Shown here in pieces: positions 1 to 64,000 of a stretch of 64,000 nucleotides of DNA. The DNA is from Halosegnis rubeus (GTDB lineage Archaea; Halobacteriota; Halobacteria; Halobacteriales; Haloarculaceae): NCBI RefSeq assembly GCF_009184545.1, contig NZ_QJOW01000003.1, positions 1-64,000 of the forward strand. Direction: 5' to 3'. Every line of letters starts with the position of its first letter. The first letter of the stretch is position 1. The position numbers were made by a program, and so were the translations under genes. The notes beneath the pieces are model-generated. The model ran no database searches, had not been told where the DNA came from, and worked only from the letters and a program-made list of their open reading frames with translations.

Positions 1-125
1 GTGGGCCTGCAATAGAACAGTGTACGAACAGGTGATGACGGCGCTGTATCCCCGCCCTACTGCGCTACTCGGGCTTTGCCCTGCGTTGCTCCTTGAGGAC
101 GGGGGCTTAGCGCCTGTATTCTGCT
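1..125 (-). mobile_element. left end of an IS1341/IS605-type element, running off the window
   Basis: This stretch is homologous to 61565-61690, the left end of the TnpB element at the other end of the window. Both copies share the blocks GATGACGGCGCTGTATCC, CCGCCCTACTGCGCTACTCG and CTGCGTTGCTCCTTGAGGAC. It folds as a hairpin: GGCGCT at 40-45 pairs with AGCGCC at 109-114, CCCCGCCCT at 50-58 pairs with AGGACGGGG at 96-104, and GGGCTTTGCCC at 71-81 forms an inner stem. Homology persists to base 1, so a second element, probably with its tnpB on the minus strand, likely continues left of the window. A solitary end cannot be excluded. Confidence 0.7.
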
Positions 126-191
126 AAAACCGGCCGGGCGCTCTCACCCGGAGAGACGACCGAGGGAGTCGAGGACCGGCGTGGCCAGCGG

Positions 192-911
192 CTACTGGCT
201 CACCTCGACGAACTGCGAGAGAACGGCGTCTTCGGCGTTGCGGAGCCGATACTGGAGGGTAGAGCGTGGCACGTCGAGTTCCTCGCTGAGCTTGCCGACG
301 GTCGTCTCGCGGGGGCGCTCGTAGTAGCCCGCGTCGGCCGCGGCTTCGAGCACGCCCCGCGCGTCGGGCGAGAGGTCGGCCTCGGCCTGTGAGATGGGGT
401 CCCAGCGGCCGGCCTCGGTGAGGTGTGAGACTTCGAGCGAGAGACCCTCGCGGAGTTCGGTCTCGATGGCGTCGTACAGTTCGCCGACGGGCTGGTCTTC
501 GGGGTAGAGCACCTTCCAGCGGTACTCGCCGCCCGAGCGGCTGGCCTCGAAGATGGCCCCCTCGCCGACGTGGTCGGTGACGATATAGGGCACGGAGTGA
601 CAGTCCTGAATCTCGCGCCGGTAGGTGTAGACGGTCAGACTCGTCGCCTCGCGGTCGAGGACGTGGTACTCGCGGTAGGTGTCACAGGCGTGGTCGTCGA
701 GACACTCGTTACAGCGGTCGTGGTCGATGAAAATCTCCTCGGCAGCGCTGATTGCCGTCGCCGGCCCCCGGAGGTGGTCGACCCGCCACATCGCGTCGGT
801 CGTGGTCGTACACTCGGAGGTGCGGGCGGTCAGTCCCGGATGGTCGTGGAACACGTCCATCAGCGAATCGGCTCCCGGCCCGTAGTGAACGACGAATTCG
901 AACTCGCGCAT
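192..911 (-). CDS. bacterio-opsin-activator-type HTH-10 regulator with a cysteine cluster
   Basis: A 239-residue transcription regulator of the haloarchaeal bat/HTH-10 class. The C-terminal helix-turn-helix (about residues 185-235) carries the family-typical stretch LDVPRSTLQYRLRNAE. The N-terminal sensor half has Cys34, a CxxCx5C cluster (Cys67, Cys70, Cys76) and Cys104, an arrangement suited to binding metal or sensing thiol redox state. The start MREFEF was chosen because sequence upstream of it is a low-complexity read-through of the opposite strand. The next genes in the same direction encode a DsbA-like and a thioredoxin-like protein, so a redox-responsive role is a reasonable inference. 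The signal sensed is unknown. Confidence 0.85.
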   Translation of the reverse strand: MREFEFVVHYGPGADSLMDVFHDHPGLTARTSECTTTTDAMWRVDHLRGPATAISAAEEIFIDHDRCNECLDDHACDTYREYHVLDREATSLTVYTYRREIQDCHSVPYIVTDHVGEGAIFEASRSGGEYRWKVLYPEDQPVGELYDAIETELREGLSLEVSHLTEAGRWDPISQAEADLSPDARGVLEAAADAGYYERPRETTVGKLSEELDVPRSTLQYRLRNAEDAVLSQFVEVSQ

Positions 912-964
912 ACGCGGAGGGACGCGCTCCAGTGATAAGACAGTTGGTATCTGCCAACTTCCGC

Positions 965-1600
965 TCAGGTGCCTTCGACGAGTCGCTCCAACTGCTCGGG
1001 GGGGACGGCACCGCGTGCGCCGTAGCCGTCGTACGCGAACGTGGGCACGCCGGTCACGCCCTGCTGGCTGGCTTCCTCGAACATCCCGCGAACGCGCTCG
1101 CGGAGGTCGTCGTCGTCGACGGCCTCGCGCACGAGGTCCGGGTCGACGCCCGCCGCCTCGGCAACGTCGGCGAGCACGTCTGCGTCGCCGATGTCGCGGC
1201 CCTCGGTCCACAGCGCCTCGAAGATTCCCCAGTCGAACGTGAGCCACGTCTCGTAGTCGTACTCGTCGTGGACTCGGACGGAGGCCATCTGGGCGGGCAG
1301 GGAGTCCACGTCGCGGGAGAGTTCGAGGTCCATCTCCACGTCGTACTCCTCCTGCAAGCGGCGGACGTTCTCCTTCGCCTGCTCGAAGTACTCCTCGTCT
1401 TTGCCGTCGTCGACGGAGTGGTCGATGCTCCCGTCGGGGTTGCGCTTCTGTGAGCGCAAGTCGAACGGGTGCCAGTCGATTTCCAGCGGCTCCTCGCGCG
1501 TCTCCTGATACTGATCGAGCGAGTGGCGACCCAGATAACAGAAGGGACAGACGTAATCGGAGAAGACGGTGATCTGCTCGCGGCTAGCTGTGTCACTCAT
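965..1600 (-). CDS. DsbA family oxidoreductase, FrnE-like
   Basis: A 211-residue protein of the DsbA/FrnE branch of the thioredoxin superfamily, predicted to catalyse thiol-disulfide exchange. The active-site motif CPFC is at residues 18-21, right after the first beta strand. A long helical insertion (about 60-150) and the cis-Pro region GVTGVPTFAYD near the C-terminus complete the fold. There is no signal peptide or membrane segment, so it is probably cytoplasmic, like FrnE. It lies between the HTH-10 regulator and the thioredoxin-like gene, all on the minus strand with short gaps. The physiological substrate cannot be read from sequence. Confidence 0.9.
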   Translation of the reverse strand: MSDTASREQITVFSDYVCPFCYLGRHSLDQYQETREEPLEIDWHPFDLRSQKRNPDGSIDHSVDDGKDEEYFEQAKENVRRLQEEYDVEMDLELSRDVDSLPAQMASVRVHDEYDYETWLTFDWGIFEALWTEGRDIGDADVLADVAEAAGVDPDLVREAVDDDDLRERVRGMFEEASQQGVTGVPTFAYDGYGARGAVPPEQLERLVEGT

Positions 1601-1659
1601 ACGTAGAGGAGGGTATCAAGCGGGAAAATCACATCGCCATCGGAACCGAGCCGAGGGAT

Positions 1660-2013
1660 TCAGGCCTCGACGCCGATGTCAACGTCCGTGTGCTCGTCGA
1701 GGAAGTCGAGCACGTCGCTCGCACCCTGGAATCCCTCCGACCGGCGAGCCACGAGCTCGCCGTCACGGAACAGGAGGAGTGTCGGCACCGACCGGATGTC
1801 GAAGCGGTCGACCAGCCCGATATCCTCGCCCGGGTTCACCATTCCGACGGCGATGTCGCTGGCGCGGGCGACGTTGCCGAGGACGGGCTCCATCGCCTGA
1901 CACAGCGCACACCCCTTGGTGTAGGCTTCGACGAGCGCGAGGTCGTGGGATGCGAGGAAGGCGTCGAGAGCATGCTCGTCGGCAAGTTGTTCCGGCTTGG
2001 CGGCGTCGTTCAT
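1660..2013 (-). CDS. thioredoxin family protein (CALC active site)
   Basis: A 117-residue thioredoxin-fold protein. The active-site pair sits in CALC at residues 35-38 in place of the classical CGPC, and the cis-proline motif SVPTLLLF is present. Leu between the cysteines, with no Gly-Pro, suggests a redox potential unlike canonical thioredoxin. The start at 2013 gives a normal thioredoxin length; upstream in-frame sequence belongs to the mutS promoter region. It is the first gene of a minus-strand run leading into the DsbA-like gene, and diverges from mutS with an 80-nt gap. Confidence 0.85.
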   Translation of the reverse strand: MNDAAKPEQLADEHALDAFLASHDLALVEAYTKGCALCQAMEPVLGNVARASDIAVGMVNPGEDIGLVDRFDIRSVPTLLLFRDGELVARRSEGFQGASDVLDFLDEHTDVDIGVEA

Positions 2014-2093
2014 ACCACTCGTAGGTCGCGGCGGCTCAAGTATCGCTCGCCCGGAGCCGAACGGCATTTGCACGCCGACGCGCTTGCGGAGGT

Positions 2094-4646
2094 ATGGAGA
2101 CGGACGCGCTCGGCGCGCCGGCGAAGATGGCCGACCGGCGCGAGGAACTCACGCCGATGTTGTCGCAGTATCTCGACTTATGCGAGCAGTACCCCGACTC
2201 GCTCGTCTTGTTTCAGGTCGGAGACTTCTACGAGACGTTCTGTGAGGCCGCCGAGTTGACGGCGCGCCTGCTAGAGATTACGCTGACGAAACGCGAGGAT
2301 TCGACGGGCCGGTATCCGATGGCCGGTATCCCCATCGACAACGCCGAAAGCTACATCGAGACCTTACTCGATGCGGGCTACCGGGTCGCCGTCGCCGACC
2401 AGGTGCAGGAGCCGTCGGAGACGGCCGGCATCGTCGACCGGGCCGTGACTCGTATCGTCACCCCCGGCACGCTCACCGAGGACGCCTTCCTCGATGAGTC
2501 GAACACCTTCGTCGCCGGACTCGCAGACGGGGAGGGCGACGAGCGCGGACTGGCCGTGCTCGACGTGTCGACGGGGGACTTCTACGCGACCGGCGGCGAC
2601 ACGCGGTCGGTACGCGACGAAATCGACCGCTTCGCCCCGGAGGAGGCGGTCATCGCGCCGGGGCTCGACGCCGACGCCTTCGACGGGGAGACGATGGTGT
2701 CGCCGTTCCGACCGGACGCCTTCGGCCTCGATTCCGCGCGCGACCGGGTCGCCGCCTACTTCGGCGACCCCGACACCGTGCTCGCGACCGACGCCGAGAT
2801 TCGGGCCTGTGGTGCGCTGCTCGCGTACGCGGAACACACCCGCGCGGGCGAGGCCGACCGGCTCGACTACCTGAACCGCCTGACCCGGTACGACCCGCGT
2901 GAGCACCTGCTGCTCGATGCGGTCGCGCTGCGGTCGCTCGAGCTGTTCGAGCGCCGCGGCGTCGGCGGCCAGACCGACGCGACGCTGTTCGATACCGTCG
3001 ACGAGACGGCGAGCGCGCTCGGCGCGCGTGAACTCACCGACCGCCTCCGGCGGCCGCTGCTCGACACCGACGAAATTGCCGCGCGCCACGACGCCGTGGG
3101 CGAACTTCGCGGCGACGTGCGCACCCGCGAGCGGCTCCACGAGAAACTCCGGGACGTGTACGACATCGAGCGGCTGGTCTCGCGCGTCTCGCGCGGGCGG
3201 GCGAACGCCCGCGACCTCCGGTCGCTCAAGTCGACGCTCGACGTGGTACCGGCGATTCGCGACGCGCTGGCGGGAAGCGAGAGCCAACGGCTCACCGCCC
3301 TCCACGACCGACTCGACCCCTGTCGGGACGTGCGCAATGAAATCGACACCGCGCTCGTCGCCGAGCCGCCAATCGAACTCACCGAAGGGGGACTCATCGC
3401 CGAGGGGTACGATCCGGACCTCGATTCCCTGCGCGCGACCGAACGGGAGGGAAAAAACTGGATCGACGAGCTGGAGACAACCGAGCGCGAGCACACCGGC
3501 ATCGACTCGCTGAAGGTCGGCTACAATCAGGTCCACGGCTACTACATCGAGGTGACGAATCCGAATCTGGACGCCGTCCCCGACGACTACCAGCGCCGCC
3601 AGACGCTGAAGAACTCCGAGCGGTTCGTCACGCCGGAACTGAAGGAGCGCGAATCCGAGATCGTCACGGCAGAACAGCGGGCCGACGAACTGGAGTACGA
3701 CCTCTTTACCGACCTGCGAAGCTCCATCGCGGCCGAAACCGAGCGCATCCAGTCGGTCGCCGACGCGCTCGCCGCCCTCGATGCGCTCCAGTCGTTCGCG
3801 ACGGTCGCGGCCGAGCGTGACTACTGCCGGCCGGAGTTGGGCGGCGACGCAGTGGAAGTCGAGGGGGGTCGCCATCCGGTGGTCGAGCGGACTCAGCAGT
3901 CGTTCGTGCCGAATCCGACGACGCTCTCCCGGGGCGATATCGCCATCATCACCGGGCCGAACATGGCCGGCAAGTCGACGTACATGCGGCAGGTGGCACT
4001 CGCGGTCGTGTTGGCGCAGGCCGGCGGGTTCGTGCCGGCGGCGTCGGCACGGCTTCCAGTCGTGGACCGGCTGTTCACCCGAGTGGGTGCGAGCGACGAC
4101 ATCGCCGGCGGGCGCTCCACGTTCATGGTCGAGATGACCGAACTCGCGACGATCCTCGACGCGGTGACCGAGCGGTCGCTCGTCCTCCTCGACGAGGTGG
4201 GTCGTGGTACCTCGACGGCCGACGGACTGGCACTCGCACAGGCCGTCGTCGAGCAGCTCCACGACGTGGTCGGGGCGACCACGCTGTTCGCGACCCACCA
4301 CCACGCCCTGACGGAGACGGCAGACCGGCTCCCGCGCGCGAGGAACTATCACTTCGCCGCCGACGGGAGCGGGGGGACTGTTTCCTTCTCTCACGAGCTG
4401 AAGCCCGGCGCGGCGAGTGGCTCGTACGGTATCGAGGTCGCACGCAGCGCCGGCGTTCCAGACCCCGTCGTCTCGCGGGCACACGAGCTGCTGGACCGGG
4501 AGACCGACGAGCAGGCGGGAGAGTCGAGCGAGGAGACAGAACTACCCGACGGCGCCGTCGGGCGGCTCCACGGGGTCGACATCGCACAGACGACGCCACT
4601 GGAGGCGCTGGAGCTGCTATCCGAGCTCAAATCACAGCTGGAGTAG
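2094..4646 (+). CDS. mutS: DNA mismatch repair ATPase MutS
   Basis: An 850-residue MutS1-type protein. The N-terminal mismatch-recognition domain has the Phe-X-Glu motif within VGDFYETF, followed by connector, lever and clamp domains. The ABC-type ATPase has Walker [10 protein letters not shown] at about residues 621-629, Walker [13 protein letters not shown] and the ATHHH switch. Full length and motifs indicate an active enzyme. No mutL is visible next to it. NucS, an alternative mismatch nuclease, is encoded 8 kb away. The gene ends inside the 3' end of the convergent phosphate transporter (15-nt overlap). A start at the second Met (2127) is also possible. Confidence 0.97.
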
Positions 4647-5834
4647 CGCGTCGACGAGCAGGAAGCCGCCGTAGCTGACCCCGAGCGCGAGCGCGAGCGA
4701 GCCGAGCCACGCGAGCACCGTGTACACCATCTTCTGTCGGGAGACGCCCGCACCGCCGGCAGCGTAGCCCGAGCCGATAATCGCCGAGACGATAATCTCG
4801 TTGAACGAGACGGGGACGCCGAAGAAGACGGCCGACTGCGCGATGGCAAAAGAGGGGATGAGCGCGGCGATCGACCGGCGCGACCCGAGACTGGAGTAGT
4901 CCTGTGAGAGCGCCTTGATCATGCGGGGCGCGCCGGTCCACGAGCCGGCGAGCAGGCCGAGCCCGCCAGCGAACAGCAGGACGGGCAGCGCGATGTCGAT
5001 GTTCCCCTGTTCGAGCAGCGGGATGAGCGGCCCGAGCGCGAGACCGACCTGCGAACCGCCGGCCGAGAAGGCGACCAGCCCGCCGAGCGCGAGCAGGAAG
5101 TGCCGCTGTCCGGCCGCCTCGTCGCGGGTCAAATCGAGCCGGAGCAGGCCGGCGAAGAAGCCGGCGAACGCGAGCGTCGCGAGGACGGTTCCGGCGAGGA
5201 CAGTGGTTCCGGTCGCGGCCTCACCGACGACCGCGCGAGTGGCTGCGCTCGCGATACTGCGTCCGGTGTTTCCGGGACCGAGGATGACGAACTCGATGTT
5301 GGCGAGCAGGATACCGACGAGGAAGGCGAGTGCGGGGACAGCAACCGACTCGGGGACCCGCTCGTTTCGGAGTAGCTTCGCCGTCACAAAGGCGATTCCG
5401 CCGCCGATGAACGGCGTGAGCAGCCACAGCGACGCGATTTCGACGTACTTCGGCCACGCAGGACCGAGCCCGAGCGCGAGTCCGGAGCCGACGACGGCAC
5501 CGGTGACCGTAAACGCCGTCGCAATCGGGTAGCCGGCGAAGACGCCGACGGCGACGAGCGCGGCCGCCGTCGCGAGCGCGACGATTGCGGCCGTCGGAGA
5601 GAGACTCCCGCCGACGACGAGTTCGGAGCCGACGGCTTCGGTGACGTTCGCCCCCTGGAGAAATGCGCCCGCCAGCCCGAGGAGACCGACGACGAAGCCG
5701 GCCCGCATCACGCTGATGGCGTTCGCACCGACGGCTGGCGCGAACGGCGTCGAGCCGGACGAACCGGCTCCGATAGCCCATGCCATGAACAGTGAGGCGA
5801 GAGCGGCGACGGCCAGCGTGATGATAGCGACCAT
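4632..5834 (-). CDS. inorganic phosphate transporter, PiT family
   Basis: A 400-residue integral membrane protein with about ten or more hydrophobic segments and the internal duplication typical of Pit/PHO4 symporters. The first half carries the signature around [12 protein letters not shown]. Members co-transport phosphate, often as a metal complex, with a cation. No PhoU-like partner is adjacent. It converges with mutS and overlaps its last 15 nt, so the two transcripts must be complementary at their ends. Confidence 0.92.
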
Positions 5835-5904
5835 TATGTGAGAGAGTAGCGTATGCTGTTTATAATCCTGTCAGACGGACCGCTGACGGAAAACGGGTGC
5901 AGAA

Positions 5905-6813
5905 TTAGCCGCGGACCGGCATGTACGCCAGTCCGACGATGAGCAGCGACGCGATGGCCGTGATGTAGATGACGCCCCACAGCCCGTTTTGTCGCTCGTG
6001 GTAGTAGTCCTGTCGGCCAAGCCCGGTCTGGTACGCGCTCCAGTCGGAGTCGGAGGGTGCGAGAATCACGCGCAGGTCCTCCTCGCTGTGGCCCCTGAAG
6101 TGGGCGAAGTAGCTGTTGTCGTCGGCGAGCGTGACGTTGCCACCTTCGGCGAGTTCCCGCTCTGTCGACTCGGAGATGGTCCACGAGAGGGTGGCCACGT
6201 CGCTCGTGACCTCACTCATCGTGGTCGTGGTGTTTTCGTACTCGACGGTGTCGCCCTGTTCGAACGTCTCGGCCGCCGGCTCGGGGAGATACTCCGAGAG
6301 CGGGACGTTGGTGTCGTTCGAGCGGTAGGTGATGTACTCGAGGCCGTCCTGCATGACGGTCTGGTTGTAGACCGCGCTGTCGGCTTCAAGCAGCGCCGTC
6401 GTGTCGAACGTCTGGGTCAGGGTCGCGGTCGGTGGGCTGGCGTCGGCGTCGAGCGTAACGGTGTAGTCGGTGCCGTCGTAGGTGACGGTGGAGCCGTTTT
6501 CCCACTCGGCTGTCTGTTCGACTCCGGTCGCGGTGTAGCTCAGACTCCCCACCGGAGCCATCCCCCCACCGCCCCCGTGGCCGCCACCACTGGCTTCTTC
6601 CATCGACAGCAGGACGGTGTACTGGGTGCCGCCGCGGGTGAAGGTCGAGCCGTTCTCGTACAGTTCGCCGTTCGGAAGGGTCGTGTCAATCTCTGCCTGT
6701 TCCTGGCCGGGTGCCGTAATCTCCGGCTGGTCGGCCAGCGCGTGCACCGAGAACGCGCTCGCTCCCAGCAGCGCGAAGAAGACGAGATATATCGCCGCGA
6801 CTCGCCGTTGCAT
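5905..6813 (-). CDS. haloarchaeal surface protein with signal sequence and C-terminal membrane anchor
   Basis: A 302-residue protein of unknown function. Residues 1-25 form a secretion signal (MQRRVAAIYLVFFALLGA). The middle is acidic and rich in Ser, Thr and Asn with several N-X-S/T sequons, and has two short repeats reading roughly GSTFTRGGTQYTV and GSTVTYDGTDYTV. A His/Gly-rich loop (GGGHGGGGG) lies near residue 80. The final about 20 residues form a transmembrane helix followed by a short basic tail. It is probably displayed on the cell surface. Start set at the Met preceding the signal peptide. Confidence 0.7.
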   Translation of the reverse strand: MQRRVAAIYLVFFALLGASAFSVHALADQPEITAPGQEQAEIDTTLPNGELYENGSTFTRGGTQYTVLLSMEEASGGGHGGGGGMAPVGSLSYTATGVEQTAEWENGSTVTYDGTDYTVTLDADASPPTATLTQTFDTTALLEADSAVYNQTVMQDGLEYITYRSNDTNVPLSEYLPEPAAETFEQGDTVEYENTTTTMSEVTSDVATLSWTISESTERELAEGGNVTLADDNSYFAHFRGHSEEDLRVILAPSDSDWSAYQTGLGRQDYYHERQNGLWGVIYITAIASLLIVGLAYMPVRG

Positions 6814-6905
6814 AGGTGTGCTACTGAACGGCCGCGTATAGGCGTTACTTTTCACACGTCGACGGATGGCACAACACTCACCCGCTTGCCCCGTGTGCCC
6901 TCGAC

Positions 6906-7988
6906 ATGGACCAACGGATTCACGACCACGCCGAGACGCTGGTCGACTGGAGTGCACGCATCGAATCGGGCGACGACGTCGTCCTCAGCGTCGCTGAGGG
7001 TGCCCACGACCTCGGCGTCGCCGTCGCCGGCGCGCTCGGTGAACGGGGCGCGAACGTCCACACGACCTACGGCTCCAGCGAGCTGTCGCGGGCGTATCTC
7101 GACGCCCACGACGGTGAGTTCGACGCCGACCCCGCCCACGAACTCGCGCTGTATGAGAACGCCGACGCCGTGCTCAGACTCGGCGGCGGGAACAACACGG
7201 CGGAGACCGCCGACGTGGATTCGGAGACACAGCGGGCCTACGCCGAGTCCCGCGAGGCGATTCGTGAGGCTCGCTCCGACATCGACTGGATGTCGACCGT
7301 CCACCCGACGCGGTCGCTCGCCCAGCAGGCAGGGATGTCGATTGCCGACTACCGGGAGTTCGTCTACGACGCCGTGCTCCGCGACTGGCAGTCGCTCGCC
7401 GACGAGATGGCACAGATGAAGGACGTACTCGACGCCGGCAGTGAGGTCCACATCGAAAATGAGGGGACCGACCTCACGATGCGAATCGACGGACGTACCG
7501 CCGTCAACTCCTGTGCCAGCGTCGCGTACGACTCGCACAATCTCCCCTCCGGCGAGGTGTTTACGGCCCCGTACGCGACCGAAGGGCACGTCACGTTCGA
7601 CATCCCGATGACCGTGCGAGGCAAGCCGATTCGCGACGCGCGATTTGAGTTCTCGGACGGCGAAGTGACCAGTATCGACGCCGCGCAGGGCGAGAGCGTG
7701 CTCTGGGACATCGTCGAGACCGACGAAGGGTCCCGTCGGCTCGGCGAGTTGGGAATCGGGATGAACCGCGGCATCGACCGCATCACCGACAACATCCTCT
7801 TCGACGAGAAGATGGGCGGCACCGTCCACCTCGCGCTCGGGCGCGCCTACGACTCGAACCATCCCGAGGGCGAGTCCGGCAACGACTCCGCGGTCCACGT
7901 CGACCTCATCACGGACATGCGTGGGGAGTCGCGGCTCTCGGTCGACGGCGAGACCGTCCAGGCGGACGGTCGGTTCCGGTGGGAGTGA
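6906..7988 (+). CDS. M29-family metal-dependent aminopeptidase
   Basis: A 360-residue protein matching the thermophilic aminopeptidase family (AmpS/AmpT, MEROPS M29). Recognisable elements are the N-terminal nucleotide-binding-like domain, the motif HPTRSLAQQAGM near residue 140, and the C-terminal metal region with GIGMN, MGGTVHLALG and HVDLITDM, where His and Asp ligands of the dinuclear metal site lie. There is no signal peptide, so it is a cytosolic exopeptidase. The start follows a short gap after the divergent surface-protein gene. Confidence 0.92.
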   Translation: MDQRIHDHAETLVDWSARIESGDDVVLSVAEGAHDLGVAVAGALGERGANVHTTYGSSELSRAYLDAHDGEFDADPAHELALYENADAVLRLGGGNNTAETADVDSETQRAYAESREAIREARSDIDWMSTVHPTRSLAQQAGMSIADYREFVYDAVLRDWQSLADEMAQMKDVLDAGSEVHIENEGTDLTMRIDGRTAVNSCASVAYDSHNLPSGEVFTAPYATEGHVTFDIPMTVRGKPIRDARFEFSDGEVTSIDAAQGESVLWDIVETDEGSRRLGELGIGMNRGIDRITDNILFDEKMGGTVHLALGRAYDSNHPEGESGNDSAVHVDLITDMRGESRLSVDGETVQADGRFRWE

Positions 7989-8005
7989 GGCTGAACTAGT
8001 ATTCA

Positions 8006-8014
8006 GTATTATAA
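8006..8014 (+). promoter_or_regulatory. TATA element for the 8038 gene
   Basis: The AT-rich stretch TATTATAAG lies about 25-30 nt upstream of the ATG at 8038 in otherwise GC-rich DNA. This is the spacing expected for a leaderless haloarchaeal transcript. Confidence 0.55.
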
Positions 8015-8037
8015 GCGAAACGCTCGTAGCTGTTCGC

Positions 8038-8208
8038 ATGAGCGTGAAACTGACCGCCGCACGCGCCGCCCTCCACGAGGCGCTCAACGCCGACGACGGC
8101 CGTGAGACGCGCCGATACGTCGAGGAGAGTATCGAACACATTCACGCGCTGGAGAGAGAACTCGCCCGCGAGGAGAGACGGCGACAGCACCGCGAGGAAC
8201 GCGCCTAG
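8038..8208 (+). CDS. small charged helical protein, unknown function
   Basis: A 56-residue protein, predicted entirely alpha-helical and rich in Arg, Glu and Ala. The C-terminal half (residues 27-54) has heptad-like spacing and could form a coiled coil. A TATA element at the leaderless distance supports expression. It converges with the lipoprotein gene, sharing 4 nt. I do not recognise the family. Confidence 0.6.
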   Translation: MSVKLTAARAALHEALNADDGRETRRYVEESIEHIHALERELAREERRRQHREERA

Positions 8209-9215
8209 TGCCACCACTCGCTCCGGCGCACGTCCGGGTCCGACGACCGCAGCGGTTCGGGGAGACCATCGCCGCGTAGCCCGAAGCCGCGGGCCGTCCA
8301 GTAGCCGACGTGCCAGCCGCGCGCCTCGGTGTCGAGCCCGGCGACCGTTATCGACAGCCGCGAGTACGTCTCCAACGCGTCGTCGCCGTCGGGGTCCAGC
8401 CCGCGCAGCGAGCCACACGAACCGTCACCGTCGCTACAGGGGTCGCTGTCGGTGAGTCGGATCGTGACGTTCGCCTGTTCGGGGTCCGAGACGCGCGTGA
8501 AGGTGACGTTCTCCGGAATCGTGCCCTCGGCACCGTCGGCGACGTAGCCGAGCACGGCCTCGATCTGTCGCCGGGTGGCGTCGCGCTCACTCGGGGCGAC
8601 CCCGTCGTAGTCGACGGCGTACGTGAGGTCCGGCGAGGCCCACGGGAGCGCGCGCTCGGTTGCGTCCGGCTGCGAAAGCGTGTACAGCTTCGCCTGCGCG
8701 CTCATCACGTCGCGCGGCTCGCCGTCGTGGCTCAAGCCGAGCGTGTGGCCGAGTTCGTGCTGGAGCAGGAGCACGGTCGAGGCGTCGTCGTAATCCGTCT
8801 CGATGCGGACGTTCGCCGGCCGGTTCACCGGGCCGTCGGTGACATACGGCGCACAGCCGGCGGTGAGTTGGGTGCCGTCGTGGCCGCAGCTGTCGATGGT
8901 CTCGACGAACCGCACGCGCACGTCGGGGTCGGTCGCGTTCGCTCGGAGTTCATACTCGATTGGGTAGCCGGCGTACTCCTCGCTGCGCTGTTCCCAGTAG
9001 GCGAGGGCGTCCTGCACGAGCCGGGCGTAGTCGCGGTCGGTGCCGACCTCGTCGGCGAGCGCGACGGTCAGCGTCTGCTCGCGGTAGGGGTTGTCCGGGT
9101 CGCCGGTCCACGACGGTGTCGCCGTGCCGCTGTCGACCGGAGCGGGGAGCGACCCGCCACAGCCGGCCAGCAGGACGACGAGTGCGAGCGAGGCGAGCGC
9201 GAGACCACGGCGCAT
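8205..9215 (-). CDS. matrixin-like zinc metalloprotease lipoprotein
   Basis: A 336-residue predicted secreted lipoprotein. The N-terminus has a hydrophobic signal with a lipobox LAGC near residue 19. The catalytic zinc-binding motif HELGHTLGLSH lies in the middle, followed by a DVMSAQ segment resembling the Met-turn of metzincins. After it comes a second half with Asp/Cys-rich loops of unknown role. Such proteins are cell-surface proteases in haloarchaea. The start was chosen at the MRRG that begins the signal peptide. It diverges from the L15e gene. Confidence 0.82.
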   Translation of the reverse strand: MRRGLALASLALVVLLAGCGGSLPAPVDSGTATPSWTGDPDNPYREQTLTVALADEVGTDRDYARLVQDALAYWEQRSEEYAGYPIEYELRANATDPDVRVRFVETIDSCGHDGTQLTAGCAPYVTDGPVNRPANVRIETDYDDASTVLLLQHELGHTLGLSHDGEPRDVMSAQAKLYTLSQPDATERALPWASPDLTYAVDYDGVAPSERDATRRQIEAVLGYVADGAEGTIPENVTFTRVSDPEQANVTIRLTDSDPCSDGDGSCGSLRGLDPDGDDALETYSRLSITVAGLDTEARGWHVGYWTARGFGLRGDGLPEPLRSSDPDVRRSEWWH

Positions 9216-9318
9216 ACGTTTCGTTCGCAGGGTCGAGCCATACGGCTTGTGGCTACGGTTTCGACGCCCTTTTGCCCGCGAGCGGAGAAGACGAAGCAAG
9301 CACATCGGTTCGGCGGGC

Positions 9319-9350
9319 TTCCGATGGGCACCTGCTACGGCAGGCCGGAA
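9319..9350 (+). other. UACG-capped stem-loop upstream of the L15e gene
   Basis: CCTGC at 9331-9335 pairs with GCAGG at 9340-9344 across a TACG tetraloop. An outer stem pairs TTCCG (9319-9323) with CGGAA (9346-9350), leaving an asymmetric bulge of seven bases on the 5' side. UNCG-type loops are unusually stable in RNA. It ends 45 nt before the L15e start codon, so it may lie in that mRNA's leader. No expression evidence is available. Confidence 0.4.
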
Positions 9351-9395
9351 TGTGACACGACGGACGTGTTGAACCACGAACGCCCGCGGAGAACT

Positions 9396-9986
9396 ATGGC
9401 ACGAAGCTTCTACTCACACATCGCGGAGGCATGGCAGACCCCGAAGGAGGGGAAACTCGCAGAGCTGCAGTGGCAGCGCCAACAGGAGTGGCGCAAGCAG
9501 GGCGCAATCGAGCGCATCGACCACCCCACCCGACTCGACCGCGCACGCTCGCTCGGCTACAAGGCCAAGCAGGGCGTCGTCGTCGCCCGCGTCGCCGTTC
9601 GCAAGGGCAGCGCGCGCAAACAGCGTTTCAAGGCCGGTCGCCGGTCGAAGCGACAGGGTGTCAACAAGATCACGCGCCGCAAGTCCATCCAGCGCATCGG
9701 CGAGGAGCGCGTCTCGCGGAAGTTCCGCAATCTGCGCGTCCTCAACAGCTACTGGGTCGGCGAGGACGGCTCGCGCAAGTGGTTCGAAGTCATCCTGCTC
9801 GACCCCGAGCACGGTGCGATTCAGAACGACGACGACCTGAACTGGATCTGCGACGACAGCCAGCAGGGGCGCGTCTTCCGTGGCAAGACCAGCGCCGGCT
9901 CGCAGGGACGCGGACTCCGCACGCGCGGAAAGGGTACCGAGCAGACCCGCCCGTCCGTCTCTTCGAACCAGCGACAGGGCAAGTAG
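9396..9986 (+). CDS. rpl15e: 50S ribosomal protein L15e
   Basis: A 196-residue protein, the normal length for archaeal/eukaryotic eL15. The N-terminal MARSFYSHIAEAW and the basic central region are characteristic. It binds 23S rRNA in the large subunit. Unlike most proteins here it is strongly basic. The upstream gap of 180 nt to the divergent lipoprotein gene contains a stable stem-loop. Confidence 0.97.
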   Translation: MARSFYSHIAEAWQTPKEGKLAELQWQRQQEWRKQGAIERIDHPTRLDRARSLGYKAKQGVVVARVAVRKGSARKQRFKAGRRSKRQGVNKITRRKSIQRIGEERVSRKFRNLRVLNSYWVGEDGSRKWFEVILLDPEHGAIQNDDDLNWICDDSQQGRVFRGKTSAGSQGRGLRTRGKGTEQTRPSVSSNQRQGK

Positions 9987-10029
9987 ACGAACGACTGCAG
10001 GCGGTCGCTGAAATAAAAGCGGGTGGCGG

Positions 10030-10251
10030 TTACTCGTCGTCCGCCAGCAGCTCTTTGATTTCTTCGAGGCGGAAGTAGGAGGCTAACGCGAGAATCGTAA
10101 CGGGCCAAAAGCCCACGAACTGCCCGCGCTGTTTGTCACCCTGCACGTAGTAGAAGTACAGCGCCAGCATAACCGAGCCGATAGACGCCAGCACCACCGG
10201 CCCGAAGCTGTTGTCATCGATACCGTCCGTGAGTTCGTTTGATGTGCTCAC
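10030..10251 (-). CDS. small two-helix membrane protein
   Basis: A 73-residue protein with two hydrophobic segments (about residues 17-36 and 46-60) joined by a short loop containing QGDKQRGQ, with acidic N- and C-terminal tails. The family is not recognised. An inverted repeat, TTGGTT-CC-AACCAA, sits 9 nt upstream of its start. Confidence 0.6.
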   Translation of the reverse strand: MSTSNELTDGIDDNSFGPVVLASIGSVMLALYFYYVQGDKQRGQFVGFWPVTILALASYFRLEEIKELLADDE

Positions 10252-10260
10252 GCATATCTA

Positions 10261-10274
10261 TTGGTTCCAACCAA
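10261..10274. promoter_or_regulatory. perfect inverted repeat (operator-like)
   Basis: TTGGTT-CC-AACCAA has 6-bp arms with a 2-nt spacer. It is immediately upstream of the 10251 start codon and next to an AT-rich patch (10274-10283) that could hold the TATA box. Position and symmetry suggest a binding site for a dimeric regulator. Confidence 0.35.
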
Positions 10275-10383
10275 CATATTATTTCGGTCCAGCAACATCT
10301 GTGTGTCACCCACACCTGTCCGTACGCGACAGCCATGTGAATAGAGAGCAAACCACTTGCCCGAGGCGTGCATACACTCACAC

Positions 10384-10488
10384 ATGAGCGAGGATACGAA
10401 GATGGTTATTGCAGGGGTGCTGTTGAGCCTGATTGCTGCGGCAGAGGTGTTTCCAATCTGGCAACGGCTCCGTCGGAAGGGGTCGTGA
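10384..10488 (+). CDS. putative 34-residue single-span membrane peptide
   Basis: A short reading frame, MSEDTKMVIAGVLLSLIAAA onward, with one hydrophobic helix (residues 7-22) followed by a basic tail, the expected topology of a small membrane protein. It has no recognisable homologue family and no clear ribosome-binding site, so the call is tentative. The following 215 nt up to the DoxX gene hold nothing I can identify apart from a possible TATA element near 10670. Confidence 0.35.
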   Translation: MSEDTKMVIAGVLLSLIAAAEVFPIWQRLRRKGS

Positions 10489-10703
10489 GCGGGGACGCTT
10501 CTGCTCAGACAGCAGTTTAACATGACCCGAGCCGAGGGGCGCAGAATACTCGCCCCCCGAGAGATTCCCAGCGCGTTCACGAATCCACACATAGTTCCGA
10601 GGCGTGACTCGAAACGTGAGGAGTTTGGGGAGCTGCCGAGAAGCGAAGTCCCCACTCGGAAAATCGCGGATACACTTTTCCCCCAGCCACGCCCACACGG
10701 CCT

Positions 10704-11108
10704 ATGGGCGACGATTCGACAATCGACCGCATCGACACGGGGAAGAAGCGACAGACGGTGTCGCGGCTCGGACGCATCCTGTTCGGACTGGGTATCGCGC
10801 TACAGGCGTCGGAGGACTTCCGCGACATGGAGGACAACGTCGAATACGCCGACTCCGCGGACGTGCCGTTCCCCGAACTCGCCGCGCCGCTCGGCTCGGG
10901 GACGGCCCTGCTCGGCGGGCTCGGCATCGCGGCGTGGAAGCTGCCGAAGGTGGCGACGGGAGCGGTGGTGGCGTTTCTCGCCGTCGTGACGCCGACGATG
11001 CACGACTTCTGGAACAAGGAGGACGCGAGCGGCGAGCGGCTCGCCTTCTTCGGGAATCTGGCGATGTTCGGTGCGGCAGTCGCGTTCCTGCGGGAGGCCT
11101 ACCGATAG
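10704..11108 (+). CDS. DoxX-like small membrane protein
   Basis: A 134-residue protein with four hydrophobic segments and the DoxX-family pattern: an N-terminal GRILFGLGIALQ helix and later PTMHDFWNK before the last helix. DoxX-family proteins associate with membrane redox or stress functions in various microbes; the exact role here is unknown. It converges with a TetR gene, overlapping 10 nt. Confidence 0.75.
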   Translation: MGDDSTIDRIDTGKKRQTVSRLGRILFGLGIALQASEDFRDMEDNVEYADSADVPFPELAAPLGSGTALLGGLGIAAWKLPKVATGAVVAFLAVVTPTMHDFWNKEDASGERLAFFGNLAMFGAAVAFLREAYR

Positions 11109-11680
11109 AGTTCGGCGTCGAGATACGCGTCAAGGACGGCGCGGACGCGGCGGGCGATCGACGGGTCGGTCGTCACGCCCCACAACATCCCACCGGAGGC
11201 GAGCGCGACGAGCACCACCGCGGTGTCGTCGGGGTCGACGGGGTGGAACGCGCCCGCCTCGACGCCGGCGTCGATGACCGCGGCGATGCGGTCGTGGATA
11301 GCGGCGTGGAGGTCGGACAGCGAGTCGGCGTACGCGTCGTCGTGGGCGGCGCGCGCGAGCAGCTCGAGCAGCGCGACCCGAAAGGCGCGCCGGTCGGGGT
11401 CGATGTCGCGGGGGAGAATCCCGTCGAGCAGGCTGTCGAGCGTCTCGCGGGGGTCGTCGTCACCGTCGATATCGAAGTCGGCGCGGAACTCCTCGACCAG
11501 ATACGAGAGGAACTCGCGGAGGATGGCGTCTTTGTCGTCGTAGTGGTAGTAGAGCAGCGACTTGCTCTTCGGAAACTCGTCGGCGATGGCCTGGATAGTG
11601 AGGCCGGCGTAGCCGTGGTCGACAAGCGCGGCGTACGTGGCGGCCATCGCCTCCTGTTCGGTTTCGCTGCGCTCGCTCAT
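11099..11680 (-). CDS. TetR/AcrR family transcriptional regulator
   Basis: A 193-residue protein with an N-terminal TetR helix-turn-helix (about residues 10-50; AIADEFPKSKSLLYYHYDDK is typical) and an all-helical ligand-binding C-terminal domain. These proteins are usually repressors released by small hydrophobic ligands. The target is unknown; DoxX is convergent and the divergent gene at 11754 shares its upstream region. The start follows a short AT-richer patch (11700-11712) that can serve as its promoter. Confidence 0.9.
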   Translation of the reverse strand: MSERSETEQEAMAATYAALVDHGYAGLTIQAIADEFPKSKSLLYYHYDDKDAILREFLSYLVEEFRADFDIDGDDDPRETLDSLLDGILPRDIDPDRRAFRVALLELLARAAHDDAYADSLSDLHAAIHDRIAAVIDAGVEAGAFHPVDPDDTAVVLVALASGGMLWGVTTDPSIARRVRAVLDAYLDAELYR

Positions 11681-11753
11681 ACACAGGAGCACACGACCGG
11701 AGCAAAAGCAGCTTCGGTCCGAAGTTAAGTGGGAAGCCGCGGCCACCCCCGGT

Positions 11754-12317
11754 ATGGCCGACCGAACGCTCGTCGCGTACGAACGCGCCGACGGCTACGA
11801 CGCCCACTACGCCCACGACCGCCCCGACCCCGACCAACTCACGCCGGCGACCCCCTTCGGCGGACCGACCGACCGCGACCTCGACCGCCTGCAGGCGCGG
11901 CTCGACCCGCTCGGCATCGACCTCACCGACGCCGGCGACCGGACCGCCGTCTCCCCGCTCCCGGAATCCACCGGTCTGACGTGGCGAGAGGTCGTCGCGG
12001 GACTCGATTACCAGACGTACACCTGGTGTTATCGCATCGATCGTGAGTGGACCGTCGAGCAGTATCTCGTCTGTCATCTCGGACTCGGCGCGCGCGGCGG
12101 GAAAGAGCGCGACCCGGTCGGCGACGGGGTTATCCTGCCGGTCGCGGACCACGAGCGCGAGTACGCTCACGGCTGGTTCGAGGGGACGAAGGCCGCGACC
12201 GCCGATATGGTCGGGTGTGGCGTGTTCGGCGAAGAGCGCGCCCGCGAGTACATGGACGGCCGGGTGCGCTCCTTCGCCGGAGAGCGGGACTGTTATCCCC
12301 GAGTCGGAGCGGTTTAG
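11754..12317 (+). CDS. conserved haloarchaeal hypothetical protein
   Basis: A 187-residue soluble acidic protein beginning MADRTLVAYERADGYDAHYA. It resembles haloarchaeal proteins grouped as DUF6735, but that is from memory and not certain. There are no membrane segments and no catalytic motif I can name. A TATA-like GAAGTTAAGT lies at 11721-11730, the leaderless spacing. It is followed after 23 nt by nucS, so the two may be co-transcribed. Confidence 0.6.
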   Translation: MADRTLVAYERADGYDAHYAHDRPDPDQLTPATPFGGPTDRDLDRLQARLDPLGIDLTDAGDRTAVSPLPESTGLTWREVVAGLDYQTYTWCYRIDREWTVEQYLVCHLGLGARGGKERDPVGDGVILPVADHEREYAHGWFEGTKAATADMVGCGVFGEERAREYMDGRVRSFAGERDCYPRVGAV

Positions 12318-12340
12318 CGACCGCCGACCCAGCCGTCAGT

Positions 12341-13042
12341 ATGGACCGCGACGCGAGCGAGACACGCAACGAGGTGCAGGCCGGACTCGACGCCGGGGAG
12401 ATGGTGACGGTGTTCGGTCGGTGTCGCGTCGACTACGACGGCCGGGCGAGTTCGGAGCTCGGACCGGGCGACCGGCTGCTCGTGTTGAAGCCCGACGGCA
12501 CCGCGCTCGTCCACACCGACGAGGGGCACCAGCCGGTGAACTGGCAGCCCCCCGGCTGCGACCACGAGAGCCGACTCACGGACGGTGAGCTCCACATCCA
12601 CAGCACGCGCACGACCCCCGAGGAGACGCTGGACATGTACTTCGCGTCGGTCGCCGCGGTGAACCGATACGCCGTCACCGACGACTCGGAGCTGTCGGTG
12701 TCGGGGACGGAGGCAGACCTGCGTGAACGCGTCCTCGAGTCGCCCTCGCTCGTGGAGTCGGGCTTCGAGCCGCGGGCGACGGAACGGGGGACCGCCGCCG
12801 GCGCGGTCGACATCTACGGCGTCGACGGGGACGGGAACGCGGTCGTCGTAGAGTTGAAGCGGCGGCGGGTCGGTCCCGACGCAGTCGGGCAGTTAGACCG
12901 GTACGTCACGGCACTCCGACGGGAGAGCCACGACGGAACGACGGTACGAGGAATCCTGGTCGCGCCGTCGGTGACCGAGCAGGCGAGTGAACTGCTCGCC
13001 GAACAGGGGTTGGAGTTCGTCGCGCTGGAGCCGCCCGAGTAG
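12341..13042 (+). CDS. nucS: endonuclease NucS (EndoMS)
   Basis: A 233-residue member of the NucS/EndoMS family. The N-terminal part forms the DNA-binding and dimerisation beta-domain. The C-terminal part is a RecB-like nuclease with Asp157, Glu171-Leu-Lys173 and the Gln184-x3-Tyr188 motif all intact. The family cleaves mismatched double-stranded DNA and DNA flaps and interacts with the sliding clamp. PCNA is encoded in this window but the usual short C-terminal clamp-binding peptide is not obvious here. It is notable alongside a full-length mutS. Confidence 0.92.
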   Translation: MDRDASETRNEVQAGLDAGEMVTVFGRCRVDYDGRASSELGPGDRLLVLKPDGTALVHTDEGHQPVNWQPPGCDHESRLTDGELHIHSTRTTPEETLDMYFASVAAVNRYAVTDDSELSVSGTEADLRERVLESPSLVESGFEPRATERGTAAGAVDIYGVDGDGNAVVVELKRRRVGPDAVGQLDRYVTALRRESHDGTTVRGILVAPSVTEQASELLAEQGLEFVALEPPE

Positions 13043-13043
13043 C

Positions 13044-14426
13044 TTACTCGTTTTCGGGGTCGGCCGCCAGTCCATCTTCCTCGGCGTCGGCGAGGCGGGT
13101 GACGCGCGCTTTCATGATGCGGGTGTTCTCGACGGCTTCGACCCGAATCTCGACGTTGTCGAACTCGATGGTCTCGCCCTCCTCGACGAGTCGGCCCGCG
13201 CGATTGAAGATGAAGCCGGCGATAGTCTCGAACTCCTGGCCTTCGGGGAGTTCGATGTCGAGCCGGTCGTTCACGTCCTCGATGTTCACCTCGCCGCGCA
13301 CGATGGCGGTGTCGTCGTCGACGAACTCGATCGGCTCGTCCTCCTCGCCTTCGAGAATCTCGCCGACGATCTCCTCGGTGAGGTCCTCCATCGTGAGCAG
13401 CCCCTCGGTCGTCCCGAACTCGTCGATGACGACGACGAGCGGCATCCGGTTGTGCCGCATCTCTTTCAGCAGTTCGTCGACGTTCTTCGATTCGGGGACG
13501 TGGAGCGTCGGCTCGATGACCTGCTCCAAGTCGAGGTCCTCGTTCTCGCCGTAATCGAGGTCGCGGACGAGGTCGCGGATGTGGACGACGCCGACGACGT
13601 TGTCGAGGCTGCCCTCGTAGACCGGAAGCCGGGCGTGGCCCGACTGGATACAGGTCTCGATGGCCTCCTCGGCGGCGGCGTCGACGGGAACGGCCGTCAT
13701 GTCGAGTCGCGGCGTCATCACCTCCTTGGCGATGGTGTTGTTGAATCGGAAGACGCGCTGGAACATCTCGCGTTCGTCCTCCTCGATGACCCCCTCGCGT
13801 TCGCCCGTCTCGATGATGTCGCGAATCTCCTCGCGGGTGACGTACGACGTTTCGATGGCCGACCGCCCGCCGGTGATCTTGTTGACCAGCCGGGTCAGGT
13901 GATCGAAGATGATGATGAGCGGGTAGAGGACGTACTCGGCGATCTTGAGCGGGCGAGCCACCCGCAGCGACCACGACTCCGTGTTCTCGACGGCGTAGCT
14001 CTTGGGTGCGGACTCGCCGAACAGCAGGACGATAGCCGTGATGCCGAAGGTGGCGACGGCGACCGCCTGCCCCTGTGAGAGATACAGCGCGAACACACCG
14101 GTCGCGATAGAGGACATCGCGATGTTGACGATGTTGTTGCCGACGAGAATCGTAATCAGGAGCCGGTGGGGGTCGTCGCGAAGCTGCTTGAGCGTGTCAG
14201 CGCCGGGGGTGCCCTCCTCGGCCAGCGTTTCGATGCGGTGGCTCGCGAGTGAAAACAGCGCAATCTCCGAGGAGGAGAAGAACGCCGAGAAGACGATGAG
14301 TACGCAGATGACGGCGATGCCGAACGCGAAGAACGCCTCTTTCGAGACCGTCGTGACGTACAAGTCGATTTGGCCCGACTGCAGGAGAACGCCGAGTTCC
14401 GGTGGTATGCCCATTTGAGACGACAC
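13044..14426 (-). CDS. CNNM/CorC-type membrane protein (DUF21, CBS pair, CorC_HlyC)
   Basis: A 460-residue protein with an N-terminal DUF21 membrane domain (four hydrophobic segments, about residues 25-190, with FFSSSEIALFSL and ESAPKSYAVEN), then two CBS repeats (about 225-340) and a C-terminal CorC_HlyC domain (about 360-445). The family, often annotated hemolysin, includes Mg2+/Co2+ transporters and CNNM magnesium exporters. The CBS domains probably bind adenine nucleotides and gate transport. Start at MSSQMG; the Met four codons later is equally possible. Confidence 0.9.
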   Translation of the reverse strand: MSSQMGIPPELGVLLQSGQIDLYVTTVSKEAFFAFGIAVICVLIVFSAFFSSSEIALFSLASHRIETLAEEGTPGADTLKQLRDDPHRLLITILVGNNIVNIAMSSIATGVFALYLSQGQAVAVATFGITAIVLLFGESAPKSYAVENTESWSLRVARPLKIAEYVLYPLIIIFDHLTRLVNKITGGRSAIETSYVTREEIRDIIETGEREGVIEEDEREMFQRVFRFNNTIAKEVMTPRLDMTAVPVDAAAEEAIETCIQSGHARLPVYEGSLDNVVGVVHIRDLVRDLDYGENEDLDLEQVIEPTLHVPESKNVDELLKEMRHNRMPLVVVIDEFGTTEGLLTMEDLTEEIVGEILEGEEDEPIEFVDDDTAIVRGEVNIEDVNDRLDIELPEGQEFETIAGFIFNRAGRLVEEGETIEFDNVEIRVEAVENTRIMKARVTRLADAEEDGLAADPENE

Positions 14427-14510
14427 GAGGTTACCGGGGGAGGGGATTAAGCCTTGTCTCCCGTTTCCCCGGGCGGTATGCTTACAGAGCCGTCAGTCGT
14501 ACCCCGGCGT

Positions 14511-14798
14511 ATGTCAGCACCGATAACGCTGTACCGGCTGCAGGGCTGTCCGTTCTGTGAGCGGGTCGTCCGCGCGCTGCAGGATCACGGCGTCGAGTAC
14601 GACTCCCGGTTCGTCGAGGCGCGCCACTCCCGGCGAAACGCCGTCCAGCGCATCTCGGGGTCGCGAACTGTCCCAGCCATCGTCGACGAGAACACCGGCG
14701 TCACGATGTCCGAGTCGGCCAACATCGTCGAGTACGTCGAGCGGACGTACGGCCACACCGAGAGCGAACAGGTACGGGCCGACGGGGGGGACGCGTAG
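14511..14798 (+). CDS. glutaredoxin-like / GST N-terminal domain protein
   Basis: A 95-residue thioredoxin-fold protein with redox motif CPFC at residues 13-16 and the cis-Pro segment RTVPAIVDEN followed by MSESANIVEYVE. This matches glutaredoxins and the N-terminal domain of glutathione transferases. Haloarchaea use gamma-glutamylcysteine rather than glutathione, so the thiol partner may differ. Its stop codon directly abuts the start of the peroxiredoxin-like gene, indicating one transcript and translational coupling. Confidence 0.87.
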   Translation: MSAPITLYRLQGCPFCERVVRALQDHGVEYDSRFVEARHSRRNAVQRISGSRTVPAIVDENTGVTMSESANIVEYVERTYGHTESEQVRADGGDA

Positions 14799-15317
14799 AT
14801 GGAATTGGAGTTCGACGTCGTCGAGTTCGAGGAGACGGACCACGTCGCCGCGGGCGACACCGCCCCCGACTTCACCCGCCCGCTTGTCAACCACGAGTAC
14901 TGGGAGGACGCCTCCCTGTCTGAACTCGCCGCTGACGACCCCGTCCTGCTCGTCTTCCACCCGATGGACGGCGACTTCCCGGCGACGTACATCTGGCAGG
15001 AGATTCGCGACCGCGAGTGGAGCGACTACGACGTCAAGCTCGTCGGACTCTCCATCTCGACGCCGTACGAGCACAAGACGTTCATGCGCGACTGGAAGGA
15101 GTTCGAGCAGTTCCAGTTCTTCTCGGACCCGGCAAACGGCGTGGCACAGGAGTACGACATCGTGAACGACCTCGACGGCATGGCGGGCATCGAAGAGCCG
15201 CGGCCGGCGGTGTATCTGCTCGATTCGGACCTGACGGTCGAGTGGGCGTGGGTCGCCGAGGAATGGCCCGACTTCCCGCCGTACGACGCCATCGAGAGCG
15301 AACTCGACGACCTGTAG
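14799..15317 (+). CDS. redoxin-domain protein lacking cysteines
   Basis: A 172-residue peroxiredoxin/AhpC-like protein. The fold signature is clear (GDTAPDFTRPLVN, then LLVFHPMDGDFPATYIWQEI), but the position where the peroxidatic Cys belongs holds another residue, and the entire protein contains no cysteine. It cannot act as a standard thiol peroxidase. It is preceded with zero spacing by a CPFC glutaredoxin, which might supply the thiol chemistry or modify a shared target. It is followed with zero spacing by the GTG start of sua5. Confidence 0.85.
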   Translation: MELEFDVVEFEETDHVAAGDTAPDFTRPLVNHEYWEDASLSELAADDPVLLVFHPMDGDFPATYIWQEIRDREWSDYDVKLVGLSISTPYEHKTFMRDWKEFEQFQFFSDPANGVAQEYDIVNDLDGMAGIEEPRPAVYLLDSDLTVEWAWVAEEWPDFPPYDAIESELDDL

Positions 15318-15899
15318 GTGAGCGACGTCGACCGCGCGGCCGACGCCATCCGTGCCGGCAAGCTCGTCGTCTACCCGACAGAGACCGTGTACGGACTCGC
15401 AGCCGACGCCACCGATTCCGCGGCCGTCGAGCGCGTGTTCTCGGCGAAGCAACGTGCCCCGGACAAACCCGTCTCCGTCGCCGTCCCGTCGGTCACAGCC
15501 CTTGTAGACCTGCTCCCGCTGACCGATCGCGAGCGACGGTTCGCGGGCGAGTTCCTCCCCGGTCCCGTGACGGTCGTCGTGGACAGGGGTGACCTACCGG
15601 CGACACTCACCGGCGGCGGTGGCCGGGTCGGCGTGCGCGTTCCGGAACATCCGCTCGCGCGCGACCTGCTCGACCGCGTCGCGCCGATCACGGCGACGAG
15701 CGCGAACGTCTCCGGACGCGAGAGCGCCCGCACCGTCGCCGACCTCGATGCGGAGATTCGCGAGGCAGCGAGCGTCGTGCTCGACGGCGGGAAAACCCCG
15801 GGCGGGGAGCCGTCCACCGTCGTTGACGTGGGCCGCGAGACGGTCCACCGGGCTGGACCACTCGTGGACGATATCGAGGCGTGGCTCGCCTCACAGTAG
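15318..15899 (+). CDS. L-threonylcarbamoyladenylate synthase (Sua5/YrdC)
   Basis: A 193-residue YrdC-domain protein that makes threonylcarbamoyl-AMP from Thr, bicarbonate and ATP, the first step of t6A37 tRNA modification. Diagnostic segments are YPTETVYGLAADAT near the N-terminus, KQRAPDKPVSV, FLPGPVTVVV and ITATSANVSG. It lacks the extra Sua5 C-terminal domain, so it is the short form. The start is a GTG directly after the preceding stop. Its end overlaps the Cas4-like gene by 9 nt. Confidence 0.93.
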   Translation: MSDVDRAADAIRAGKLVVYPTETVYGLAADATDSAAVERVFSAKQRAPDKPVSVAVPSVTALVDLLPLTDRERRFAGEFLPGPVTVVVDRGDLPATLTGGGGRVGVRVPEHPLARDLLDRVAPITATSANVSGRESARTVADLDAEIREAASVVLDGGKTPGGEPSTVVDVGRETVHRAGPLVDDIEAWLASQ

Positions 15900-16535
15900 C
15901 GACCGGAGCGACCGCGTCTTCGTCCCGCACCGCGACCGGTACTCGCAGGCGTCACACTTCGCGTCGTTCTCGATGCGCGAGGGCGGCCCGTCGATGCTGC
16001 TGGCACGAGCCAGCGCCTCCCGGTAGCGCGCCTTCTTGCGCGTCGTGAGTTCGACCGTCCGGACCCGGCCGTAGGTCGGATACTCGACGTACGCGCGCTC
16101 GATCGATTCGCCCAGCTCCCACGCGAGCGCCTTCGCCGCCGCGACAGCGCGCACGCTCTGTGGTGCCCAGACGCCCTCCTCAGGCGGCTCGCCGGCCGAG
16201 ACGAGCGAGACTGTCGGCACCGAATCGTCGACCTTGTGGGCGATGCCGCGGGCGTCTTTCCCCTCCAGCAGCACCTCCGTCCGGTCCGGCTCCGCGAGTA
16301 GCTCCCACGCGTCGTGTTCGCGCAGACAGCCGAGGTTCGCCCGGTACTGGGTCGGCGTGACGGCAATCGGCTCGCTCGCGAGGTCGCTGTCCGGGTCGGC
16401 GAGTTCGGAATACCGGAAGGCGAGTCGCCGCTTCGCCCGGACGGTCTCGGGGATCTCGAACTCGTCGTCGCGACGGCGGTAGTAGAGCTTGCGCGGGCAG
16501 TACGCGGCGGCGGCGAGGTCGGCGAACGTGGACAC
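15891..16535 (-). CDS. solitary Cas4-like Fe-S protein
   Basis: A 214-residue protein with the cysteine layout of Cas4: Cys13 in AAYCPRKLYYRR, and Cys194, Cys197 and Cys203 near the C-terminus (CDACEYRSRC), which would bind a 4Fe-4S cluster. The RecB-type nuclease core between them is weak: after an Asp pair near residue 128 the Glu-X-Lys expected in active Cas4 is not evident (PTVSLVSAG instead). No CRISPR array or other cas gene is in the window. Start is a GTG. Function outside CRISPR is unknown; loss of nuclease activity is inferred. Confidence 0.75.
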   Translation of the reverse strand: MSTFADLAAAAYCPRKLYYRRRDDEFEIPETVRAKRRLAFRYSELADPDSDLASEPIAVTPTQYRANLGCLREHDAWELLAEPDRTEVLLEGKDARGIAHKVDDSVPTVSLVSAGEPPEEGVWAPQSVRAVAAAKALAWELGESIERAYVEYPTYGRVRTVELTTRKKARYREALARASSIDGPPSRIENDAKCDACEYRSRCGTKTRSLRSLL

Positions 16536-16552
16536 GCGGGGAGTGTGGCGGC

Positions 16553-16581
16553 TTCGATAATAATCTGTGAGTCTTTTTCAA
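16553..16581. promoter_or_regulatory. divergent promoter region between the Cas4-like and phosphohexomutase genes
   Basis: CGATAATAATCTG (16555-16567) read on the minus strand gives ATTATTATCG about 20-28 nt before the GTG at 16535. GTCTTTTTCA (16571-16580) lies about 25-30 nt before the ATG at 16603. Both spacings suit leaderless transcripts. Confidence 0.45.
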
Positions 16582-16602
16582 GCCGGGGGGCCGAGTCGTC
16601 GT

Positions 16603-17970
16603 ATGGACGATATCGCGTTCGGAACCGACGGCTGGCGCGCCACGCTCGACGTGTTCACCGACGAGCGGGTGCGTATCGTCGGGCAGGCGGTCGCCGACAC
16701 CATAGACGGCGGCCCGCTCGTCGTCGGCTACGACGCTCGCCCCACCTCGCGGGGCTTCGCCGAGTCGCTCGCCGACGTGTTGACAGCGAACGGTATCGAC
16801 TGCGTGCTCCCCGAGCGCGACACCCCGACGCCGGTCGTCGCGTGGGCCGCACGCGACGGAGAGTTCGCCAGCGCGTTGATGGTAACGGCCAGTCACAACC
16901 CACCCGAGTACAACGGCGTGAAACTCATCGGTGAGACCGGTGCACCCGCGTTACCGGAACGGACCGAGGCCGTCGCCACGAATCTCCGTGAGCCAATCGC
17001 GAGCGACGAACGGGACAACGGGTCGGGTGCAGTGACGGAACGTGACCTACTAGGGCCGTATCTCGACCACGCGCTCGGACTCGTCGACGCCGACCTCTCG
17101 GGGCTGACGGTGGCGTACGACGCGATGTACGGCTCCGGGCGCGGCGTCACCGACCGGCTGCTGGAGGCGGCCGGCGCGGAGGTGGTTCGGCTCCACTGCG
17201 AGACGGACCCCGAGTTCGGCGGCACGCCGCCCGAGCCGACCGGCCCGCGGTTAGGAAAGCTGATACGCACGGTCGAGACGGGCGAGGCCGACATCGGCGT
17301 GGCGAACGACGGCGACGCCGACCGACTCGGCGTCGTCACGCCCGAGCGCGGCTACCTCGACCCGAACCGCTACTTCGCGGCGATCGCCGACGACCTGCTC
17401 GGGTCCGATCCCGGCGACGTGGTCCGGACCGTGAGCACGACCTTCCTCTTGGACCGCGTGGCGCAGGCACACGGCCACTCCGCCCACGAGACGGCAGTCG
17501 GGTTCAAATGGGTCGCGCAGGCGATGACTGACCACGACGCCCGCGTCGGCGGCGAGGAGTCGGGCGGGTTCGGTCTCCGTGGCCACCTTCCCAACAAGGA
17601 CGGCGTGTTGTTCGCACTCCTAACCGCGGCCGCAGAGCGCGACGAGCGGTTCGACGCCAGGGTCGACCGGCTGCTCGCGACCCACGGCGAAGTGGTGCAG
17701 GACCGCGTGAGCGTCGACTGTCCCGACGACCGGAAAGACGCCGTGCTCGCGGCCTTGGAAGGCGAGATTCCCGACGAGGTGGTCGGCGCGGCGGTGGAGC
17801 GTGTCGTCACCGTCGACGGGTTCAAACTCCTGTTGTCGGACGGCTCGTGGCTGCTCGTCCGACCGAGCGGGACGGAACCGAAGTTACGCGTCTACGCGGA
17901 ATCGTCGTCCTCGCGCCGGGTGAAGGCGATTCTCGCGGCCGGCGAGTCACTCGTGGAGCCGCTCGTCTGA
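16603..17970 (+). CDS. phosphohexomutase (phosphoglucosamine/phosphoglucomutase family)
   Basis: A 455-residue alpha-D-phosphohexomutase with all four domains. The phosphoserine loop is TASHNPPEYNGVK (about 94-106), the metal-binding loop is NDGDADR (about 228-234), the sugar-binding loop contains GGEESGG, and the C-terminal phosphate loop is RPSGTEPKLRVY. The family interconverts hexose 1- and 6-phosphates; archaeal members of this size include GlmM-type phosphoglucosamine mutases, but substrate preference cannot be fixed from sequence. Start set at MDDIAFGTDGWR, the conserved N-terminus. Confidence 0.93.
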   Translation: MDDIAFGTDGWRATLDVFTDERVRIVGQAVADTIDGGPLVVGYDARPTSRGFAESLADVLTANGIDCVLPERDTPTPVVAWAARDGEFASALMVTASHNPPEYNGVKLIGETGAPALPERTEAVATNLREPIASDERDNGSGAVTERDLLGPYLDHALGLVDADLSGLTVAYDAMYGSGRGVTDRLLEAAGAEVVRLHCETDPEFGGTPPEPTGPRLGKLIRTVETGEADIGVANDGDADRLGVVTPERGYLDPNRYFAAIADDLLGSDPGDVVRTVSTTFLLDRVAQAHGHSAHETAVGFKWVAQAMTDHDARVGGEESGGFGLRGHLPNKDGVLFALLTAAAERDERFDARVDRLLATHGEVVQDRVSVDCPDDRKDAVLAALEGEIPDEVVGAAVERVVTVDGFKLLLSDGSWLLVRPSGTEPKLRVYAESSSSRRVKAILAAGESLVEPLV

Positions 17971-18330
17971 GCGGACGCCACGGAGCCGCCCGTTTCCGGT
18001 CGGCGAGATGTCGAACTCGAGCGTCTCGTAGAAGGGACGGACGCGCTCGTCGAAGCTAGCGACGACGGGGTCCCACCGCTCGGTTGCCTCCTCGACGAGT
18101 TCGGTGCCGATACCCTGCCCGCGGCGGCGCGGGCGAACGGCAATCGCGTGGAGTTCCCCTCGGTCGCCCCGGCCGCCGTCGACCTCGACTGCCGCGCCGC
18201 CGAGGATGCGGTCCGACTCAGTCGCAACGAGCACCTCCATCGTCGGGAGGTCCGGCACCTGCAACATCGCCACGTCGAAGATGGAGCGGACGGTCTGGTA
18301 CTCGCCGCTCGTCGCTCCACGGACGTTCAT
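17947..18330 (-). CDS. GNAT family N-acetyltransferase
   Basis: A 127-residue acetyltransferase with the acetyl-CoA-binding motif A, LHAIAVRPRRRGQGIGTELVE, around residues 60-80 (R/Q-x-x-G-x-G/A present) and motif B around RPFYETLEF. The substrate is unknown. It is the last gene of a minus-strand run after PriL and the SAMP2-like gene, and overlaps the convergent phosphohexomutase by 24 nt, the largest convergent overlap in the window. Confidence 0.88.
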   Translation of the reverse strand: MNVRGATSGEYQTVRSIFDVAMLQVPDLPTMEVLVATESDRILGGAAVEVDGGRGDRGELHAIAVRPRRRGQGIGTELVEEATERWDPVVASFDERVRPFYETLEFDISPTGNGRLRGVRSDERLHE

Positions 18331-18355
18331 ACCGGAAGGAGGGACGCGAGCCGTG

Positions 18356-18565
18356 TTAACCCCAGCGACCGCCTTTGATGAGCCGAAGCACCCGGACGCG
18401 GTCTGTCTCGACCGGCGCGTCCTCGGGGACGGGGGTCCCGTCGACGAGCACCGTCGCCTCGTGCATCGAGTAGCCCAGCCGTTCGATGAGGTCCCCGTAG
18501 GTCGCCTCGCTCCCGACGGTGACGGTCTCGGTCGCTTCACCGACCACCTCACAGGTCACCTCCAT
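18356..18565 (-). CDS. samp2: ubiquitin-like small archaeal modifier, SAMP2-type, with a tail after the diglycine
   Basis: A 69-residue beta-grasp protein closely resembling haloarchaeal SAMP2, which is conjugated to lysines by UbaA and also supplies sulfur for tRNA thiolation. The C-terminal RVLRLIKGG contains the required diglycine at residues 65-66, but here it is followed by Arg-Trp-Gly before the stop; Haloferax SAMP2, as I recall it, ends at the diglycine. The tail would have to be removed before adenylation, as in eukaryotic ubiquitin precursors. The start lies 1 nt after the priL stop, so it is co-transcribed with priL. Confidence 0.87.
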   Translation of the reverse strand: MEVTCEVVGEATETVTVGSEATYGDLIERLGYSMHEATVLVDGTPVPEDAPVETDRVRVLRLIKGGRWG

Positions 18566-18566
18566 C

Positions 18567-19571
18567 TCACTCACCCGCTCGGAGTTGGTGTTCGTAGTAG
18601 GCGAGCGGGTGTGAGAAGTCGCCGCAGGCGTCCGGCTCGCAGTCGCCGTTCGCCTCCATCGTCGCACACGAAGGCGGGGAGAACTGCGAACCGTTCTCGC
18701 CGGCGAGCCGTTCATACTGGTAGCGGTGTCGCTCCTCGTCGTCGCCGACGACAGCTGCGATTTCGGCGTAGCTCGCGCCCGTCGCGGCGAGGAACGTCAA
18801 CACCGCGTACCGGCCCGTCACGCTAATCTCGTCCTCGCGGGCCTCCTCGACCAATCTGTCGATACACGGCGGGAACGCCGCGGGTTCGAACTCGTCCACG
18901 TCGCCCGTCGACTCGACCGGCGCGAGCGCGTGCTGGAGCGTCTCGACCTCCGGGGCGAGCGCGTCGGCGATGGAGTCGGGCACAGAGAGGGGAAGCCCGT
19001 CGGCCACGCGCTCGCGCACGGCCTCTCGCAGGAGTCCGTACAGTTCGCGCCGCGAGACGATGACCGTCCCGTCGGCGAGCGCGCGGGTCGCCAGCCGCCA
19101 CCGCCGACCGTCCAGCGGCGCGGCCAGTTCGAGATACGTCGTCACGCCCACCTCGAAGCGGCCGTCGCCGACGGCGGTCACGTCGCCGCCAACGTCGAAG
19201 TCAGCGAGCAGGGAGGGGAGGGTGAGCGCGTCGTCGCTCGTCGATTTGAGCCGCGTGTCGGCGTCGAAGTCGTCGGTGAATCGCTCGTACGCGAGCGTCG
19301 CCTCGGCGGTGGCGTACTTCTCGACGGCACCGCGCACGTCGAGCAGAGAGACGAGCACGCGCGCGACCGGGTACGAGAGCAGTTCCGCGCGCACGCTCCA
19401 GCGGCTCTCGGGCGCGACGGTCCCCTCGACGAGCGCGCGCTCGACGCGCTCGACGCCGCGCTCGACGGCGGGACCACCCTCCTGTACGACGGTCGCTAAG
19501 TCCACGTCTGCGGTCTCCACGGCCTCGCGGGAGGCATCGAGGAACGGGTAGCGGGCGTGGAGTCGTTGCAC
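18567..19571 (-). CDS. priL: DNA primase large subunit PriL
   Basis: A 334-residue large subunit of archaeal primase, which with PriS synthesises primers. The all-helical N-terminal domain is followed by the C-terminal Fe-S domain; cysteines in FPPCID, SPPSC, NGDC and DACGDFSHPLAYY are the likely cluster ligands. The start is taken as the GTG at 19571, giving the usual haloarchaeal N-terminus QRLHARYPFL. A TATA-like TACTTATCC lies about 25 nt upstream. No priS is in the window. Confidence 0.92.
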   Translation of the reverse strand: MQRLHARYPFLDASREAVETADVDLATVVQEGGPAVERGVERVERALVEGTVAPESRWSVRAELLSYPVARVLVSLLDVRGAVEKYATAEATLAYERFTDDFDADTRLKSTSDDALTLPSLLADFDVGGDVTAVGDGRFEVGVTTYLELAAPLDGRRWRLATRALADGTVIVSRRELYGLLREAVRERVADGLPLSVPDSIADALAPEVETLQHALAPVESTGDVDEFEPAAFPPCIDRLVEEAREDEISVTGRYAVLTFLAATGASYAEIAAVVGDDEERHRYQYERLAGENGSQFSPPSCATMEANGDCEPDACGDFSHPLAYYEHQLRAGE

Positions 19572-19692
19572 AGGCCGAGTTGTCGGGGGCTGTGGATAAG
19601 TACGACGGTCGCACAGAAGGCTGTGTGAGCCACCCACAGCGGATGGAAAGCTTAAGGCCCGAACGCCGCCCACTTCGGCCAACGAGGATTCT

Positions 19693-22344
19693 ATGAGCGA
19701 CGCCGAACACGGCTACGACCACACGACGGTCGAACGACGCTGGCAGGACCGCTGGGACGACGAGAACGTCTACCGGACGCCCGACGACGCCGAGGACCCG
19801 ATGTACGTTCTCGGGATGTATCCGTACCCGTCGGGAAAACTCCACATGGGCCACGTCCGAAACTACACGATTACGGACGCGTACGCCCGCTACCGCCGGA
19901 TGTGTGGCGACGACGTGCTTCACCCGATGGGGTGGGATTCGTTCGGGCTGCCCGCGGAAAACGCCGCCAAGGAGCGCGACACGAATCCCCATGACTGGAC
20001 GATGGACTGTATCGACACCATGCGCGACCAGATGCGGTCGATGGGCTTTGGCTACGACTGGGAGCGGGAAATCACGACCTGCACCCCCGACTACTACCAG
20101 TGGAACCAGTGGCTGTTCACCCGCTTCCACGAGGAAGGGCTGGTCGACCGCCACGAGTCCGAGGTGAACTGGTGTCCCTCCTGTGAGACGGTGCTCGCCG
20201 ACGAACAGGTGGAAGGCGACGCGGAGCTCTGCTGGCGGTGTGACACCCCGGTCGAGCAGCGCGAGCTCGACCAGTGGTTCCTCGCCATCACGGAGTACGC
20301 CGACGAACTGCTCGACGCCATCGACGACCTGGAGGGGTGGCCCGACTCCGTCCGGCAGATGCAGCGCAACTGGATCGGTCGACAGGAGGGGACACAACTC
20401 CCGTTCGAGGTTCGTGAGCCACAGCGCGGCGAGGAGTACGGCGAAGTGGAGGCGTTCACGACCCGTGCGGACACCGCCTACGGCGCGACATTCTTCGCAC
20501 TCGCCCCCGGTCACGAGATCGCACAGGCCGTCGCCGGGCGCGACGACGACGTGGCCCACTTCATCGCGGAAGAGGCCGACCCCGAGGGGGAGGAGCCGAA
20601 CGGCGTCGCCACCGACCTGACGGCGACGAATCCGGTGACGGGCGAGGAGCTTCCCGTCTACGTCGCCGACTTCGTCCTCTCGGACGTGGGGACGGGTGCC
20701 CTGATGGGCGTGCCCGGCCACGACGAGCGCGACCACGAGTTCGCGACGAAGCTCGGTATCGACATCCTCCCGGTCATCGCCCCGAGCGAGGACGAAGTTC
20801 CGGACGTGTCCGAGTCGGCGTATACCGAAGACGGAGTCGTCGTCAACAGCGGCGACTACTCCGGGGTGGACTCCGAGGCCGCACGCCAACAGATTACCGC
20901 CGACACCGCGGGCGCAGAAGCGACGACCCAGTACCGACTGCGCGACTGGGGAATCTCCCGCCAGCGCTACTGGGGGACGCCGATTCCGGTCGTCCACTGT
21001 GACGGCTGCGGCCCGGTGATGGTCCCCGACGGGGACCTCCCGGTCGAACTGCCGGAGTTCATCAACACGACCGGAAATCCGTTGGACGCCGCCGAGGAGT
21101 GGAAAGAGACGACCTGTCCCGACTGTGGCGGCGAGGCCACCCGCGAGACGGACACGATGGACACCTTCGTCGACTCCTCGTGGTACTTCCTGCGGTACGT
21201 CTCACCCGACCTCGCTGAGGCACCGTTCGACCGCGAGCGAGCCAACGAGTGGATGCCCGTCGACCAGTACGTCGGCGGCGACGAACACGCCGTGATGCAT
21301 CTGCTCTACGCTCGCTTCTTCACGAAGGTGTTGGCCGACACCGAAGGACTCGACCACCGCGAGCCGTTCGAGAACCTGCTCGCACAGGGGATGGTCCAAC
21401 TCGACGGCTCGAAGATGTCGAAGTCGAAGGGGAACACCGTCTCGCCCCAGCGCATCGTCGACGAGTACGGGGCCGACACCGCCCGCTTGTTCATCATGGA
21501 GGCGGCCCAGCCGGCCCGCGACTTCGACTGGAGCGAACAGGGCGTCAGGTCGACGCGGGCGTTCCTCGACCGCCTCCACGAGCAGGTCACCGACCTGACA
21601 GAGGGTGATTACGCCGGCGAGCGCGACACGACCGCCGAGTACGTCGCGAGCGAGATCGACGCCGCGGTCGCCATCGCCGCCGACGAGTACGACGACCTCA
21701 GATTCAACGTCGCAGTCCGGGAGGCACAGGACCTCTCTCGCACCCTGCGCGGCTACGTCGAGTACGTCGACGACCCGCACGCCGAGACGGTCGGGCGGGG
21801 GCTGCACGCCGTCGTCTCTCTGCTCGCACCCGTCGCACCCCACCTCGCGGAGGAGCTGTGGGAGACGCTCGGGCACGACGAGTTCCTCGTGAACGCCGCG
21901 TGGCCGGACGGCGGGGACGCAGAAGACGCAGCCGCCCGCCGAACCCTCGTGGAGAACACCCGCGAGGACGTGCGCGACATCATCGACGTGGCGGGCATCG
22001 AGGACCCACAGCGCATCGACGTTGTCGTCACGCCCGAGTGGAAGTACGACGCGCTCGGAATCGCCATCGAGTCGGACGCGCCGAACGTCATCTCCGAGCT
22101 GATGTCCGAACCGTCCATCCGCGAGCAGGGGGACGCCGCCGCCAGCTACGGACAGGACCTCCAGGAGAACCGTGAGGCGCTGACCCGACCGCTCACCCCC
22201 GAGACGGAGTACGAGACGCTCCAGCGGGCCGCGTGGCTCATCGAACGCGAGTTCGACGCCGAGGTGCGCGTGCTCACCGCCGAAGAGGCCGACGACGACA
22301 GCCACGCCGAACCCGGTCGGCCGGCCATCGACATCGAGGAGTAA
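19693..22344 (+). CDS. leuS: leucyl-tRNA synthetase
   Basis: An 883-residue class I aminoacyl-tRNA synthetase. The HIGH-type motif appears as HMGH within PSGKLHMGHVRNYT, and the KMSKS motif as DGSKMSKSKGN. A zinc-binding CPSC...CWRC region and the CP1 editing domain (about 220-420) are present. The length and the HMGH variant look more like bacterial-type LeuRS than the longer archaeal/eukaryal type. A TATA-like GCTTAAGG lies at about 19649-19656. It diverges from the priL operon. Confidence 0.96.
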   Translation: MSDAEHGYDHTTVERRWQDRWDDENVYRTPDDAEDPMYVLGMYPYPSGKLHMGHVRNYTITDAYARYRRMCGDDVLHPMGWDSFGLPAENAAKERDTNPHDWTMDCIDTMRDQMRSMGFGYDWEREITTCTPDYYQWNQWLFTRFHEEGLVDRHESEVNWCPSCETVLADEQVEGDAELCWRCDTPVEQRELDQWFLAITEYADELLDAIDDLEGWPDSVRQMQRNWIGRQEGTQLPFEVREPQRGEEYGEVEAFTTRADTAYGATFFALAPGHEIAQAVAGRDDDVAHFIAEEADPEGEEPNGVATDLTATNPVTGEELPVYVADFVLSDVGTGALMGVPGHDERDHEFATKLGIDILPVIAPSEDEVPDVSESAYTEDGVVVNSGDYSGVDSEAARQQITADTAGAEATTQYRLRDWGISRQRYWGTPIPVVHCDGCGPVMVPDGDLPVELPEFINTTGNPLDAAEEWKETTCPDCGGEATRETDTMDTFVDSSWYFLRYVSPDLAEAPFDRERANEWMPVDQYVGGDEHAVMHLLYARFFTKVLADTEGLDHREPFENLLAQGMVQLDGSKMSKSKGNTVSPQRIVDEYGADTARLFIMEAAQPARDFDWSEQGVRSTRAFLDRLHEQVTDLTEGDYAGERDTTAEYVASEIDAAVAIAADEYDDLRFNVAVREAQDLSRTLRGYVEYVDDPHAETVGRGLHAVVSLLAPVAPHLAEELWETLGHDEFLVNAAWPDGGDAEDAAARRTLVENTREDVRDIIDVAGIEDPQRIDVVVTPEWKYDALGIAIESDAPNVISELMSEPSIREQGDAAASYGQDLQENREALTRPLTPETEYETLQRAAWLIEREFDAEVRVLTAEEADDDSHAEPGRPAIDIEE

Positions 22345-22374
22345 CGTTTTGCTCGCGGGGCGAGCTCGCCCACC

Positions 22375-22824
22375 GTGGGCACCTTCGCCACTAAGGTACA
22401 GGAACGGCTCCGCGACGCGCTCGCCGCCCGTCTCGGGGGCGAGTGGGAGACGGAGGCGTCCATCGCCGGCACACCCGTCGACGTGTTGGGTCGCGAGCCG
22501 ACGGTCGCCGTCGAGGTGGAGTGGCGACGCGCCGATCCGGTCAACAACACCGCGAAGCTGTTTCGCCACCTCGCCGAGGGCACGCTCGACGACGAAGTGG
22601 TCGTCGTCCAACTGTTCAGCCGCTACTACGACCTCCAGTCGGGCGGTGTGAGTTCGAAACGGCAAAACGCCGAGTTCGTCGGCGAGGTCGCGACGGATGC
22701 CCTTGCCGGGTTCGAGTACACTCCCCTGACACTCGACATCGACCCACCGAAGCGCGGCGGCGACCGTCCCGACGGGTGGCAGGCGGCGGTCGATACCATC
22801 GCAGACGCGATACCCGAACGCTGA
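22375..22824 (+). CDS. predicted PD-(D/E)XK-like nuclease-fold protein
   Basis: A 149-residue protein not assigned to a named family. The central segment TPVDVLGREPTVAVEVEW followed by RRADPVNNTAKLFRHL resembles the core of restriction-endonuclease-like folds: an Asp before a strand ending in Glu-Val-Glu-Trp, then a conserved DPVNN..KL helix, as in some type II enzymes. No signal or membrane segment. Start is a GTG 30 nt after leuS, and the helicase begins 89 nt downstream, so the three may form one unit. Nuclease activity is inferred only. Confidence 0.55.
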   Translation: MGTFATKVQERLRDALAARLGGEWETEASIAGTPVDVLGREPTVAVEVEWRRADPVNNTAKLFRHLAEGTLDDEVVVVQLFSRYYDLQSGGVSSKRQNAEFVGEVATDALAGFEYTPLTLDIDPPKRGGDRPDGWQAAVDTIADAIPER

Positions 22825-22913
22825 GTCCGAGTCGGCGGGAGACCGGAACGCGACAACCACGACCACCGCGTCGACACGGAACCCCTTTGTCTGACGCCTC
22901 CTGTCTCCCGGTA

Positions 22914-25274
22914 GTGGCACCGACACAGGCCGTCGCCGACGCCGTTCCCGACTTTGCCGACGCCTTCGGCTTCGAGACGTTCAATCGAATGCAGTCGGAG
23001 ACGCTTCCCGCAATCTTAGAGCGCGACGACAACGTCGTCGTCTCCGCCCCGACCGCGAGCGGGAAGACCGCCCTCGCCGAACTCGCGATCTGCAAGACGC
23101 TCGCCGCCGGCGGGACCGCCCTCTTTTTAGCCCCGCTGCGTGCGCTCACCAACGAGAAGGAAAGCGAGTGGGAGCGGTTCGAGGAGATGGGATACTCCGT
23201 CTACGTCGTCACTGGCGAACGCGACCTGAACACGCGCCGCGCCGAGCGCGCCGACATCCTCGTGATGACGCCCGAGAAGACCGACTCCGCGACCAGAAAA
23301 CACGACTCGGCGCGCTACTCGTTCATCACGGACGTTGACTGCTGTGTCATCGACGAGGTGCATCTGCTCGACTCCGACAAGCGCGGTGCCGTCCTCGAAG
23401 TCACCATCTCGCGGCTCCGCCGGCTCTGTGAGCCGCGTATCGTCGCGCTGTCAGCGACGATGCCGAACGTCGAGGACATCGCCGACTGGCTCGACGCGCC
23501 CGACGCCTGCACGTTCCAGTTCGGCGACGACTACCGGCCCGTCCCGCTGCACGCCAGCGTCGAGACGTACGCGACGGGCGAGAACGCCTTCCAGAACAAG
23601 TACCGCCGGCTGTATCGCGCGCTCGATCTGGCACAGCCCCACATCGAAGAGGACGGCCAGTCGCTCGTCTTCGTCGCCTCCAGACAGGACACGGTTCGGG
23701 CGGCGAAGAAGGCCCGCGACGTGCTCGCCGAACGCGACATCGACATCGGGGCGCGCGGCGACTACGACCTGCACACCGACGCACAGGACCTCCGCAACGA
23801 CACCCTCCGCCAGTCGGTCGTCGACGGCGTGGCCTTCCACCACGCCGGCCTCTCGCGAGAGGACAAGAACGCCGTCGAGGCGTGGTTCAAAGAGGGGAAG
23901 ATTCAGCTGCTCTTTTCCACCTCGACGCTCGCGTGGGGGGTTAACCTCCCCGCCCGATGTGTCGTCATCCGGGACACGAAGCTCCACGACCCGCTCGAGG
24001 GCGAGGTAGACATGAGCCCGCTCGACGTGCTTCAGATGCTCGGACGGGCCGGCAGACCCGGCTACGACGACAAGGGGTACGCTCACGTCGTCTGTGAGGG
24101 GCGCGACGCCGAGAAGTATCGCCGGCTCCTCCGGGAAGGAAAAGAAATCGAGTCGCGACTCGCCGCCGAACTCGATTCGCATCTCAACGCCGAAATCGCG
24201 CTGGGGACGATTCGCGACCTCGACGACGTGATGGAGTGGCTCCAGACGACGTTCTACTACGTGCGCGCCCAGTCCGCGCCCGACCAGTACCGCTTCGGGG
24301 GAAAGCTCCGCGAGCGCGTCCGCGAGACGCTGCAGGACCTCGTCGCCTCGGGGTTCGTGGAGACGGACGACGAACTCCGGGTCGAGGGGACCCCGCTCGG
24401 ACGGCTCGCCTCGAAGTTCTATCTCCGGCTCGACACCGCAGAAGGGTTCAAGACGCTCGCCGACCGCGCAGCCGAGGAGACCCTCTCGGATGCCGACGTG
24501 TTGGAGGCGGTCGCGACCGCCGGCGAGTTCGACAGCGTGAGCGCGCGCCGGGACGAGCGCGACGCGGTCCGGGCCGTCCTCGGACCGGACGGCGACGACC
24601 TCGACCCCGGCAACCGGAAGGTGCTCGCCATCCTGCGCGCCTCGATGGACGGGAATACGCCCTCGGAGCTGCGCTCTGACGCGTGGGTCATCCGCCAGAA
24701 CGCGCTCCGGATGGTGGCCGCCCTCCGAGAGTTCCTCGACCGCTTCGCCGGTCCGTACGCCGCGAACGTGGCCTGCCGGGTCGAGGCGCGCGTCGAGAAC
24801 GGGATTTCGGCCGACGCCGTCGGGCTGACGGCTATCGACGGCATCGGGAAGGGGAGGGGCGTCAAGCTCGCGAAGGAGGGCCTCCAGACGCCCGCCGACG
24901 TGCTTGCTGCCGGCGTCGATGGCCTCGTCGATGCGGGGCTTTCGGAAGGGCTCGCCGAGCGCGTCATCGAGCAGGCGCGTGACCTCCCGGTCGTCGAAGT
25001 CGAGTGGAGCGAGTTCCCCGACCGTATCGCCCACGGCACGAGCGAGATGCACGACGTGACGGTCAAGAACACGGGCGGCGGCGCACGCGGCGAGGTGCGC
25101 GTCACCGTCAACGGCGTCGAGATGTCCAGCGAGTCGCGGTATCTGGGCGAGGCGACGGTGCCGGTCGGCGTGTTCGGGGCCGACGCCGACGAGCTCACCT
25201 TCCGCGTGGAGGTGGCGTTTGCCGAGCTTCCGCTGTTGCCCGAAAGCGAGACGCGGACGGTCGCCGTCGAGTGA
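22914..25274 (+). CDS. Ski2/Hel308-type DNA helicase
   Basis: A 786-residue superfamily 2 helicase. Motifs are Walker A SAPTASGKT (about 44-52), DEVH within VIDEVHLL, LSATMPN, the WGVNLPA segment and QMLGRAGRPGYD. These are followed by a winged-helix/ratchet region and a helix-hairpin-helix GIGKGRGVKLAKEG (about 645). The C-terminal about 80 residues form a beta-rich domain absent from classical Hel308. The family unwinds forked DNA at stalled forks. Start is GTG. Its stop codon directly abuts that of the convergent DP1 gene. Confidence 0.88.
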   Translation: MAPTQAVADAVPDFADAFGFETFNRMQSETLPAILERDDNVVVSAPTASGKTALAELAICKTLAAGGTALFLAPLRALTNEKESEWERFEEMGYSVYVVTGERDLNTRRAERADILVMTPEKTDSATRKHDSARYSFITDVDCCVIDEVHLLDSDKRGAVLEVTISRLRRLCEPRIVALSATMPNVEDIADWLDAPDACTFQFGDDYRPVPLHASVETYATGENAFQNKYRRLYRALDLAQPHIEEDGQSLVFVASRQDTVRAAKKARDVLAERDIDIGARGDYDLHTDAQDLRNDTLRQSVVDGVAFHHAGLSREDKNAVEAWFKEGKIQLLFSTSTLAWGVNLPARCVVIRDTKLHDPLEGEVDMSPLDVLQMLGRAGRPGYDDKGYAHVVCEGRDAEKYRRLLREGKEIESRLAAELDSHLNAEIALGTIRDLDDVMEWLQTTFYYVRAQSAPDQYRFGGKLRERVRETLQDLVASGFVETDDELRVEGTPLGRLASKFYLRLDTAEGFKTLADRAAEETLSDADVLEAVATAGEFDSVSARRDERDAVRAVLGPDGDDLDPGNRKVLAILRASMDGNTPSELRSDAWVIRQNALRMVAALREFLDRFAGPYAANVACRVEARVENGISADAVGLTAIDGIGKGRGVKLAKEGLQTPADVLAAGVDGLVDAGLSEGLAERVIEQARDLPVVEVEWSEFPDRIAHGTSEMHDVTVKNTGGGARGEVRVTVNGVEMSSESRYLGEATVPVGVFGADADELTFRVEVAFAELPLLPESETRTVAVE

Positions 25275-26843
25275 TCAGTTGAACGAGCGGACGGTCATCG
25301 AGAGCGTGTCCAAATCGAGGATGGGCGCGAAGCCGGCGTCGGGGTCGATGTTGACGGATTTCTGGAAGTCGGTCTGTGCCTGCCAGCAGCCCGAGTTGAC
25401 CGCGATGACGCGGCGATACTTCCCCCAGCCGAGCTTGTGGACGTGGCCGGTGTGGAACACGTCGGGCACCTCCTCCATCACGAGGTAATCCTCCTCCTCG
25501 GGGGCGACGCGGGTCTTGCCGCCGAACTGCGGGGCGACGTGGCGCTTCTTCAGGAGTTGGTACATCGCCTTGTGGGGTTCGTCGTAGCTGGCCTTCTCCT
25601 CGGGGAGTTCGGCGATAACCTCGTCAAGTGAGACGCCGTGGTACATCAGAATCTTGACCCCCTCCACGTCCACGAGCGCGGGGTTGCCGTGGATGCGGGC
25701 GTCGTGGGCAGACATGATGTCGCGCAGTTCTTCGTCAAAACCGGGCTGTGGTTCGGCGAGCCTGACGGCGTCGTGGTTGCCCGGAATCAGCAGAATCTCC
25801 ATGTCGCCGGGCACCTCCTTCAGGTGCTCACAGAACTGCTCGTACTGGTCGTAGATGTCGACGATCGACAGCTCCTCGTCCTGGTTCGGGTAGACGCCGA
25901 CCCCCTCGACCATGTCGCCGGCGATGAGGAGATACTCGACGTGTTCGGCCTCGTCGGTGTGGAGCCATTGTGCGAATCGGTGCCACGCGTCCTCGAGGAA
26001 CTCGTCGGAGCCGACGTGGATATCCGAGATGAGCGCGGCCTGCACGTGGCGGTCTGCGGTGTTCGGGCTGTAGGTCCGGGGCACCTCGGGGAAGTGGATG
26101 GCGTCGACGAACATGATGGAGCCGTCGTCGCTCAACCCCCCTTCGACGGCGATGACCTCATCGAGGAGGAGTTCGTCGACGAGGTCAGCAATCGGACGGT
26201 CCTTCATGACGAGACACGGGAAGACGCCGTTGGTGTCTTCCAGTTCGATGAGCCAGTGGCCGCTCGCGGTCGACCGGATGTCGTTGACCATCCCGACGAG
26301 CCCGGCCTCGCCACCCCCCTGTGAGCTCTGGAGTGAGGTGGTCGGGCGATGCTGGACTCGACCGCGGAGCTGGCCGGCGAGCTTCTCGTAGCGGTCGCGG
26401 AACACGGTGACGAAGTCGTCGTACTCGCCGGTGCCCGTCGACTGGCCCGTGATGTCCTGTGCGACCGAAATCGATTGTTTCGACTGGTCGCGAGAGACGC
26501 TGTTAGACCCCCTCGTTTCGACTGGAACGTCCCCACCGTCGGTGCTCGATTCCGCGGGGTTGGTTCCAGTTGAAACAGAGGGGTCGTGTGGGTCGGTGTC
26601 GTGGGGCGCATCTTCGCTCTCGCTCGGACCGGCCGGACGTTCCGTGGCGCGTCGGTCCGCGAGGGCGGCATTCACGTGGTCGGCGGTGAGAACGAGTTCG
26701 TCGTCGGGCGTCGCTTCAACTGCGAGTACGAGCGCCTGCTCGGGGTCGTCGGTGCCGGCAAGCAGGGTGACGGCCTCGCGAGAGGCGTTGTAGCCGTGGC
26801 TCGCGAGGAGACTGGCAATACGGGCGGGCGACGCCATCGGCAT
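25275..26843 (-). CDS. polB: DNA polymerase D small subunit DP1
   Basis: A 522-residue DP1 subunit of the archaeal replicative polymerase PolD, providing the 3'-5' proofreading exonuclease. Layout: N-terminal helical domain (1-65), a long acidic Ser/Thr-rich linker (about 70-130), an OB fold, then a calcineurin-like phosphoesterase with ISDIHVGS, AGDMVEG, PGNHDAVR and HTGHVHKLG supplying the metal ligands. All catalytic motifs are intact. The large subunit DP2 is not in the window. Start MPMASPAR; the Met two codons later is also plausible. Confidence 0.95.
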   Translation of the reverse strand: MPMASPARIASLLASHGYNASREAVTLLAGTDDPEQALVLAVEATPDDELVLTADHVNAALADRRATERPAGPSESEDAPHDTDPHDPSVSTGTNPAESSTDGGDVPVETRGSNSVSRDQSKQSISVAQDITGQSTGTGEYDDFVTVFRDRYEKLAGQLRGRVQHRPTTSLQSSQGGGEAGLVGMVNDIRSTASGHWLIELEDTNGVFPCLVMKDRPIADLVDELLLDEVIAVEGGLSDDGSIMFVDAIHFPEVPRTYSPNTADRHVQAALISDIHVGSDEFLEDAWHRFAQWLHTDEAEHVEYLLIAGDMVEGVGVYPNQDEELSIVDIYDQYEQFCEHLKEVPGDMEILLIPGNHDAVRLAEPQPGFDEELRDIMSAHDARIHGNPALVDVEGVKILMYHGVSLDEVIAELPEEKASYDEPHKAMYQLLKKRHVAPQFGGKTRVAPEEEDYLVMEEVPDVFHTGHVHKLGWGKYRRVIAVNSGCWQAQTDFQKSVNIDPDAGFAPILDLDTLSMTVRSFN

Positions 26844-26922
26844 GGCCCGAGGGAGGCGGCTGAGCGAGAAAAGCGTGCCGAAACCCAGAACGTTGAAGCG
26901 ACTCGCGTCGCCACTAGAGACA

Positions 26923-27600
26923 ATGAGCGACGAGTCGGAACCGGAGGGACTGCGCGAGTGGTTCCACTGGTTCCGGACGACGGACCACGGAGCCGTCGTC
27001 TACGTGCGGGAGATGGGGATGAGCATCGCCGCGGTGTTGCTCGTGGGACTGCTGTTGTTCGCCGTCAGCGGCGTCTGGCCCCCGATGGTCGCCGTCGAGT
27101 CCGGCAGCATGGAGCCGAACATGAACGTCGGTGACCTAGTCTTCGTGATGGACGAAGAGCGGTTCGCGGCCGACGCCGCCTACGCCGGCACGGGCGTCGT
27201 CACCTACAAAGACGGCCGCGAGGTCGGCTACAGCAAGTTCTCCGACTACGGTGATGTCATCATCTTCAGGGCCGACAACGGGTCCGGGACGCCCATCATC
27301 CACCGGGCTCGCTTCTGGGTCGAGGAGGGGGAAAACTGGTACGACCGAACGAATCCCGACCACATCGGCGGGGCCGACAACTGCGGGGACCTCCGGAACT
27401 GTCCGGCTCCCCACGCCGGCTTCATCACGAAGGGCGACAACAACCCACAGTACGACCAGCTCGGCCCGCTGACCGAGCCGGTGAAGCCGTCGTGGATCGT
27501 CGGCAGCGCCGAGTTCGGCATCCCGAAGCTCGGCTACGTGAAGCTGTGTGCCATCGAACTCCAGACGCCCGGCAGACAGCCGAAGTGTCCGGTCGGGTGA
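26923..27600 (+). CDS. sec11: signal peptidase I (archaeal Sec11 type)
   Basis: A 225-residue membrane protease that removes Sec-type signal peptides. One transmembrane helix (about residues 33-56) precedes the catalytic Ser in ESGSMEPNM. Later boxes are DVIIFR, PIIHRA (the His that replaces the bacterial Lys) and TKGDNNP (Asp box). The active site faces the outside of the membrane. The gene is divergent from DP1 and converges with a ferritin-like gene after 1 nt. Confidence 0.93.
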   Translation: MSDESEPEGLREWFHWFRTTDHGAVVYVREMGMSIAAVLLVGLLLFAVSGVWPPMVAVESGSMEPNMNVGDLVFVMDEERFAADAAYAGTGVVTYKDGREVGYSKFSDYGDVIIFRADNGSGTPIIHRARFWVEEGENWYDRTNPDHIGGADNCGDLRNCPAPHAGFITKGDNNPQYDQLGPLTEPVKPSWIVGSAEFGIPKLGYVKLCAIELQTPGRQPKCPVG

Positions 27601-27601
27601 G

Positions 27602-28222
27602 CTAACAGACCGGCTTCGGGTTGACGCCCATCGACTCCAGCTGGTCGGTGTAGGTCTCGTAGGCCGTCTGAATCGTCTCGCGTGCGGCTTCGAGCGCGCG
27701 CTCCCAGTCGTCGTCGGACGCACACAGCGCGGCCAGGTGGTCCGTCGCACCGGCCAACTGCTCGTCGAGGTCACCGCCGAGCGCGCGGAACGTGCTCGCA
27801 GTCTGGGGGTCGGCCTGCCCGACGAAGAATCCCGTCACCTGCTCTTTGGACTTCTCGGCGACGAGTGCGCGACCGACGAACGCGCCGAGACGCTCGATAC
27901 TATCGGTACGGGCGCGCAGTCCCTCGTGCATGGCAGTCACGTCGGTCTCGACCGCGTCGGTCCCGAGTTCGGCGAGCACCTGCTCGTAGTGGTCCCGCTC
28001 CTCGTTGGCGACGGACGCGAAGAACTCGCCCGCAGCGTCGTCGTCGGTCCACGCCCCGAACGTCTCGCTCGCGGTGCGTTCCGCGGCGGCCGCAGCTTCG
28101 AGGACGGTCTCGGGGTCCATCTCGCCGGCGGTGTCGGCGTACAGCGACTTCGACGATCCGAGCCGCGAGAGAGCGGTGTCGTTGTCCGTCCGGACGGTCT
28201 CGGTGAACTCCTCGGCGTTCAT
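27602..28222 (-). CDS. ferritin-like / rubrerythrin-type helical protein
   Basis: A 206-residue predominantly helical acidic protein. The segment FFASVANEERDHYEQVL matches the Glu-x2-His helix of ferritin-like diiron proteins, and an AAAAERTASETFGAW helix precedes it. It lacks a rubredoxin domain, though a single Cys occurs near residue 175 and another is the final residue. Whether it binds two irons is uncertain because the second ligand helix is not obvious. Function unknown. Confidence 0.6.
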   Translation of the reverse strand: MNAEEFTETVRTDNDTALSRLGSSKSLYADTAGEMDPETVLEAAAAAERTASETFGAWTDDDAAGEFFASVANEERDHYEQVLAELGTDAVETDVTAMHEGLRARTDSIERLGAFVGRALVAEKSKEQVTGFFVGQADPQTASTFRALGGDLDEQLAGATDHLAALCASDDDWERALEAARETIQTAYETYTDQLESMGVNPKPVC

Positions 28223-28297
28223 ACTCACTCGTCGTGAGCGGGCGGCTTGTAGTTGGCGTCCCGGCGAACTTTTCTCGCTCGCCCACCGAGCGGGGGT

Positions 28298-29176
28298 ATG
28301 ACACTCGCCGACGCCACCGCCGCGAAACTCGACGCGGCGAGCGCCGACCTCGCGACCCGTGACAGCGTGCTCGTCGCCTTCTCCGGCGGCGTCGACTCCG
28401 CCGTCGTCGCCGCCATCGCTCACGACGCCCTGGGCGAGGACGCCGTCGCCTGTACCGCGAAATCCGAGACGCTCCCCGAGGCGGAACTCGATGACGCGTT
28501 CGCCGTCGCCGAGGAGATCGGCATCCGCCACGAGACGACGAGCTTCTCGGAGCTTGACGACCCGGCCTTCGTCGAGAACGACGGCGACCGCTGTTACCAC
28601 TGCCGGACGATGCGGCTCGGCGAACTGTTCGACACCGCACGCCGACTCGGCATCGAGACGGTGTGTGACGGCACGAACGCCGACGACCCCGGCGAGGGCC
28701 ACCGCCCCGGACTGCGCGCCGTCGAGGAGTTGGACGCCTACTCCCCGCTGCTCGAACACGACATCACGAAAGCGGAAGTGCGCGCCATCGCCGACCACTT
28801 CGACCTCTCGGTCGCGGACAAGCCGTCGATGGCGTGTCTCTCCTCCCGGATTCCGACCGGGCTGGCCGTCACCGAGGAGCGGCTCTCGCGGGTGGAGCAG
28901 GCGGAGGAACTCCTCCGGACGTGGGGCTTCGAGCAGTTCCGCGTGCGCGACCACGACGGGCTGGCGCGCATCGAGGTCGACGAAGAGGAACTGCCGCGCG
29001 CGCTCGACCCCGATTTCGTCCGCGCCGCCCGCGAGCACCTGCTCGAGTGTGGCTTCGACCACGTCACCCTCGATTTGGAGGGGTACGCGACGGGGTCGGT
29101 GTCACCGGCGGGCGAGGAAGCGGACGAACAGACCGACCGGACGAACGTGCTGTCGGCGGAGTACCCGACCAGCTAG
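28298..29176 (+). CDS. larE: LarE-type ATP-dependent sacrificial sulfur transferase
   Basis: A 292-residue PP-loop ATPase. The pyrophosphate loop SGGVDS is at residues 29-34, and the sulfur-donating Cys is predicted at Cys180 in PSMACLSSRIP. In lactate racemase maturation LarE converts carboxylates of the pyridinium cofactor to thiocarboxylates by giving up its own cysteine sulfur. LarB, LarC and LarA are not in the window. Two further cysteines, in CYHC (residues 99-102), could give an Fe-S or metal site. The start MTLADAT matches family length. It overlaps the convergent phosphatase by 4 nt. Confidence 0.88.
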   Translation: MTLADATAAKLDAASADLATRDSVLVAFSGGVDSAVVAAIAHDALGEDAVACTAKSETLPEAELDDAFAVAEEIGIRHETTSFSELDDPAFVENDGDRCYHCRTMRLGELFDTARRLGIETVCDGTNADDPGEGHRPGLRAVEELDAYSPLLEHDITKAEVRAIADHFDLSVADKPSMACLSSRIPTGLAVTEERLSRVEQAEELLRTWGFEQFRVRDHDGLARIEVDEEELPRALDPDFVRAAREHLLECGFDHVTLDLEGYATGSVSPAGEEADEQTDRTNVLSAEYPTS

Positions 29177-29778
29177 CGCCACGGGGTGTGGTTTTCGGTG
29201 ACGCTCTCGATGGTCTCGTCCACGTCGAAGACGTTGATACCGCAGTTGTCCTGCTCGTGGGCTAACATCGCCTCGGGCACGTCCATCTCCTTCGCGTAGC
29301 CGTGGAGCAGGTGGATGGGACCGCCGTGGGTGACAAGGAGGACGGTGTCGTGCTCGCGGTCGGCGATGCGCTCGATACCGTCGGTGACCCGGTCGTACAT
29401 GTGCACGAGGCTCTCGCCGGATTCCGGCACCTCGCGTGCGGCCTCGGCGGCCGCCTTTCCGAGTGCGAACCGGGGGTACTTCTCGAAGACGGTGTCGTAG
29501 GTGAGCCCCTGATACATCCCCACGTCGCGTTCACGGAAGGCTGAGTCGTACTCGACGTTCGTCGCGGGGAGCATCGTCGCGACCCGTTCGGTCGTCTCGC
29601 GGGTGCGTTCGAGGTCGGAGGCGTAGACGGCGTCGAACTCGTACTCGCCGGCGAGATGACGGCCGGCGGCAGTGGCCTGCTCGCGGCCGGTCTCGTTGAG
29701 CGGGACCGGTGCCCACCCCTGCATTCGGCCCTCGTCGTTCCACGCGGTTTCGCCGTGTCGCAAGACTACGATACGCAT
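29173..29778 (-). CDS. histidine phosphatase family protein
   Basis: A 201-residue member of the phosphoglycerate-mutase-like superfamily. The catalytic RHG motif is at LRHGETAWN (residues 6-14), and the second His lies in VTHGGPIHLL. It contains the conserved ASDLERTRETTE segment. It could be a cofactor-dependent phosphoglycerate mutase or a broad phosphatase such as the alpha-ribazole phosphatase type; sequence alone does not decide. Confidence 0.9.
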   Translation of the reverse strand: MRIVVLRHGETAWNDEGRMQGWAPVPLNETGREQATAAGRHLAGEYEFDAVYASDLERTRETTERVATMLPATNVEYDSAFRERDVGMYQGLTYDTVFEKYPRFALGKAAAEAAREVPESGESLVHMYDRVTDGIERIADREHDTVLLVTHGGPIHLLHGYAKEMDVPEAMLAHEQDNCGINVFDVDETIESVTENHTPWR

Positions 29779-29865
29779 ACCTCACCCGGGCGTGGCGTCG
29801 CCTTCAGCGTTCGCCTCGCGGGCCGAAAGGGCCACCTTCATGCCGCCGACTGCCCAACTCGGGGT

Positions 29866-30876
29866 ATGGAATCGCCGCTGTGGACCGACGAGTTCGCTCC
29901 CGAGATCAGCGACCTGCCACAGCCGGACGCTCGCGACTACTTCGAGACGGCCGTCGACGAGCCGCTGAACCTCGTCGTCCACGGCCCGCCGGGGGTCGGG
30001 AAGACCGCCGCCGTCCGTGCACTTGCGGCGGCCGCCCACGAGGACCCCGACAACGACCTCGTGGAGCTGAACGTCGCCGACTTCTTCGACCGAACAAAAA
30101 AGGAGATCAAAAACGACGAGCGGTTCGCCTCCTTCCTGCGCGGAAACTCCCGCATGTCGAAACGCGACATGATAAACCACGTCCTGAAGGAGTCGGCGAG
30201 CTACCAGCCGGTCTCCGGCCGGTACAAGACCGTTCTGTTGGACAACGCCGAGGCCATCCGCGAGGACTTCCAGCAGGCGCTCCGGCGAGTGATGGAGCGC
30301 TACGCCGAGAACACGCAGTTCGTCATCGCGACCCGCCAGCCGTCGAAGCTGATTCCGCCGATTCGCTCGCGGTGTTTCTCCGTGTCGATGCGCGCGCCCG
30401 GCCACGACGCGATGGTCGAGACCGTCGAGCGGGTCGTCTCCCTCGCCGGCGTGGAGTACGACGACGACGGCTTGGAGTATCTGGCCGGCTACGGCGACGG
30501 CAACGTCCGGGAGGCCGTGCTCGGGGCACAGACGACCGCCGAAGCCGAAGGCGAGGTGACGATGACCGCCGCCTACGAGACGCTCGGCGACATCGGCCAC
30601 GACGACGTGGTGGAGACGATGCTCGAGGCTGCCGAGCAGAGCAACTTCGAGGACGCGCGCTCGGAGTTGGACACGCTCATCTACGACGAGGGGTACGACG
30701 GCGACGAGATTCTCTCGGACGTGTTGGGAGTGGCGCGGTCCCGCTACGACGGTCGTCGACTGGCGAAGCTGTACCGTATCGCGGGCGAGGTGGATTTCGA
30801 CCTGACGGAGTCGACGAGCGACCGGGTGCAGTTGGGCCATCTGCTCGCGGAGATCGGGCGACCGGCGGACGAGTAG
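29866..30876 (+). CDS. rfcC: replication factor C small-subunit paralogue (RfcC type)
   Basis: A 336-residue AAA+ clamp-loader subunit. Walker A is HGPPGVGKT (about 43-51). The Walker B region reads KTVLLDNAEAIREDFQQALRR, with Asn in place of the usual DExx Glu, which suggests weak or absent ATP hydrolysis, while the SRC arginine finger (IRSRCFSV) is kept. The Walker A site carries no intein, unlike the rfcS copy at 62741. It lies 81 nt before pcn, linking clamp and clamp loader. Confidence 0.9.
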   Translation: MESPLWTDEFAPEISDLPQPDARDYFETAVDEPLNLVVHGPPGVGKTAAVRALAAAAHEDPDNDLVELNVADFFDRTKKEIKNDERFASFLRGNSRMSKRDMINHVLKESASYQPVSGRYKTVLLDNAEAIREDFQQALRRVMERYAENTQFVIATRQPSKLIPPIRSRCFSVSMRAPGHDAMVETVERVVSLAGVEYDDDGLEYLAGYGDGNVREAVLGAQTTAEAEGEVTMTAAYETLGDIGHDDVVETMLEAAEQSNFEDARSELDTLIYDEGYDGDEILSDVLGVARSRYDGRRLAKLYRIAGEVDFDLTESTSDRVQLGHLLAEIGRPADE

Positions 30877-30924
30877 CGCGGCCCGTTCGCGGGCGCGTCG
30901 CACGCGCGAGCGGGCATGAGAGAG

Positions 30925-30933
30925 TTTTTATCA
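30925..30933 (+). promoter_or_regulatory. TATA element for pcn
   Basis: The run TTTTTATCA lies 25-33 nt upstream of the pcn ATG in GC-rich surroundings, the normal position for a leaderless or very short-leader haloarchaeal transcript. Confidence 0.6.
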
Positions 30934-30957
30934 CGCCGTTTCGTAGCCGGCGACAAG

Positions 30958-31701
30958 ATGTTCAAGGCTATTGTGAGCGCTGACACGCTCGGAGACGCGT
31001 TAGACTCCGTGAGCGTGCTGGTCGACGAGTGTAAGATTCGACTCGAAGAGGAGGGGCTCACGATTCGCGCCGTCGACCCTGCGAACGTCGGCATGGTCGA
31101 TTTAACGCTCGATGCTGCCGCCTTCGAGTCCTACGAGACCGACGGGGGCGTCATCGGCGTCAACCTCTCGCGACTGGAGGAGTTCGTCGGCATGGCCGAC
31201 GCCGGGCAGTTGGTCCAACTCGAACTCGACGAGGAGACCCGCAAACTCCACGTCCAGATCGAGGGACTCGAGGGGACGCTCGCGCTCATCGACCCCGACT
31301 CCATCCGCCAGGAGCCGGACTTACCGGACCTCGACCTGCCGGCGAACGTCGTCGTCGAAGGAGCCGATATCGCCCGCGCCGTCAAGGCCGCCGACATGGT
31401 CTCCGACCACATCGCGCTCGGCGTCGACGCCGACGAGGAACTGTTCTACGTCGACGCGGAGGGTGACACCGACGACGTGCACCTCGAACTCACCCGCGAG
31501 GACCTCATCGACCTGACCGCCGGCGACGCCCGCTCGCTCTTCTCGCTCGATTACCTGCAGGACATGAACAAGGCGATTCCCTCCGACGCCGAGGTAACGA
31601 TGGAGCTGGGCGAGGAGTTCCCCGTCAAGCTCCACTTCGATATCGCCGAAGGTGAAGGTAGTGTAACATTTATGCTAGCGCCACGCATCCAGAGCGACTA
31701 A
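30958..31701 (+). CDS. pcn: DNA polymerase sliding clamp PCNA
   Basis: A 247-residue PCNA, the usual haloarchaeal length, forming the trimeric clamp that tethers polymerases, Fen1, ligase and NucS. Two clamp domains are recognisable, starting [20 protein letters not shown], with the interdomain connector around [12 protein letters not shown] and the C-terminal strand [12 protein letters not shown]. It is highly acidic. It has its own TATA element. Its stop codon directly abuts that of the convergent gene at 31702. Confidence 0.97.
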
Positions 31702-32292
31702 TTACCCCAAGCGGCGGTCGATAACTGCCTTCGCCTCTCTGCCTGCCTGTTTCCACCCGTAGCCCCGCTCGTAGACGTGCCGCTTCGAGTCGACCAGCTC
31801 CTCGGGACTCGCCTCCTCGAAGCCGCCGCGTGCCCACGTGCCCGACTCCTCTAGCCACGTGAGCATCTGCTCGCGGGTCTCCTGCCACGAGAGCCCCACC
31901 ATCTCGTAGAAGGCGACGAGCGCGAAGACGGCGTTGTCGTGTGCGCCGTGGACGGACCCCTTCTCGTAGATAGTCTTCAGCGGCTCCATCGTCGGGTGGG
32001 TGACGCGCTCTTTGTACGCTTCTGCGGTGAGCAGCTCCAGCGGCTCGTCGTCGTCGCCGTCGACGCGCTGGTCGGCACGGAGTCGGGAGAGACCGGCGGC
32101 GTGAAGCCCGCCCCACTCCTCGATGTTGGCTCGGAGGTCGGCCTGCGTGTGCGGTTCAGTCGAGAGTCGCGAGAGGATATCGACGTAGGCGGCTTCGATG
32201 TCGGTCCAGCGGACGCCGTCGAAGTCACAGTCGACGTCGTGGAGGTTCGTACGGGTGCGACAGCCCGGACACGGGTACTCGAAGCGCGGCAT
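31702..32292 (-). CDS. conserved haloarchaeal protein with N-terminal zinc-ribbon-like motif
   Basis: A 196-residue protein of unknown function. The N-terminus has Cys8, Cys11, His18 and Cys22, a potential zinc site. The remainder is helical, with DNAVFALVAFYEMVGLSW and a conserved-looking C-terminal WKQAGREAKAVIDRRLG. No catalytic motif is recognised. It directly abuts pcn tail to tail. A link to replication is only positional. Confidence 0.65.
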   Translation of the reverse strand: MPRFEYPCPGCRTRTNLHDVDCDFDGVRWTDIEAAYVDILSRLSTEPHTQADLRANIEEWGGLHAAGLSRLRADQRVDGDDDEPLELLTAEAYKERVTHPTMEPLKTIYEKGSVHGAHDNAVFALVAFYEMVGLSWQETREQMLTWLEESGTWARGGFEEASPEELVDSKRHVYERGYGWKQAGREAKAVIDRRLG

Positions 32293-32332
32293 GGCTCACC
32301 TCCCGGCGTCGCGAACTAAGACGTATCGCTGT

Positions 32333-33031
32333 TCAGCCGGCGAGCATCGACTCGCGCCGGCGGACGAGTCGCGTGGCGAGATAGACGAACGGCGTGTCGA
32401 CGACCGCGATGAGGAGTTTGAGCAGATACTGCCCGACGGCGAGACTCAACACGACCGAATTCGGGAGGTCCGGGCCGATGCCGGCGTACTGCGGGAGCAG
32501 ATAAAAGGCGATACCGACGAACAGCACGGTATCGATGGCCTGTGAGCTGGCCGTCGAGGCGACGTTGCGGAGCCACAGCTTCTCTTTGCCCGTGCGTTCG
32601 CGAATCGCGTGGAACACGTACACGTCCCAGTTTTGCGAGACGAGATACGCGACCAGCGAGCCGAGGACGATGTTCGTCGACGCGCCGAGCACGGTTGCGA
32701 ACATCTCGGGGTCGATACTCGACCCGGCGGCCGGCGCGGCGATGGTCGAGTAGACCAACGCGAGCATGACGAAGTTCATCGCGAACGCGACGTTGACGAG
32801 CCGGCGAGCCGACCGCTTGCCGTACAGTTCGGTGAAGCAGTCGGAGGCGAAGAACGTCACCGCGTACGCGAGCGCCGCACCCGGGAGGACGAGCGAGGAG
32901 TCGACGATCGGGAGCGAAAACGGGATGCCGAACGCGAGCACCTTCGCCGCCGTCAGCTGTGAGGTGACGAGCGCGGTGACGAACAAGGCGGCGAGAATCG
33001 TCGCGCCGAGTGGAATCGGTCGGTCACTCAT
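32333..33031 (-). CDS. queuosine precursor transporter (YhhQ/VUT family)
   Basis: A 232-residue membrane protein with about six transmembrane segments and YhhQ/VUT features: the SQLTAAKVLAFGIP start, FFASDCFTELYGKR in the second loop and SSQAIDTVLFVGIAF later. In bacteria it imports queuosine precursors; in haloarchaea the likely use is preQ0-type precursor for archaeosine, which is an inference. Its start overlaps the end of the ribbon-helix-helix gene by 8 nt, so both are on one mRNA. Confidence 0.85.
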   Translation of the reverse strand: MSDRPIPLGATILAALFVTALVTSQLTAAKVLAFGIPFSLPIVDSSLVLPGAALAYAVTFFASDCFTELYGKRSARRLVNVAFAMNFVMLALVYSTIAAPAAGSSIDPEMFATVLGASTNIVLGSLVAYLVSQNWDVYVFHAIRERTGKEKLWLRNVASTASSQAIDTVLFVGIAFYLLPQYAGIGPDLPNSVVLSLAVGQYLLKLLIAVVDTPFVYLATRLVRRRESMLAG

Positions 33032-33200
33032 CGTCGTCCAGTCGGCCGTGGCGAGCGTCGATGTCGTCGAGGATGTCGAGGTTCTTGCGAATCGACGCGC
33101 GGATCGCGTCCGACCGGTTCACGTACTTCCCCTCGGAGCCGACGTGGTCGTCGAGGTCAGCGAGCAGTTCCCCCGGAATCTCGACGCTGATTTTGGGCAT
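33024..33200 (-). CDS. ribbon-helix-helix (CopG-like) DNA-binding protein
   Basis: A 58-residue protein with the ribbon-helix-helix plan: an N-terminal strand PKISVEIP, then helix A LLADLDDHV, and helix B from NRSDAIRASIRKNLDIL. The basic SDAIRASIRK is typical of CopG/NikR-type N-terminal domains. As the first gene before the queuosine-precursor transporter, with an 8-nt overlap, it is a good candidate to regulate that operon. Confidence 0.82.
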   Translation of the reverse strand: MPKISVEIPGELLADLDDHVGSEGKYVNRSDAIRASIRKNLDILDDIDARHGRLDDDE

Positions 33201-33220
33201 ACGGGAGGGTAGGCGCATCC

Positions 33221-33230
33221 GAAATAATAG
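33221..33230 (-). promoter_or_regulatory. TATA element for the RHH-transporter operon
   Basis: Read on the minus strand, CTATTATTTC lies 21-30 nt upstream of the start codon at 33200, in a region of otherwise high GC. Confidence 0.55.
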
Positions 33231-33264
33231 TTCGTTCGTCTTGTAATCCTCTTTGAGTGTTATC

Positions 33265-34020
33265 TCATCGTCGCTCGGCGAAGGCGAACCGCGGCTTCAC
33301 GTCGTCGACGCGCACGTCGACCTCCTCGCCGGTCGCGGCGTCGGGGATGAAAACGGTGAACCCCTCAACCTTCGCGATGCCGTCCCCCTCGCTTCCCTCG
33401 TCGACGATATCGACCGTCAGCTCGTCGCCCTCTCGCACCGGGGCAGTGAGTCTCCCCTTCGCGACGAGATACAGCTCTGAGGAGGAGTCGCGCGAGGCGT
33501 CCGGGTGGACGGCGCGCACATACTCGAACTCACTCTCCATGTCCTCGCGCAACGGAGCCACGTCCTGTCCCTCAAAAATCTTGACCGCGAGGTCGCCGCC
33601 GGCACCGAGTAGTTCCAGCGCCGTCTCGAAGGCCATCCGGGCGAGGTGTGCAGACCGCGCGGCGTCGAGGTGGTACTCGCCGGTCATGTTCGGTGCCATG
33701 TCGGAGACGACCGCGTCGGCCTCGCCGACCCGCTCGATGATGCGCTCGCGGGTGTCGTCGTCGGTCATGTCGCCACGGAGCGTCTCGACGCCGTCGATAT
33801 CCTCGATGCGCTGGAGGTCGACCGCGATGACGGTGCCCTGTTCGCCGACGCGCTCGCTGGCGACCTGCGACCAGCCGCCGGGGGCCGCACCCAAATCGAC
33901 GACGGTGTTGCCCGGCCCGAACAAGCCGGCCGTCTCGTCCAGTTGCTTCAGCTTGTACGCGGAGCGAGCGCGATACCCCTCCTGTTTCGCGCGGTTGTAG
34001 TACTCGTCTTTTCCAGTCAT
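33265..34020 (-). CDS. rlmE: 23S rRNA (uridine-2'-O-)methyltransferase RlmE with TRAM domain
   Basis: A 251-residue FtsJ/RrmJ-type methyltransferase. The SAM-binding loop is VDLGAAPGGWSQ. The K-D-K-E catalytic tetrad is present in SAYKLKQLD, SDMAPNMTG, AVKIFEG and SSSELYLV. The family methylates the A-loop uridine of 23S rRNA (U2552 in E. coli). A C-terminal TRAM domain (about 190-245), typical of haloarchaeal versions, should aid RNA binding. It shares orientation with the tRNA methyltransferase gene upstream. Confidence 0.93.
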   Translation of the reverse strand: MTGKDEYYNRAKQEGYRARSAYKLKQLDETAGLFGPGNTVVDLGAAPGGWSQVASERVGEQGTVIAVDLQRIEDIDGVETLRGDMTDDDTRERIIERVGEADAVVSDMAPNMTGEYHLDAARSAHLARMAFETALELLGAGGDLAVKIFEGQDVAPLREDMESEFEYVRAVHPDASRDSSSELYLVAKGRLTAPVREGDELTVDIVDEGSEGDGIAKVEGFTVFIPDAATGEEVDVRVDDVKPRFAFAERR

Positions 34021-34087
34021 GCTCTCACCGCTGGCGAATCGCTCATACAGGAGATACACGCGCCAACGCGGAAAGATACGTCGGAGC

Positions 34088-35080
34088 CTACCGCAACACG
34101 AGGATGTGGCGGTCCAAGCTCCCGTGAACGGGCCGAACGAATCGGGACTCGACGGTCCAGCCGGCCTCGCGGGCGGCGTCGTCCCACTCGCGGTCACAGA
34201 CGAGAACGCCCCGGTCTGTAACGCGGTGGGTCTCGGCGAGCGCGTCTTCGACGAGCGCAGACAGCGACTGATTGGCAATCTTCGACTGGCGGCCGTACGG
34301 CGCATCGAAGACCGCGCAGTCGGCGGCCTCGTTACGCAGGGGGAGCCGGGTCGCGTCGCCCCGAACCACGTCGTACCGACCGGGCGACGGCAGCCCGGCG
34401 ACGCCGTCACCGTCGAGGAAGTGCGCGAGGTTGTCGCGTGCGCCGTGGCTCATCTTCCACTGGGCGTCGTTGCCGAGCACGTCCGCCCCGACGAGTCCCG
34501 CCTCGACGAGTCCGCCACCGGTGCCACACATCGGGTCAAGCACCGTGCGACCGGGGCGTGCGCCGGCGATATTGGCGACCGCCCGCGCCAACAGCGGGTC
34601 CATACTGCCGGGCTGAAAGAAAGGCTTGTCCGTCGGGCGACGGCTGCCGAAGTCGCGGACGGATTCGGTTTCCAGCCACGCGAGCGCGGCCGTCTCGCCC
34701 GCGAAGAGCGCTCGGAGCTCGTGGTCGGGGGAGTCGAGATCGACCGGAAATCCGCGGTCGGTGAGCGCACCGCCGAGGTCGCGTTCGGCCTGCTGGGTCG
34801 ACACGTCGGCCGTCGCCTGTACGTCTCTGGCGCGGACAGCGACCGTACCGGTGCGGTCGATGGACGCGGCTTCGAGCAGCGCGACGGCGGCGTCGATTCC
34901 CCCCTCGGCCGTACCGACGAGTTCGTCCGCGGCGTGGGTGTACGCGAGCCCGCGGACTCGGTCGGTGATACCGCGGGCCGTCGCGAGTCCGGGAGCCAGC
35001 GGCTGCACGTCCGAGCAGGCGCTCGCTGCCTCCCGGGCCGCGAAGGCGTCGTCTTCCCCACCGAGTTCGAGGAGATACAC
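34088..35080 (-). CDS. trmG10: tRNA (guanine10-N2)-dimethyltransferase (Trm11/TrmG10 family)
   Basis: A 330-residue protein with an N-terminal THUMP domain (about 60-145) and a C-terminal Rossmann methyltransferase. Signature segments are LDPMCGTGGGLVEAG (SAM binding) and FDAPYGRQSK (a D/N-PPY-type catalytic motif for exocyclic amines, here DAPY). Archaeal homologues form m2G and m22G at position 10 of tRNA. It precedes rlmE in the same direction, making a small RNA-methylation cluster. Confidence 0.9.
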   Translation of the reverse strand: MYLLELGGEDDAFAAREAASACSDVQPLAPGLATARGITDRVRGLAYTHAADELVGTAEGGIDAAVALLEAASIDRTGTVAVRARDVQATADVSTQQAERDLGGALTDRGFPVDLDSPDHELRALFAGETAALAWLETESVRDFGSRRPTDKPFFQPGSMDPLLARAVANIAGARPGRTVLDPMCGTGGGLVEAGLVGADVLGNDAQWKMSHGARDNLAHFLDGDGVAGLPSPGRYDVVRGDATRLPLRNEAADCAVFDAPYGRQSKIANQSLSALVEDALAETHRVTDRGVLVCDREWDDAAREAGWTVESRFVRPVHGSLDRHILVLR

Positions 35081-35163
35081 ACCAAAGGTCGCAACGGCGA
35101 GCGCAAGAAGCCGACGATAGCGCGCGGTCTCATACGTACCTTTTTGAGGCGGAGAACCGACAC

Positions 35164-35168
35164 AGGAG
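35164..35168 (+). promoter_or_regulatory. Shine-Dalgarno sequence of tbp
   Basis: AGGAG lies 4 nt before the tbp ATG. Most genes with their own promoter in this window lack such a site. It fits a short leader downstream of the T-rich element at about 35142. Confidence 0.5.
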
Positions 35169-35172
35169 TTAA

Positions 35173-35733
35173 ATGGACGACCCCAAAGCGACCATCAATA
35201 TCGAGAACGTGGTGGCATCGACCGGTATCGCCCAGGAACTCGATCTACAGAGCGTCGCGATGGACCTCGAGGGGGCAGACTACGACCCCGAGCAGTTCCC
35301 GGGACTCGTCTACCGAACGCAGAATCCGAAGTCCGCCGCGCTCATCTTTCGCTCTGGGAAGGTCGTCTGCACCGGCGCGAAATCGACCGCCGACGTGCAC
35401 GAGGCGCTTCATCTCGTCTTCGATGAACTGCGTGCGCTCGACATCCCCATCGAAGACGACCCGGAGATTACGGTCCAGAACATCGTCACCTCCGCCGACC
35501 TCGGCGAGGACCTGAATCTGAACGCCATCGCCATCGGGCTCGGGCTCGAGAACATCGAGTACGAACCCGAGCAGTTTCCGGGGCTCGTCTACCGGCTGGA
35601 CGACCCGGACGTGGTCGCGCTGTTGTTCGGCTCCGGCAAGCTCGTCATCACGGGCGGCAAGAAGCCAGAAGACGCCGAAGTAGCCGTCGACACCATCGTC
35701 GAGCAGCTCGACGAACTCGGGCTGCTCGCGTAA
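35173..35733 (+). CDS. tbp: TATA-box-binding protein
   Basis: A 186-residue TBP consisting of the two direct repeats that form the DNA-binding saddle: [16 protein letters not shown]...[10 protein letters not shown] in the first and [17 protein letters not shown]-like sequence with [11 protein letters not shown] in the second. It recruits TFB to haloarchaeal promoters. Haloarchaea often carry several TBPs; this chromosomal copy beside Tat and RNA-methylation genes looks like the general one, but that is inference. Confidence 0.97.
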
Positions 35734-35766
35734 CGGATAAACAGCGACGCCCCATAGACCGGGGCG

Positions 35767-36165
35767 ATGGTTGTTCCCCTGCAAAGCATCGCCGGCGGCG
35801 GACTGCTGGCGCTCGTCGTGACGTTTCTCCTGACCGCGGCGTTTTACGCCTTCACGCTCCATCTCGCTGCCACCTTCTTCATCGGTGACGTGCCCTCACA
35901 GCGGGCCGCCTACGCCGCCCCGGTGCCGGCGCTCGTCTCGATTCTGCTCGGCGAGTACGGCCAGTCGGGGGTGTTCGGTATCGGCCCGGACCTGCTCGTC
36001 GGCGTCGCGCTCGTAGTCGCGCTGCTTGCCGACCTCGCGGCCGTCAGCGTCGCCTACCGGCTGAAGCTCCGGTCTGCGGTGCCGGTCGTCGTGCTCCACT
36101 TCGCGTTCGCGGCCGTCCTCGGCATCGCGCTCGGGAATCTGCTCGGCGTCGGACTGCTGTTTTGA
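35767..36165 (+). CDS. small integral membrane protein
   Basis: A 132-residue protein with four predicted transmembrane helices (about residues 10-35, 43-62, 70-92 and 100-130). It has no charged catalytic residues inside the membrane and I do not recognise the family. It follows tbp after 33 nt and may be co-transcribed. Its TGA directly abuts the TCA (reverse stop) of tatC, together forming the palindrome TGATCA. Confidence 0.7.
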   Translation: MVVPLQSIAGGGLLALVVTFLLTAAFYAFTLHLAATFFIGDVPSQRAAYAAPVPALVSILLGEYGQSGVFGIGPDLLVGVALVVALLADLAAVSVAYRLKLRSAVPVVVLHFAFAAVLGIALGNLLGVGLLF

Positions 36166-37443
36166 TCACTCGTGGCCGGTCCACTGTGCGAGCAGGAGCG
36201 TCCCCTCGAAGAGGACGATCATCGTCACGGCGACGAAGATGGGACCGAGTCCCGTCGGGTCGCCGGTAAAGAGGAACGCCAGCGCCGCGAACAGCCCCCA
36301 GAAGATGAGTCGGCGGCTCTGGAGCCACGTCCGGGTGACGAGTCCCATCATCAGCGCCAGCATGATGAACAGCGGAATCTGGAACACGATGGCGAACGCA
36401 CCGAGCATCAGGACGATGAGGTCGAACGTCTCCGTCAGCCCGAATGCGAGCGTCGTCGCGCCCTCGGAGTAGCCGACGAAGTAATCAAAGAGGATGGGGA
36501 TGACGAGGTGGTGGGCAAACAGCATGCCGGCGGCAGCGAGCACCAGACTCGTCGGCACGCTCGCCAGGTAGTAGCGCCGTTCGCGGGGATACAGCCCCGG
36601 TCGCATGAACAGATACGTCTCGTAGACAAACAGCGGGAGCGCGACGACGAAGCCGGCGAGCGTCGCGACTTTCAGCCTCGCCAACACGACTGCGAGTGGG
36701 TGATACACCCGGGCACAGGCGGTTTGTGGATCGACGTTCGTCGCGCCGACCTGTGCCACCTGCCGGCAGATCTCTTCGGTCCCGGGCAGATAGTTGAACC
36801 ACAGGAAGTTGATGAGATACGTCGCGAACGGGAAGACGACGCCGGAGACGGCCGCCATCACGACGATGACCACGCCGAGCCGCTTTACCATCTCCTCGAT
36901 GTGGTCGGCAAGCGGCATCTCCTGGTCGTCGGGTGCACCCTCGAACTCCTCGGGTTCGCTCACCGGGCCGGGCTGTGCGACCTCTGCGGAGTCGCCGACG
37001 GAGCCGCTCACGCCGGGTGAGCCGTCGTCGAACGACGCGTCGCCACGGTCGCCGATGTCATCGGTCTCGTCGGGGCCGTCCTCATCATCGTCGGCGTCCC
37101 GTTCGAGCGAGTCGCGTTCCACTGCCGGCGTGGTGTCGACTTCGTAGCCGTCGAACGGGTCGTCCGCCATCGTCGTCGGCGAAGTGTTCGGGTCGTCGCC
37201 AGCGTCGCCGTCGTCGTCGGCCGGCGTCTCAACCGGATCAGCCGTCGGCGTGTCGGGGTCGTCTTCTGGGTCGAGCGGTTCATCCGAGTCGGTCGCTCCG
37301 GCTGTCGTGTCGTCGGAATCAGGCGTGTTGCCGGTCTGTGGCGCGTCGTCGGCGTCGGAATCGGAGCCGTCACCCGTCTCGTCGTCGAGCCGACGAACCG
37401 CGGGCTCTGGAGGGGTAGTGTCGTCGTCCGACTCCTCAGGCAT
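36166..37443 (-). CDS. tatCo: Sec-independent translocase protein TatC (TatCo type)
   Basis: A 425-residue TatC. The last about 250 residues hold the six-helix TatC domain, including the conserved periplasmic-side PLFVYETYLFMRPGLYPRER and later transmembrane helices. The first about 170 residues are an Asp/Thr/Pro-rich, probably disordered acidic extension. TatC recognises twin-arginine signals, and haloarchaea export most secreted proteins this way. Start at MPEESDDD, directly after the divergent promoter region. It faces tatCt across 94 nt. Confidence 0.92.
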   Translation of the reverse strand: MPEESDDDTTPPEPAVRRLDDETGDGSDSDADDAPQTGNTPDSDDTTAGATDSDEPLDPEDDPDTPTADPVETPADDDGDAGDDPNTSPTTMADDPFDGYEVDTTPAVERDSLERDADDDEDGPDETDDIGDRGDASFDDGSPGVSGSVGDSAEVAQPGPVSEPEEFEGAPDDQEMPLADHIEEMVKRLGVVIVVMAAVSGVVFPFATYLINFLWFNYLPGTEEICRQVAQVGATNVDPQTACARVYHPLAVVLARLKVATLAGFVVALPLFVYETYLFMRPGLYPRERRYYLASVPTSLVLAAAGMLFAHHLVIPILFDYFVGYSEGATTLAFGLTETFDLIVLMLGAFAIVFQIPLFIMLALMMGLVTRTWLQSRRLIFWGLFAALAFLFTGDPTGLGPIFVAVTMIVLFEGTLLLAQWTGHE

Positions 37444-37537
37444 TAGCGTGCGTTCCGCGTCGCCCAGTTGTAAGCCTTCTTCTCGACGCTCGGCCGAGGC
37501 TGAAAGGTTGATAACCCGGCGGTACCCAACGACGTAC

Positions 37538-39781
37538 GTGTCTGGAATCGTCGATAATGATGTCACCCGCGGGCTCCAGAGCGGTCGCGAGACGCTCGGT
37601 TCCATGCTGTCGGCCGCACAGAGCCATCTCCAGAAGGTGTTCATCGTCTTCGTGGTCGGACTCATCGCGACGATTCTGTTCTTGCGCAACTACGGCTGGG
37701 ACCGGATGAAGGCGGACCTGTTGGCCGAGGCTCCGGAGGCGACCATCGTCGCGGTCACGCCGTTCGACGTGATTCTGTTGCAGGTGAAGATCGGGCTGGT
37801 GGTGGGCCTGCTCCTGTCGATTCCGTTCCTCATCTACTACTCGCGCAGCGCGCTCAAAGGGCGAGGCTACTGGCCGACGGGCGTGCCGCGGTGGAAGATC
37901 GCCGTCGTCGTCGCCGGAGGCGTCCTCCTCCTGCTTGCCGGCGCGGCCTACGGCTATCTGCTCTTCTTCCCGGTCGTGTTCGACTTTCTCGCGGCAAACG
38001 CCGCCGCGGCCGACATCTCGCCGACCTACTCCATCGTGAAGTGGGTCCAGTTCGTCTTCCTGCTCTCGCTTTCGTTCGGTCTCGCGGCCCAACTCCCGCT
38101 TGCGATGTCGGGGATGGCGCTGTCGGGCGTCGTTCCCTACGAGACGTTCCGCGACTACTGGAAACACGCCATCGTCGTGTTGTACGCCGCAGGAGCGATA
38201 TTCACGCCGCCGGACCCGCTCACGCAGCTGATGTGGGCGACCCCGTTGGTCGTGTTGTACGCGTTCTCCCTTGGTCTCACGCGGTTCCTCGTCACGGCAC
38301 AGGCCGCCGGACGACAGGTCGGCCTGAAGCCGACGGCCCGGCGGAACTGGAACGTGCTCGCGGGCGTCGGCTTCCTCACCGGCGCGGTCGCGTTTCTGCT
38401 CGGGCGGGCGGCGTTCGACGGCCAGCTCAACGGCGTGATGCGGACGCTGGAGTCGCTCCCGTACTTCGGTCCCTCCTTCGCCGAGCGGTTCCCGCAGACG
38501 CTGACGACGGATACGCTGTTCGGGGTCGACACGCTGGTCGTCGTGGCGGCCGTGGCCGCGTTGCTCGCGGTTGTCGCAGCCTTCGCCGTCACGGTCGTGT
38601 TGATGTTCCGCGCGCTGGACGCGGTCGCCGACCGCTCGCCCCGCGTCGCGAGCACCGGCGACCCGGCCGAACTCGACCTCTCGGAACTCGACGCCGCCGG
38701 CATCCGCGCCGCACCGCCGGAACCGTTCGAAGCCCTCACCGAAGACGAGGCGCTCGCGCTCGCGAGCGGCGCACTCGACGACGGCGACGACGCCAAGGCG
38801 CAGGCGATTCTCGACCGCTACGACGAGATTGCAGAGCAGGAAGAGTCGGACGCCGACGACGAGATTGCGGCCGGCACCACAGACGAACCGGCCCCGACCG
38901 AGCCAGTCGAGGACGAAGAAGGCGGCGGTAACGTCGTCACCGAGACGGGCGCGGGGATGTTGTCGGCGTTCACGGCCGACGACGTGGACGAAGACGACAT
39001 CGGCGGCTACTACCACGATATCGCCTTCATCGCCTCCTCGCTGCGGTCGAAGGCGTTCATCCTCGTCGGGACGTTCATGATCGTGTTGGCGGCGATGTTC
39101 TCGTGGCTCTACACCGGCGGTATCGGCTGGCTGAAGGCCAGCTTCCTCGGGCGGCTCGCGGAGGGGTTCTCGGCCGAACAGGTCGACACCGTCGCGCTCC
39201 ACCCGGTCGAGGCGCTCATCTTCGAAATCAAGCTCTCGATTGTGGTCGGTGCGGTCGCGACGCTACCGATACTGCTGTACTTCGCGTGGCCGGCGCTCAA
39301 GGAGCGCGGCTTCGCCAGCGGCGACCGTCGGGTCCTGTTCGTGTGGGGCGGCAGCGTCTTCGCCACCCTGTCTGCCGGCACAGTCGTCGGCTTCCTGTTT
39401 GTCGCGCCGCGCATCATCTCGTGGCTCGCGAACGACGCGCTCACGGCGTCGATGGTCATCGCCTACCGCATCAACAACTTCGGCTGGATGGTCTTTTTCA
39501 CCACCGTCGGGGTCGGCCTGCTCTTCTGTATCCCAGTGACGATGTGGCTGTTCCACGCTGGCGGGCTGGTCAACTACCAGCAGATGCGCGACCGGTGGCG
39601 CGTCGTCACCCTCGCCGTCCTCACCATCGTCGCGTTCGCCTCCCCACAGGGCGTCTTCATGATGTTCCTGCTCGGGATTCCGGTCGTCGGGATGTACTTC
39701 CTCGGGCTGGCGGTGTTACACGTGGTGACGCTTGGTGGCCGGCGTGGAGGGTCCGGTGGTCGGCCTCGTGCTGCTGACTGA
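37538..39781 (+). CDS. tatCt: twin TatC fusion protein TatCt
   Basis: A 747-residue protein containing two TatC domains in tandem, as in haloarchaeal TatCt. The first (about residues 20-320) begins SAAQSHLQKVFIVFVVGL; the second (about 500-735) begins SLRSKAFILVGTFMIVLA. They are joined by extra helices and an acidic linker (about 365-480). Start taken as the GTG at 37538, which gives the N-terminus seen in related proteins; sequence upstream lies inside tatCo on the other strand. Both TatC types are expected in the haloarchaeal Tat system. Confidence 0.92.
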   Translation: MSGIVDNDVTRGLQSGRETLGSMLSAAQSHLQKVFIVFVVGLIATILFLRNYGWDRMKADLLAEAPEATIVAVTPFDVILLQVKIGLVVGLLLSIPFLIYYSRSALKGRGYWPTGVPRWKIAVVVAGGVLLLLAGAAYGYLLFFPVVFDFLAANAAAADISPTYSIVKWVQFVFLLSLSFGLAAQLPLAMSGMALSGVVPYETFRDYWKHAIVVLYAAGAIFTPPDPLTQLMWATPLVVLYAFSLGLTRFLVTAQAAGRQVGLKPTARRNWNVLAGVGFLTGAVAFLLGRAAFDGQLNGVMRTLESLPYFGPSFAERFPQTLTTDTLFGVDTLVVVAAVAALLAVVAAFAVTVVLMFRALDAVADRSPRVASTGDPAELDLSELDAAGIRAAPPEPFEALTEDEALALASGALDDGDDAKAQAILDRYDEIAEQEESDADDEIAAGTTDEPAPTEPVEDEEGGGNVVTETGAGMLSAFTADDVDEDDIGGYYHDIAFIASSLRSKAFILVGTFMIVLAAMFSWLYTGGIGWLKASFLGRLAEGFSAEQVDTVALHPVEALIFEIKLSIVVGAVATLPILLYFAWPALKERGFASGDRRVLFVWGGSVFATLSAGTVVGFLFVAPRIISWLANDALTASMVIAYRINNFGWMVFFTTVGVGLLFCIPVTMWLFHAGGLVNYQQMRDRWRVVTLAVLTIVAFASPQGVFMMFLLGIPVVGMYFLGLAVLHVVTLGGRRGGSGGRPRAAD

Positions 39782-39819
39782 CCCGCCCGTTTTTTTCCAT
39801 TCCCCCGGTGAGTACGGAT

Positions 39820-39975
39820 ATGGACCGACAGGATGCGGTCATCGCGCTGGTAGCGGTGCTCGCGTTCATCGCCGGGACGCTCGCCTTCGACCCTGTTAGT
39901 GGTGCGGCGCTCGCGCTGTTTCTCGGGTTCGTCTTCGGTGCGCTCGTTCGTGGTCTCGATATGCGATGGACGTAG
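39820..39975 (+). CDS. 51-residue membrane protein
   Basis: A small protein with two hydrophobic segments (residues 6-23 and 27-41) around an FDPVSG turn and a short basic tail RGLDMRW. It begins 39 nt after tatCt, following a T-rich stretch that could serve as a terminator or promoter element. Family not recognised. Confidence 0.55.
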   Translation: MDRQDAVIALVAVLAFIAGTLAFDPVSGAALALFLGFVFGALVRGLDMRWT

Positions 39976-40713
39976 GAGGCGTGTTCTGACGGAATTTAGT
40001 TTGAAATCGACAGCAATGCGCTGTTTGCTCTGACTTCGACAGCACCGCGACCACGCTCGTCGCTTGGCTTCGGGGAAACAGCACCGCAACCATACCAACC
40101 TTTCCCCACGACGCACACGCTCGCACGGCGAGCGGTGCGTCAGGCCACCGCCTCGGTTGCTTACTCAAGCGACGTAGTGGCGTGGTCCGAGCGCGCCCTG
40201 TGCGCGCGAGTCAGCGCGAGGGACGAGCGAGCGTAGCGAGGGAGTCGGCTGGGGAGGCTCGTGGGCGGTGCTGTCGGGTGGACTGAAAGGGGTCCTGAAG
40301 TCGGCCATAGCAGACTTCAGGGTCAGCAAGACGCGCAGCGTCTTGCTCAGACGGGCGTGTCGCGTTCACATGGTCGGCTCCGTGACCACTATCGGGAGCG
40401 AACGCAGTGAGCGACCGATATGTCACGGGGACAGAGGGAGAGCGAAGCGCTCCCAAGCAGCCGGCGGTGAAGCCGCCGGCAAGACCGCGACACCCCCGGG
40501 ACTTTCGGGCCGTTCACAACAGAGCAGTCAGCGGGCGACACACCCAGAGAGTTCAAGCCGTACACAACAGCACTACGAGAGCAACCGAGATAGCCAAAAC
40601 CACCAACCGACACATCCAGCAGTTCCCGACCATCCGAGACAAGAAAACAAACCGAGTATCCAACTCCACCGAGGGGACAGCACGTTTTTGCTGACAGAGG
40701 CAAACGAACAGAC
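39976..40713. other. 738-nt gene-free region
   Basis: No convincing reading frame on either strand. It holds a short hairpin CGCTCG-CACGG-CGAGCG near 40120, the run of stem-loops at 40190-40480, and an unusually A/C-rich, G-poor stretch (about 40546-40680). It ends with a T-rich TATA-like CGTTTTTG (about 40683) in front of lipA. Confidence 0.7.
40190..40480. ncRNA. candidate structured non-coding RNA (five consecutive stem-loops)
   Basis: Perfect or near-perfect arms: CCTGAAGTC (40294-40302) with GACTTCAGG (40313-40321); AGCAAGACG (40325-40333) with CGTCTTGCT (40339-40347); GTGAC and ATCGG (40382-40395) with CCGAT and GTCAC (40415-40426); GGGAG-A-GC around a GAA loop (40436-40454); GCCGGCGG (40460-40467) with CCGCCGGC (40473-40480). 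It does not show the conserved motifs of RNase P RNA or SRP RNA as I know them. The strand is unknown. It could equally be a repeat-derived intergenic element. Confidence 0.4.
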
Positions 40714-41655
40714 ATGAGTCGCTCGCGTGACCGGCCCCGAAAGCCGGAGTGGCTGAAGATGCGTCCCCCCTCTGGCGACCGCTTTACCGACATCAAGTCG
40801 ACGCTGCGCGAGCACGACCTCCACACCGTCTGTGAGGAGGCGTCGTGTCCGAACCTCGGCGACTGCTGGTCCGGGCGCAACGGCCCGGGGACGGCGACGT
40901 TCATGCTGATGGGCGACCGCTGTTCGCGAGGCTGTAACTTCTGTGACGTACAGACCGGCGGCATGGAGTCGCTCGACGCCGAGGAACCGGCGAACGTCGC
41001 GAGCGCCGTCGCCGAAATCGGGCTCGATTACGTCGTCTTGACGAGCGTGGACCGCGACGACCTCGCCGACGGCGGTGCGGGCCACTTCGCGGAGACGATT
41101 CGGGAAATCAAACGCCGCGACGAGTCGATTCTCGTGGAGGCGCTCATCCCCGACTTCCAGGGGGACGAACGCGCAGTCCAGGAGGTCATCGACGCCGGAC
41201 CGGACGTGTTGGCCCACAACATCGAGACGGTCGACCGCCTCCAGTGGCCGGTACGGGACCGCCGGGCGGGCTACCAGCAGTCGCTCGACGTGCTCGCACA
41301 GATTGCCGACTCCGACTGTTACGCGAAAACCTCCATTATGCTCGGGGTCGGCGAGTACGACCACGAGGTGTACCAGACGCTGTCCGACCTCCGCGAGGTC
41401 GGGGTCGACATCGTCACGCTCGGGCAGTATCTCCAGCCGTCGACGCGCCATCTGGAGGTGTTCGAGTACGTCCACCCCGACAAGTTCGACACGTGGCAGA
41501 CCGTCGCCGAAGAGCGGTTCGAGTTCCGCTACTGTGCCTCGGGTCCGATGGTACGCTCCTCGTTCAAGGCGGGTGAGTTCTTCGTGGAGGCGGTCGCCCG
41601 CGAGGGGTTGTCGCCGGCGGAGGCGCGCGAACAGGCCCACGCCCGGGGGGACTGA
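40714..41655 (+). CDS. lipA: lipoyl synthase
   Basis: A 313-residue radical SAM enzyme that inserts two sulfurs into protein-bound octanoate. It has both clusters of the family: the auxiliary CEEASCPNLGDC and the radical-SAM CSRGCNFC, plus the GHFAETIREI region and the C-terminal SSFKAGEFF with its conserved Ser. It lies immediately before the 2-oxoacid dehydrogenase operon whose E2 carries a lipoyl domain, so the pairing is functionally coherent. No lipB or lplA is visible here. Confidence 0.96.
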   Translation: MSRSRDRPRKPEWLKMRPPSGDRFTDIKSTLREHDLHTVCEEASCPNLGDCWSGRNGPGTATFMLMGDRCSRGCNFCDVQTGGMESLDAEEPANVASAVAEIGLDYVVLTSVDRDDLADGGAGHFAETIREIKRRDESILVEALIPDFQGDERAVQEVIDAGPDVLAHNIETVDRLQWPVRDRRAGYQQSLDVLAQIADSDCYAKTSIMLGVGEYDHEVYQTLSDLREVGVDIVTLGQYLQPSTRHLEVFEYVHPDKFDTWQTVAEERFEFRYCASGPMVRSSFKAGEFFVEAVAREGLSPAEAREQAHARGD

Positions 41656-41775
41656 GACGCCATCACGTACCACGCCTCCGCGAGAGAGCCGACAAACACA
41701 TGAAAATGCCGAACGCGGAGGCGATATTTTTGACCGTTCGTCGTATCTCGTGGCAATAGTCACGGCCTACGAAAG

Positions 41776-41784
41776 GTATTTACG
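41776..41784 (+). promoter_or_regulatory. possible TATA element of the dehydrogenase operon
   Basis: GTATTTACG lies about 60 nt before the GTG start of E1 alpha. A second candidate, GATATTTTT, is at 41723-41731. Either implies a short untranslated leader and a promoter separate from lipA. Confidence 0.4.
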
Positions 41785-41842
41785 AAACTACTTTGTCCGG
41801 TGGCTCTGACACCACGAGTATGATAGACCGGGTGGTACGGCG

Positions 41843-42946
41843 GTGAGCGTACTCGATACGGACCCACGCGAGCAGGTGCAGGTGCTCGCGGAGGGCGGGT
41901 CGGTGGTCGAGGGAGCGACCGTCCCCGACCTCTCCGAGGAGGAGTTCGTGGAGATGTACCGGACGATGAAGCTGGCCCGCCACTTCGACCAGCGTGCCGT
42001 CAGCCTCCAGCGACAGGGCCGGATGGGAACGTACCCGCCCCTAGCGGGGCAGGAGGCCGCACAGGTCGGCTCCGCGATGGCGCTCGACGAGCAGGATTGG
42101 CTCATCCCGTCCTACCGCGAGCACGCTGCGTCCTACGTCCACGGGCTGACGCTCGAAGGGACGCTTCGCTACTGGATGGGCGACGAGCGAGGCAACAAGC
42201 TGGACGATCTGAACATCTTCCCCGTCGCCGTGCCAATCGCCTCACAGGTCCCCCACGCCGCCGGCTTGGGGATGGCTGCCAACTACAACGACACCGACGA
42301 GGTGTTCATGTGTTACTTCGGCGACGGCGCAACGTCGGAGGGTGACTTCCACGAGGGACTGAACTTCGGCGGCGTCTTCGACACGCCGACCGTCTTCTTC
42401 TGTAACAACAATCAGTGGGCGATTTCCGTCCCGCGAGAGAAGCAGACCGCCTCCGAGACCATCGCGCAGAAGGCAATCGCCTACGGGATAGACGGCGTGC
42501 AAGTCGACGGGATGGACCCGCTTGCCGTCTACAAGGTAGCGAAGGCGGCCGTCGACCGCGCGCGCAACGGCGAGGGGGACAAACTCCGTCCGACCCTCAT
42601 CGAGGCGGTACAGTACCGGTACGGCGCCCACACGACCGCCGACGACCCGTCCGTCTACCGACAGGACGACGAGGTCGAGGAGTGGAAGGCAAAAGACCCG
42701 ATTCCGCGCATGGAGACGTTCCTGCGCGACCGCGGTGTCCTCGACGACGAGCGCGTCGCCGAAATCACCGAGTCCATCGAGGACGAGGTGGCAGCGGCGA
42801 TCGAGACCGCGGAGGGGTTCACGCGACCGACGACGGACAGCATGTTCGAGCACGTCTACGCCGACATGCCGGAGCGACTCCGCGAGCAGAAGGCGTATCT
42901 CGACCGGCTCCAGTCGAAGCACGGTGACGAGGAACTACTGGAATGA
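41843..42946 (+). CDS. 2-oxoacid dehydrogenase E1 component, alpha subunit
   Basis: A 367-residue thiamine-diphosphate-dependent dehydrogenase alpha subunit. The ThDP/Mg motif GDGATSEGDFHEGLNF and following VFFCNNNQWAISVP are intact. It decarboxylates a 2-oxoacid and passes the acyl group to lipoyl-E2. The length and VPIASQVPHAAG segment fit the PDH/branched-chain E1 alpha family, which do not separate cleanly by sequence. Start is a GTG. It overlaps the beta subunit by 4 nt (ATGA). Confidence 0.93.
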   Translation: MSVLDTDPREQVQVLAEGGSVVEGATVPDLSEEEFVEMYRTMKLARHFDQRAVSLQRQGRMGTYPPLAGQEAAQVGSAMALDEQDWLIPSYREHAASYVHGLTLEGTLRYWMGDERGNKLDDLNIFPVAVPIASQVPHAAGLGMAANYNDTDEVFMCYFGDGATSEGDFHEGLNFGGVFDTPTVFFCNNNQWAISVPREKQTASETIAQKAIAYGIDGVQVDGMDPLAVYKVAKAAVDRARNGEGDKLRPTLIEAVQYRYGAHTTADDPSVYRQDDEVEEWKAKDPIPRMETFLRDRGVLDDERVAEITESIEDEVAAAIETAEGFTRPTTDSMFEHVYADMPERLREQKAYLDRLQSKHGDEELLE

Positions 42947-43926
42947 GCGACACACAGAATCTCACACTCGTACAGGCGGTTCGCGACGGACTGAAAGGCG
43001 AACTGGAACGCGACGACGACGTGGTCGTCTTCGGCGAAGACGTCGGCAAGAACGGCGGCGTCTTCCGCGCCACGCAGGGACTTCACGACGAGTTCGGCGA
43101 GGACCGCGTCTTCGACACGCCGCTTGCGGAATCAGGCATCGTCGGCACCGCAATCGGGATGGCGGCCTACGGGATGAAGCCCGTGCCCGAGATGCAGTTT
43201 TCCGGCTTCGCCTACCCTGCCTTCGACCAGATCGTCTCACACGCCGCGCGGCTCCGCACGCGCTCGCGAAGTCGCTTCTCGGTGCCGATGACACTCCGGA
43301 TGCCCTACGGTGGCGGCATCCGCGCACCCGAACACCACTCCGAGTCGAAGGAGGCCTTCTACACCCACGAGGCCGGGCTGAAGGTCGTCGTTCCCTCGAC
43401 CCCCCGAGACACGAAGGGGCTGCTCGCGGCCTCTATCCGCGACCCCGACCCGGTCGTGTTCATGGAGCCGAAGCTCATCTACCGGGCCTTCCGCGAGGAG
43501 GTGCCCGACGAGACCTACACCGTCGAACTCGGCGAGGCGAAGACCCGCCGCGAAGGGTCGGACGTGTCCGTGTTCACGTGGGGAGCCATGACCCGGCCGT
43601 CGCTCGAAGCCGCGGAGCAACTCGAGGGCGACATCGATGTGGAGGTCGTCGACCTCCGCACGCTGTCGCCGATGGACTGGGACGCCATCGTTGAGTCGTT
43701 CAAGAAGACGGGTCGCGCGGTCGTCGTCCACGAAGCCCCGAAGACCGGCGGGCTGGGCGCTGAGATCACAGCCACGATTCAGGAGGAGGCACTCGGCTAC
43801 CAGAGGGCACCCGTGACGCGGGTCACCGGCTTCGATACGCCCTTCCCGCTGTATGCGCTGGAGGATTACTACATGCCAGAAGCCGCGCGCATCGAGGACG
43901 GAATCAGGGAGGCGGTAGAGTTCTGA
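42943..43926 (+). CDS. 2-oxoacid dehydrogenase E1 component, beta subunit
   Basis: A 327-residue transketolase-like beta subunit that completes the E1 active site. Typical segments are VVVFGEDVGKNGGVFRAT near the N-terminus, FDTPLAESGIVGTAIG, YGGGIRAPEHHSES and the C-terminal domain with VVDLRTLSPMDWD. It starts in the last codon of the alpha gene and its stop overlaps the E2 start by 1 nt, implying translational coupling. Confidence 0.95.
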   Translation: MSDTQNLTLVQAVRDGLKGELERDDDVVVFGEDVGKNGGVFRATQGLHDEFGEDRVFDTPLAESGIVGTAIGMAAYGMKPVPEMQFSGFAYPAFDQIVSHAARLRTRSRSRFSVPMTLRMPYGGGIRAPEHHSESKEAFYTHEAGLKVVVPSTPRDTKGLLAASIRDPDPVVFMEPKLIYRAFREEVPDETYTVELGEAKTRREGSDVSVFTWGAMTRPSLEAAEQLEGDIDVEVVDLRTLSPMDWDAIVESFKKTGRAVVVHEAPKTGGLGAEITATIQEEALGYQRAPVTRVTGFDTPFPLYALEDYYMPEAARIEDGIREAVEF

Positions 43927-45458
43927 TGGTCCGCGAGTTCGAGTTGCCCGACGTGGGCGAGGGACTGGCCGAGGCCGAAGTCGTCTCGTGGCTCGTCTCC
44001 GTCGGCGACGCGGTGACGGAAGACCAGCCGGTCGCCGAGGTCGAGACCGACAAGGCGGTCGTGGAGGTGCCGTCGCCGGTCAACGGCACTGTGAAGGAAA
44101 TACTCGCCGAGGAAGGCGAGATGGTCCCCGTCGGGAACGTCATCATCACGTTCGCCACCGAAGAGGACGAGACCGCGAGCGAGGAGAGCGGAGACACGGA
44201 ATCGGACGAGAGCGAAGCCGAATCGGCAATCTCGGCCGTCTCCGAAGTCGGCGACGAAGACGAAGATGCGGAGGCCGGGGGCACGGCCGCGAAGGGCGGC
44301 CGCGTGTTCGCCTCGCCGAGCGCGCGCCGACTCGCCCGCGAACTCGACGTGGACATCGCGGCCGTCGAGGGGAGCGGTCCCGGCGGGCGCGTCTCCGACG
44401 CCGACGTGCGGGCACACGCAGCGAGCGACGACGAGGAGGAAGCAGTCGAGTCGGCGGTCGAACCCGCGACCGCGAAGGTCGGGGAGGACGACGAGGAGGA
44501 GCCAGCGCCGACCGGCGACGTAGCGCGCGCAGGGCGCGACCAGACGCTGGCCGCGCCGGCGACCCGACGGCTGGCCGAGGAGGAGAGCGTCAATCTCGAC
44601 GACGTGCCGACCGACGAGACGCGCGACGGCGAGGCGTTCGTCCGGCCAGAACAGGTGCGTGAGTTCGCCGAGACGCAGCGGGCCGCACAGGCCGCCGACA
44701 CCGAAGCGGTGCAGGCGGGCCAGGAGGCCGGCGCGGTCTCGACCACGCCCGAACAGGTCGACCAGCGCGAGACGCGCGAACCGTACACCGGGATTCGCCG
44801 CACCATCGGCGAGCAGATGGAGACCTCGAAGTACACCGCGCCACACGTCACCCACCACGACGAGGTGGACGTGACGAAGCTGGTGGAGACGCGCGCGCGG
44901 CTGAAAGAGGAGGCCGAAGCTCGGGGCCAGAAGCTCTCGTACATGCCGTTCGTGCTGAAGGCCGTCGTCGCCGGACTGCGCGAGTATCCGGTGCTCAACA
45001 GCCAGCTAGACGAGGAGGCAGACGAAATCGTCACGAAACACTACTACAACATCGGCGTCGCGGCCGCGACGGACGCCGGTCTGATGGTGCCCGTGGTCGA
45101 TGCGGTCGACCAGAAGGGGCTGCTCCAGCTGTCCGAGGAGATGAACGAGCTGGTCGCGGCGGCGCGTGACCGCTCCATCGCCCGCGAAGATATGCAGGGC
45201 GGCACGTTCTCGATTACGAACTTCGGAGCCATCGGCGGCGAGTACGCCACGCCCATCATCAACTATCCCGAGACCGCAATCCTCGGATTGGGCGCTATCA
45301 AGGAGAAGCCGCGCGTGGTGGACGGCGAGGTCGTTCCCCGCCACGTGTTGACCCTCTCTCTTAGCATCGACCACCGCGTCATCGACGGGGCCGAGGCGGC
45401 CGCGTTCACGAACACGGTGAAAGAACACCTGCAGAACCCCGAACTCTTGTTACTCTAA
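43926..45458 (+). CDS. 2-oxoacid dehydrogenase E2, dihydrolipoyl acyltransferase with two subunit-binding-like domains
   Basis: A 510-residue E2 core protein. One lipoyl domain (1-78) with the modified lysine at Lys43 in VETDKAVVEV. A clear peripheral-subunit-binding domain follows at about 122-160 (ASPSARRLARELDVDIAAVE, then GSGPGGRVSDADV). A second, degenerate one lies at about 205-248 (AAPATRRLAEEESVNLDDVP) without the GPGGR motif. The catalytic domain ends with IDHRVIDGAEAAAF, giving the active-site His and Asp. Linkers are acidic and flexible. It overlaps E3 by 1 nt. Confidence 0.95.
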   Translation: MVREFELPDVGEGLAEAEVVSWLVSVGDAVTEDQPVAEVETDKAVVEVPSPVNGTVKEILAEEGEMVPVGNVIITFATEEDETASEESGDTESDESEAESAISAVSEVGDEDEDAEAGGTAAKGGRVFASPSARRLARELDVDIAAVEGSGPGGRVSDADVRAHAASDDEEEAVESAVEPATAKVGEDDEEEPAPTGDVARAGRDQTLAAPATRRLAEEESVNLDDVPTDETRDGEAFVRPEQVREFAETQRAAQAADTEAVQAGQEAGAVSTTPEQVDQRETREPYTGIRRTIGEQMETSKYTAPHVTHHDEVDVTKLVETRARLKEEAEARGQKLSYMPFVLKAVVAGLREYPVLNSQLDEEADEIVTKHYYNIGVAAATDAGLMVPVVDAVDQKGLLQLSEEMNELVAAARDRSIAREDMQGGTFSITNFGAIGGEYATPIINYPETAILGLGAIKEKPRVVDGEVVPRHVLTLSLSIDHRVIDGAEAAAFTNTVKEHLQNPELLLL

Positions 45459-46885
45459 TGGTCGTCGGAGACATCGCAACTGGCACTGAGGTACTGGTCA
45501 TCGGCGCGGGACCGGGCGGCTACGTCGCCGCCATCCGCGCCGCACAGCTCGGTCTCGACACGACGCTCGTCGAGAAGGACGCCTACGGCGGCGTCTGTCT
45601 GAATCGGGGCTGTATCCCGTCGAAGGCACTCATCACCGGGGCGGACACCGCCCACGGCGCCGCGTCGGCAGAGCGGATGGGCATCCACGCCGATCCCGCC
45701 GTCGACATGGCCGCGCTGTCGAGTTGGAAAGACGACGTGGTCGACCAGCTGACCGGCGGCGTCGAGAAGCTGTGTAAGGCGAACGGCGTCAACCTCATCG
45801 AGGGGACGGCGGAGTTCGACGGGGAAGGGTCGGTCCGCGTGATGCACGGGGGCGACGGCCAAGGTTCAGAAACCATCGAGTACGAACACGCCATCGTCGC
45901 CACCGGCTCGCGACCCATCCAGATTCCCGGCTTCGAGTACGACGAGGAGCACGTCCTCTCCTCGACGGGCGCGTTGAACCTGACGAGCGTCCCCGAGGAC
46001 CTGCTCGTCGTGGGGGCCGGCTACATCGGAATGGAGCTGTCCACGACGTACGCGAAGCTCGGGACGAACGTTGAGGTCATCGAGATGCTCGACAGCGCCT
46101 TGCCCGTCTACGAGGACGACGTGGCACGGGTCGTCCGAAAGCGGGCCGAGGAGTTGGGCGTCGGCTTCAACTTCGGCGAGGGCGCGAGCGAGTGGGAGGA
46201 AACCGTCGACGGCGGCGTCCGGCTCACCACCGAGACCGACGACGGCGAACAGTCGACCTACGAGGCCGACCACATCCTCGTGGCCGTGGGTCGCCAACCC
46301 GTCACCGACACGCTCGGTCTCGACGCAATCGGGCTTGAACCGACCGAGGCGGGGTTCCTCGAGAGCGACGAGTTCGGCGAGACCGACGTGGAGAACGTCT
46401 ACGCCGTCGGCGACGTGGCCGGCGAGCCGATGTTAGCGCACAAGGCCTCTGCCGAGGGGGAGGTCGTCGCCGAGCACATCGCCGGCGAGCCGTCCGCGAT
46501 GGATTTCCAGTCGATTCCGGGCGCGGTGTTCACCGACCCCGAAATCGGGACCGTCGGGATGACCGAGACGGAGGCCGAGGAGGCCGGCTTTGAGCCGGTC
46601 GTCGGCCAGATGCCGATGAACGCCTCCGGGCGCGCGCTCACGATGGATGAACCCGACGGGTTCGCCCGCATCGTCGCCGACGCGGAGACGGAGTTCGTGC
46701 TCGGTGCCCAAATCGTCGCGCCGGAGGCCTCCGAACTCATCGGCGAGGTCGGCCTGGCAATCGAGATGGGCGCAACTCTGGAGGACCTCGCGTCGACCGT
46801 CCACACGCACCCGACGCTGTCGGAGGCCGTGATGGAGGCCGCGATGAACGCCCAGGGGCACGCGGTTCACACGCTGAACCGATAG
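45458..46885 (+). CDS. lpdA: dihydrolipoyl dehydrogenase (E3)
   Basis: A 475-residue FAD disulfide oxidoreductase that reoxidises dihydrolipoyl-E2 with NAD. The FAD-binding IGAGPGGYVAAIRAAQLG, redox-active pair in GGVCLNRGCIPSKAL, NAD-binding VVGAGYIGMELS and the C-terminal catalytic His-Pro-Thr in HTHPTLSEA are all intact. It is the last gene of the E1-E2-E3 operon. Its stop directly abuts the convergent His-rich protein gene. Confidence 0.97.
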   Translation: MVVGDIATGTEVLVIGAGPGGYVAAIRAAQLGLDTTLVEKDAYGGVCLNRGCIPSKALITGADTAHGAASAERMGIHADPAVDMAALSSWKDDVVDQLTGGVEKLCKANGVNLIEGTAEFDGEGSVRVMHGGDGQGSETIEYEHAIVATGSRPIQIPGFEYDEEHVLSSTGALNLTSVPEDLLVVGAGYIGMELSTTYAKLGTNVEVIEMLDSALPVYEDDVARVVRKRAEELGVGFNFGEGASEWEETVDGGVRLTTETDDGEQSTYEADHILVAVGRQPVTDTLGLDAIGLEPTEAGFLESDEFGETDVENVYAVGDVAGEPMLAHKASAEGEVVAEHIAGEPSAMDFQSIPGAVFTDPEIGTVGMTETEAEEAGFEPVVGQMPMNASGRALTMDEPDGFARIVADAETEFVLGAQIVAPEASELIGEVGLAIEMGATLEDLASTVHTHPTLSEAVMEAAMNAQGHAVHTLNR

Positions 46886-47218
46886 CTACCGGCAGTCGTC
46901 GTCGCAGTTGCCGTCCGGCTGTTCGCCGGGACTCACGCCGACGGGCTGTTCACTCTCGCCGAGCGACTGCTGTGCGTGGGCTGGCTGCTGGCTGGCGTGG
47001 TGTCGGTACCGTGGGTTGTGGCTCTGGTTCTCGTAGCCGTGCCCTTCGTGCTCGTGACCGTGGCCGCGTGGACCGTCGCAATCGGTGTGGTTGCCGTGAC
47101 CGTGGTGGGCCTGTCCGGTCGGCTGGGCCTGTGTCTCTGCTGGCGCGGGGAGCGGAACGCCGGTCGCGACCCCCGCGAGCAGGAGGAAACCGACGAGGAC
47201 GATGGCGAGTTGTCGCAT
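46886..47218 (-). CDS. secreted histidine-rich protein
   Basis: A 110-residue protein with a hydrophobic N-terminal signal (MRQLAIVLVGFLLLAGVATG) and a mature part packed with His, Gly and Asn: clusters include HHGHGNHTDC and GHGHEHEGHG, then RYRHHASQQPAHAQQ. It ends with an acidic DGNCDDDCR containing two cysteines. Such composition suggests binding of divalent metals such as Zn, Cu or Ni outside the cell. The family is not recognised. Composition differs strongly from neighbours. Confidence 0.65.
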   Translation of the reverse strand: MRQLAIVLVGFLLLAGVATGVPLPAPAETQAQPTGQAHHGHGNHTDCDGPRGHGHEHEGHGYENQSHNPRYRHHASQQPAHAQQSLGESEQPVGVSPGEQPDGNCDDDCR

Positions 47219-47319
47219 CACAATTGGATAACAGCGACCGTCGGATGGGTAGTGTGGCGAACATCTTCGGTCGTTGTGGCCGTCGACACCCTGATACGGG
47301 CGTGTCGCGAGACGGGTGT

Positions 47320-48123
47320 ATGAACGCACTCACGCTCGGCCCGGAGGGGACCTACTCGCACCGCGCGACGCAGTCGGTCGCCGACGACATCGACTTCGCC
47401 GAGTCGGTGACGGCCATCGTCGAGGGAGTCGCGACGGGCGCGTACGACCGCGGTGTCGTCCCCATCGAGAACAGCATCGAGGGCAGCGTCACGGAGTCGC
47501 TCGACGCCTTGGCCGACCAGCGGGTCGCCGTCGTGCGCGAGGTCGTCACGCCGATTCGACACTCGCTGCTCGCACAGACCGAGACGTTCGAGACGGTGGC
47601 GAGCCACCAGCAGGCGCTCGCGCAGTGTCGCGAGTATCTGAATCGAGAGTATCCCGACGTGGTGACCGAGCCGGTAGCCTCCACTGCCCGCGGGGTCGAG
47701 CGCGCCCGCGAGGACAGCAGCGTCGCCGGAATCGGTCACCCGGCGAACGCGGGCGACGACCTCCGCGTGCTCGAGAGCGACATCCAAGACCGGAGTTCGA
47801 ACGCGACGCGCTTTCTCGTCGTCGCGCCCGAATCCGAGCGCAGCGAGGCCGGCGGGAAGACCTCCTTCGTCGTCTATCCGAACACGAACCACCCGGGGCT
47901 GTTGCTCGACCTGCTGGAGCCGTTCGCCGAGCGCGACATCAACCTCTCGCGAGTGGAATCGCGGCCCTCGGGCGAGCGACTCGGCGATTACGTCTTCCAT
48001 ATCGACATCGAAGCCGGACTCTACGAGGGGCGCACGAAAGGTGCGGTCGCTGAGCTAGAGGAGATCGCAGACGAGGGGTGGGTGCGCGTGCTCGGGAGCT
48101 ACGACACCGAGCACGTCGTCTGA
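47320..48123 (+). CDS. pheA: prephenate dehydratase
   Basis: A 267-residue monofunctional enzyme converting prephenate to phenylpyruvate in phenylalanine synthesis. It has the PDT domain (LGPEGTYSHRAT start, VPIENSIEGSV, and the SSNATRFLVV segment containing the catalytic Thr-Arg-Phe) and a C-terminal ACT domain (about 185-262) with the NLSRVESRPSG motif that binds phenylalanine for feedback control. No chorismate mutase domain is fused. It is divergent from the His-rich gene. Confidence 0.95.
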   Translation: MNALTLGPEGTYSHRATQSVADDIDFAESVTAIVEGVATGAYDRGVVPIENSIEGSVTESLDALADQRVAVVREVVTPIRHSLLAQTETFETVASHQQALAQCREYLNREYPDVVTEPVASTARGVERAREDSSVAGIGHPANAGDDLRVLESDIQDRSSNATRFLVVAPESERSEAGGKTSFVVYPNTNHPGLLLDLLEPFAERDINLSRVESRPSGERLGDYVFHIDIEAGLYEGRTKGAVAELEEIADEGWVRVLGSYDTEHVV

Positions 48124-48206
48124 GCGACACACAGCAGACACCCGTCTGACAGCAGTTTCACCCTGCTCCCGTCCCGCGATTTCACTTCCGCTCTGGATGG
48201 CGGGAG

Positions 48207-48214
48207 TTTATATA
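48207..48214 (+). promoter_or_regulatory. TATA box upstream of threonine deaminase
   Basis: TTTATATA is the clearest TATA box in the window. It lies 82-89 nt before the chosen start codon, implying a leader of roughly 55-60 nt and ruling out longer N-terminal versions that would begin upstream of the transcription start. Confidence 0.65.
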
Positions 48215-48295
48215 CCGACACGCCGTACAAACGGCTGCACACGCTCCTTCCCTTCTGTCGAAACCGATAGGACCCCGGGCGGGGTAGCCGTAGGT

Positions 48296-49507
48296 ATGCT
48301 CGACGTTGCAGATGTACTCGAAGCGCGCCAGCGGGTGATGGAAGTCGCCCGCCGCACCTCGCTCGACTACTCGCATACCTTCTCGAAGACGACCGGAGCA
48401 GACGTGTATCTCAAGCTCGAAAACCTCCAGCGAACCGGCTCGTTCAAGATCCGGGGGGCGACGAACAAGCTCGCACACCTCGACGACGACGAGCGCGAGG
48501 CCGGCGTCGTCACCGCGAGCGCCGGCAACCACGCACAGGGCGTCGCGCTGGCGGCAGATCGGGCGGGCATCGATGCGAAGATCGTCATGCCGGAGTACGC
48601 CCCCGTCTCGAAGGTGGAGGCGACTCGCTCGTACGGCGCGGAGGTCATCCTCCACGGCATCGACTACGACGCCGCACAGGAGAAGGCCCACGAGCTGGAG
48701 GAGCTGGAGGGCCGCACCTACGTCCACGCGTTCGACGACTACGACGTGATGGCCGGACAGGGGACGCTGGGTCTCGAAATCGTCGAAGACCAGCCCGACG
48801 TGGAGACGGTCGTCGTTCCCATCGGCGGCGGCGGCCTCATCTCCGGGGTGGCGACGGCGGTGAAGGCGAACGACCCCGAGACGCGCGTCGTCGGCGTCCA
48901 AGCCGAGGGAGCCTCGGCGATGGCCCAGTCGCTGGAGAAGGGCGAGCGCGTCGAGACCGAAGCCGTCGACACCATCGCCGACGGCATCGCCGTCGGCCAG
49001 CCCGGCTCGCTCACCTTCGAGGTCGTGAAAGAGCGCGTCGACGAGATCGTCACCGTCAACGACGCCGCCATCGCCCGCACGCTCGTCGACCTGCTCGAAC
49101 GGTCGAAGACGCTCGTGGAGGGGGCCGGCGCGATTGCGCTCACCGCGGTCGTGGAGGAGGCCTTCGACTACGAGGCGGGGGAAGTCATCGTCCCGGCGCT
49201 GTGTGGGGGAAACATCGACCTGAACGTCCTGCGCAACGTCATTACGCGCGGACTGGTTGAGGACGGCCGCTACCTCAAGTTGAAGACCACGCTGGAGGAC
49301 CGCCCCGGCGCGCTCGAACGGCTCATCGGCATCATCGCCGACGCGCGCGCAAACATCTTCGGTATCGAACACGAGCGCACCTCCCTGGAGATGAGCGTCG
49401 GCGCGACGGAGGTGGAGTTGGACCTCGAAACGCGAGGTCACGACCACGTCGCCGAGCTCATCGCCGCACTCGAAGCCGAGGGCTACGACGTGGAGATTCT
49501 GGTATAA
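48296..49507 (+). CDS. ilvA: threonine ammonia-lyase with C-terminal ACT domain
   Basis: A 403-residue PLP enzyme deaminating threonine to 2-oxobutyrate. The PLP lysine is in NLQRTGSFKIRGATNK, the phosphate-binding glycine loop in PIGGGGLISG, and a C-terminal ACT domain (about 328-400) starts LKTTLEDRPGALERL. One ACT domain at this length fits the biodegradative/short type as well as biosynthetic IlvA. The start is MLDVADV, because the promoter TATA lies inside the longer reading frame. Confidence 0.92.
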   Translation: MLDVADVLEARQRVMEVARRTSLDYSHTFSKTTGADVYLKLENLQRTGSFKIRGATNKLAHLDDDEREAGVVTASAGNHAQGVALAADRAGIDAKIVMPEYAPVSKVEATRSYGAEVILHGIDYDAAQEKAHELEELEGRTYVHAFDDYDVMAGQGTLGLEIVEDQPDVETVVVPIGGGGLISGVATAVKANDPETRVVGVQAEGASAMAQSLEKGERVETEAVDTIADGIAVGQPGSLTFEVVKERVDEIVTVNDAAIARTLVDLLERSKTLVEGAGAIALTAVVEEAFDYEAGEVIVPALCGGNIDLNVLRNVITRGLVEDGRYLKLKTTLEDRPGALERLIGIIADARANIFGIEHERTSLEMSVGATEVELDLETRGHDHVAELIAALEAEGYDVEILV

Positions 49508-49526
49508 AAAACCGAGCAGCGGCTGT

Positions 49527-50387
49527 TTACTCTGCGGAGCCGGTCTCGATGGGCGCGCCGACGAGGTTACCCCACTCGGTCCACGAGCCGTCGTAGTTGA
49601 CAGTGTCGTCGTAGCCGAGCAGTTCATGCAGTGCGAACCACGCGACCGACGAGCGCTCGCCGATACGGCAGTAGGCGACGGTCGTCCCCTCGCCGTCGAT
49701 GCCCTCCTCGGCGTAGAGCGTCTCCAGCTCGTCGAAGTTCTTGAACGTCCCGTCGTCGTTCGTCACGGCCGCCCACGAGATGTTGCGGGCACCGGGGACG
49801 TGGCCGCCGCGCTGGGCGGTCTCCTGCAGGCCCGGGGGCGCGAGAATCTCGCCGGAGAACTCCTCGGGCGAGCGAACGTCGACGAGCGGAATCTCGCGCT
49901 CGATGGCGTTCTCCACGTCGTCGCGGTAGGCGCGGATGGACTCGCGCGGCCCGGAGGCGGTGTACTCCTGTGCGGAGTAGCTCGGGGCCTCGTCGGTGGT
50001 CGGGTAGTCGCTTTCCACCCAGTACTCGCGGCCGCCGTCGAGCAGCTTCACGTCGTCGTGGCCCCAGTACTTGAACTGCCAGTAGGAGTAGGCGGCAAAC
50101 CAGTTGGAGTTGTCACCGTAGAGGACGACCGTCGTGTCCTCGGTGATGCCGTGGCTGCCGAGCAGATTCTCGAACTCGGACTTGTCGAGGATGTCGCGGG
50201 TCTGCTGGTCCTGCAGTTGGGTCTCCCAGTTGAAGCCGACCGCGCCCGGCGCGTGGGCCTCGTCGTACGCCTCGGTGTCCACGTCGACCTCGACCAGCCG
50301 ATGGTCGGGGTCGTCGCTCTGGAACTCATCGAGGTGCCCCTCCACCCAGTCGGCGGAGACGATCACGTCGTTTGCATAATCAGTCAT
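49527..50387 (-). CDS. sulfurtransferase with two rhodanese domains
   Basis: A 286-residue thiosulfate/3-mercaptopyruvate sulfurtransferase-type protein. Two rhodanese domains are present; the N-terminal one is catalytically inactive (a Gly-Asp pair where Cys should be), while the C-terminal one has the persulfide Cys in AYCRIGERSS. The loop CRIGER fits thiosulfate-type enzymes. It is divergent from a second double-rhodanese gene 252 nt away. Confidence 0.93.
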   Translation of the reverse strand: MTDYANDVIVSADWVEGHLDEFQSDDPDHRLVEVDVDTEAYDEAHAPGAVGFNWETQLQDQQTRDILDKSEFENLLGSHGITEDTTVVLYGDNSNWFAAYSYWQFKYWGHDDVKLLDGGREYWVESDYPTTDEAPSYSAQEYTASGPRESIRAYRDDVENAIEREIPLVDVRSPEEFSGEILAPPGLQETAQRGGHVPGARNISWAAVTNDDGTFKNFDELETLYAEEGIDGEGTTVAYCRIGERSSVAWFALHELLGYDDTVNYDGSWTEWGNLVGAPIETGSAE

Positions 50388-50639
50388 AACTCACCCTATC
50401 AACGACCGCCCCCTTCATAGATACCCTCCATTCGGACAGTTCGGCCACCACTCTCGTTTTCCAGATATTTTTGCCGCTACAATCGTGTCAACTGCTCGCA
50501 CGGAATCGGTTCAAAACGCCGCCAAAAGCGCCCGAGAGCCGTATCGAGTGATTCTATAGGTATTTGTTGCCGGTATCGTGGAGTCGCCGGCCGCGAGCGA
50601 TGGCGTCGGGTTCAAGCGGGCGGGCGACGACCGACACGT

Positions 50640-51404
50640 ATGGACACAGTCGTGTCGCCGGCGTGGCTCGCCGACGAGGCGGTCGTCGTAGACGTACGAG
50701 ACGCGTGGGAGTTCGACGGTATCGGCCACGTCCCGGGCGCGGTTAACATACCGTTCGACAGCTTCCGAGGCGACGACGGCGAGGCCGGCAAACTGCCGGG
50801 GGCAGCGGTGTTCGCCGCGCTCGTCGAGGAGGCCGGCATCGGCAACGAGGATGCGATTGTCGCGTACGACGACCACCACGGCGTCTTCGCGGCCCGGTTT
50901 CTCGTGACGGCGGAGCTGTACGGCCACGACCCCGAGAGGCTCGCCTTACTCGACGGGGACTTCACCGCGTGGCAACGGGAGTACGAGACGACGAGCGAGG
51001 AGACGGCCCGAACGCCGACCGACTACGAGGCACAGTTCGACACCCGCGGCCCGCTCATCGAGATGCACGAGGTGCGTGAGGCAATCGAGGCGGGCGCGAC
51101 GCTCGTGGACACGCGCGAACAGGACGAATACGACGAGGGCCACATCGAGGGGGCCGTCCGGCTGAACTGGCGGGCGTTCGTCGACGACGAGACGCGGGGA
51201 CTCAAGCCAGAGTCGGAGCTACGGGAGATTCTGTCCGACCGCGGTGTCGACCCCGAAGACCACATCGTACTCTACTGTAACACCGCACGCCGGGTCAGCC
51301 ACACCTACACCGTGTTGCGCCACCTCGGTTACGAACGGCTCTCCTTCTACGAGGGGTCGCTGACGGAGTGGGAACGCGAGGGCGGCGAGCTAATCAGAAC
51401 GTAG
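50640..51404 (+). CDS. second two-domain rhodanese-type sulfurtransferase
   Basis: A 254-residue paralogue with the same two-domain plan. The N-terminal domain has an inactive loop (AYDDHHGVFAAR), and the C-terminal one has Cys in LYCNTARRVS. That active-site loop differs from the neighbouring gene's CRIGER, suggesting a different sulfur donor. The intergenic region between the two contains an AT-rich GATATTTTTG near 50465 that may serve one of them. It overlaps the convergent PerM-type gene by 11 nt. Confidence 0.9.
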   Translation: MDTVVSPAWLADEAVVVDVRDAWEFDGIGHVPGAVNIPFDSFRGDDGEAGKLPGAAVFAALVEEAGIGNEDAIVAYDDHHGVFAARFLVTAELYGHDPERLALLDGDFTAWQREYETTSEETARTPTDYEAQFDTRGPLIEMHEVREAIEAGATLVDTREQDEYDEGHIEGAVRLNWRAFVDDETRGLKPESELREILSDRGVDPEDHIVLYCNTARRVSHTYTVLRHLGYERLSFYEGSLTEWEREGGELIRT

Positions 51405-52395
51405 ATTGCTGGCTGTCCTCGTGAACGGACGCGAGCGCGACGGCCTCGACGACGAGTGCGACGATGAGCGGTCCGGCGATGAAGCCGATGACGCCGAGCG
51501 AGAGAATGCCGCCGACGAAGCCGACGAAGTAGAGCGTCACGGGGAGGTCCGCGGCGTAGCTGGCGAGCCGCGGCCGAATCACCATATCCGGGACCAGCCC
51601 GATGAGGACGCCGCCGACGACGGCGACGAGGACGGCGCGTCCGATGTTTCCGGCGAGGATGTCGGCGACTGCGAGCACGCCGAGGAGGACTCCTGGCCCG
51701 AGGATGGGGATGAACTGAAGTCCGCCGGCGATGAGCGCGAGCGTGAACGGCGCTGGGTAGCCGAGCGGGAGGAACGTGATGAGCGCGACGAGGAACGTCC
51801 CGGCGGCGGTCGCCGCCTGTAGGATGTAGATGCCGTACAGCGTGTCGCGCATGCGGAGGTGGAACCGCTCGACGATGTCGTGATACCGTCGCGGGACGAC
51901 CGTGAAGACGGTCTGTGAGACCGCACCCGGCCGCAGGAGCAACCCGTAGACGATGAGACTGAACAGGAGGAGTTTCAACCCGAGGACGGGCGCGGCGCTG
52001 GCGGCGCTGACCGCTATCTCGCGGACGACACCGGCGAGCGGCTCAACGAACGTGGCGCGTTCGAGCGTGTAACTGAAGGTGGCAAACTGGACGGTGAACT
52101 CGGAGGGGAACTCGGTGATGAGCGCGATGACGGCGTCGCGACGCCGGTACAGCGAGAACGCCGCCAGCCCGAGTCCGGTGAGGACGATTCCGAAGGCCCC
52201 GACCGCGAGCGCCGCCGCCGACCACCGCCGCGAGAGCCCGCGTCGGCGCAGATACTCCCGCATCGGGTGTAACACGTACGCGACCGTGATCGCGAAGAAG
52301 GCCGTCGTGATGACGGCCCGCAGGAGAAAACCCGCGAGAACGAGCAGTCCGACGAGGATGCCAGCGAGGACGTAGCGGTTGTTCCGGCGGGGCAC
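51394..52395 (-). CDS. AI-2E/PerM family transporter
   Basis: A 333-residue integral membrane protein with about seven or eight transmembrane segments, an N-terminal pair of helices, a soluble central stretch (about 90-150) and the conserved C-terminal IPILGPGVLL region. The family includes exporters linked to AI-2 and sodium/proton antiport; the cargo here is unknown. Confidence 0.87.
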   Translation of the reverse strand: MPRRNNRYVLAGILVGLLVLAGFLLRAVITTAFFAITVAYVLHPMREYLRRRGLSRRWSAAALAVGAFGIVLTGLGLAAFSLYRRRDAVIALITEFPSEFTVQFATFSYTLERATFVEPLAGVVREIAVSAASAAPVLGLKLLLFSLIVYGLLLRPGAVSQTVFTVVPRRYHDIVERFHLRMRDTLYGIYILQAATAAGTFLVALITFLPLGYPAPFTLALIAGGLQFIPILGPGVLLGVLAVADILAGNIGRAVLVAVVGGVLIGLVPDMVIRPRLASYAADLPVTLYFVGFVGGILSLGVIGFIAGPLIVALVVEAVALASVHEDSQQSTF

Positions 52396-52481
52396 GGCTG
52401 TGACTCTCCGCCCCGCGGAGTAACCTTTTGCCCCGGCAGCGAGCCGCGTCGTTTAAGACCACGGAGTGGAACCACTGGGTA

Positions 52482-53618
52482 ATGACAGACGAGCGCGTGA
52501 GCCGGCGGGCGTATCTAGCGACTGCCGGCACGGGAATTGCGATGTTGGCCGGCTGTTCCAGCGGCGGAGACGGAGCCGCACCCGAAGGCGAGACGGCGAC
52601 GGACACGCCGGTCGTGACGGGGACGCCGACGGCGACGCCGGAGTCGCTGTCGGGGACGCTAACCGTCGCGACCTACTCCTCGTGGGTGGAAGACGAGGGC
52701 GCGGCCGGCCCGTGGCTGAAACAGACGTTCGAGGAACGGTACCCCGACGTGACGGTCGAGTACGTGACACCGGACGGCGAGGTGAGCCACTACGTTCAGC
52801 GCAAACAGCAGGGCGCGCCAATCGACGCCGACATGTACGTCGGCTTGAACGTCGACCAGCTGATTACGGCAGACAGCAACCTCGACACCGACTTATTCGA
52901 CACGCCACAGCTGTCGAACGGGCGCAACGTCAAGGACGGTCTCCGGTTCGACCCACAGGGCCGAGCCGTCCCGTACGACACGGGGTACATCTCGGTCGTC
53001 TTCGACGAGTCGGAAGTCCCACGCCCGGAGACGTTCACCGACCTGACGGAGTCGGAGTGGGAAGACGGCCTGCTCGCACAGAACGCCCAGACGGCCGCGA
53101 CGGGCCGGGCGTTCCTACTGTGGACCATCAAGGAGTTCGGCACCGACGGCTATCTGGACTACTGGCGCGACCTGCAGGCGAACGGCGTCACCATCCTCGA
53201 TAGCTGGACCGAGTCGTACAGCAACGCCTACATGAACGGCGAGCGGCCGATGGTCGTCTCCTACTCGACCGACCAGGTGTTCGCCAACCGCTACGACTAC
53301 GACATGACGCGCCACCAGGTCGCCGCGCTCAACGGACAGGGGTACGCCAACCCCGAGGGGATGGCTCGCTTCGCCGGCAGCGACAACTCCGACCTCGCGG
53401 CCGTGTTCATGGACTTCATGCTGACCGCCGAGGCACAGGGCGAAATCGCCGTCCGGAACGTCCAGTTCCCGGCGATTCCCGAGTCAGAGGCGGCGCTCAC
53501 CGAGGAGTTCCAGACGTACGCGAAGGTACCCGACCAGCCGGTGACGTTCACCTACGACGAACTCCAGGGCAGCGTCGAGGATTGGGTCGAAGACTGGGCG
53601 CGAGAGATTGCCCAGTAA
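52482..53618 (+). CDS. thiamine-type ABC transporter substrate-binding lipoprotein
   Basis: A 378-residue extracellular binding protein. The N-terminus SRRAYLATAGTGIAMLAGC combines a twin-arginine signal with a lipobox Cys, so it is exported by Tat and lipid-anchored. A Thr/Pro-rich spacer precedes the binding domain, starting LTVATYSSW. The fold resembles ThiB/TbpA-like iron/thiamine-binding proteins; together with the fused permease and ATPase a thiamine or thiamine-phosphate cargo is likely but not proven. Confidence 0.88.
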   Translation: MTDERVSRRAYLATAGTGIAMLAGCSSGGDGAAPEGETATDTPVVTGTPTATPESLSGTLTVATYSSWVEDEGAAGPWLKQTFEERYPDVTVEYVTPDGEVSHYVQRKQQGAPIDADMYVGLNVDQLITADSNLDTDLFDTPQLSNGRNVKDGLRFDPQGRAVPYDTGYISVVFDESEVPRPETFTDLTESEWEDGLLAQNAQTAATGRAFLLWTIKEFGTDGYLDYWRDLQANGVTILDSWTESYSNAYMNGERPMVVSYSTDQVFANRYDYDMTRHQVAALNGQGYANPEGMARFAGSDNSDLAAVFMDFMLTAEAQGEIAVRNVQFPAIPESEAALTEEFQTYAKVPDQPVTFTYDELQGSVEDWVEDWAREIAQ

Positions 53619-55494
53619 CCGGGTCGCCGCCCCGCTCGCCGGCGTCGCGACGGCCGCGCTGTTGGTGGTGATGTTCTACTACCCCGTCGGGTCGGTGTTG
53701 GCGGAGGCGGTCACCGACGGCGGCGTCACCCTCGCGCCGATTCGGGGCGTGCTCGCCGACGACTTCTACACCGGCGCGCTCGCGGACGCGATTCGGTCGC
53801 CCGCGTCGATACCCGCGGGACTCGCAGGCTGGCTCCTTGCGAGCGCGAGCGACATCGCGAGCGCGCTCGCCGGTCTCGTGGGCACGCTCGTCTCACCGTT
53901 CGAGACTGGACTCCGGAGCTGGCCCGGAGCAGTCCTCGCCGGCGTCGGTGGCGTGCTCGGCGCGCTCGCCGGGGTCGTTCCGGGGTTCGGCTTGTTCGGG
54001 TTCACGGCGTGGCAGGCGCTGCTCTCGACGGTCGCGAGTCTCGCGCTCGGCCTGCCAGGGGCGTACGTGCTCGCGCGCTTCGAGTTCCCCGGCCGCCGGA
54101 CGCTGGAGTCGCTGACGGCCGTCCCGTTCGTGCTCCCCTCCATCATGGTCGCAGTCGGGTTCGTCGCCGCGTTCGGCGTCAACGGCCCCCTCAACCGCGC
54201 GCTCGCCGCGCTCGGTCTCCCGACCGTCGAACTGCTGTTCTCGCTCGAAATCATCATCATCGCCCACGCCTTCTACAACGCGCCGCTGGTGACGCGTATC
54301 GTCGCGGCCGCGTGGGAGAGCGTCGACGCGCGGGCCGTCGAGACCGCGCGCTCGCTGGGTGCCTCGCCGGCCCGGGCGTTCCGCGACGTGGTCGTCCCGC
54401 AACTGCTGCCGGCGGTGGCGACGGGCGCGCTGCTCACCTTCATCTTCACCTTCATGTCGTTTCCCATCGTGCTCGCGCTCGGCGGCCTGGAGTACGCGAC
54501 CGTCGAGGTGTGGCTCTACAACCGCGTCGGCCAACTCGACATCCAGGAAGCCGCGGTGCTCGCGGTGCTCGAGACCGTCGTCTCGCTCGGACTCACCTAC
54601 GCGTATCTCCGGTACGAGGCCGCGACGAGCCGTGGCGACCGCGTCAGTTCGCCGCTGGACCGCGACCCCCTCGTCCGGTTCGACGCGAAGCGGGTCGCGC
54701 TCGCCGGCTACGGCGTCGTCGTCGCGGGCGTCTTCCTCCTGCCCATCGTGAGCATGCTCGCCGCCAGCGTCACCAGCCCCGAGGGGCTGACGCTGCGCTA
54801 CTATCGGTTCCTGCTCGAACGGGGCGCGGAGGCGACGAGCGCGCAGGTGAGTCCCACTCTCGCGGTGCGCAACAGCCTGTTGTTTGGGGCCGGCACCCTG
54901 CTCCTCGCGGTCCCGATGGGCGTGCTGTTGGCGCTGGCCTCGACCCGGGAGGGTCGACTGGCCCGCGCGGTCGGCGTGCTCTCGATGGCTCCCTTCGCCG
55001 TCTCCGGAGTCGTCGTCGGACTGGGCCTGCTCCAGACGCTCGTCTTCGGGACGACGGTGCTCGGCCACCGCATCGTCGTCGGGGGACCGCTCGCCATCGT
55101 CGCGGCCCACGCCGTCGGCGCGTACCCGTTCGTCGTCAGGAACGTCGCCCCCCTGCTCGCGGGGTTAGACCGTCGGCTCGTGGAATCGGCGCGCGCGCTC
55201 GGCGCGACGCGAAACCGTGCGCTACTCGATATCGAACTCCCGCTGGTCGCGCCGGGCATCGCGGCGGGCGCGGCGTTCGCGTTCGCCATCTCCATCGGCG
55301 AGTTCGACTCGACGGTGCTGCTGGCGTCGGCGAGCGGATCGGACACGAGTCTCTACACCATGCCCGTCGCCGTCGAGCGGTTCCTCGGCAAACAGACGCT
55401 CGGCCGTCCGACCGCGATGGGGTCTGTGTTGCTCGCGGTGACGGCCGGTGCCTTCATCGTTATCGACCGCGTCGGAGGCCGATACCGTGAGTAG
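53608..55494 (+). CDS. ABC transporter permease with two fused membrane domains (ThiP-like)
   Basis: A 628-residue permease with two binding-protein-dependent transport domains, each containing the EAA loop that contacts the ATPase (AVETARSLGASPARAF in the first and VESARALGATRNRALL in the second). About 12 transmembrane helices. The single-chain double permease is the ThiP arrangement. The start is a TTG overlapping the binding-protein gene by 11 nt, because later Met codons would cut into the first helix. The ATPase gene begins within its last codons. Confidence 0.9.
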   Translation: MPSNRVAAPLAGVATAALLVVMFYYPVGSVLAEAVTDGGVTLAPIRGVLADDFYTGALADAIRSPASIPAGLAGWLLASASDIASALAGLVGTLVSPFETGLRSWPGAVLAGVGGVLGALAGVVPGFGLFGFTAWQALLSTVASLALGLPGAYVLARFEFPGRRTLESLTAVPFVLPSIMVAVGFVAAFGVNGPLNRALAALGLPTVELLFSLEIIIIAHAFYNAPLVTRIVAAAWESVDARAVETARSLGASPARAFRDVVVPQLLPAVATGALLTFIFTFMSFPIVLALGGLEYATVEVWLYNRVGQLDIQEAAVLAVLETVVSLGLTYAYLRYEAATSRGDRVSSPLDRDPLVRFDAKRVALAGYGVVVAGVFLLPIVSMLAASVTSPEGLTLRYYRFLLERGAEATSAQVSPTLAVRNSLLFGAGTLLLAVPMGVLLALASTREGRLARAVGVLSMAPFAVSGVVVGLGLLQTLVFGTTVLGHRIVVGGPLAIVAAHAVGAYPFVVRNVAPLLAGLDRRLVESARALGATRNRALLDIELPLVAPGIAAGAAFAFAISIGEFDSTVLLASASGSDTSLYTMPVAVERFLGKQTLGRPTAMGSVLLAVTAGAFIVIDRVGGRYRE

Positions 55495-56488
55495 TCTCTC
55501 GCTTTCGGGCGTCTCGAAGCGCTACGGCGACGCAGTCGCCCTCTCGGACGTGAGCCTGACCGTCGAGGACGGCGAGTTCTTCACCCTCGTCGGTCCCTCG
55601 GGGTGTGGGAAGACCACGACCCTCCGGACGATTGCCGGCTTCGAGACCCCAACTGAGGGGACCGTCGCCTTCGGCGGCGAGGCGATGGGTACCACCCCGC
55701 CCGAGGAGCGCAGCGTCGGCGTCGTCTTCCAGCAGTACGCCCTCTTTCCCCACTTGAGCGTGGGCGAGAACATCGCCTACGGCCTGCAATTTACCGACCA
55801 CCCAGACCCCGACGCGCGGGTCGGGGAACTGCTCGACCTCGTGGGACTCGACGGCTTCCGCGACCGCGAGCCGGGCGAGCTGTCCGGAGGTCAACAACAA
55901 CGGGTCGCGCTCGCTCGCGCGCTCGCCCCCGAACCCGACGTGCTTCTGCTCGATGAACCGATGAGCGCGCTGGACGCGCGGCTCCGCCAGCGCCTCCGCA
56001 GAGAGGTGCGGGCCATCCAGCGCGACCTCGGCGTGACGACCGTCTACGTCACCCACGACCAGGCCGAGGCGCTCGCCGTCTCCGACCGCGTCGCCGTCTT
56101 TTCCGACGGGAAACTCGAGCAGGTCGGGACGCCACAGGCGGTGTACCGAAATCCGGAGACCCGGTTCGTCGCGGAGTTCGTCGGCGAGAACAACGTCTTC
56201 GAGGGGGAGATACGCGACGGTGAGTTCTCGATTGGCGACGAGCGGGTCCCCGTCGACGCCCCCGACGGTCCGGCGACGGTGTGTCTGCGCCCGGACTCGC
56301 TCTCGGTCGGCGCGGGCGAGTACGCGCTCACCGGGACGGTGACGGACGCGGAGTTCCTCGGCTCGTCGGTGCGGGTCGCGCTGGCGTGGGAAAACAGGGA
56401 ACTGACGGTCCAGACCGAGACGGTGCCCGCGGTCGGCGACCGGCTGACGGTCGCCTTCGACCACACGGACCTCGTGGTCGTCGGCTGA
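55487..56488 (+). CDS. ABC transporter ATP-binding protein (ThiQ/PotA-like)
   Basis: A 333-residue ATPase. Walker A GPSGCGKTTT, Q-loop FQQYALFPHLSV, signature LSGGQQQRVALARAL, Walker B LLLDEPMSALD and H-loop VTHDQAEAL. A C-terminal TOBE-type domain (about 240-330) is present. Start is GTG, overlapping the permease by 8 nt, so the three genes form one tightly coupled operon. The longer TOBE-bearing form is closer to PotA/FbpC than to short bacterial ThiQ, so cargo remains uncertain. Confidence 0.92.
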   Translation: MSSLSLSGVSKRYGDAVALSDVSLTVEDGEFFTLVGPSGCGKTTTLRTIAGFETPTEGTVAFGGEAMGTTPPEERSVGVVFQQYALFPHLSVGENIAYGLQFTDHPDPDARVGELLDLVGLDGFRDREPGELSGGQQQRVALARALAPEPDVLLLDEPMSALDARLRQRLRREVRAIQRDLGVTTVYVTHDQAEALAVSDRVAVFSDGKLEQVGTPQAVYRNPETRFVAEFVGENNVFEGEIRDGEFSIGDERVPVDAPDGPATVCLRPDSLSVGAGEYALTGTVTDAEFLGSSVRVALAWENRELTVQTETVPAVGDRLTVAFDHTDLVVVG

Positions 56489-57349
56489 TTACTCGACGAG
56501 TCGCTCGATTTCGGTGACGAGGATGTCGCTCGCGCCGGCCGCCTTCAGACTCGTGATGGTCTCGAACACCTCGCGCTCGTTGACGACGACGTGGACGGCG
56601 ACCATCTCGTCGCCGTTGTCGCGGTCGTCCTGGATGTCCATGACCGTCGGCCCGCCCATCCCGGGAATCACGCCCTCAACGTCGGTTAGCTTCTTGCGCG
56701 GGACGTTCATCATGAGATAGCGCTTCCCGTCGGCGGTGAGCACGGATTCGAGCGCCGTCGCGACCTGCTGGACCTTCGGGTCCTCGGCGACGGTCTCGGT
56801 CGCAAAGAGGTGGACCGACGACTGGAGCACCTCGTCCACGATGGCCAGGCGGTTCATCCGGAGGGTCGTCCCGGTGGAGGTGATGTCGATGATGGCGTCG
56901 GCGATCTCGACGTGCGGGGTGAGCTCCGTCGCGCCCGACACCTCGACGATTTCGGGGGAGACGGGCTTGTCCGCGAAGTAGTCGCGGGCGATGTTGGGGA
57001 ACTCGGTTGCGACCGTCCCGTTGGCGAGGGCGTCGACGCTCTCGATGTCGCCGTCTTCGGGCGCTGCGAGGACAAGTCGGCAGCGACCGAAGTCCAGATC
57101 GAGCAGGTCGACGAGGTCGACGTTCGACTCCTTCACCTGGTCGAGACCGGTGATGCCGAGCGCGGCGGCTCCGTCGTCGACGTACTCGGGGATGTCGGCG
57201 GCGCGAGCGAACAGCACGGACACGTCGGGGTCGACGGTATCGGCGTAGAGCTTGCGGTCCGCACCGCCCTCGATGTGGAGCCCGGCGCGTTCCAGCAGTT
57301 CGACGGCTGGGTCGTGAAGACGGCCCTTGTTGGGCACGGCGATTCGCAT
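56489..57349 (-). CDS. hisG: ATP phosphoribosyltransferase, long form
   Basis: A 286-residue HisG, the first enzyme of histidine synthesis, joining ATP and PRPP. The catalytic domain starts [18 protein letters not shown] and includes the PRPP-binding loop in [12 protein letters not shown]. The C-terminal about 75-residue regulatory domain (ACT-like, histidine-binding) marks the long HisZ-independent form. Other his genes are not adjacent. The start MRIAVPN was preferred over the Met two codons earlier. Confidence 0.95.
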
Positions 57350-57440
57350 ACCCACCGTTCAGCCCCCCTCCCTCTTCCGCTTGTCGCCACGCGACGAGCG
57401 GAACCGTGAGCTTTGAGCGGCCGCCGCGAGTACCCCGGGT

Positions 57441-58724
57441 ATGACACTCCTCGTGACCGGTGGGCGCATCCTCCGACCGGACCACACCGTCGAGCGCGCG
57501 GACGTTCGTATCGACACCGACGGCGACATCGACGCAATCGGCGATCTCGAACGGACCGAGCGCGACCAACCCCTCGACGCCGAAGGTGGACTCGTCACGC
57601 CCGGATTCGTCAACGCCCACGGCCACGCCGCGATGACCCTACTCCGTGGATACGCCGACGACAAGCCGCTCGACGCGTGGCTCCAAGAGGACATCTGGCC
57701 GACCGAAGCCGAACTCGGTCCCGAGGATATCGCCGCCGGCGCGCGGCTCGCGGCCGTCGAGATGATTCGCTCGGGCACGACCGCGTTCGCGGACATGTAC
57801 TTCCACGTCCCCGAGTTGGTCGACGTTATCGACGAGGCCGGCCTGCGTGCACGCGTCGGCCACGGCGTCGTCACCGTCGGGAAAGACGAGGCTGCCGCCG
57901 AGGCCGACGTGCAGGAAGCCCTCGACATCGCCGCCGAGTACGACGGAGCCGCGGACGGTCGGGTTCGGACTGCCGTGATGCCACACGCCACACACACCGT
58001 CGACACCGACTCGCTCGAACGGCTCGTCGCCGGCGCACAGGAGCGCGGCGTCCCCCTCCATTTCCACTTCAACGAGACCGAGTCGTACCTCGACCCCGAC
58101 GGGACCGGGGAACGACCCGGCGCGTACGCCGACCGACTCGACCTGCTCGGGGACTCGGCGTGGGCCGCCCACGGCGTTCACCTGACCGATGAGGAAATCG
58201 ACCGGCTCGCCGACACCGGGACCGCTGTCGTTCACTGTCCGGCTTCGAACATGAAACTCGCCTCCGGGCTTGCACCGGTCGAACGGCTGCGCGAGGCGGG
58301 CGTGACGGTCGCGCTCGGTACCGACGGCGCGGCCTCGAACAACGACCTCGACATGTTCGGCGAGATGCGCGACGCCGCGATGGTCGGGAAGCTGGCCGCG
58401 GACGACGCGAGTGCCGTTCCCGCGAGCGCGGTCGTCGAGATGGCGACGCAGGCGGGAGCAGACGCACTCGGCCTTCCCGGGGGGAAAATTGCGGAGGGCG
58501 AGCCGGCGGATCTCGCCGTCGTCGACCTCTCGGGTGCCCATCTGACGCCGGAACACGACCTCGTGAGCCACCTCGCGTACGCGGCCCGCGGCAGCGACGT
58601 GCGCCACACAGTCTGTGACGGCAAGGTGTTGCTGCGCGACGGCGAGCTACTGACGCTCGACCCCGCGACCGCGAAACGCGAGGCCGAAGAACGTGCACGG
58701 GAGGCCGTCGAGCGGGCGTCGTGA
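57441..58724 (+). CDS. 5'-methylthioadenosine/S-adenosylhomocysteine deaminase family amidohydrolase
   Basis: A 427-residue metal-dependent amidohydrolase. The first metal motif is GFVNAHGHAAMTLLRG, followed by LQEDIWP, HFHFNETE, AHGVHL and LGTDGAASNNDLDMF, the set typical of MTA/SAH deaminases (MtaD, and DadD in methanogens). It is encoded just before AhcY with a 43-nt gap. Likely substrates are S-adenosylhomocysteine, MTA or 5'-deoxyadenosine. Start MTLLVTGG. Confidence 0.9.
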   Translation: MTLLVTGGRILRPDHTVERADVRIDTDGDIDAIGDLERTERDQPLDAEGGLVTPGFVNAHGHAAMTLLRGYADDKPLDAWLQEDIWPTEAELGPEDIAAGARLAAVEMIRSGTTAFADMYFHVPELVDVIDEAGLRARVGHGVVTVGKDEAAAEADVQEALDIAAEYDGAADGRVRTAVMPHATHTVDTDSLERLVAGAQERGVPLHFHFNETESYLDPDGTGERPGAYADRLDLLGDSAWAAHGVHLTDEEIDRLADTGTAVVHCPASNMKLASGLAPVERLREAGVTVALGTDGAASNNDLDMFGEMRDAAMVGKLAADDASAVPASAVVEMATQAGADALGLPGGKIAEGEPADLAVVDLSGAHLTPEHDLVSHLAYAARGSDVRHTVCDGKVLLRDGELLTLDPATAKREAEERAREAVERAS

Positions 58725-58767
58725 GCCGCTTCGGTAGCGTTTAGGCCGCCGCAGTGATACGCAGCGT

Positions 58768-60063
58768 ATGAGCACACCGACGACGGAGTACGACTCCATC
58801 CGGGCGCGTCTCGACGACCCCGAGACGGCAATCGAAGACGGCCACCGGAAAATCGAGTGGGCGCGAGAACACATGCCTATCCTCCATGAACTCCGCGGGG
58901 AGTTCGAGCGCGACCAGCCGCTTTCCGGCGAGACGGTCGGCATGGCGATGCACGTCGAGGCGAAGACGGCCGCCCTGACCGAACTGCTCGCCGCCGGCGG
59001 CGCGGAGGTAGCTATCACCGGCTGCAATCCGCTCTCGACGCACGACGACGTGAGCGCGGCCCTCGACTCGCAGGAGGGAATCACGTCTTACGCCGAGCGC
59101 GGCGTCGACGACGACGCCTACTACGCAGCTATCGAGGCCGTCATCGGCCACGAGCCGACCATCACCGTCGACGACGGGATGGACATGATCGCGGCTATCC
59201 ACCAGGACTACCCGGACCTCATCGACACCATCGTCGGCGGCTGTGAGGAGACGACGACGGGCGTCCACCGGCTGCGCGCGATGGACGAGGACGGTGAGCT
59301 TCGCTACCCCGTCTTCGCCGTCAACGACACGCCGATGAAACGCCAGTTCGACAACGTCCACGGGACGGGCGAGGCGTCGCTCGCGAACATCGCCATGACG
59401 ACGAACCTCTCGTACGCCGGCAAGACGGTCGTCGTCGCCGGCTACGGCGACTGCGGCCGCGGCGTCGCCAAGAAGGCGAAGGGCCAGAACGCCCACGTCA
59501 TCGTCACGGAGGTCGACCCGCGGCGCGCGCTCGAAGCCCACATGGAGGGGTACGAGGTCACGAACATGACCGACGCCGCCGCCAGGGGCGACGTGTTCAT
59601 CACCACGACCGGCAACCGCGATATCATCACCGACGACCACTTCCCGGAGATGAAAGACGGGGTCGTGCTCGCGAACGCCGGCCACTTCGACGTGGAGGTC
59701 AACCTCGACCAGCTCGAGGAGTTAGCCGTCGAGACGCGTGAGGCTCGCGAGGGCGTACAGGCCTACGAACTCGCCGACGGCCGCCGCATCAACGTGCTCG
59801 CGGAGGGGCGACTCGTCAACCTCGCCAGCCCGGTCGCGCTCGGCCACCCGGTCGAGATTATGGACCAGAGCTTCGGCATCCAGGCCGTCGCCGTGCGCGA
59901 GCTCGTGGAGAACGGCGAGAGCTACGAGGCCGGCGTCCACGACGTGCCCGACGCACTCGACCGCGAGGTCGCGGAGACGAAGCTCGAAGCGGAAGACATC
60001 ACGCTCGACACGCTCACCGACGAGCAGCGCGAGTACATGGGGTCGTGGGACCACGGAACCTGA
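58768..60063 (+). CDS. ahcY: adenosylhomocysteinase
   Basis: A 431-residue NAD-containing enzyme that splits S-adenosylhomocysteine to adenosine and homocysteine. The NAD-binding motif VVAGYGDCGRGVAKKAKG is in the middle, and MAMHVEAKTAALTELL and ITGCNPLSTHDDV are typical N-terminal segments. The C-terminal tail lacks the long Lys-Tyr extension of bacterial/eukaryotic enzymes, as usual in archaea. Given the adjacent deaminase, S-inosylhomocysteine, reported as substrate of the methanogen homologue, is a possible alternative. The IS element inserted 70 nt downstream. Confidence 0.95.
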   Translation: MSTPTTEYDSIRARLDDPETAIEDGHRKIEWAREHMPILHELRGEFERDQPLSGETVGMAMHVEAKTAALTELLAAGGAEVAITGCNPLSTHDDVSAALDSQEGITSYAERGVDDDAYYAAIEAVIGHEPTITVDDGMDMIAAIHQDYPDLIDTIVGGCEETTTGVHRLRAMDEDGELRYPVFAVNDTPMKRQFDNVHGTGEASLANIAMTTNLSYAGKTVVVAGYGDCGRGVAKKAKGQNAHVIVTEVDPRRALEAHMEGYEVTNMTDAAARGDVFITTTGNRDIITDDHFPEMKDGVVLANAGHFDVEVNLDQLEELAVETREAREGVQAYELADGRRINVLAEGRLVNLASPVALGHPVEIMDQSFGIQAVAVRELVENGESYEAGVHDVPDALDREVAETKLEAEDITLDTLTDEQREYMGSWDHGT

Positions 60064-60114
60064 CGGCTACGAACTGACCGGTTCGCCGGATCCGAACGTC
60101 GCACCGTTCACGAG

Positions 60115-60195
60115 GACGAACACGACCGCCAGTGACTTCCTCCCCACCCTACTCGCTCACCGCTGACGCGGTTCGCTTCTTGAGGGTGGGGCTTC
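60115..60195 (-). ncRNA. candidate omegaRNA 3' part: scaffold hairpin plus guide
   Basis: On the tnpB strand CCCCACCCT (complement of 60183-60191) pairs perfectly with AGGGTGGGG (complement of 60142-60150), with an inner ACCGC-GTCA-GCGGT stem at 60159-60172. GAGGAAGTCA then marks the right end, so the guide would be the flanking DNA at about 60115-60132, which is host sequence downstream of ahcY. TnpB elements generate such RNAs from their 3' end, and sense transcripts overlapping tnpB ends have been reported in Halobacterium. Expression here is inferred. Confidence 0.6.
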
Positions 60196-61378
60196 CTGCT
60201 TCCACGACGCGCTTTGCAGACACCGAATCGGTGTCCGTAGGGAGCGCAGTCTCCACAGGCGTTGATTCGGGACAGCCCGTCCCTACTTGTTCGAGACCGC
60301 GAGAACGGATGTTCCACGACGCATTCGCGTCTCTGTCTGCCTCAAACCCACACGACGGACACGAATGCTCGCGTACCCACAACGGTTTATCCGTCTCGAC
60401 GCCACATGACGCGCACTCTTTGGTCGTGCCTCGGGGGTCCACGGCGACGAAGTGCGTTCCTTCCCGCTCGCACTTGTATTCGAGCATTCGCAGGAACGTC
60501 CCCCATGAGGCTCCGGCGCGGTTCCGAGAGTTGCCCGGAAGTTCGACCAGTCCCTTCGCGTCCAAGTCCTCGACCGCCACGAGGTCGTACTCGCGGGCGT
60601 AGTACGCCGAGAGTTTGTGCAAGAAGTCTCGACGCTTGCGCTTCAGGTCAGCGTGGCGTCGAGCGACCGTCTTGCGCTGTTCCTCCCAATTGTTCGAGCC
60701 GTGTTCCTTCCGTGAGAGGTTTGCTTGAGCGCGTTCCAACCGTTCGCGTTCGTCGGAAAGGTCAGGCGACTCGACGGCAGTCCCGTCACTGTCGTGGACG
60801 TATTTTAGGATACCCACGTCGATACCAACAGCGTCAGTCACCTCGTCGGGCTTCTCGGGCGGGTCGTCGGGAGTTTCAACGCCAAGGATGGCGGACCACT
60901 TACCGGTGGGTTCGCGTTTGACCGTGACGGTCTTGATAGTGGCGCCTTCGGGGAGGTCGCGGTGGAACGTGATGGGGATGTCACCAATCTTCGAGAGCCA
61001 CAGTCGGGTCCGGCCACTCGTGTTTTTGAGTTTGAAGCCAGACTGACTATATGTGAACGATTGATACTCGCCCGGTGCTTTCCACTTCAACTCCCCGACG
61101 CTGTAGCCGTTCTGCTTCCGGCCTTTGAGCGTCGATAGGTTGTCGTACAACCGCTGGACGACTTTCTGCAAAACCTTCGAGTGAACGTCTCGCAGGTCGG
61201 CCCACCAGTCTTTCAGGTCCGGCAGACGCTTCTGCTCGGAGTACGACGACGTATCATCGTGTCTATTGAGACGGTGGAGGAAATGGTTGTAGACCTGCCT
61301 ACAGGTATCGACAGTCCACGCTAATCGCTCGCGGAGGTCGTCAGACGGGTTTAGCCGATACCTGTAGTTGTAGTTCAT
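60149..61378 (-). CDS. tnpB: TnpB RNA-guided nuclease (OrfB family)
   Basis: A 409-residue full-length TnpB. The N-terminal helix-turn-helix region begins MNYNYRYRLNPSDDLRERL. The RuvC acidic triad is intact: Asp187 in VGIDVG, Glu270 in VAVEDLD and Asp350 in DRDANAS. The zinc finger has Cys322, Cys325, Cys340 and Cys343. TnpB proteins cut DNA matching the guide next to a short target-adjacent motif, keeping the element in place. It starts immediately after the partner gene's stop. Its last codons are also the omegaRNA hairpin. Confidence 0.95.
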   Translation of the reverse strand: MNYNYRYRLNPSDDLRERLAWTVDTCRQVYNHFLHRLNRHDDTSSYSEQKRLPDLKDWWADLRDVHSKVLQKVVQRLYDNLSTLKGRKQNGYSVGELKWKAPGEYQSFTYSQSGFKLKNTSGRTRLWLSKIGDIPITFHRDLPEGATIKTVTVKREPTGKWSAILGVETPDDPPEKPDEVTDAVGIDVGILKYVHDSDGTAVESPDLSDERERLERAQANLSRKEHGSNNWEEQRKTVARRHADLKRKRRDFLHKLSAYYAREYDLVAVEDLDAKGLVELPGNSRNRAGASWGTFLRMLEYKCEREGTHFVAVDPRGTTKECASCGVETDKPLWVREHSCPSCGFEADRDANASWNIRSRGLEQVGTGCPESTPVETALPTDTDSVSAKRVVEAGSPTLKKRTASAVSE

Positions 61379-61522
61379 CTATTCGTCGTCGGGGTCAGAA
61401 GTACGGACGACTTTCACGTCCGCGCCACGCCAGTGTTTCGGGACGTAGACGTGAGCGCCGTTGCCGGTGGCTTTTACCTCGCCGTCCACGACTTCGTGGC
61501 CGTTGATTGTGAACTGGTCCAT
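61379..61522 (-). CDS. IS-encoded 47-residue AbrB-like partner protein (DUF2080 type)
   Basis: MDQFTINGHEVVDGEVKATG continues into NGAHVYVPKHWRGADVKVVRT and an acidic tail. The GNGAHVYVPKHW core resembles the swapped-hairpin DNA-binding fold of AbrB/MazE proteins. Similar small proteins (DUF2080) occur before tnpB in haloarchaeal IS elements. The stop abuts the tnpB start with no gap, so they are co-translated. Its role, perhaps as regulator of the element, is not established. Confidence 0.75.
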   Translation of the reverse strand: MDQFTINGHEVVDGEVKATGNGAHVYVPKHWRGADVKVVRTSDPDDE

Positions 61523-61527
61523 GTACG

Positions 61528-61556
61528 ATGTAGATACATTGTCGGGACTGATAAAC
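61528..61556 (-). promoter_or_regulatory. promoter and operator-like repeat of the tnpB operon
   Basis: On the minus strand CGTTTATCAG (61548-61557) is a TATA element about 26-35 nt before the start at 61522. Between them lies the perfect inverted repeat ATGTA-GA-TACAT (61528-61539), overlapping the expected transcription start. That arrangement fits repression by a dimeric DNA-binding protein. Confidence 0.5.
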
Positions 61557-61608
61557 GTGCAGGTGGGCCTGTGAGCCGGTCGTTGCAGAGTGTATGTGAG
61601 ACGATGAC

Positions 61609-61687
61609 GGCGCTGTATCCCCGCCCTACTGCGCTACTCGGTCGCTTCGCTCCCTGCGTTGCTCCTTGAGGACGGGGCCTTAGCGCC
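61609..61687 (-). repeat. left-end hairpin of the IS element
   Basis: The outer stem GGCGCT (61609-61614) pairs with AGCGCC (61682-61687), and the inner arms CCCCGCCCT (61619-61627) with AGGACGGGG (61669-61677). The single non-Watson-Crick pair becomes G-U only in RNA of the tnpB strand. The central GGGAGCGAAGCGACC folds into a short stem with two G-A pairs and a GAA loop. The copy at 40-114 keeps the outer and inner stems but has a different central stem. Confidence 0.65.
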
Positions 61688-61819
61688 TGATTTTAGGTAA
61701 ATCCCGCCGAGTATCGAGGCGGGAAGCACGAGCAGTCCGTAGACAGTCGCCAACACACCGAGAATTGCGAGCGGGAGCGTCCCGACGCCGAAGGCGGGAC
61801 GCGTCGTTGTCGTACTCAT
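61634..61819 (-). CDS. small membrane protein whose C-terminus is supplied by the IS end
   Basis: A 61-residue frame starting MSTTTTRPAFGVGTLPLAIL with one long hydrophobic helix (about residues 11-42). The last about 17 residues (GAKAPSSRSNAGSEATE) are read out of the IS left-end hairpin, so the native C-terminus has been replaced or the gene truncated. Family not recognised. It is divergent from hjc. Confidence 0.5.
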   Translation of the reverse strand: MSTTTTRPAFGVGTLPLAILGVLATVYGLLVLPASILGGIYLKSGAKAPSSRSNAGSEATE

Positions 61820-61915
61820 TAGGAAGGTGACGGCACCTGGGCCGATAACGGTTGTGTGCTGCGAGATAGCGCGCGCCGACAGGTGTTTTAAGCCGCTCCG
61901 TCGCCGGATTCCGGT

Positions 61916-62431
61916 ATGGTCAACGTGAACGCGAAGGGCGACCGCCGCGAGCGCGAACTCGTCAATCTGCTCGACGAGAACGGCTTTGCGGTGATGCGTG
62001 CGCCCGCGTCCGGTGCCGCCACCGACCGGGAGCTTCCCGACGTGCTGGCCGGCGACGCCGAGTCCTTCTACGCCATCGAGGCGAAGTCCTCCGGAGGCGA
62101 CCCCATCTACCTCACCGGCGAGGAAGTGGAGGCGCTCGTCTACTTCTCGCGCAACTTCGGCGCGAAACCTCGCATCGCCGTCCGCTTCGACCGCGAGGAC
62201 TGGTACTTCTTTCATCCCGGCGACCTCCACGTCACCGACGGCGGAAACTACCGCGTCAAGAAAGAGACCGCCCTCGCGGACGGGACGGACTTCGCCGAGC
62301 TGGTCGGCGACTCACAGAAGGTCACGCTCGATGAGGTGGCAGTCGAGACGCCCGACGACGAGCAGTTGGACGTGCTCCGGGCGGTCGAATCGGGCGCGCT
62401 CTCCGCGGAGGACGCGGTGGAGATGCTGTAG
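61916..62431 (+). CDS. hjc: Holliday junction resolvase Hjc
   Basis: A 171-residue archaeal resolvase. The catalytic PD-(D/E)XK core is intact: Glu in [11 protein letters not shown], Asp in ELPDVLAG and Glu-x-Lys in YAIEAKSS. It cleaves four-way junctions in recombination. Haloarchaeal Hjc has a C-terminal extension like the one seen here (about 120-171). A TATA-like GTTTTAAG lies at about 61883-61890, the leaderless distance. Confidence 0.95.
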
Positions 62432-62500
62432 CTTCCACCCGAAATAGGGGGGTCACGCCCGGTTCGAAGGGCTTTTGCGGCGACCGACGGAGTTCGGAGT

Positions 62501-62701
62501 ATGGAACTCGACCGGGAGACAGTCGTCGAGGCGGGCGTCTCGACGGTGGCCGTCGCACTGTTCGTCGCCGCGCTCGTCGGGGTCGGCAGCGCGAACGGCC
62601 GCGCGGATCTTACGGCCGTCGGCGGAAAGGGCATGCTCGCAGTGCTGTTCGGCTTCATCCTCCTGATGACCGTCATCGGCGTCTTCCTCAACCGCCGGTA
62701 G
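62501..62701 (+). CDS. small two-helix membrane protein
   Basis: A 66-residue protein with hydrophobic segments at about 11-28 and 41-61 joined by a loop containing GSANGRADLTAVGGKG, ending NRR. The last helix with VLFGFILLMTVIG is typical of small haloarchaeal membrane proteins of unknown function. It lies between hjc and rfcS, all in one direction. Confidence 0.65.
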   Translation: MELDRETVVEAGVSTVAVALFVAALVGVGSANGRADLTAVGGKGMLAVLFGFILLMTVIGVFLNRR

Positions 62702-62710
62702 TCTCGGGGA

Positions 62711-62718
62711 GTTTAAAC
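62711..62718 (+). promoter_or_regulatory. TATA element of rfcS
   Basis: The palindromic GTTTAAAC lies 23-30 nt before the ATG at 62741, the leaderless spacing. Confidence 0.55.
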
Positions 62719-62740
62719 CGTCCGGCGCGGACGATTTCGT

Positions 62741-64000
62741 ATGAGCGAGGCCGACGCCGACGAACCGGCCAGCGCCCGCGGGCGCGAGGTCTGGATCGAG
62801 AAGTACCGCCCGGAGACCCTCGCGGATATCAAGGGCCACGAGAACATCACCGAACGCCTCCAGAGCTACATCGACCGCGACGACCTGCCCCACCTCATGT
62901 TTGCGGGGCCGGCCGGCACCGGGAAGTGTGTCACCGGAGAGACACCGGTGTTAACGAACCACGGAGTCAAACGGATGGAATCAATCGCCGGGGACGTCGA
63001 TGGGTTCGGAGACGTACCACCAGATACCGAAGTCGCGACCTTCACCGAGGGCGGGAACTTCGAGTACACCAACCCGTCTGCCGTCTTTGGAAAACAGACC
63101 ACAGACCTACGTCGAATCGAGACACGCGACGGCGGCGAGATGACCGTCACCCCAGAACACAAGCTACTGGTCGCGTCGGCGGACGGACTCGAATGGATTC
63201 GCGCAGCGGAACTGTCCGCTGGTGACCGAATCGCGCGCCCACTCGACGCGCCGATGCCAAACTCCGGTACGGAACTGAACTGGCTCACGGCGATGGACGG
63301 TGACCGAACACTCGTCCACGTTACCACCTCATTCGCGAGAGAAAACGGGATACCGGATGCAGAGCAGTACACTGGAAACCGGAAGCGAGTTGCAACAGGA
63401 ATCAGTCGCGGTGACACCGTTTCGGAGTTGGCCGAGGAGACCGGACTTGCAAAAAAGACGGTCCAGCAGTACCGTCGTGAGACAGTGTCGGTAGACCAGC
63501 CAAACACAGTGTGTTCGCTCTCGTATCTTCGCGGACTGGACGTGGGCCGCGAGCGTCTTGAGCAGGCTATCACCGGGATACAGTACGAAAGCGAGAACGG
63601 CCAGCGCTCTGACATCATTGAGCCGGCGTGGAAACTGACCCCAGCGCTCGCTCGATTCGTCGGGCTGGCAGTGAGTGAAGCGCGAATCGAGGGGGCACGG
63701 GTGAAGTTCTACAACACCGACGAGAACCTACTTACCGCGTTCGAGAACGCTGCCGAGTCGGTGTTTGGGATGGTACCAGAAGCCGGGAAACAGCGGGACG
63801 TTCCGTACCGAGAGCTTCGGAACCGAGCGCTGACACATCTACTGGAATCCTGTTTCGCGCCGTTCCACACCGGAGACGAACAGGGAGACGCGATAGGCAC
63901 GACACTCGTCCGTGCACCGACCGAGAGTCGGCGAGCGTTCCTCCAAGCGATGTTCGACGCCGAAGCACACGTTTCTCCGATCGGAGAAATTGAGCTGACA
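62741..64000 (+). CDS. rfcS: replication factor C small subunit, intein-containing, partial
   Basis: The N-extein (residues 1-62) carries the clamp-loader start [20 protein letters not shown] and Walker A GPAGTGK; the host sequence stops after that Lys and an intein begins. All 420 codons to the window end are open, and the C-extein lies beyond. RfcS forms most of the pentameric clamp loader that opens PCNA. Splicing is essential, since the P-loop Thr follows the insertion. The paralogue at 29866 has no intein. Confidence 0.95.
62927..64000 (+). mobile_element. intein with LAGLIDADG homing endonuclease in rfcS (partial)
   Basis: Starts at Cys63 ([13 protein letters not shown], splicing block A). 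Block B is [12 protein letters not shown] with His140. A helix-turn-helix-like [20 protein letters not shown] lies between the splicing and endonuclease parts. The first LAGLIDADG helix is [15 protein letters not shown] (303-317) and the second is near [16 protein letters not shown] (about 397-412). The C-terminal splicing blocks are outside the window. Base composition is less GC-rich than neighbouring genes. Confidence 0.92.

Follow-up and report, generated by a model that had tools for sequence, protein, structure and literature searches.

Part of the window (the whole 64,000-nucleotide stretch of DNA that was analysed) is probably occupied by one member of a repeat family of haloarchaea, whose non-coding copies are dispersed over the chromosome and resemble BIME, ERIC and BOX. 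The family is dispersed, the fold of its + strand is conserved, its positions are stable between two related species, the modules at orthologous positions differ, and virus and phage collections are devoid of it. Its mode of operation is taken to be like that of BIME, ERIC and BOX, and it falls outside the REP/REPIN group on account of the transposase.

The hairpin region sits between a small + strand ORF, which ends at 39975, and a gene that we take to be lipA, which starts at 40714; the names of genes near the region, lipA included, are presumptive and were assigned from sequence and general knowledge. Three disjoint perfect hairpins with stems of at least 8 bp were found within 40190-40545, whereas 500 dinucleotide shuffles averaged 0.08 and never reached three. 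The folding energy of 40176-40510 on the + strand had a z-score of -4.30 relative to shuffles, and the values for 40170-40520 were -4.19 on the + strand and -2.88 on the - strand. The dense run of stem-loops described in the first-pass annotation is thus real, and its GC-rich 8-bp hairpin, two-part long-range stem and GAA-capped stem were all located. Both hairpins described as 9 bp long are also present, one of them having 10 bp. The flanks had been called G-poor, which holds downstream (40511-40713: 22% G, 10% T) but not upstream (28% G), and the start given as 40190 was moved to about 40010, where the repeat begins according to self-BLAST of the copies in the same genome. The features of the window copy are given below, where G000 is the window genome, G001 is a congeneric genome, R1 is the covariance model of the core, and A3 is an alignment.

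40010-40571, + strand: whole repeat copy, covered by at least two other same-genome copies in self-BLAST (locus L059, 841-1402 of G000)
40035-40160, - strand: upstream companion domain A, kept in most copies of the genus and holding a hairpin at 40110-40141
40179-40264, + strand: conserved core (domain 1), matched by R1 at 54 bits, E = 1.2e-8
40181-40218, + strand: helix P1, 40181-40186 with 40213-40218 and one mismatch, from the R1 alignment and covariation
about 40189-40212, + strand: variable hairpin hp1, inside P1
40222-40246, + strand: helix P2, GAC at 40222-40224 with GTC at 40244-40246, enclosing the variable hairpin hp2
40245-40264, + strand: near-invariant motif TCGGYTGGGGAGGCKYGTGG, in 52/292 genomes (reversed control 0)
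40280-40292, + strand: GGACTGAAAGGGG, the start of domain 2, which recurs in other genera
40293-40347, + strand: optional module I2, variably present among copies, with two hairpins that have perfect arms, 40294-40321 (9 bp) and 40325-40347 (10 bp)
40350-40506, + strand: domain 2, stem P3 (40350-40364 with about 40485-40499, the long-range stem) around P4 (about 40380-40428), from the A3 consensus fold
40433-40482, + strand: optional module I3, missing in the G001 orthologue, with two hairpins, 40436-40454 (the GAA-capped stem) and 40460-40480 (perfect, GC-rich, 8 bp)
40485-40631, + strand: G-poor tail, the P3 3' arm followed by two degenerate repeats (40536-40560 and 40608-40631)

The order of the composite element is domain A, the core with or without module I1, GGACTGAAAGGGG with or without I2, P3 around P4 with or without I3, and the tail; in the window copy I1 is absent, and I2 and I3 are present. 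The degenerate tail units of this copy extend to 40631, beyond the repeat-derived interval of about 40010-40571, and tandem tails are clearer in L086 and L092 of G001 than in the window. In these two loci and in L127 of Halosimplex, only the P3 3' arm is repeated in tandem in the tail, each unit consisting of CGACACGCCCGGGGCTTTCAAGCCG and about 25-30 nt of spacer, an arrangement that would permit alternative pairings. Domain A is possibly a diverged, inverted, head-to-head partner of the core, as judged from a similarity score that was reached by 6 of 1000 shuffles, the sequence similarity itself being weak. The window genus and Haladaptatus (L124, L163 and L164) have in common a domain that precedes the core and has a linker resembling GGYTGSTCAATCGAGCGAYG, and in these loci, as at window positions 40035-40160, it resembles a second element on the opposite strand. 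Copies in other genera often form inverted pairs, which were found 40-418 bp apart in at least 13 loci, comprising head-to-head pairs at 40-63 bp (L129, L126, L150, L171, L173, L143 and L141) and tail-to-tail pairs at 74-418 bp (L225, L226, L227, L229, L231 and L132), and these pairs fall into narrow spacing classes.

Scanning 1.05 Mb of loci for the pattern T-X-loop-X'-GCTY-Y-loop-Y'-(N)GTGG returned 20 distinct instances, and the reversed control returned 0. The two-hairpin plug-in was located 15 times at the core site, between GCGAGG and GTGGAYGAG, and three times at the domain 2 site, between CTGGTG and GGTGGACTGAAAGG. Its stems vary between taxa and its joints are constant; therefore one two-hairpin plug-in serves two sites. 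The form T-X-X'-GCTY-Y-Y'-RGTGG recurs in several genera (L061, L111, L119, L155, L172, L176 and others). Lineages diverge downstream of the core: the window genus shares its domain 2 with Halosimplex and others, Haladaptatus and Halorussus carry a CTCATTGGAGTCGG..TAGCTA type, and in family f3 the type is GTTGCCACGATAGCAG.

The number of copies was determined by several searches. BLAST with 40170-40530 found about 20 places in the window genome and many in G001, R1 found 18 core copies in the window genome, and GGACTGAAAGGG occurs there four times. The core motif TCGGYTGGGGAGGYKYGTGG was present in 52 of the 292 genomes searched in the class (0 with the reversed control pattern). Exact matches to it number 0 to 46 per genome, and the range within a single genus (g24) is 0 to 38. 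Relatives of the core were detected with R1 in 67 of the 145 genomes sampled from the class, representing 30 of 58 genera, and the carriers include Halosimplex, Halorussus, Haladaptatus, Haloarcula, Halococcus, Natronomonas, Salinibaculum and Halolamina. The first-pass suggestion of a widespread repeat family is borne out by these counts, and the segment it likened to other haloarchaeal intergenic regions, GGACTGAAAGGGG, makes up the 5' portion of a conserved arm and recurs in many haloarchaea. One extra pattern match, coding-like and on an actinomycete contig (L121), is probably due to chance, as is probably a weak core-model match at window positions 4327-4420 on the + strand (21 bits, E = 0.02).

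No match to the element was found in a phage collection of 50,697 records or in 2.9 million viral contigs, and in plasmids the window element had no match and a core query matched only four haloarchaeal plasmid records; an origin from a virus or plasmid was therefore rejected. Ten loci had no Rfam match at E values up to 1, and no Rfam match at gathering score lay in the hairpin region of the window, so that a known Rfam family was also rejected; no tRNA was found. Elsewhere in the window, at 9331-9380 on the + strand, there is an above-gathering-score match to the eL15-Euryarchaeota ribosomal protein leader (RF03144). A description of the family was not found in Rfam or the open-access papers searched, which does not prove novelty, and haloarchaea are not among the genomes of a REP survey (PMC12306157).

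Positions were compared between the two congeneric genomes. Sixteen of 20 G000 loci share flanks with a G001 copy at 86-95% identity, and the counterpart of the window copy, L080, likewise lies ahead of lipA. In the nine orthologous pairs with full elements, I1, I2 and I3 differ in 19 of 27 states, which is approximately the expectation under independence. In five of the nine, the orthologue is less similar than some other copy; the comparison of orthologues with paralogues is based on these nine pairs. Such module differences could have arisen by sequence exchange among copies or by precise loss and gain at the same joints, and exchange is favoured. L219 and L220 carry reduced copies, and L221 comes near to being an empty site; the nearest empty-site case, L093 versus L221, is compatible with insertion or deletion, and neither a target-site duplication nor a clean empty site was established. 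MITE features (terminal inverted repeats and target-site duplication) were not seen by eye at the element ends, which are approximate.

Conservation of the fold was assessed by covariation. Both-side changes were found at 10 of 20 pairs among 39 diverse sequences. In a model-aligned set of 118 core sequences (A4), 94.8% of cells were paired and 294 cells had changed on both sides, compared with 83 in shuffles; all slid control versions of this alignment were at most 52% paired, a control that only partly removes the alignment's bias toward the model. The rows of A4 were selected without regard to their letters. P3 and P4 covary within the genus as well (A3 pairs 43-73, 54-61 and 51-64). Compensatory changes above chance are the general criterion for a structured RNA, and folding of single-stranded DNA would be expected to give an equal signal. 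The structured character proposed in the first-pass annotation, and the compensatory base changes by which it was to be checked, were thus recovered, with the fold kept by such changes. The closing pair of P2 is U-A, C-G, U-G and C-A in 70, 39, 18 and 3 instances, respectively, and over P1, hp1 and P2 together there are 131 G.U cells against 14 A.C cells. Because an A.C cell corresponds to G.U on the opposite strand and G.U far exceeds A.C, the sequences indicate that the + strand is the one that folds, as RNA or as single-stranded DNA. Single-stranded DNA too tolerates G.T better than A.C, and the G.U excess fits RNA and, less strongly, single-stranded DNA.

The main rival to the repeat family is a functional multi-copy RNA, each copy giving rise to a non-coding RNA that is structured and has a conserved core, for example one that binds a protein or the ribosome, and the optional modules tuning the RNA. 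The strong covariation, the tolerance of G.U on one strand, and the use at two sites of a two-hairpin module whose joints are fixed and whose stems vary all favour this explanation, and it keeps some probability because unpaired motifs are conserved across several families, which is more than a purely selfish repeat requires and counts against the repeat reading. It is nevertheless unlikely, since close relatives carry anything from 0 to dozens of copies, no AT or TATA-like peak that might mark a promoter of its own was found at a fixed distance upstream of the core, neighbours and orientation vary from copy to copy, and modules at orthologous sites are nearly random. Similarly unlikely is the proposal of a multi-domain haloarchaeal RNA that can reach dozens of copies in a genome, with a near-invariant core, interchangeable two-hairpin modules exchanged between copies, and fold-dependent spread. 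A single RNA gene or a lipA riboswitch was rejected, given about 18 copies beside different genes; nothing ties the element to lipA or the dehydrogenase operon, which it precedes according to the first-pass annotation, as other copies adjoin many different genes.

An alternative is a cis-acting structure in the 3' untranslated region, by which the transcript of the preceding gene would be terminated or protected. Gene 3' ends constitute 172 of 291 element neighbours, with little dependence on element orientation, and in 90 of 142 cases the left neighbour shares the strand of the element, many sites being convergent, all according to a crude gene call based on acidic ORFs; elements also lie shortly after stop codons in L236 and L244. 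However, the other side has an excess of gene ends as well (82 of 149, by the same crude call), so that the effect of orientation is weak, the copy in L063 is, like some others, seemingly in a divergent region, and no terminator-like site was found in the window region. This explanation is regarded as improbable.

With respect to machinery, the reverse transcriptase domain RVT_1 was absent from 40 genomes, 20 of them element-rich, in a search whose control was positive, and SINE-like retrotransposition by a resident reverse transcriptase was therefore rejected. The Y1 transposase does not correlate with the element, so that a RAYT/REPIN system was rejected. TnpB does not follow copy number and is uninformative; in the window, a TnpB-type zinc ribbon (PF07282) lies at 60308-60505 on the - strand in a 409-codon open frame, and there are about 18 such matches in the genome. 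A decayed IS605-type derivative (PATE) mobilised by Y1, as known in Haloquadratum (PMC3119063), is very improbable, for despite two Y1 genes in the window genome and TnpB in all 12 genomes tested, 9 of 20 element-rich genomes lack Y1, 15 of 20 element-poor or element-free ones have it, and genomes with at least 24 element copies have only one TnpB domain.

The repeat family is thus retained as the preferred reading, with the reservation that a mobilising enzyme was not found among those examined (RVT_1, Y1 and TnpB). Copies would spread occasionally via an intermediate that needs the folded + strand, either RNA or single-stranded DNA, by means of some machinery, and once placed would stay put. 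Modules may then be swapped with other copies by ectopic gene conversion in polyploid cells. Read-through from a neighbouring promoter would produce a very stable RNA structure, which could affect transcript ends or stability.

About half of the genera sampled from the class carry the family, which can occupy entire intergenic regions, and single copies could otherwise be mistaken for regulatory RNAs of adjoining genes. With positions fixed and modules changing between species, it offers a natural system for measuring exchange among dispersed copies, and R1 allows haloarchaeal transcript data to be checked immediately for such RNAs.

Among known systems, the large multi-domain structured bacterial RNAs OLE, ROOL, GOLLD and HEARO are similar in their big covarying fold and variable arms, but they are in Rfam, whereas the haloarchaeal element matches no family there. 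BIME, REP and REPIN of Enterobacteria and Pseudomonas are likewise short, folded, intergenic repeats in dozens of copies, with inverted pairs and mosaic structure, and are found more often at gene ends. Dispersed intergenic palindromic units in many copies, combined as inverted pairs, were also found here, so that haloarchaea carry large BIME-like repeats; however, the haloarchaeal unit has 90-350 nt and several domains instead of a single short hairpin, and shows no link to a Y1 (RAYT/TnpA-REP) transposase such as that associated with REPINs. The PATEs and SMRs of Haloquadratum walsbyi are also transposase-free dispersed haloarchaeal repeats in which one kind inserts into another, and PATEs are mobile between strains and carry IS605-like palindromes close to their termini (PMC3119063). 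In contrast to PATEs, the element described here is stable in position and is not tracked by Y1. To our knowledge, no sequence is shared between the element and ERIC, NEMIS, BOX or Ype/Efa repeats, to which it is likened by architecture. These repeats (PMC1590033) are of the same length class and fold as RNA upon read-through. A modular composition is likewise shared, BOX being modular and ERIC carrying inserts. The haloarchaeal element differs from them in its archaeal host, in a strand-specific covarying core that is common to several families, and in its plug-in two-hairpin module.
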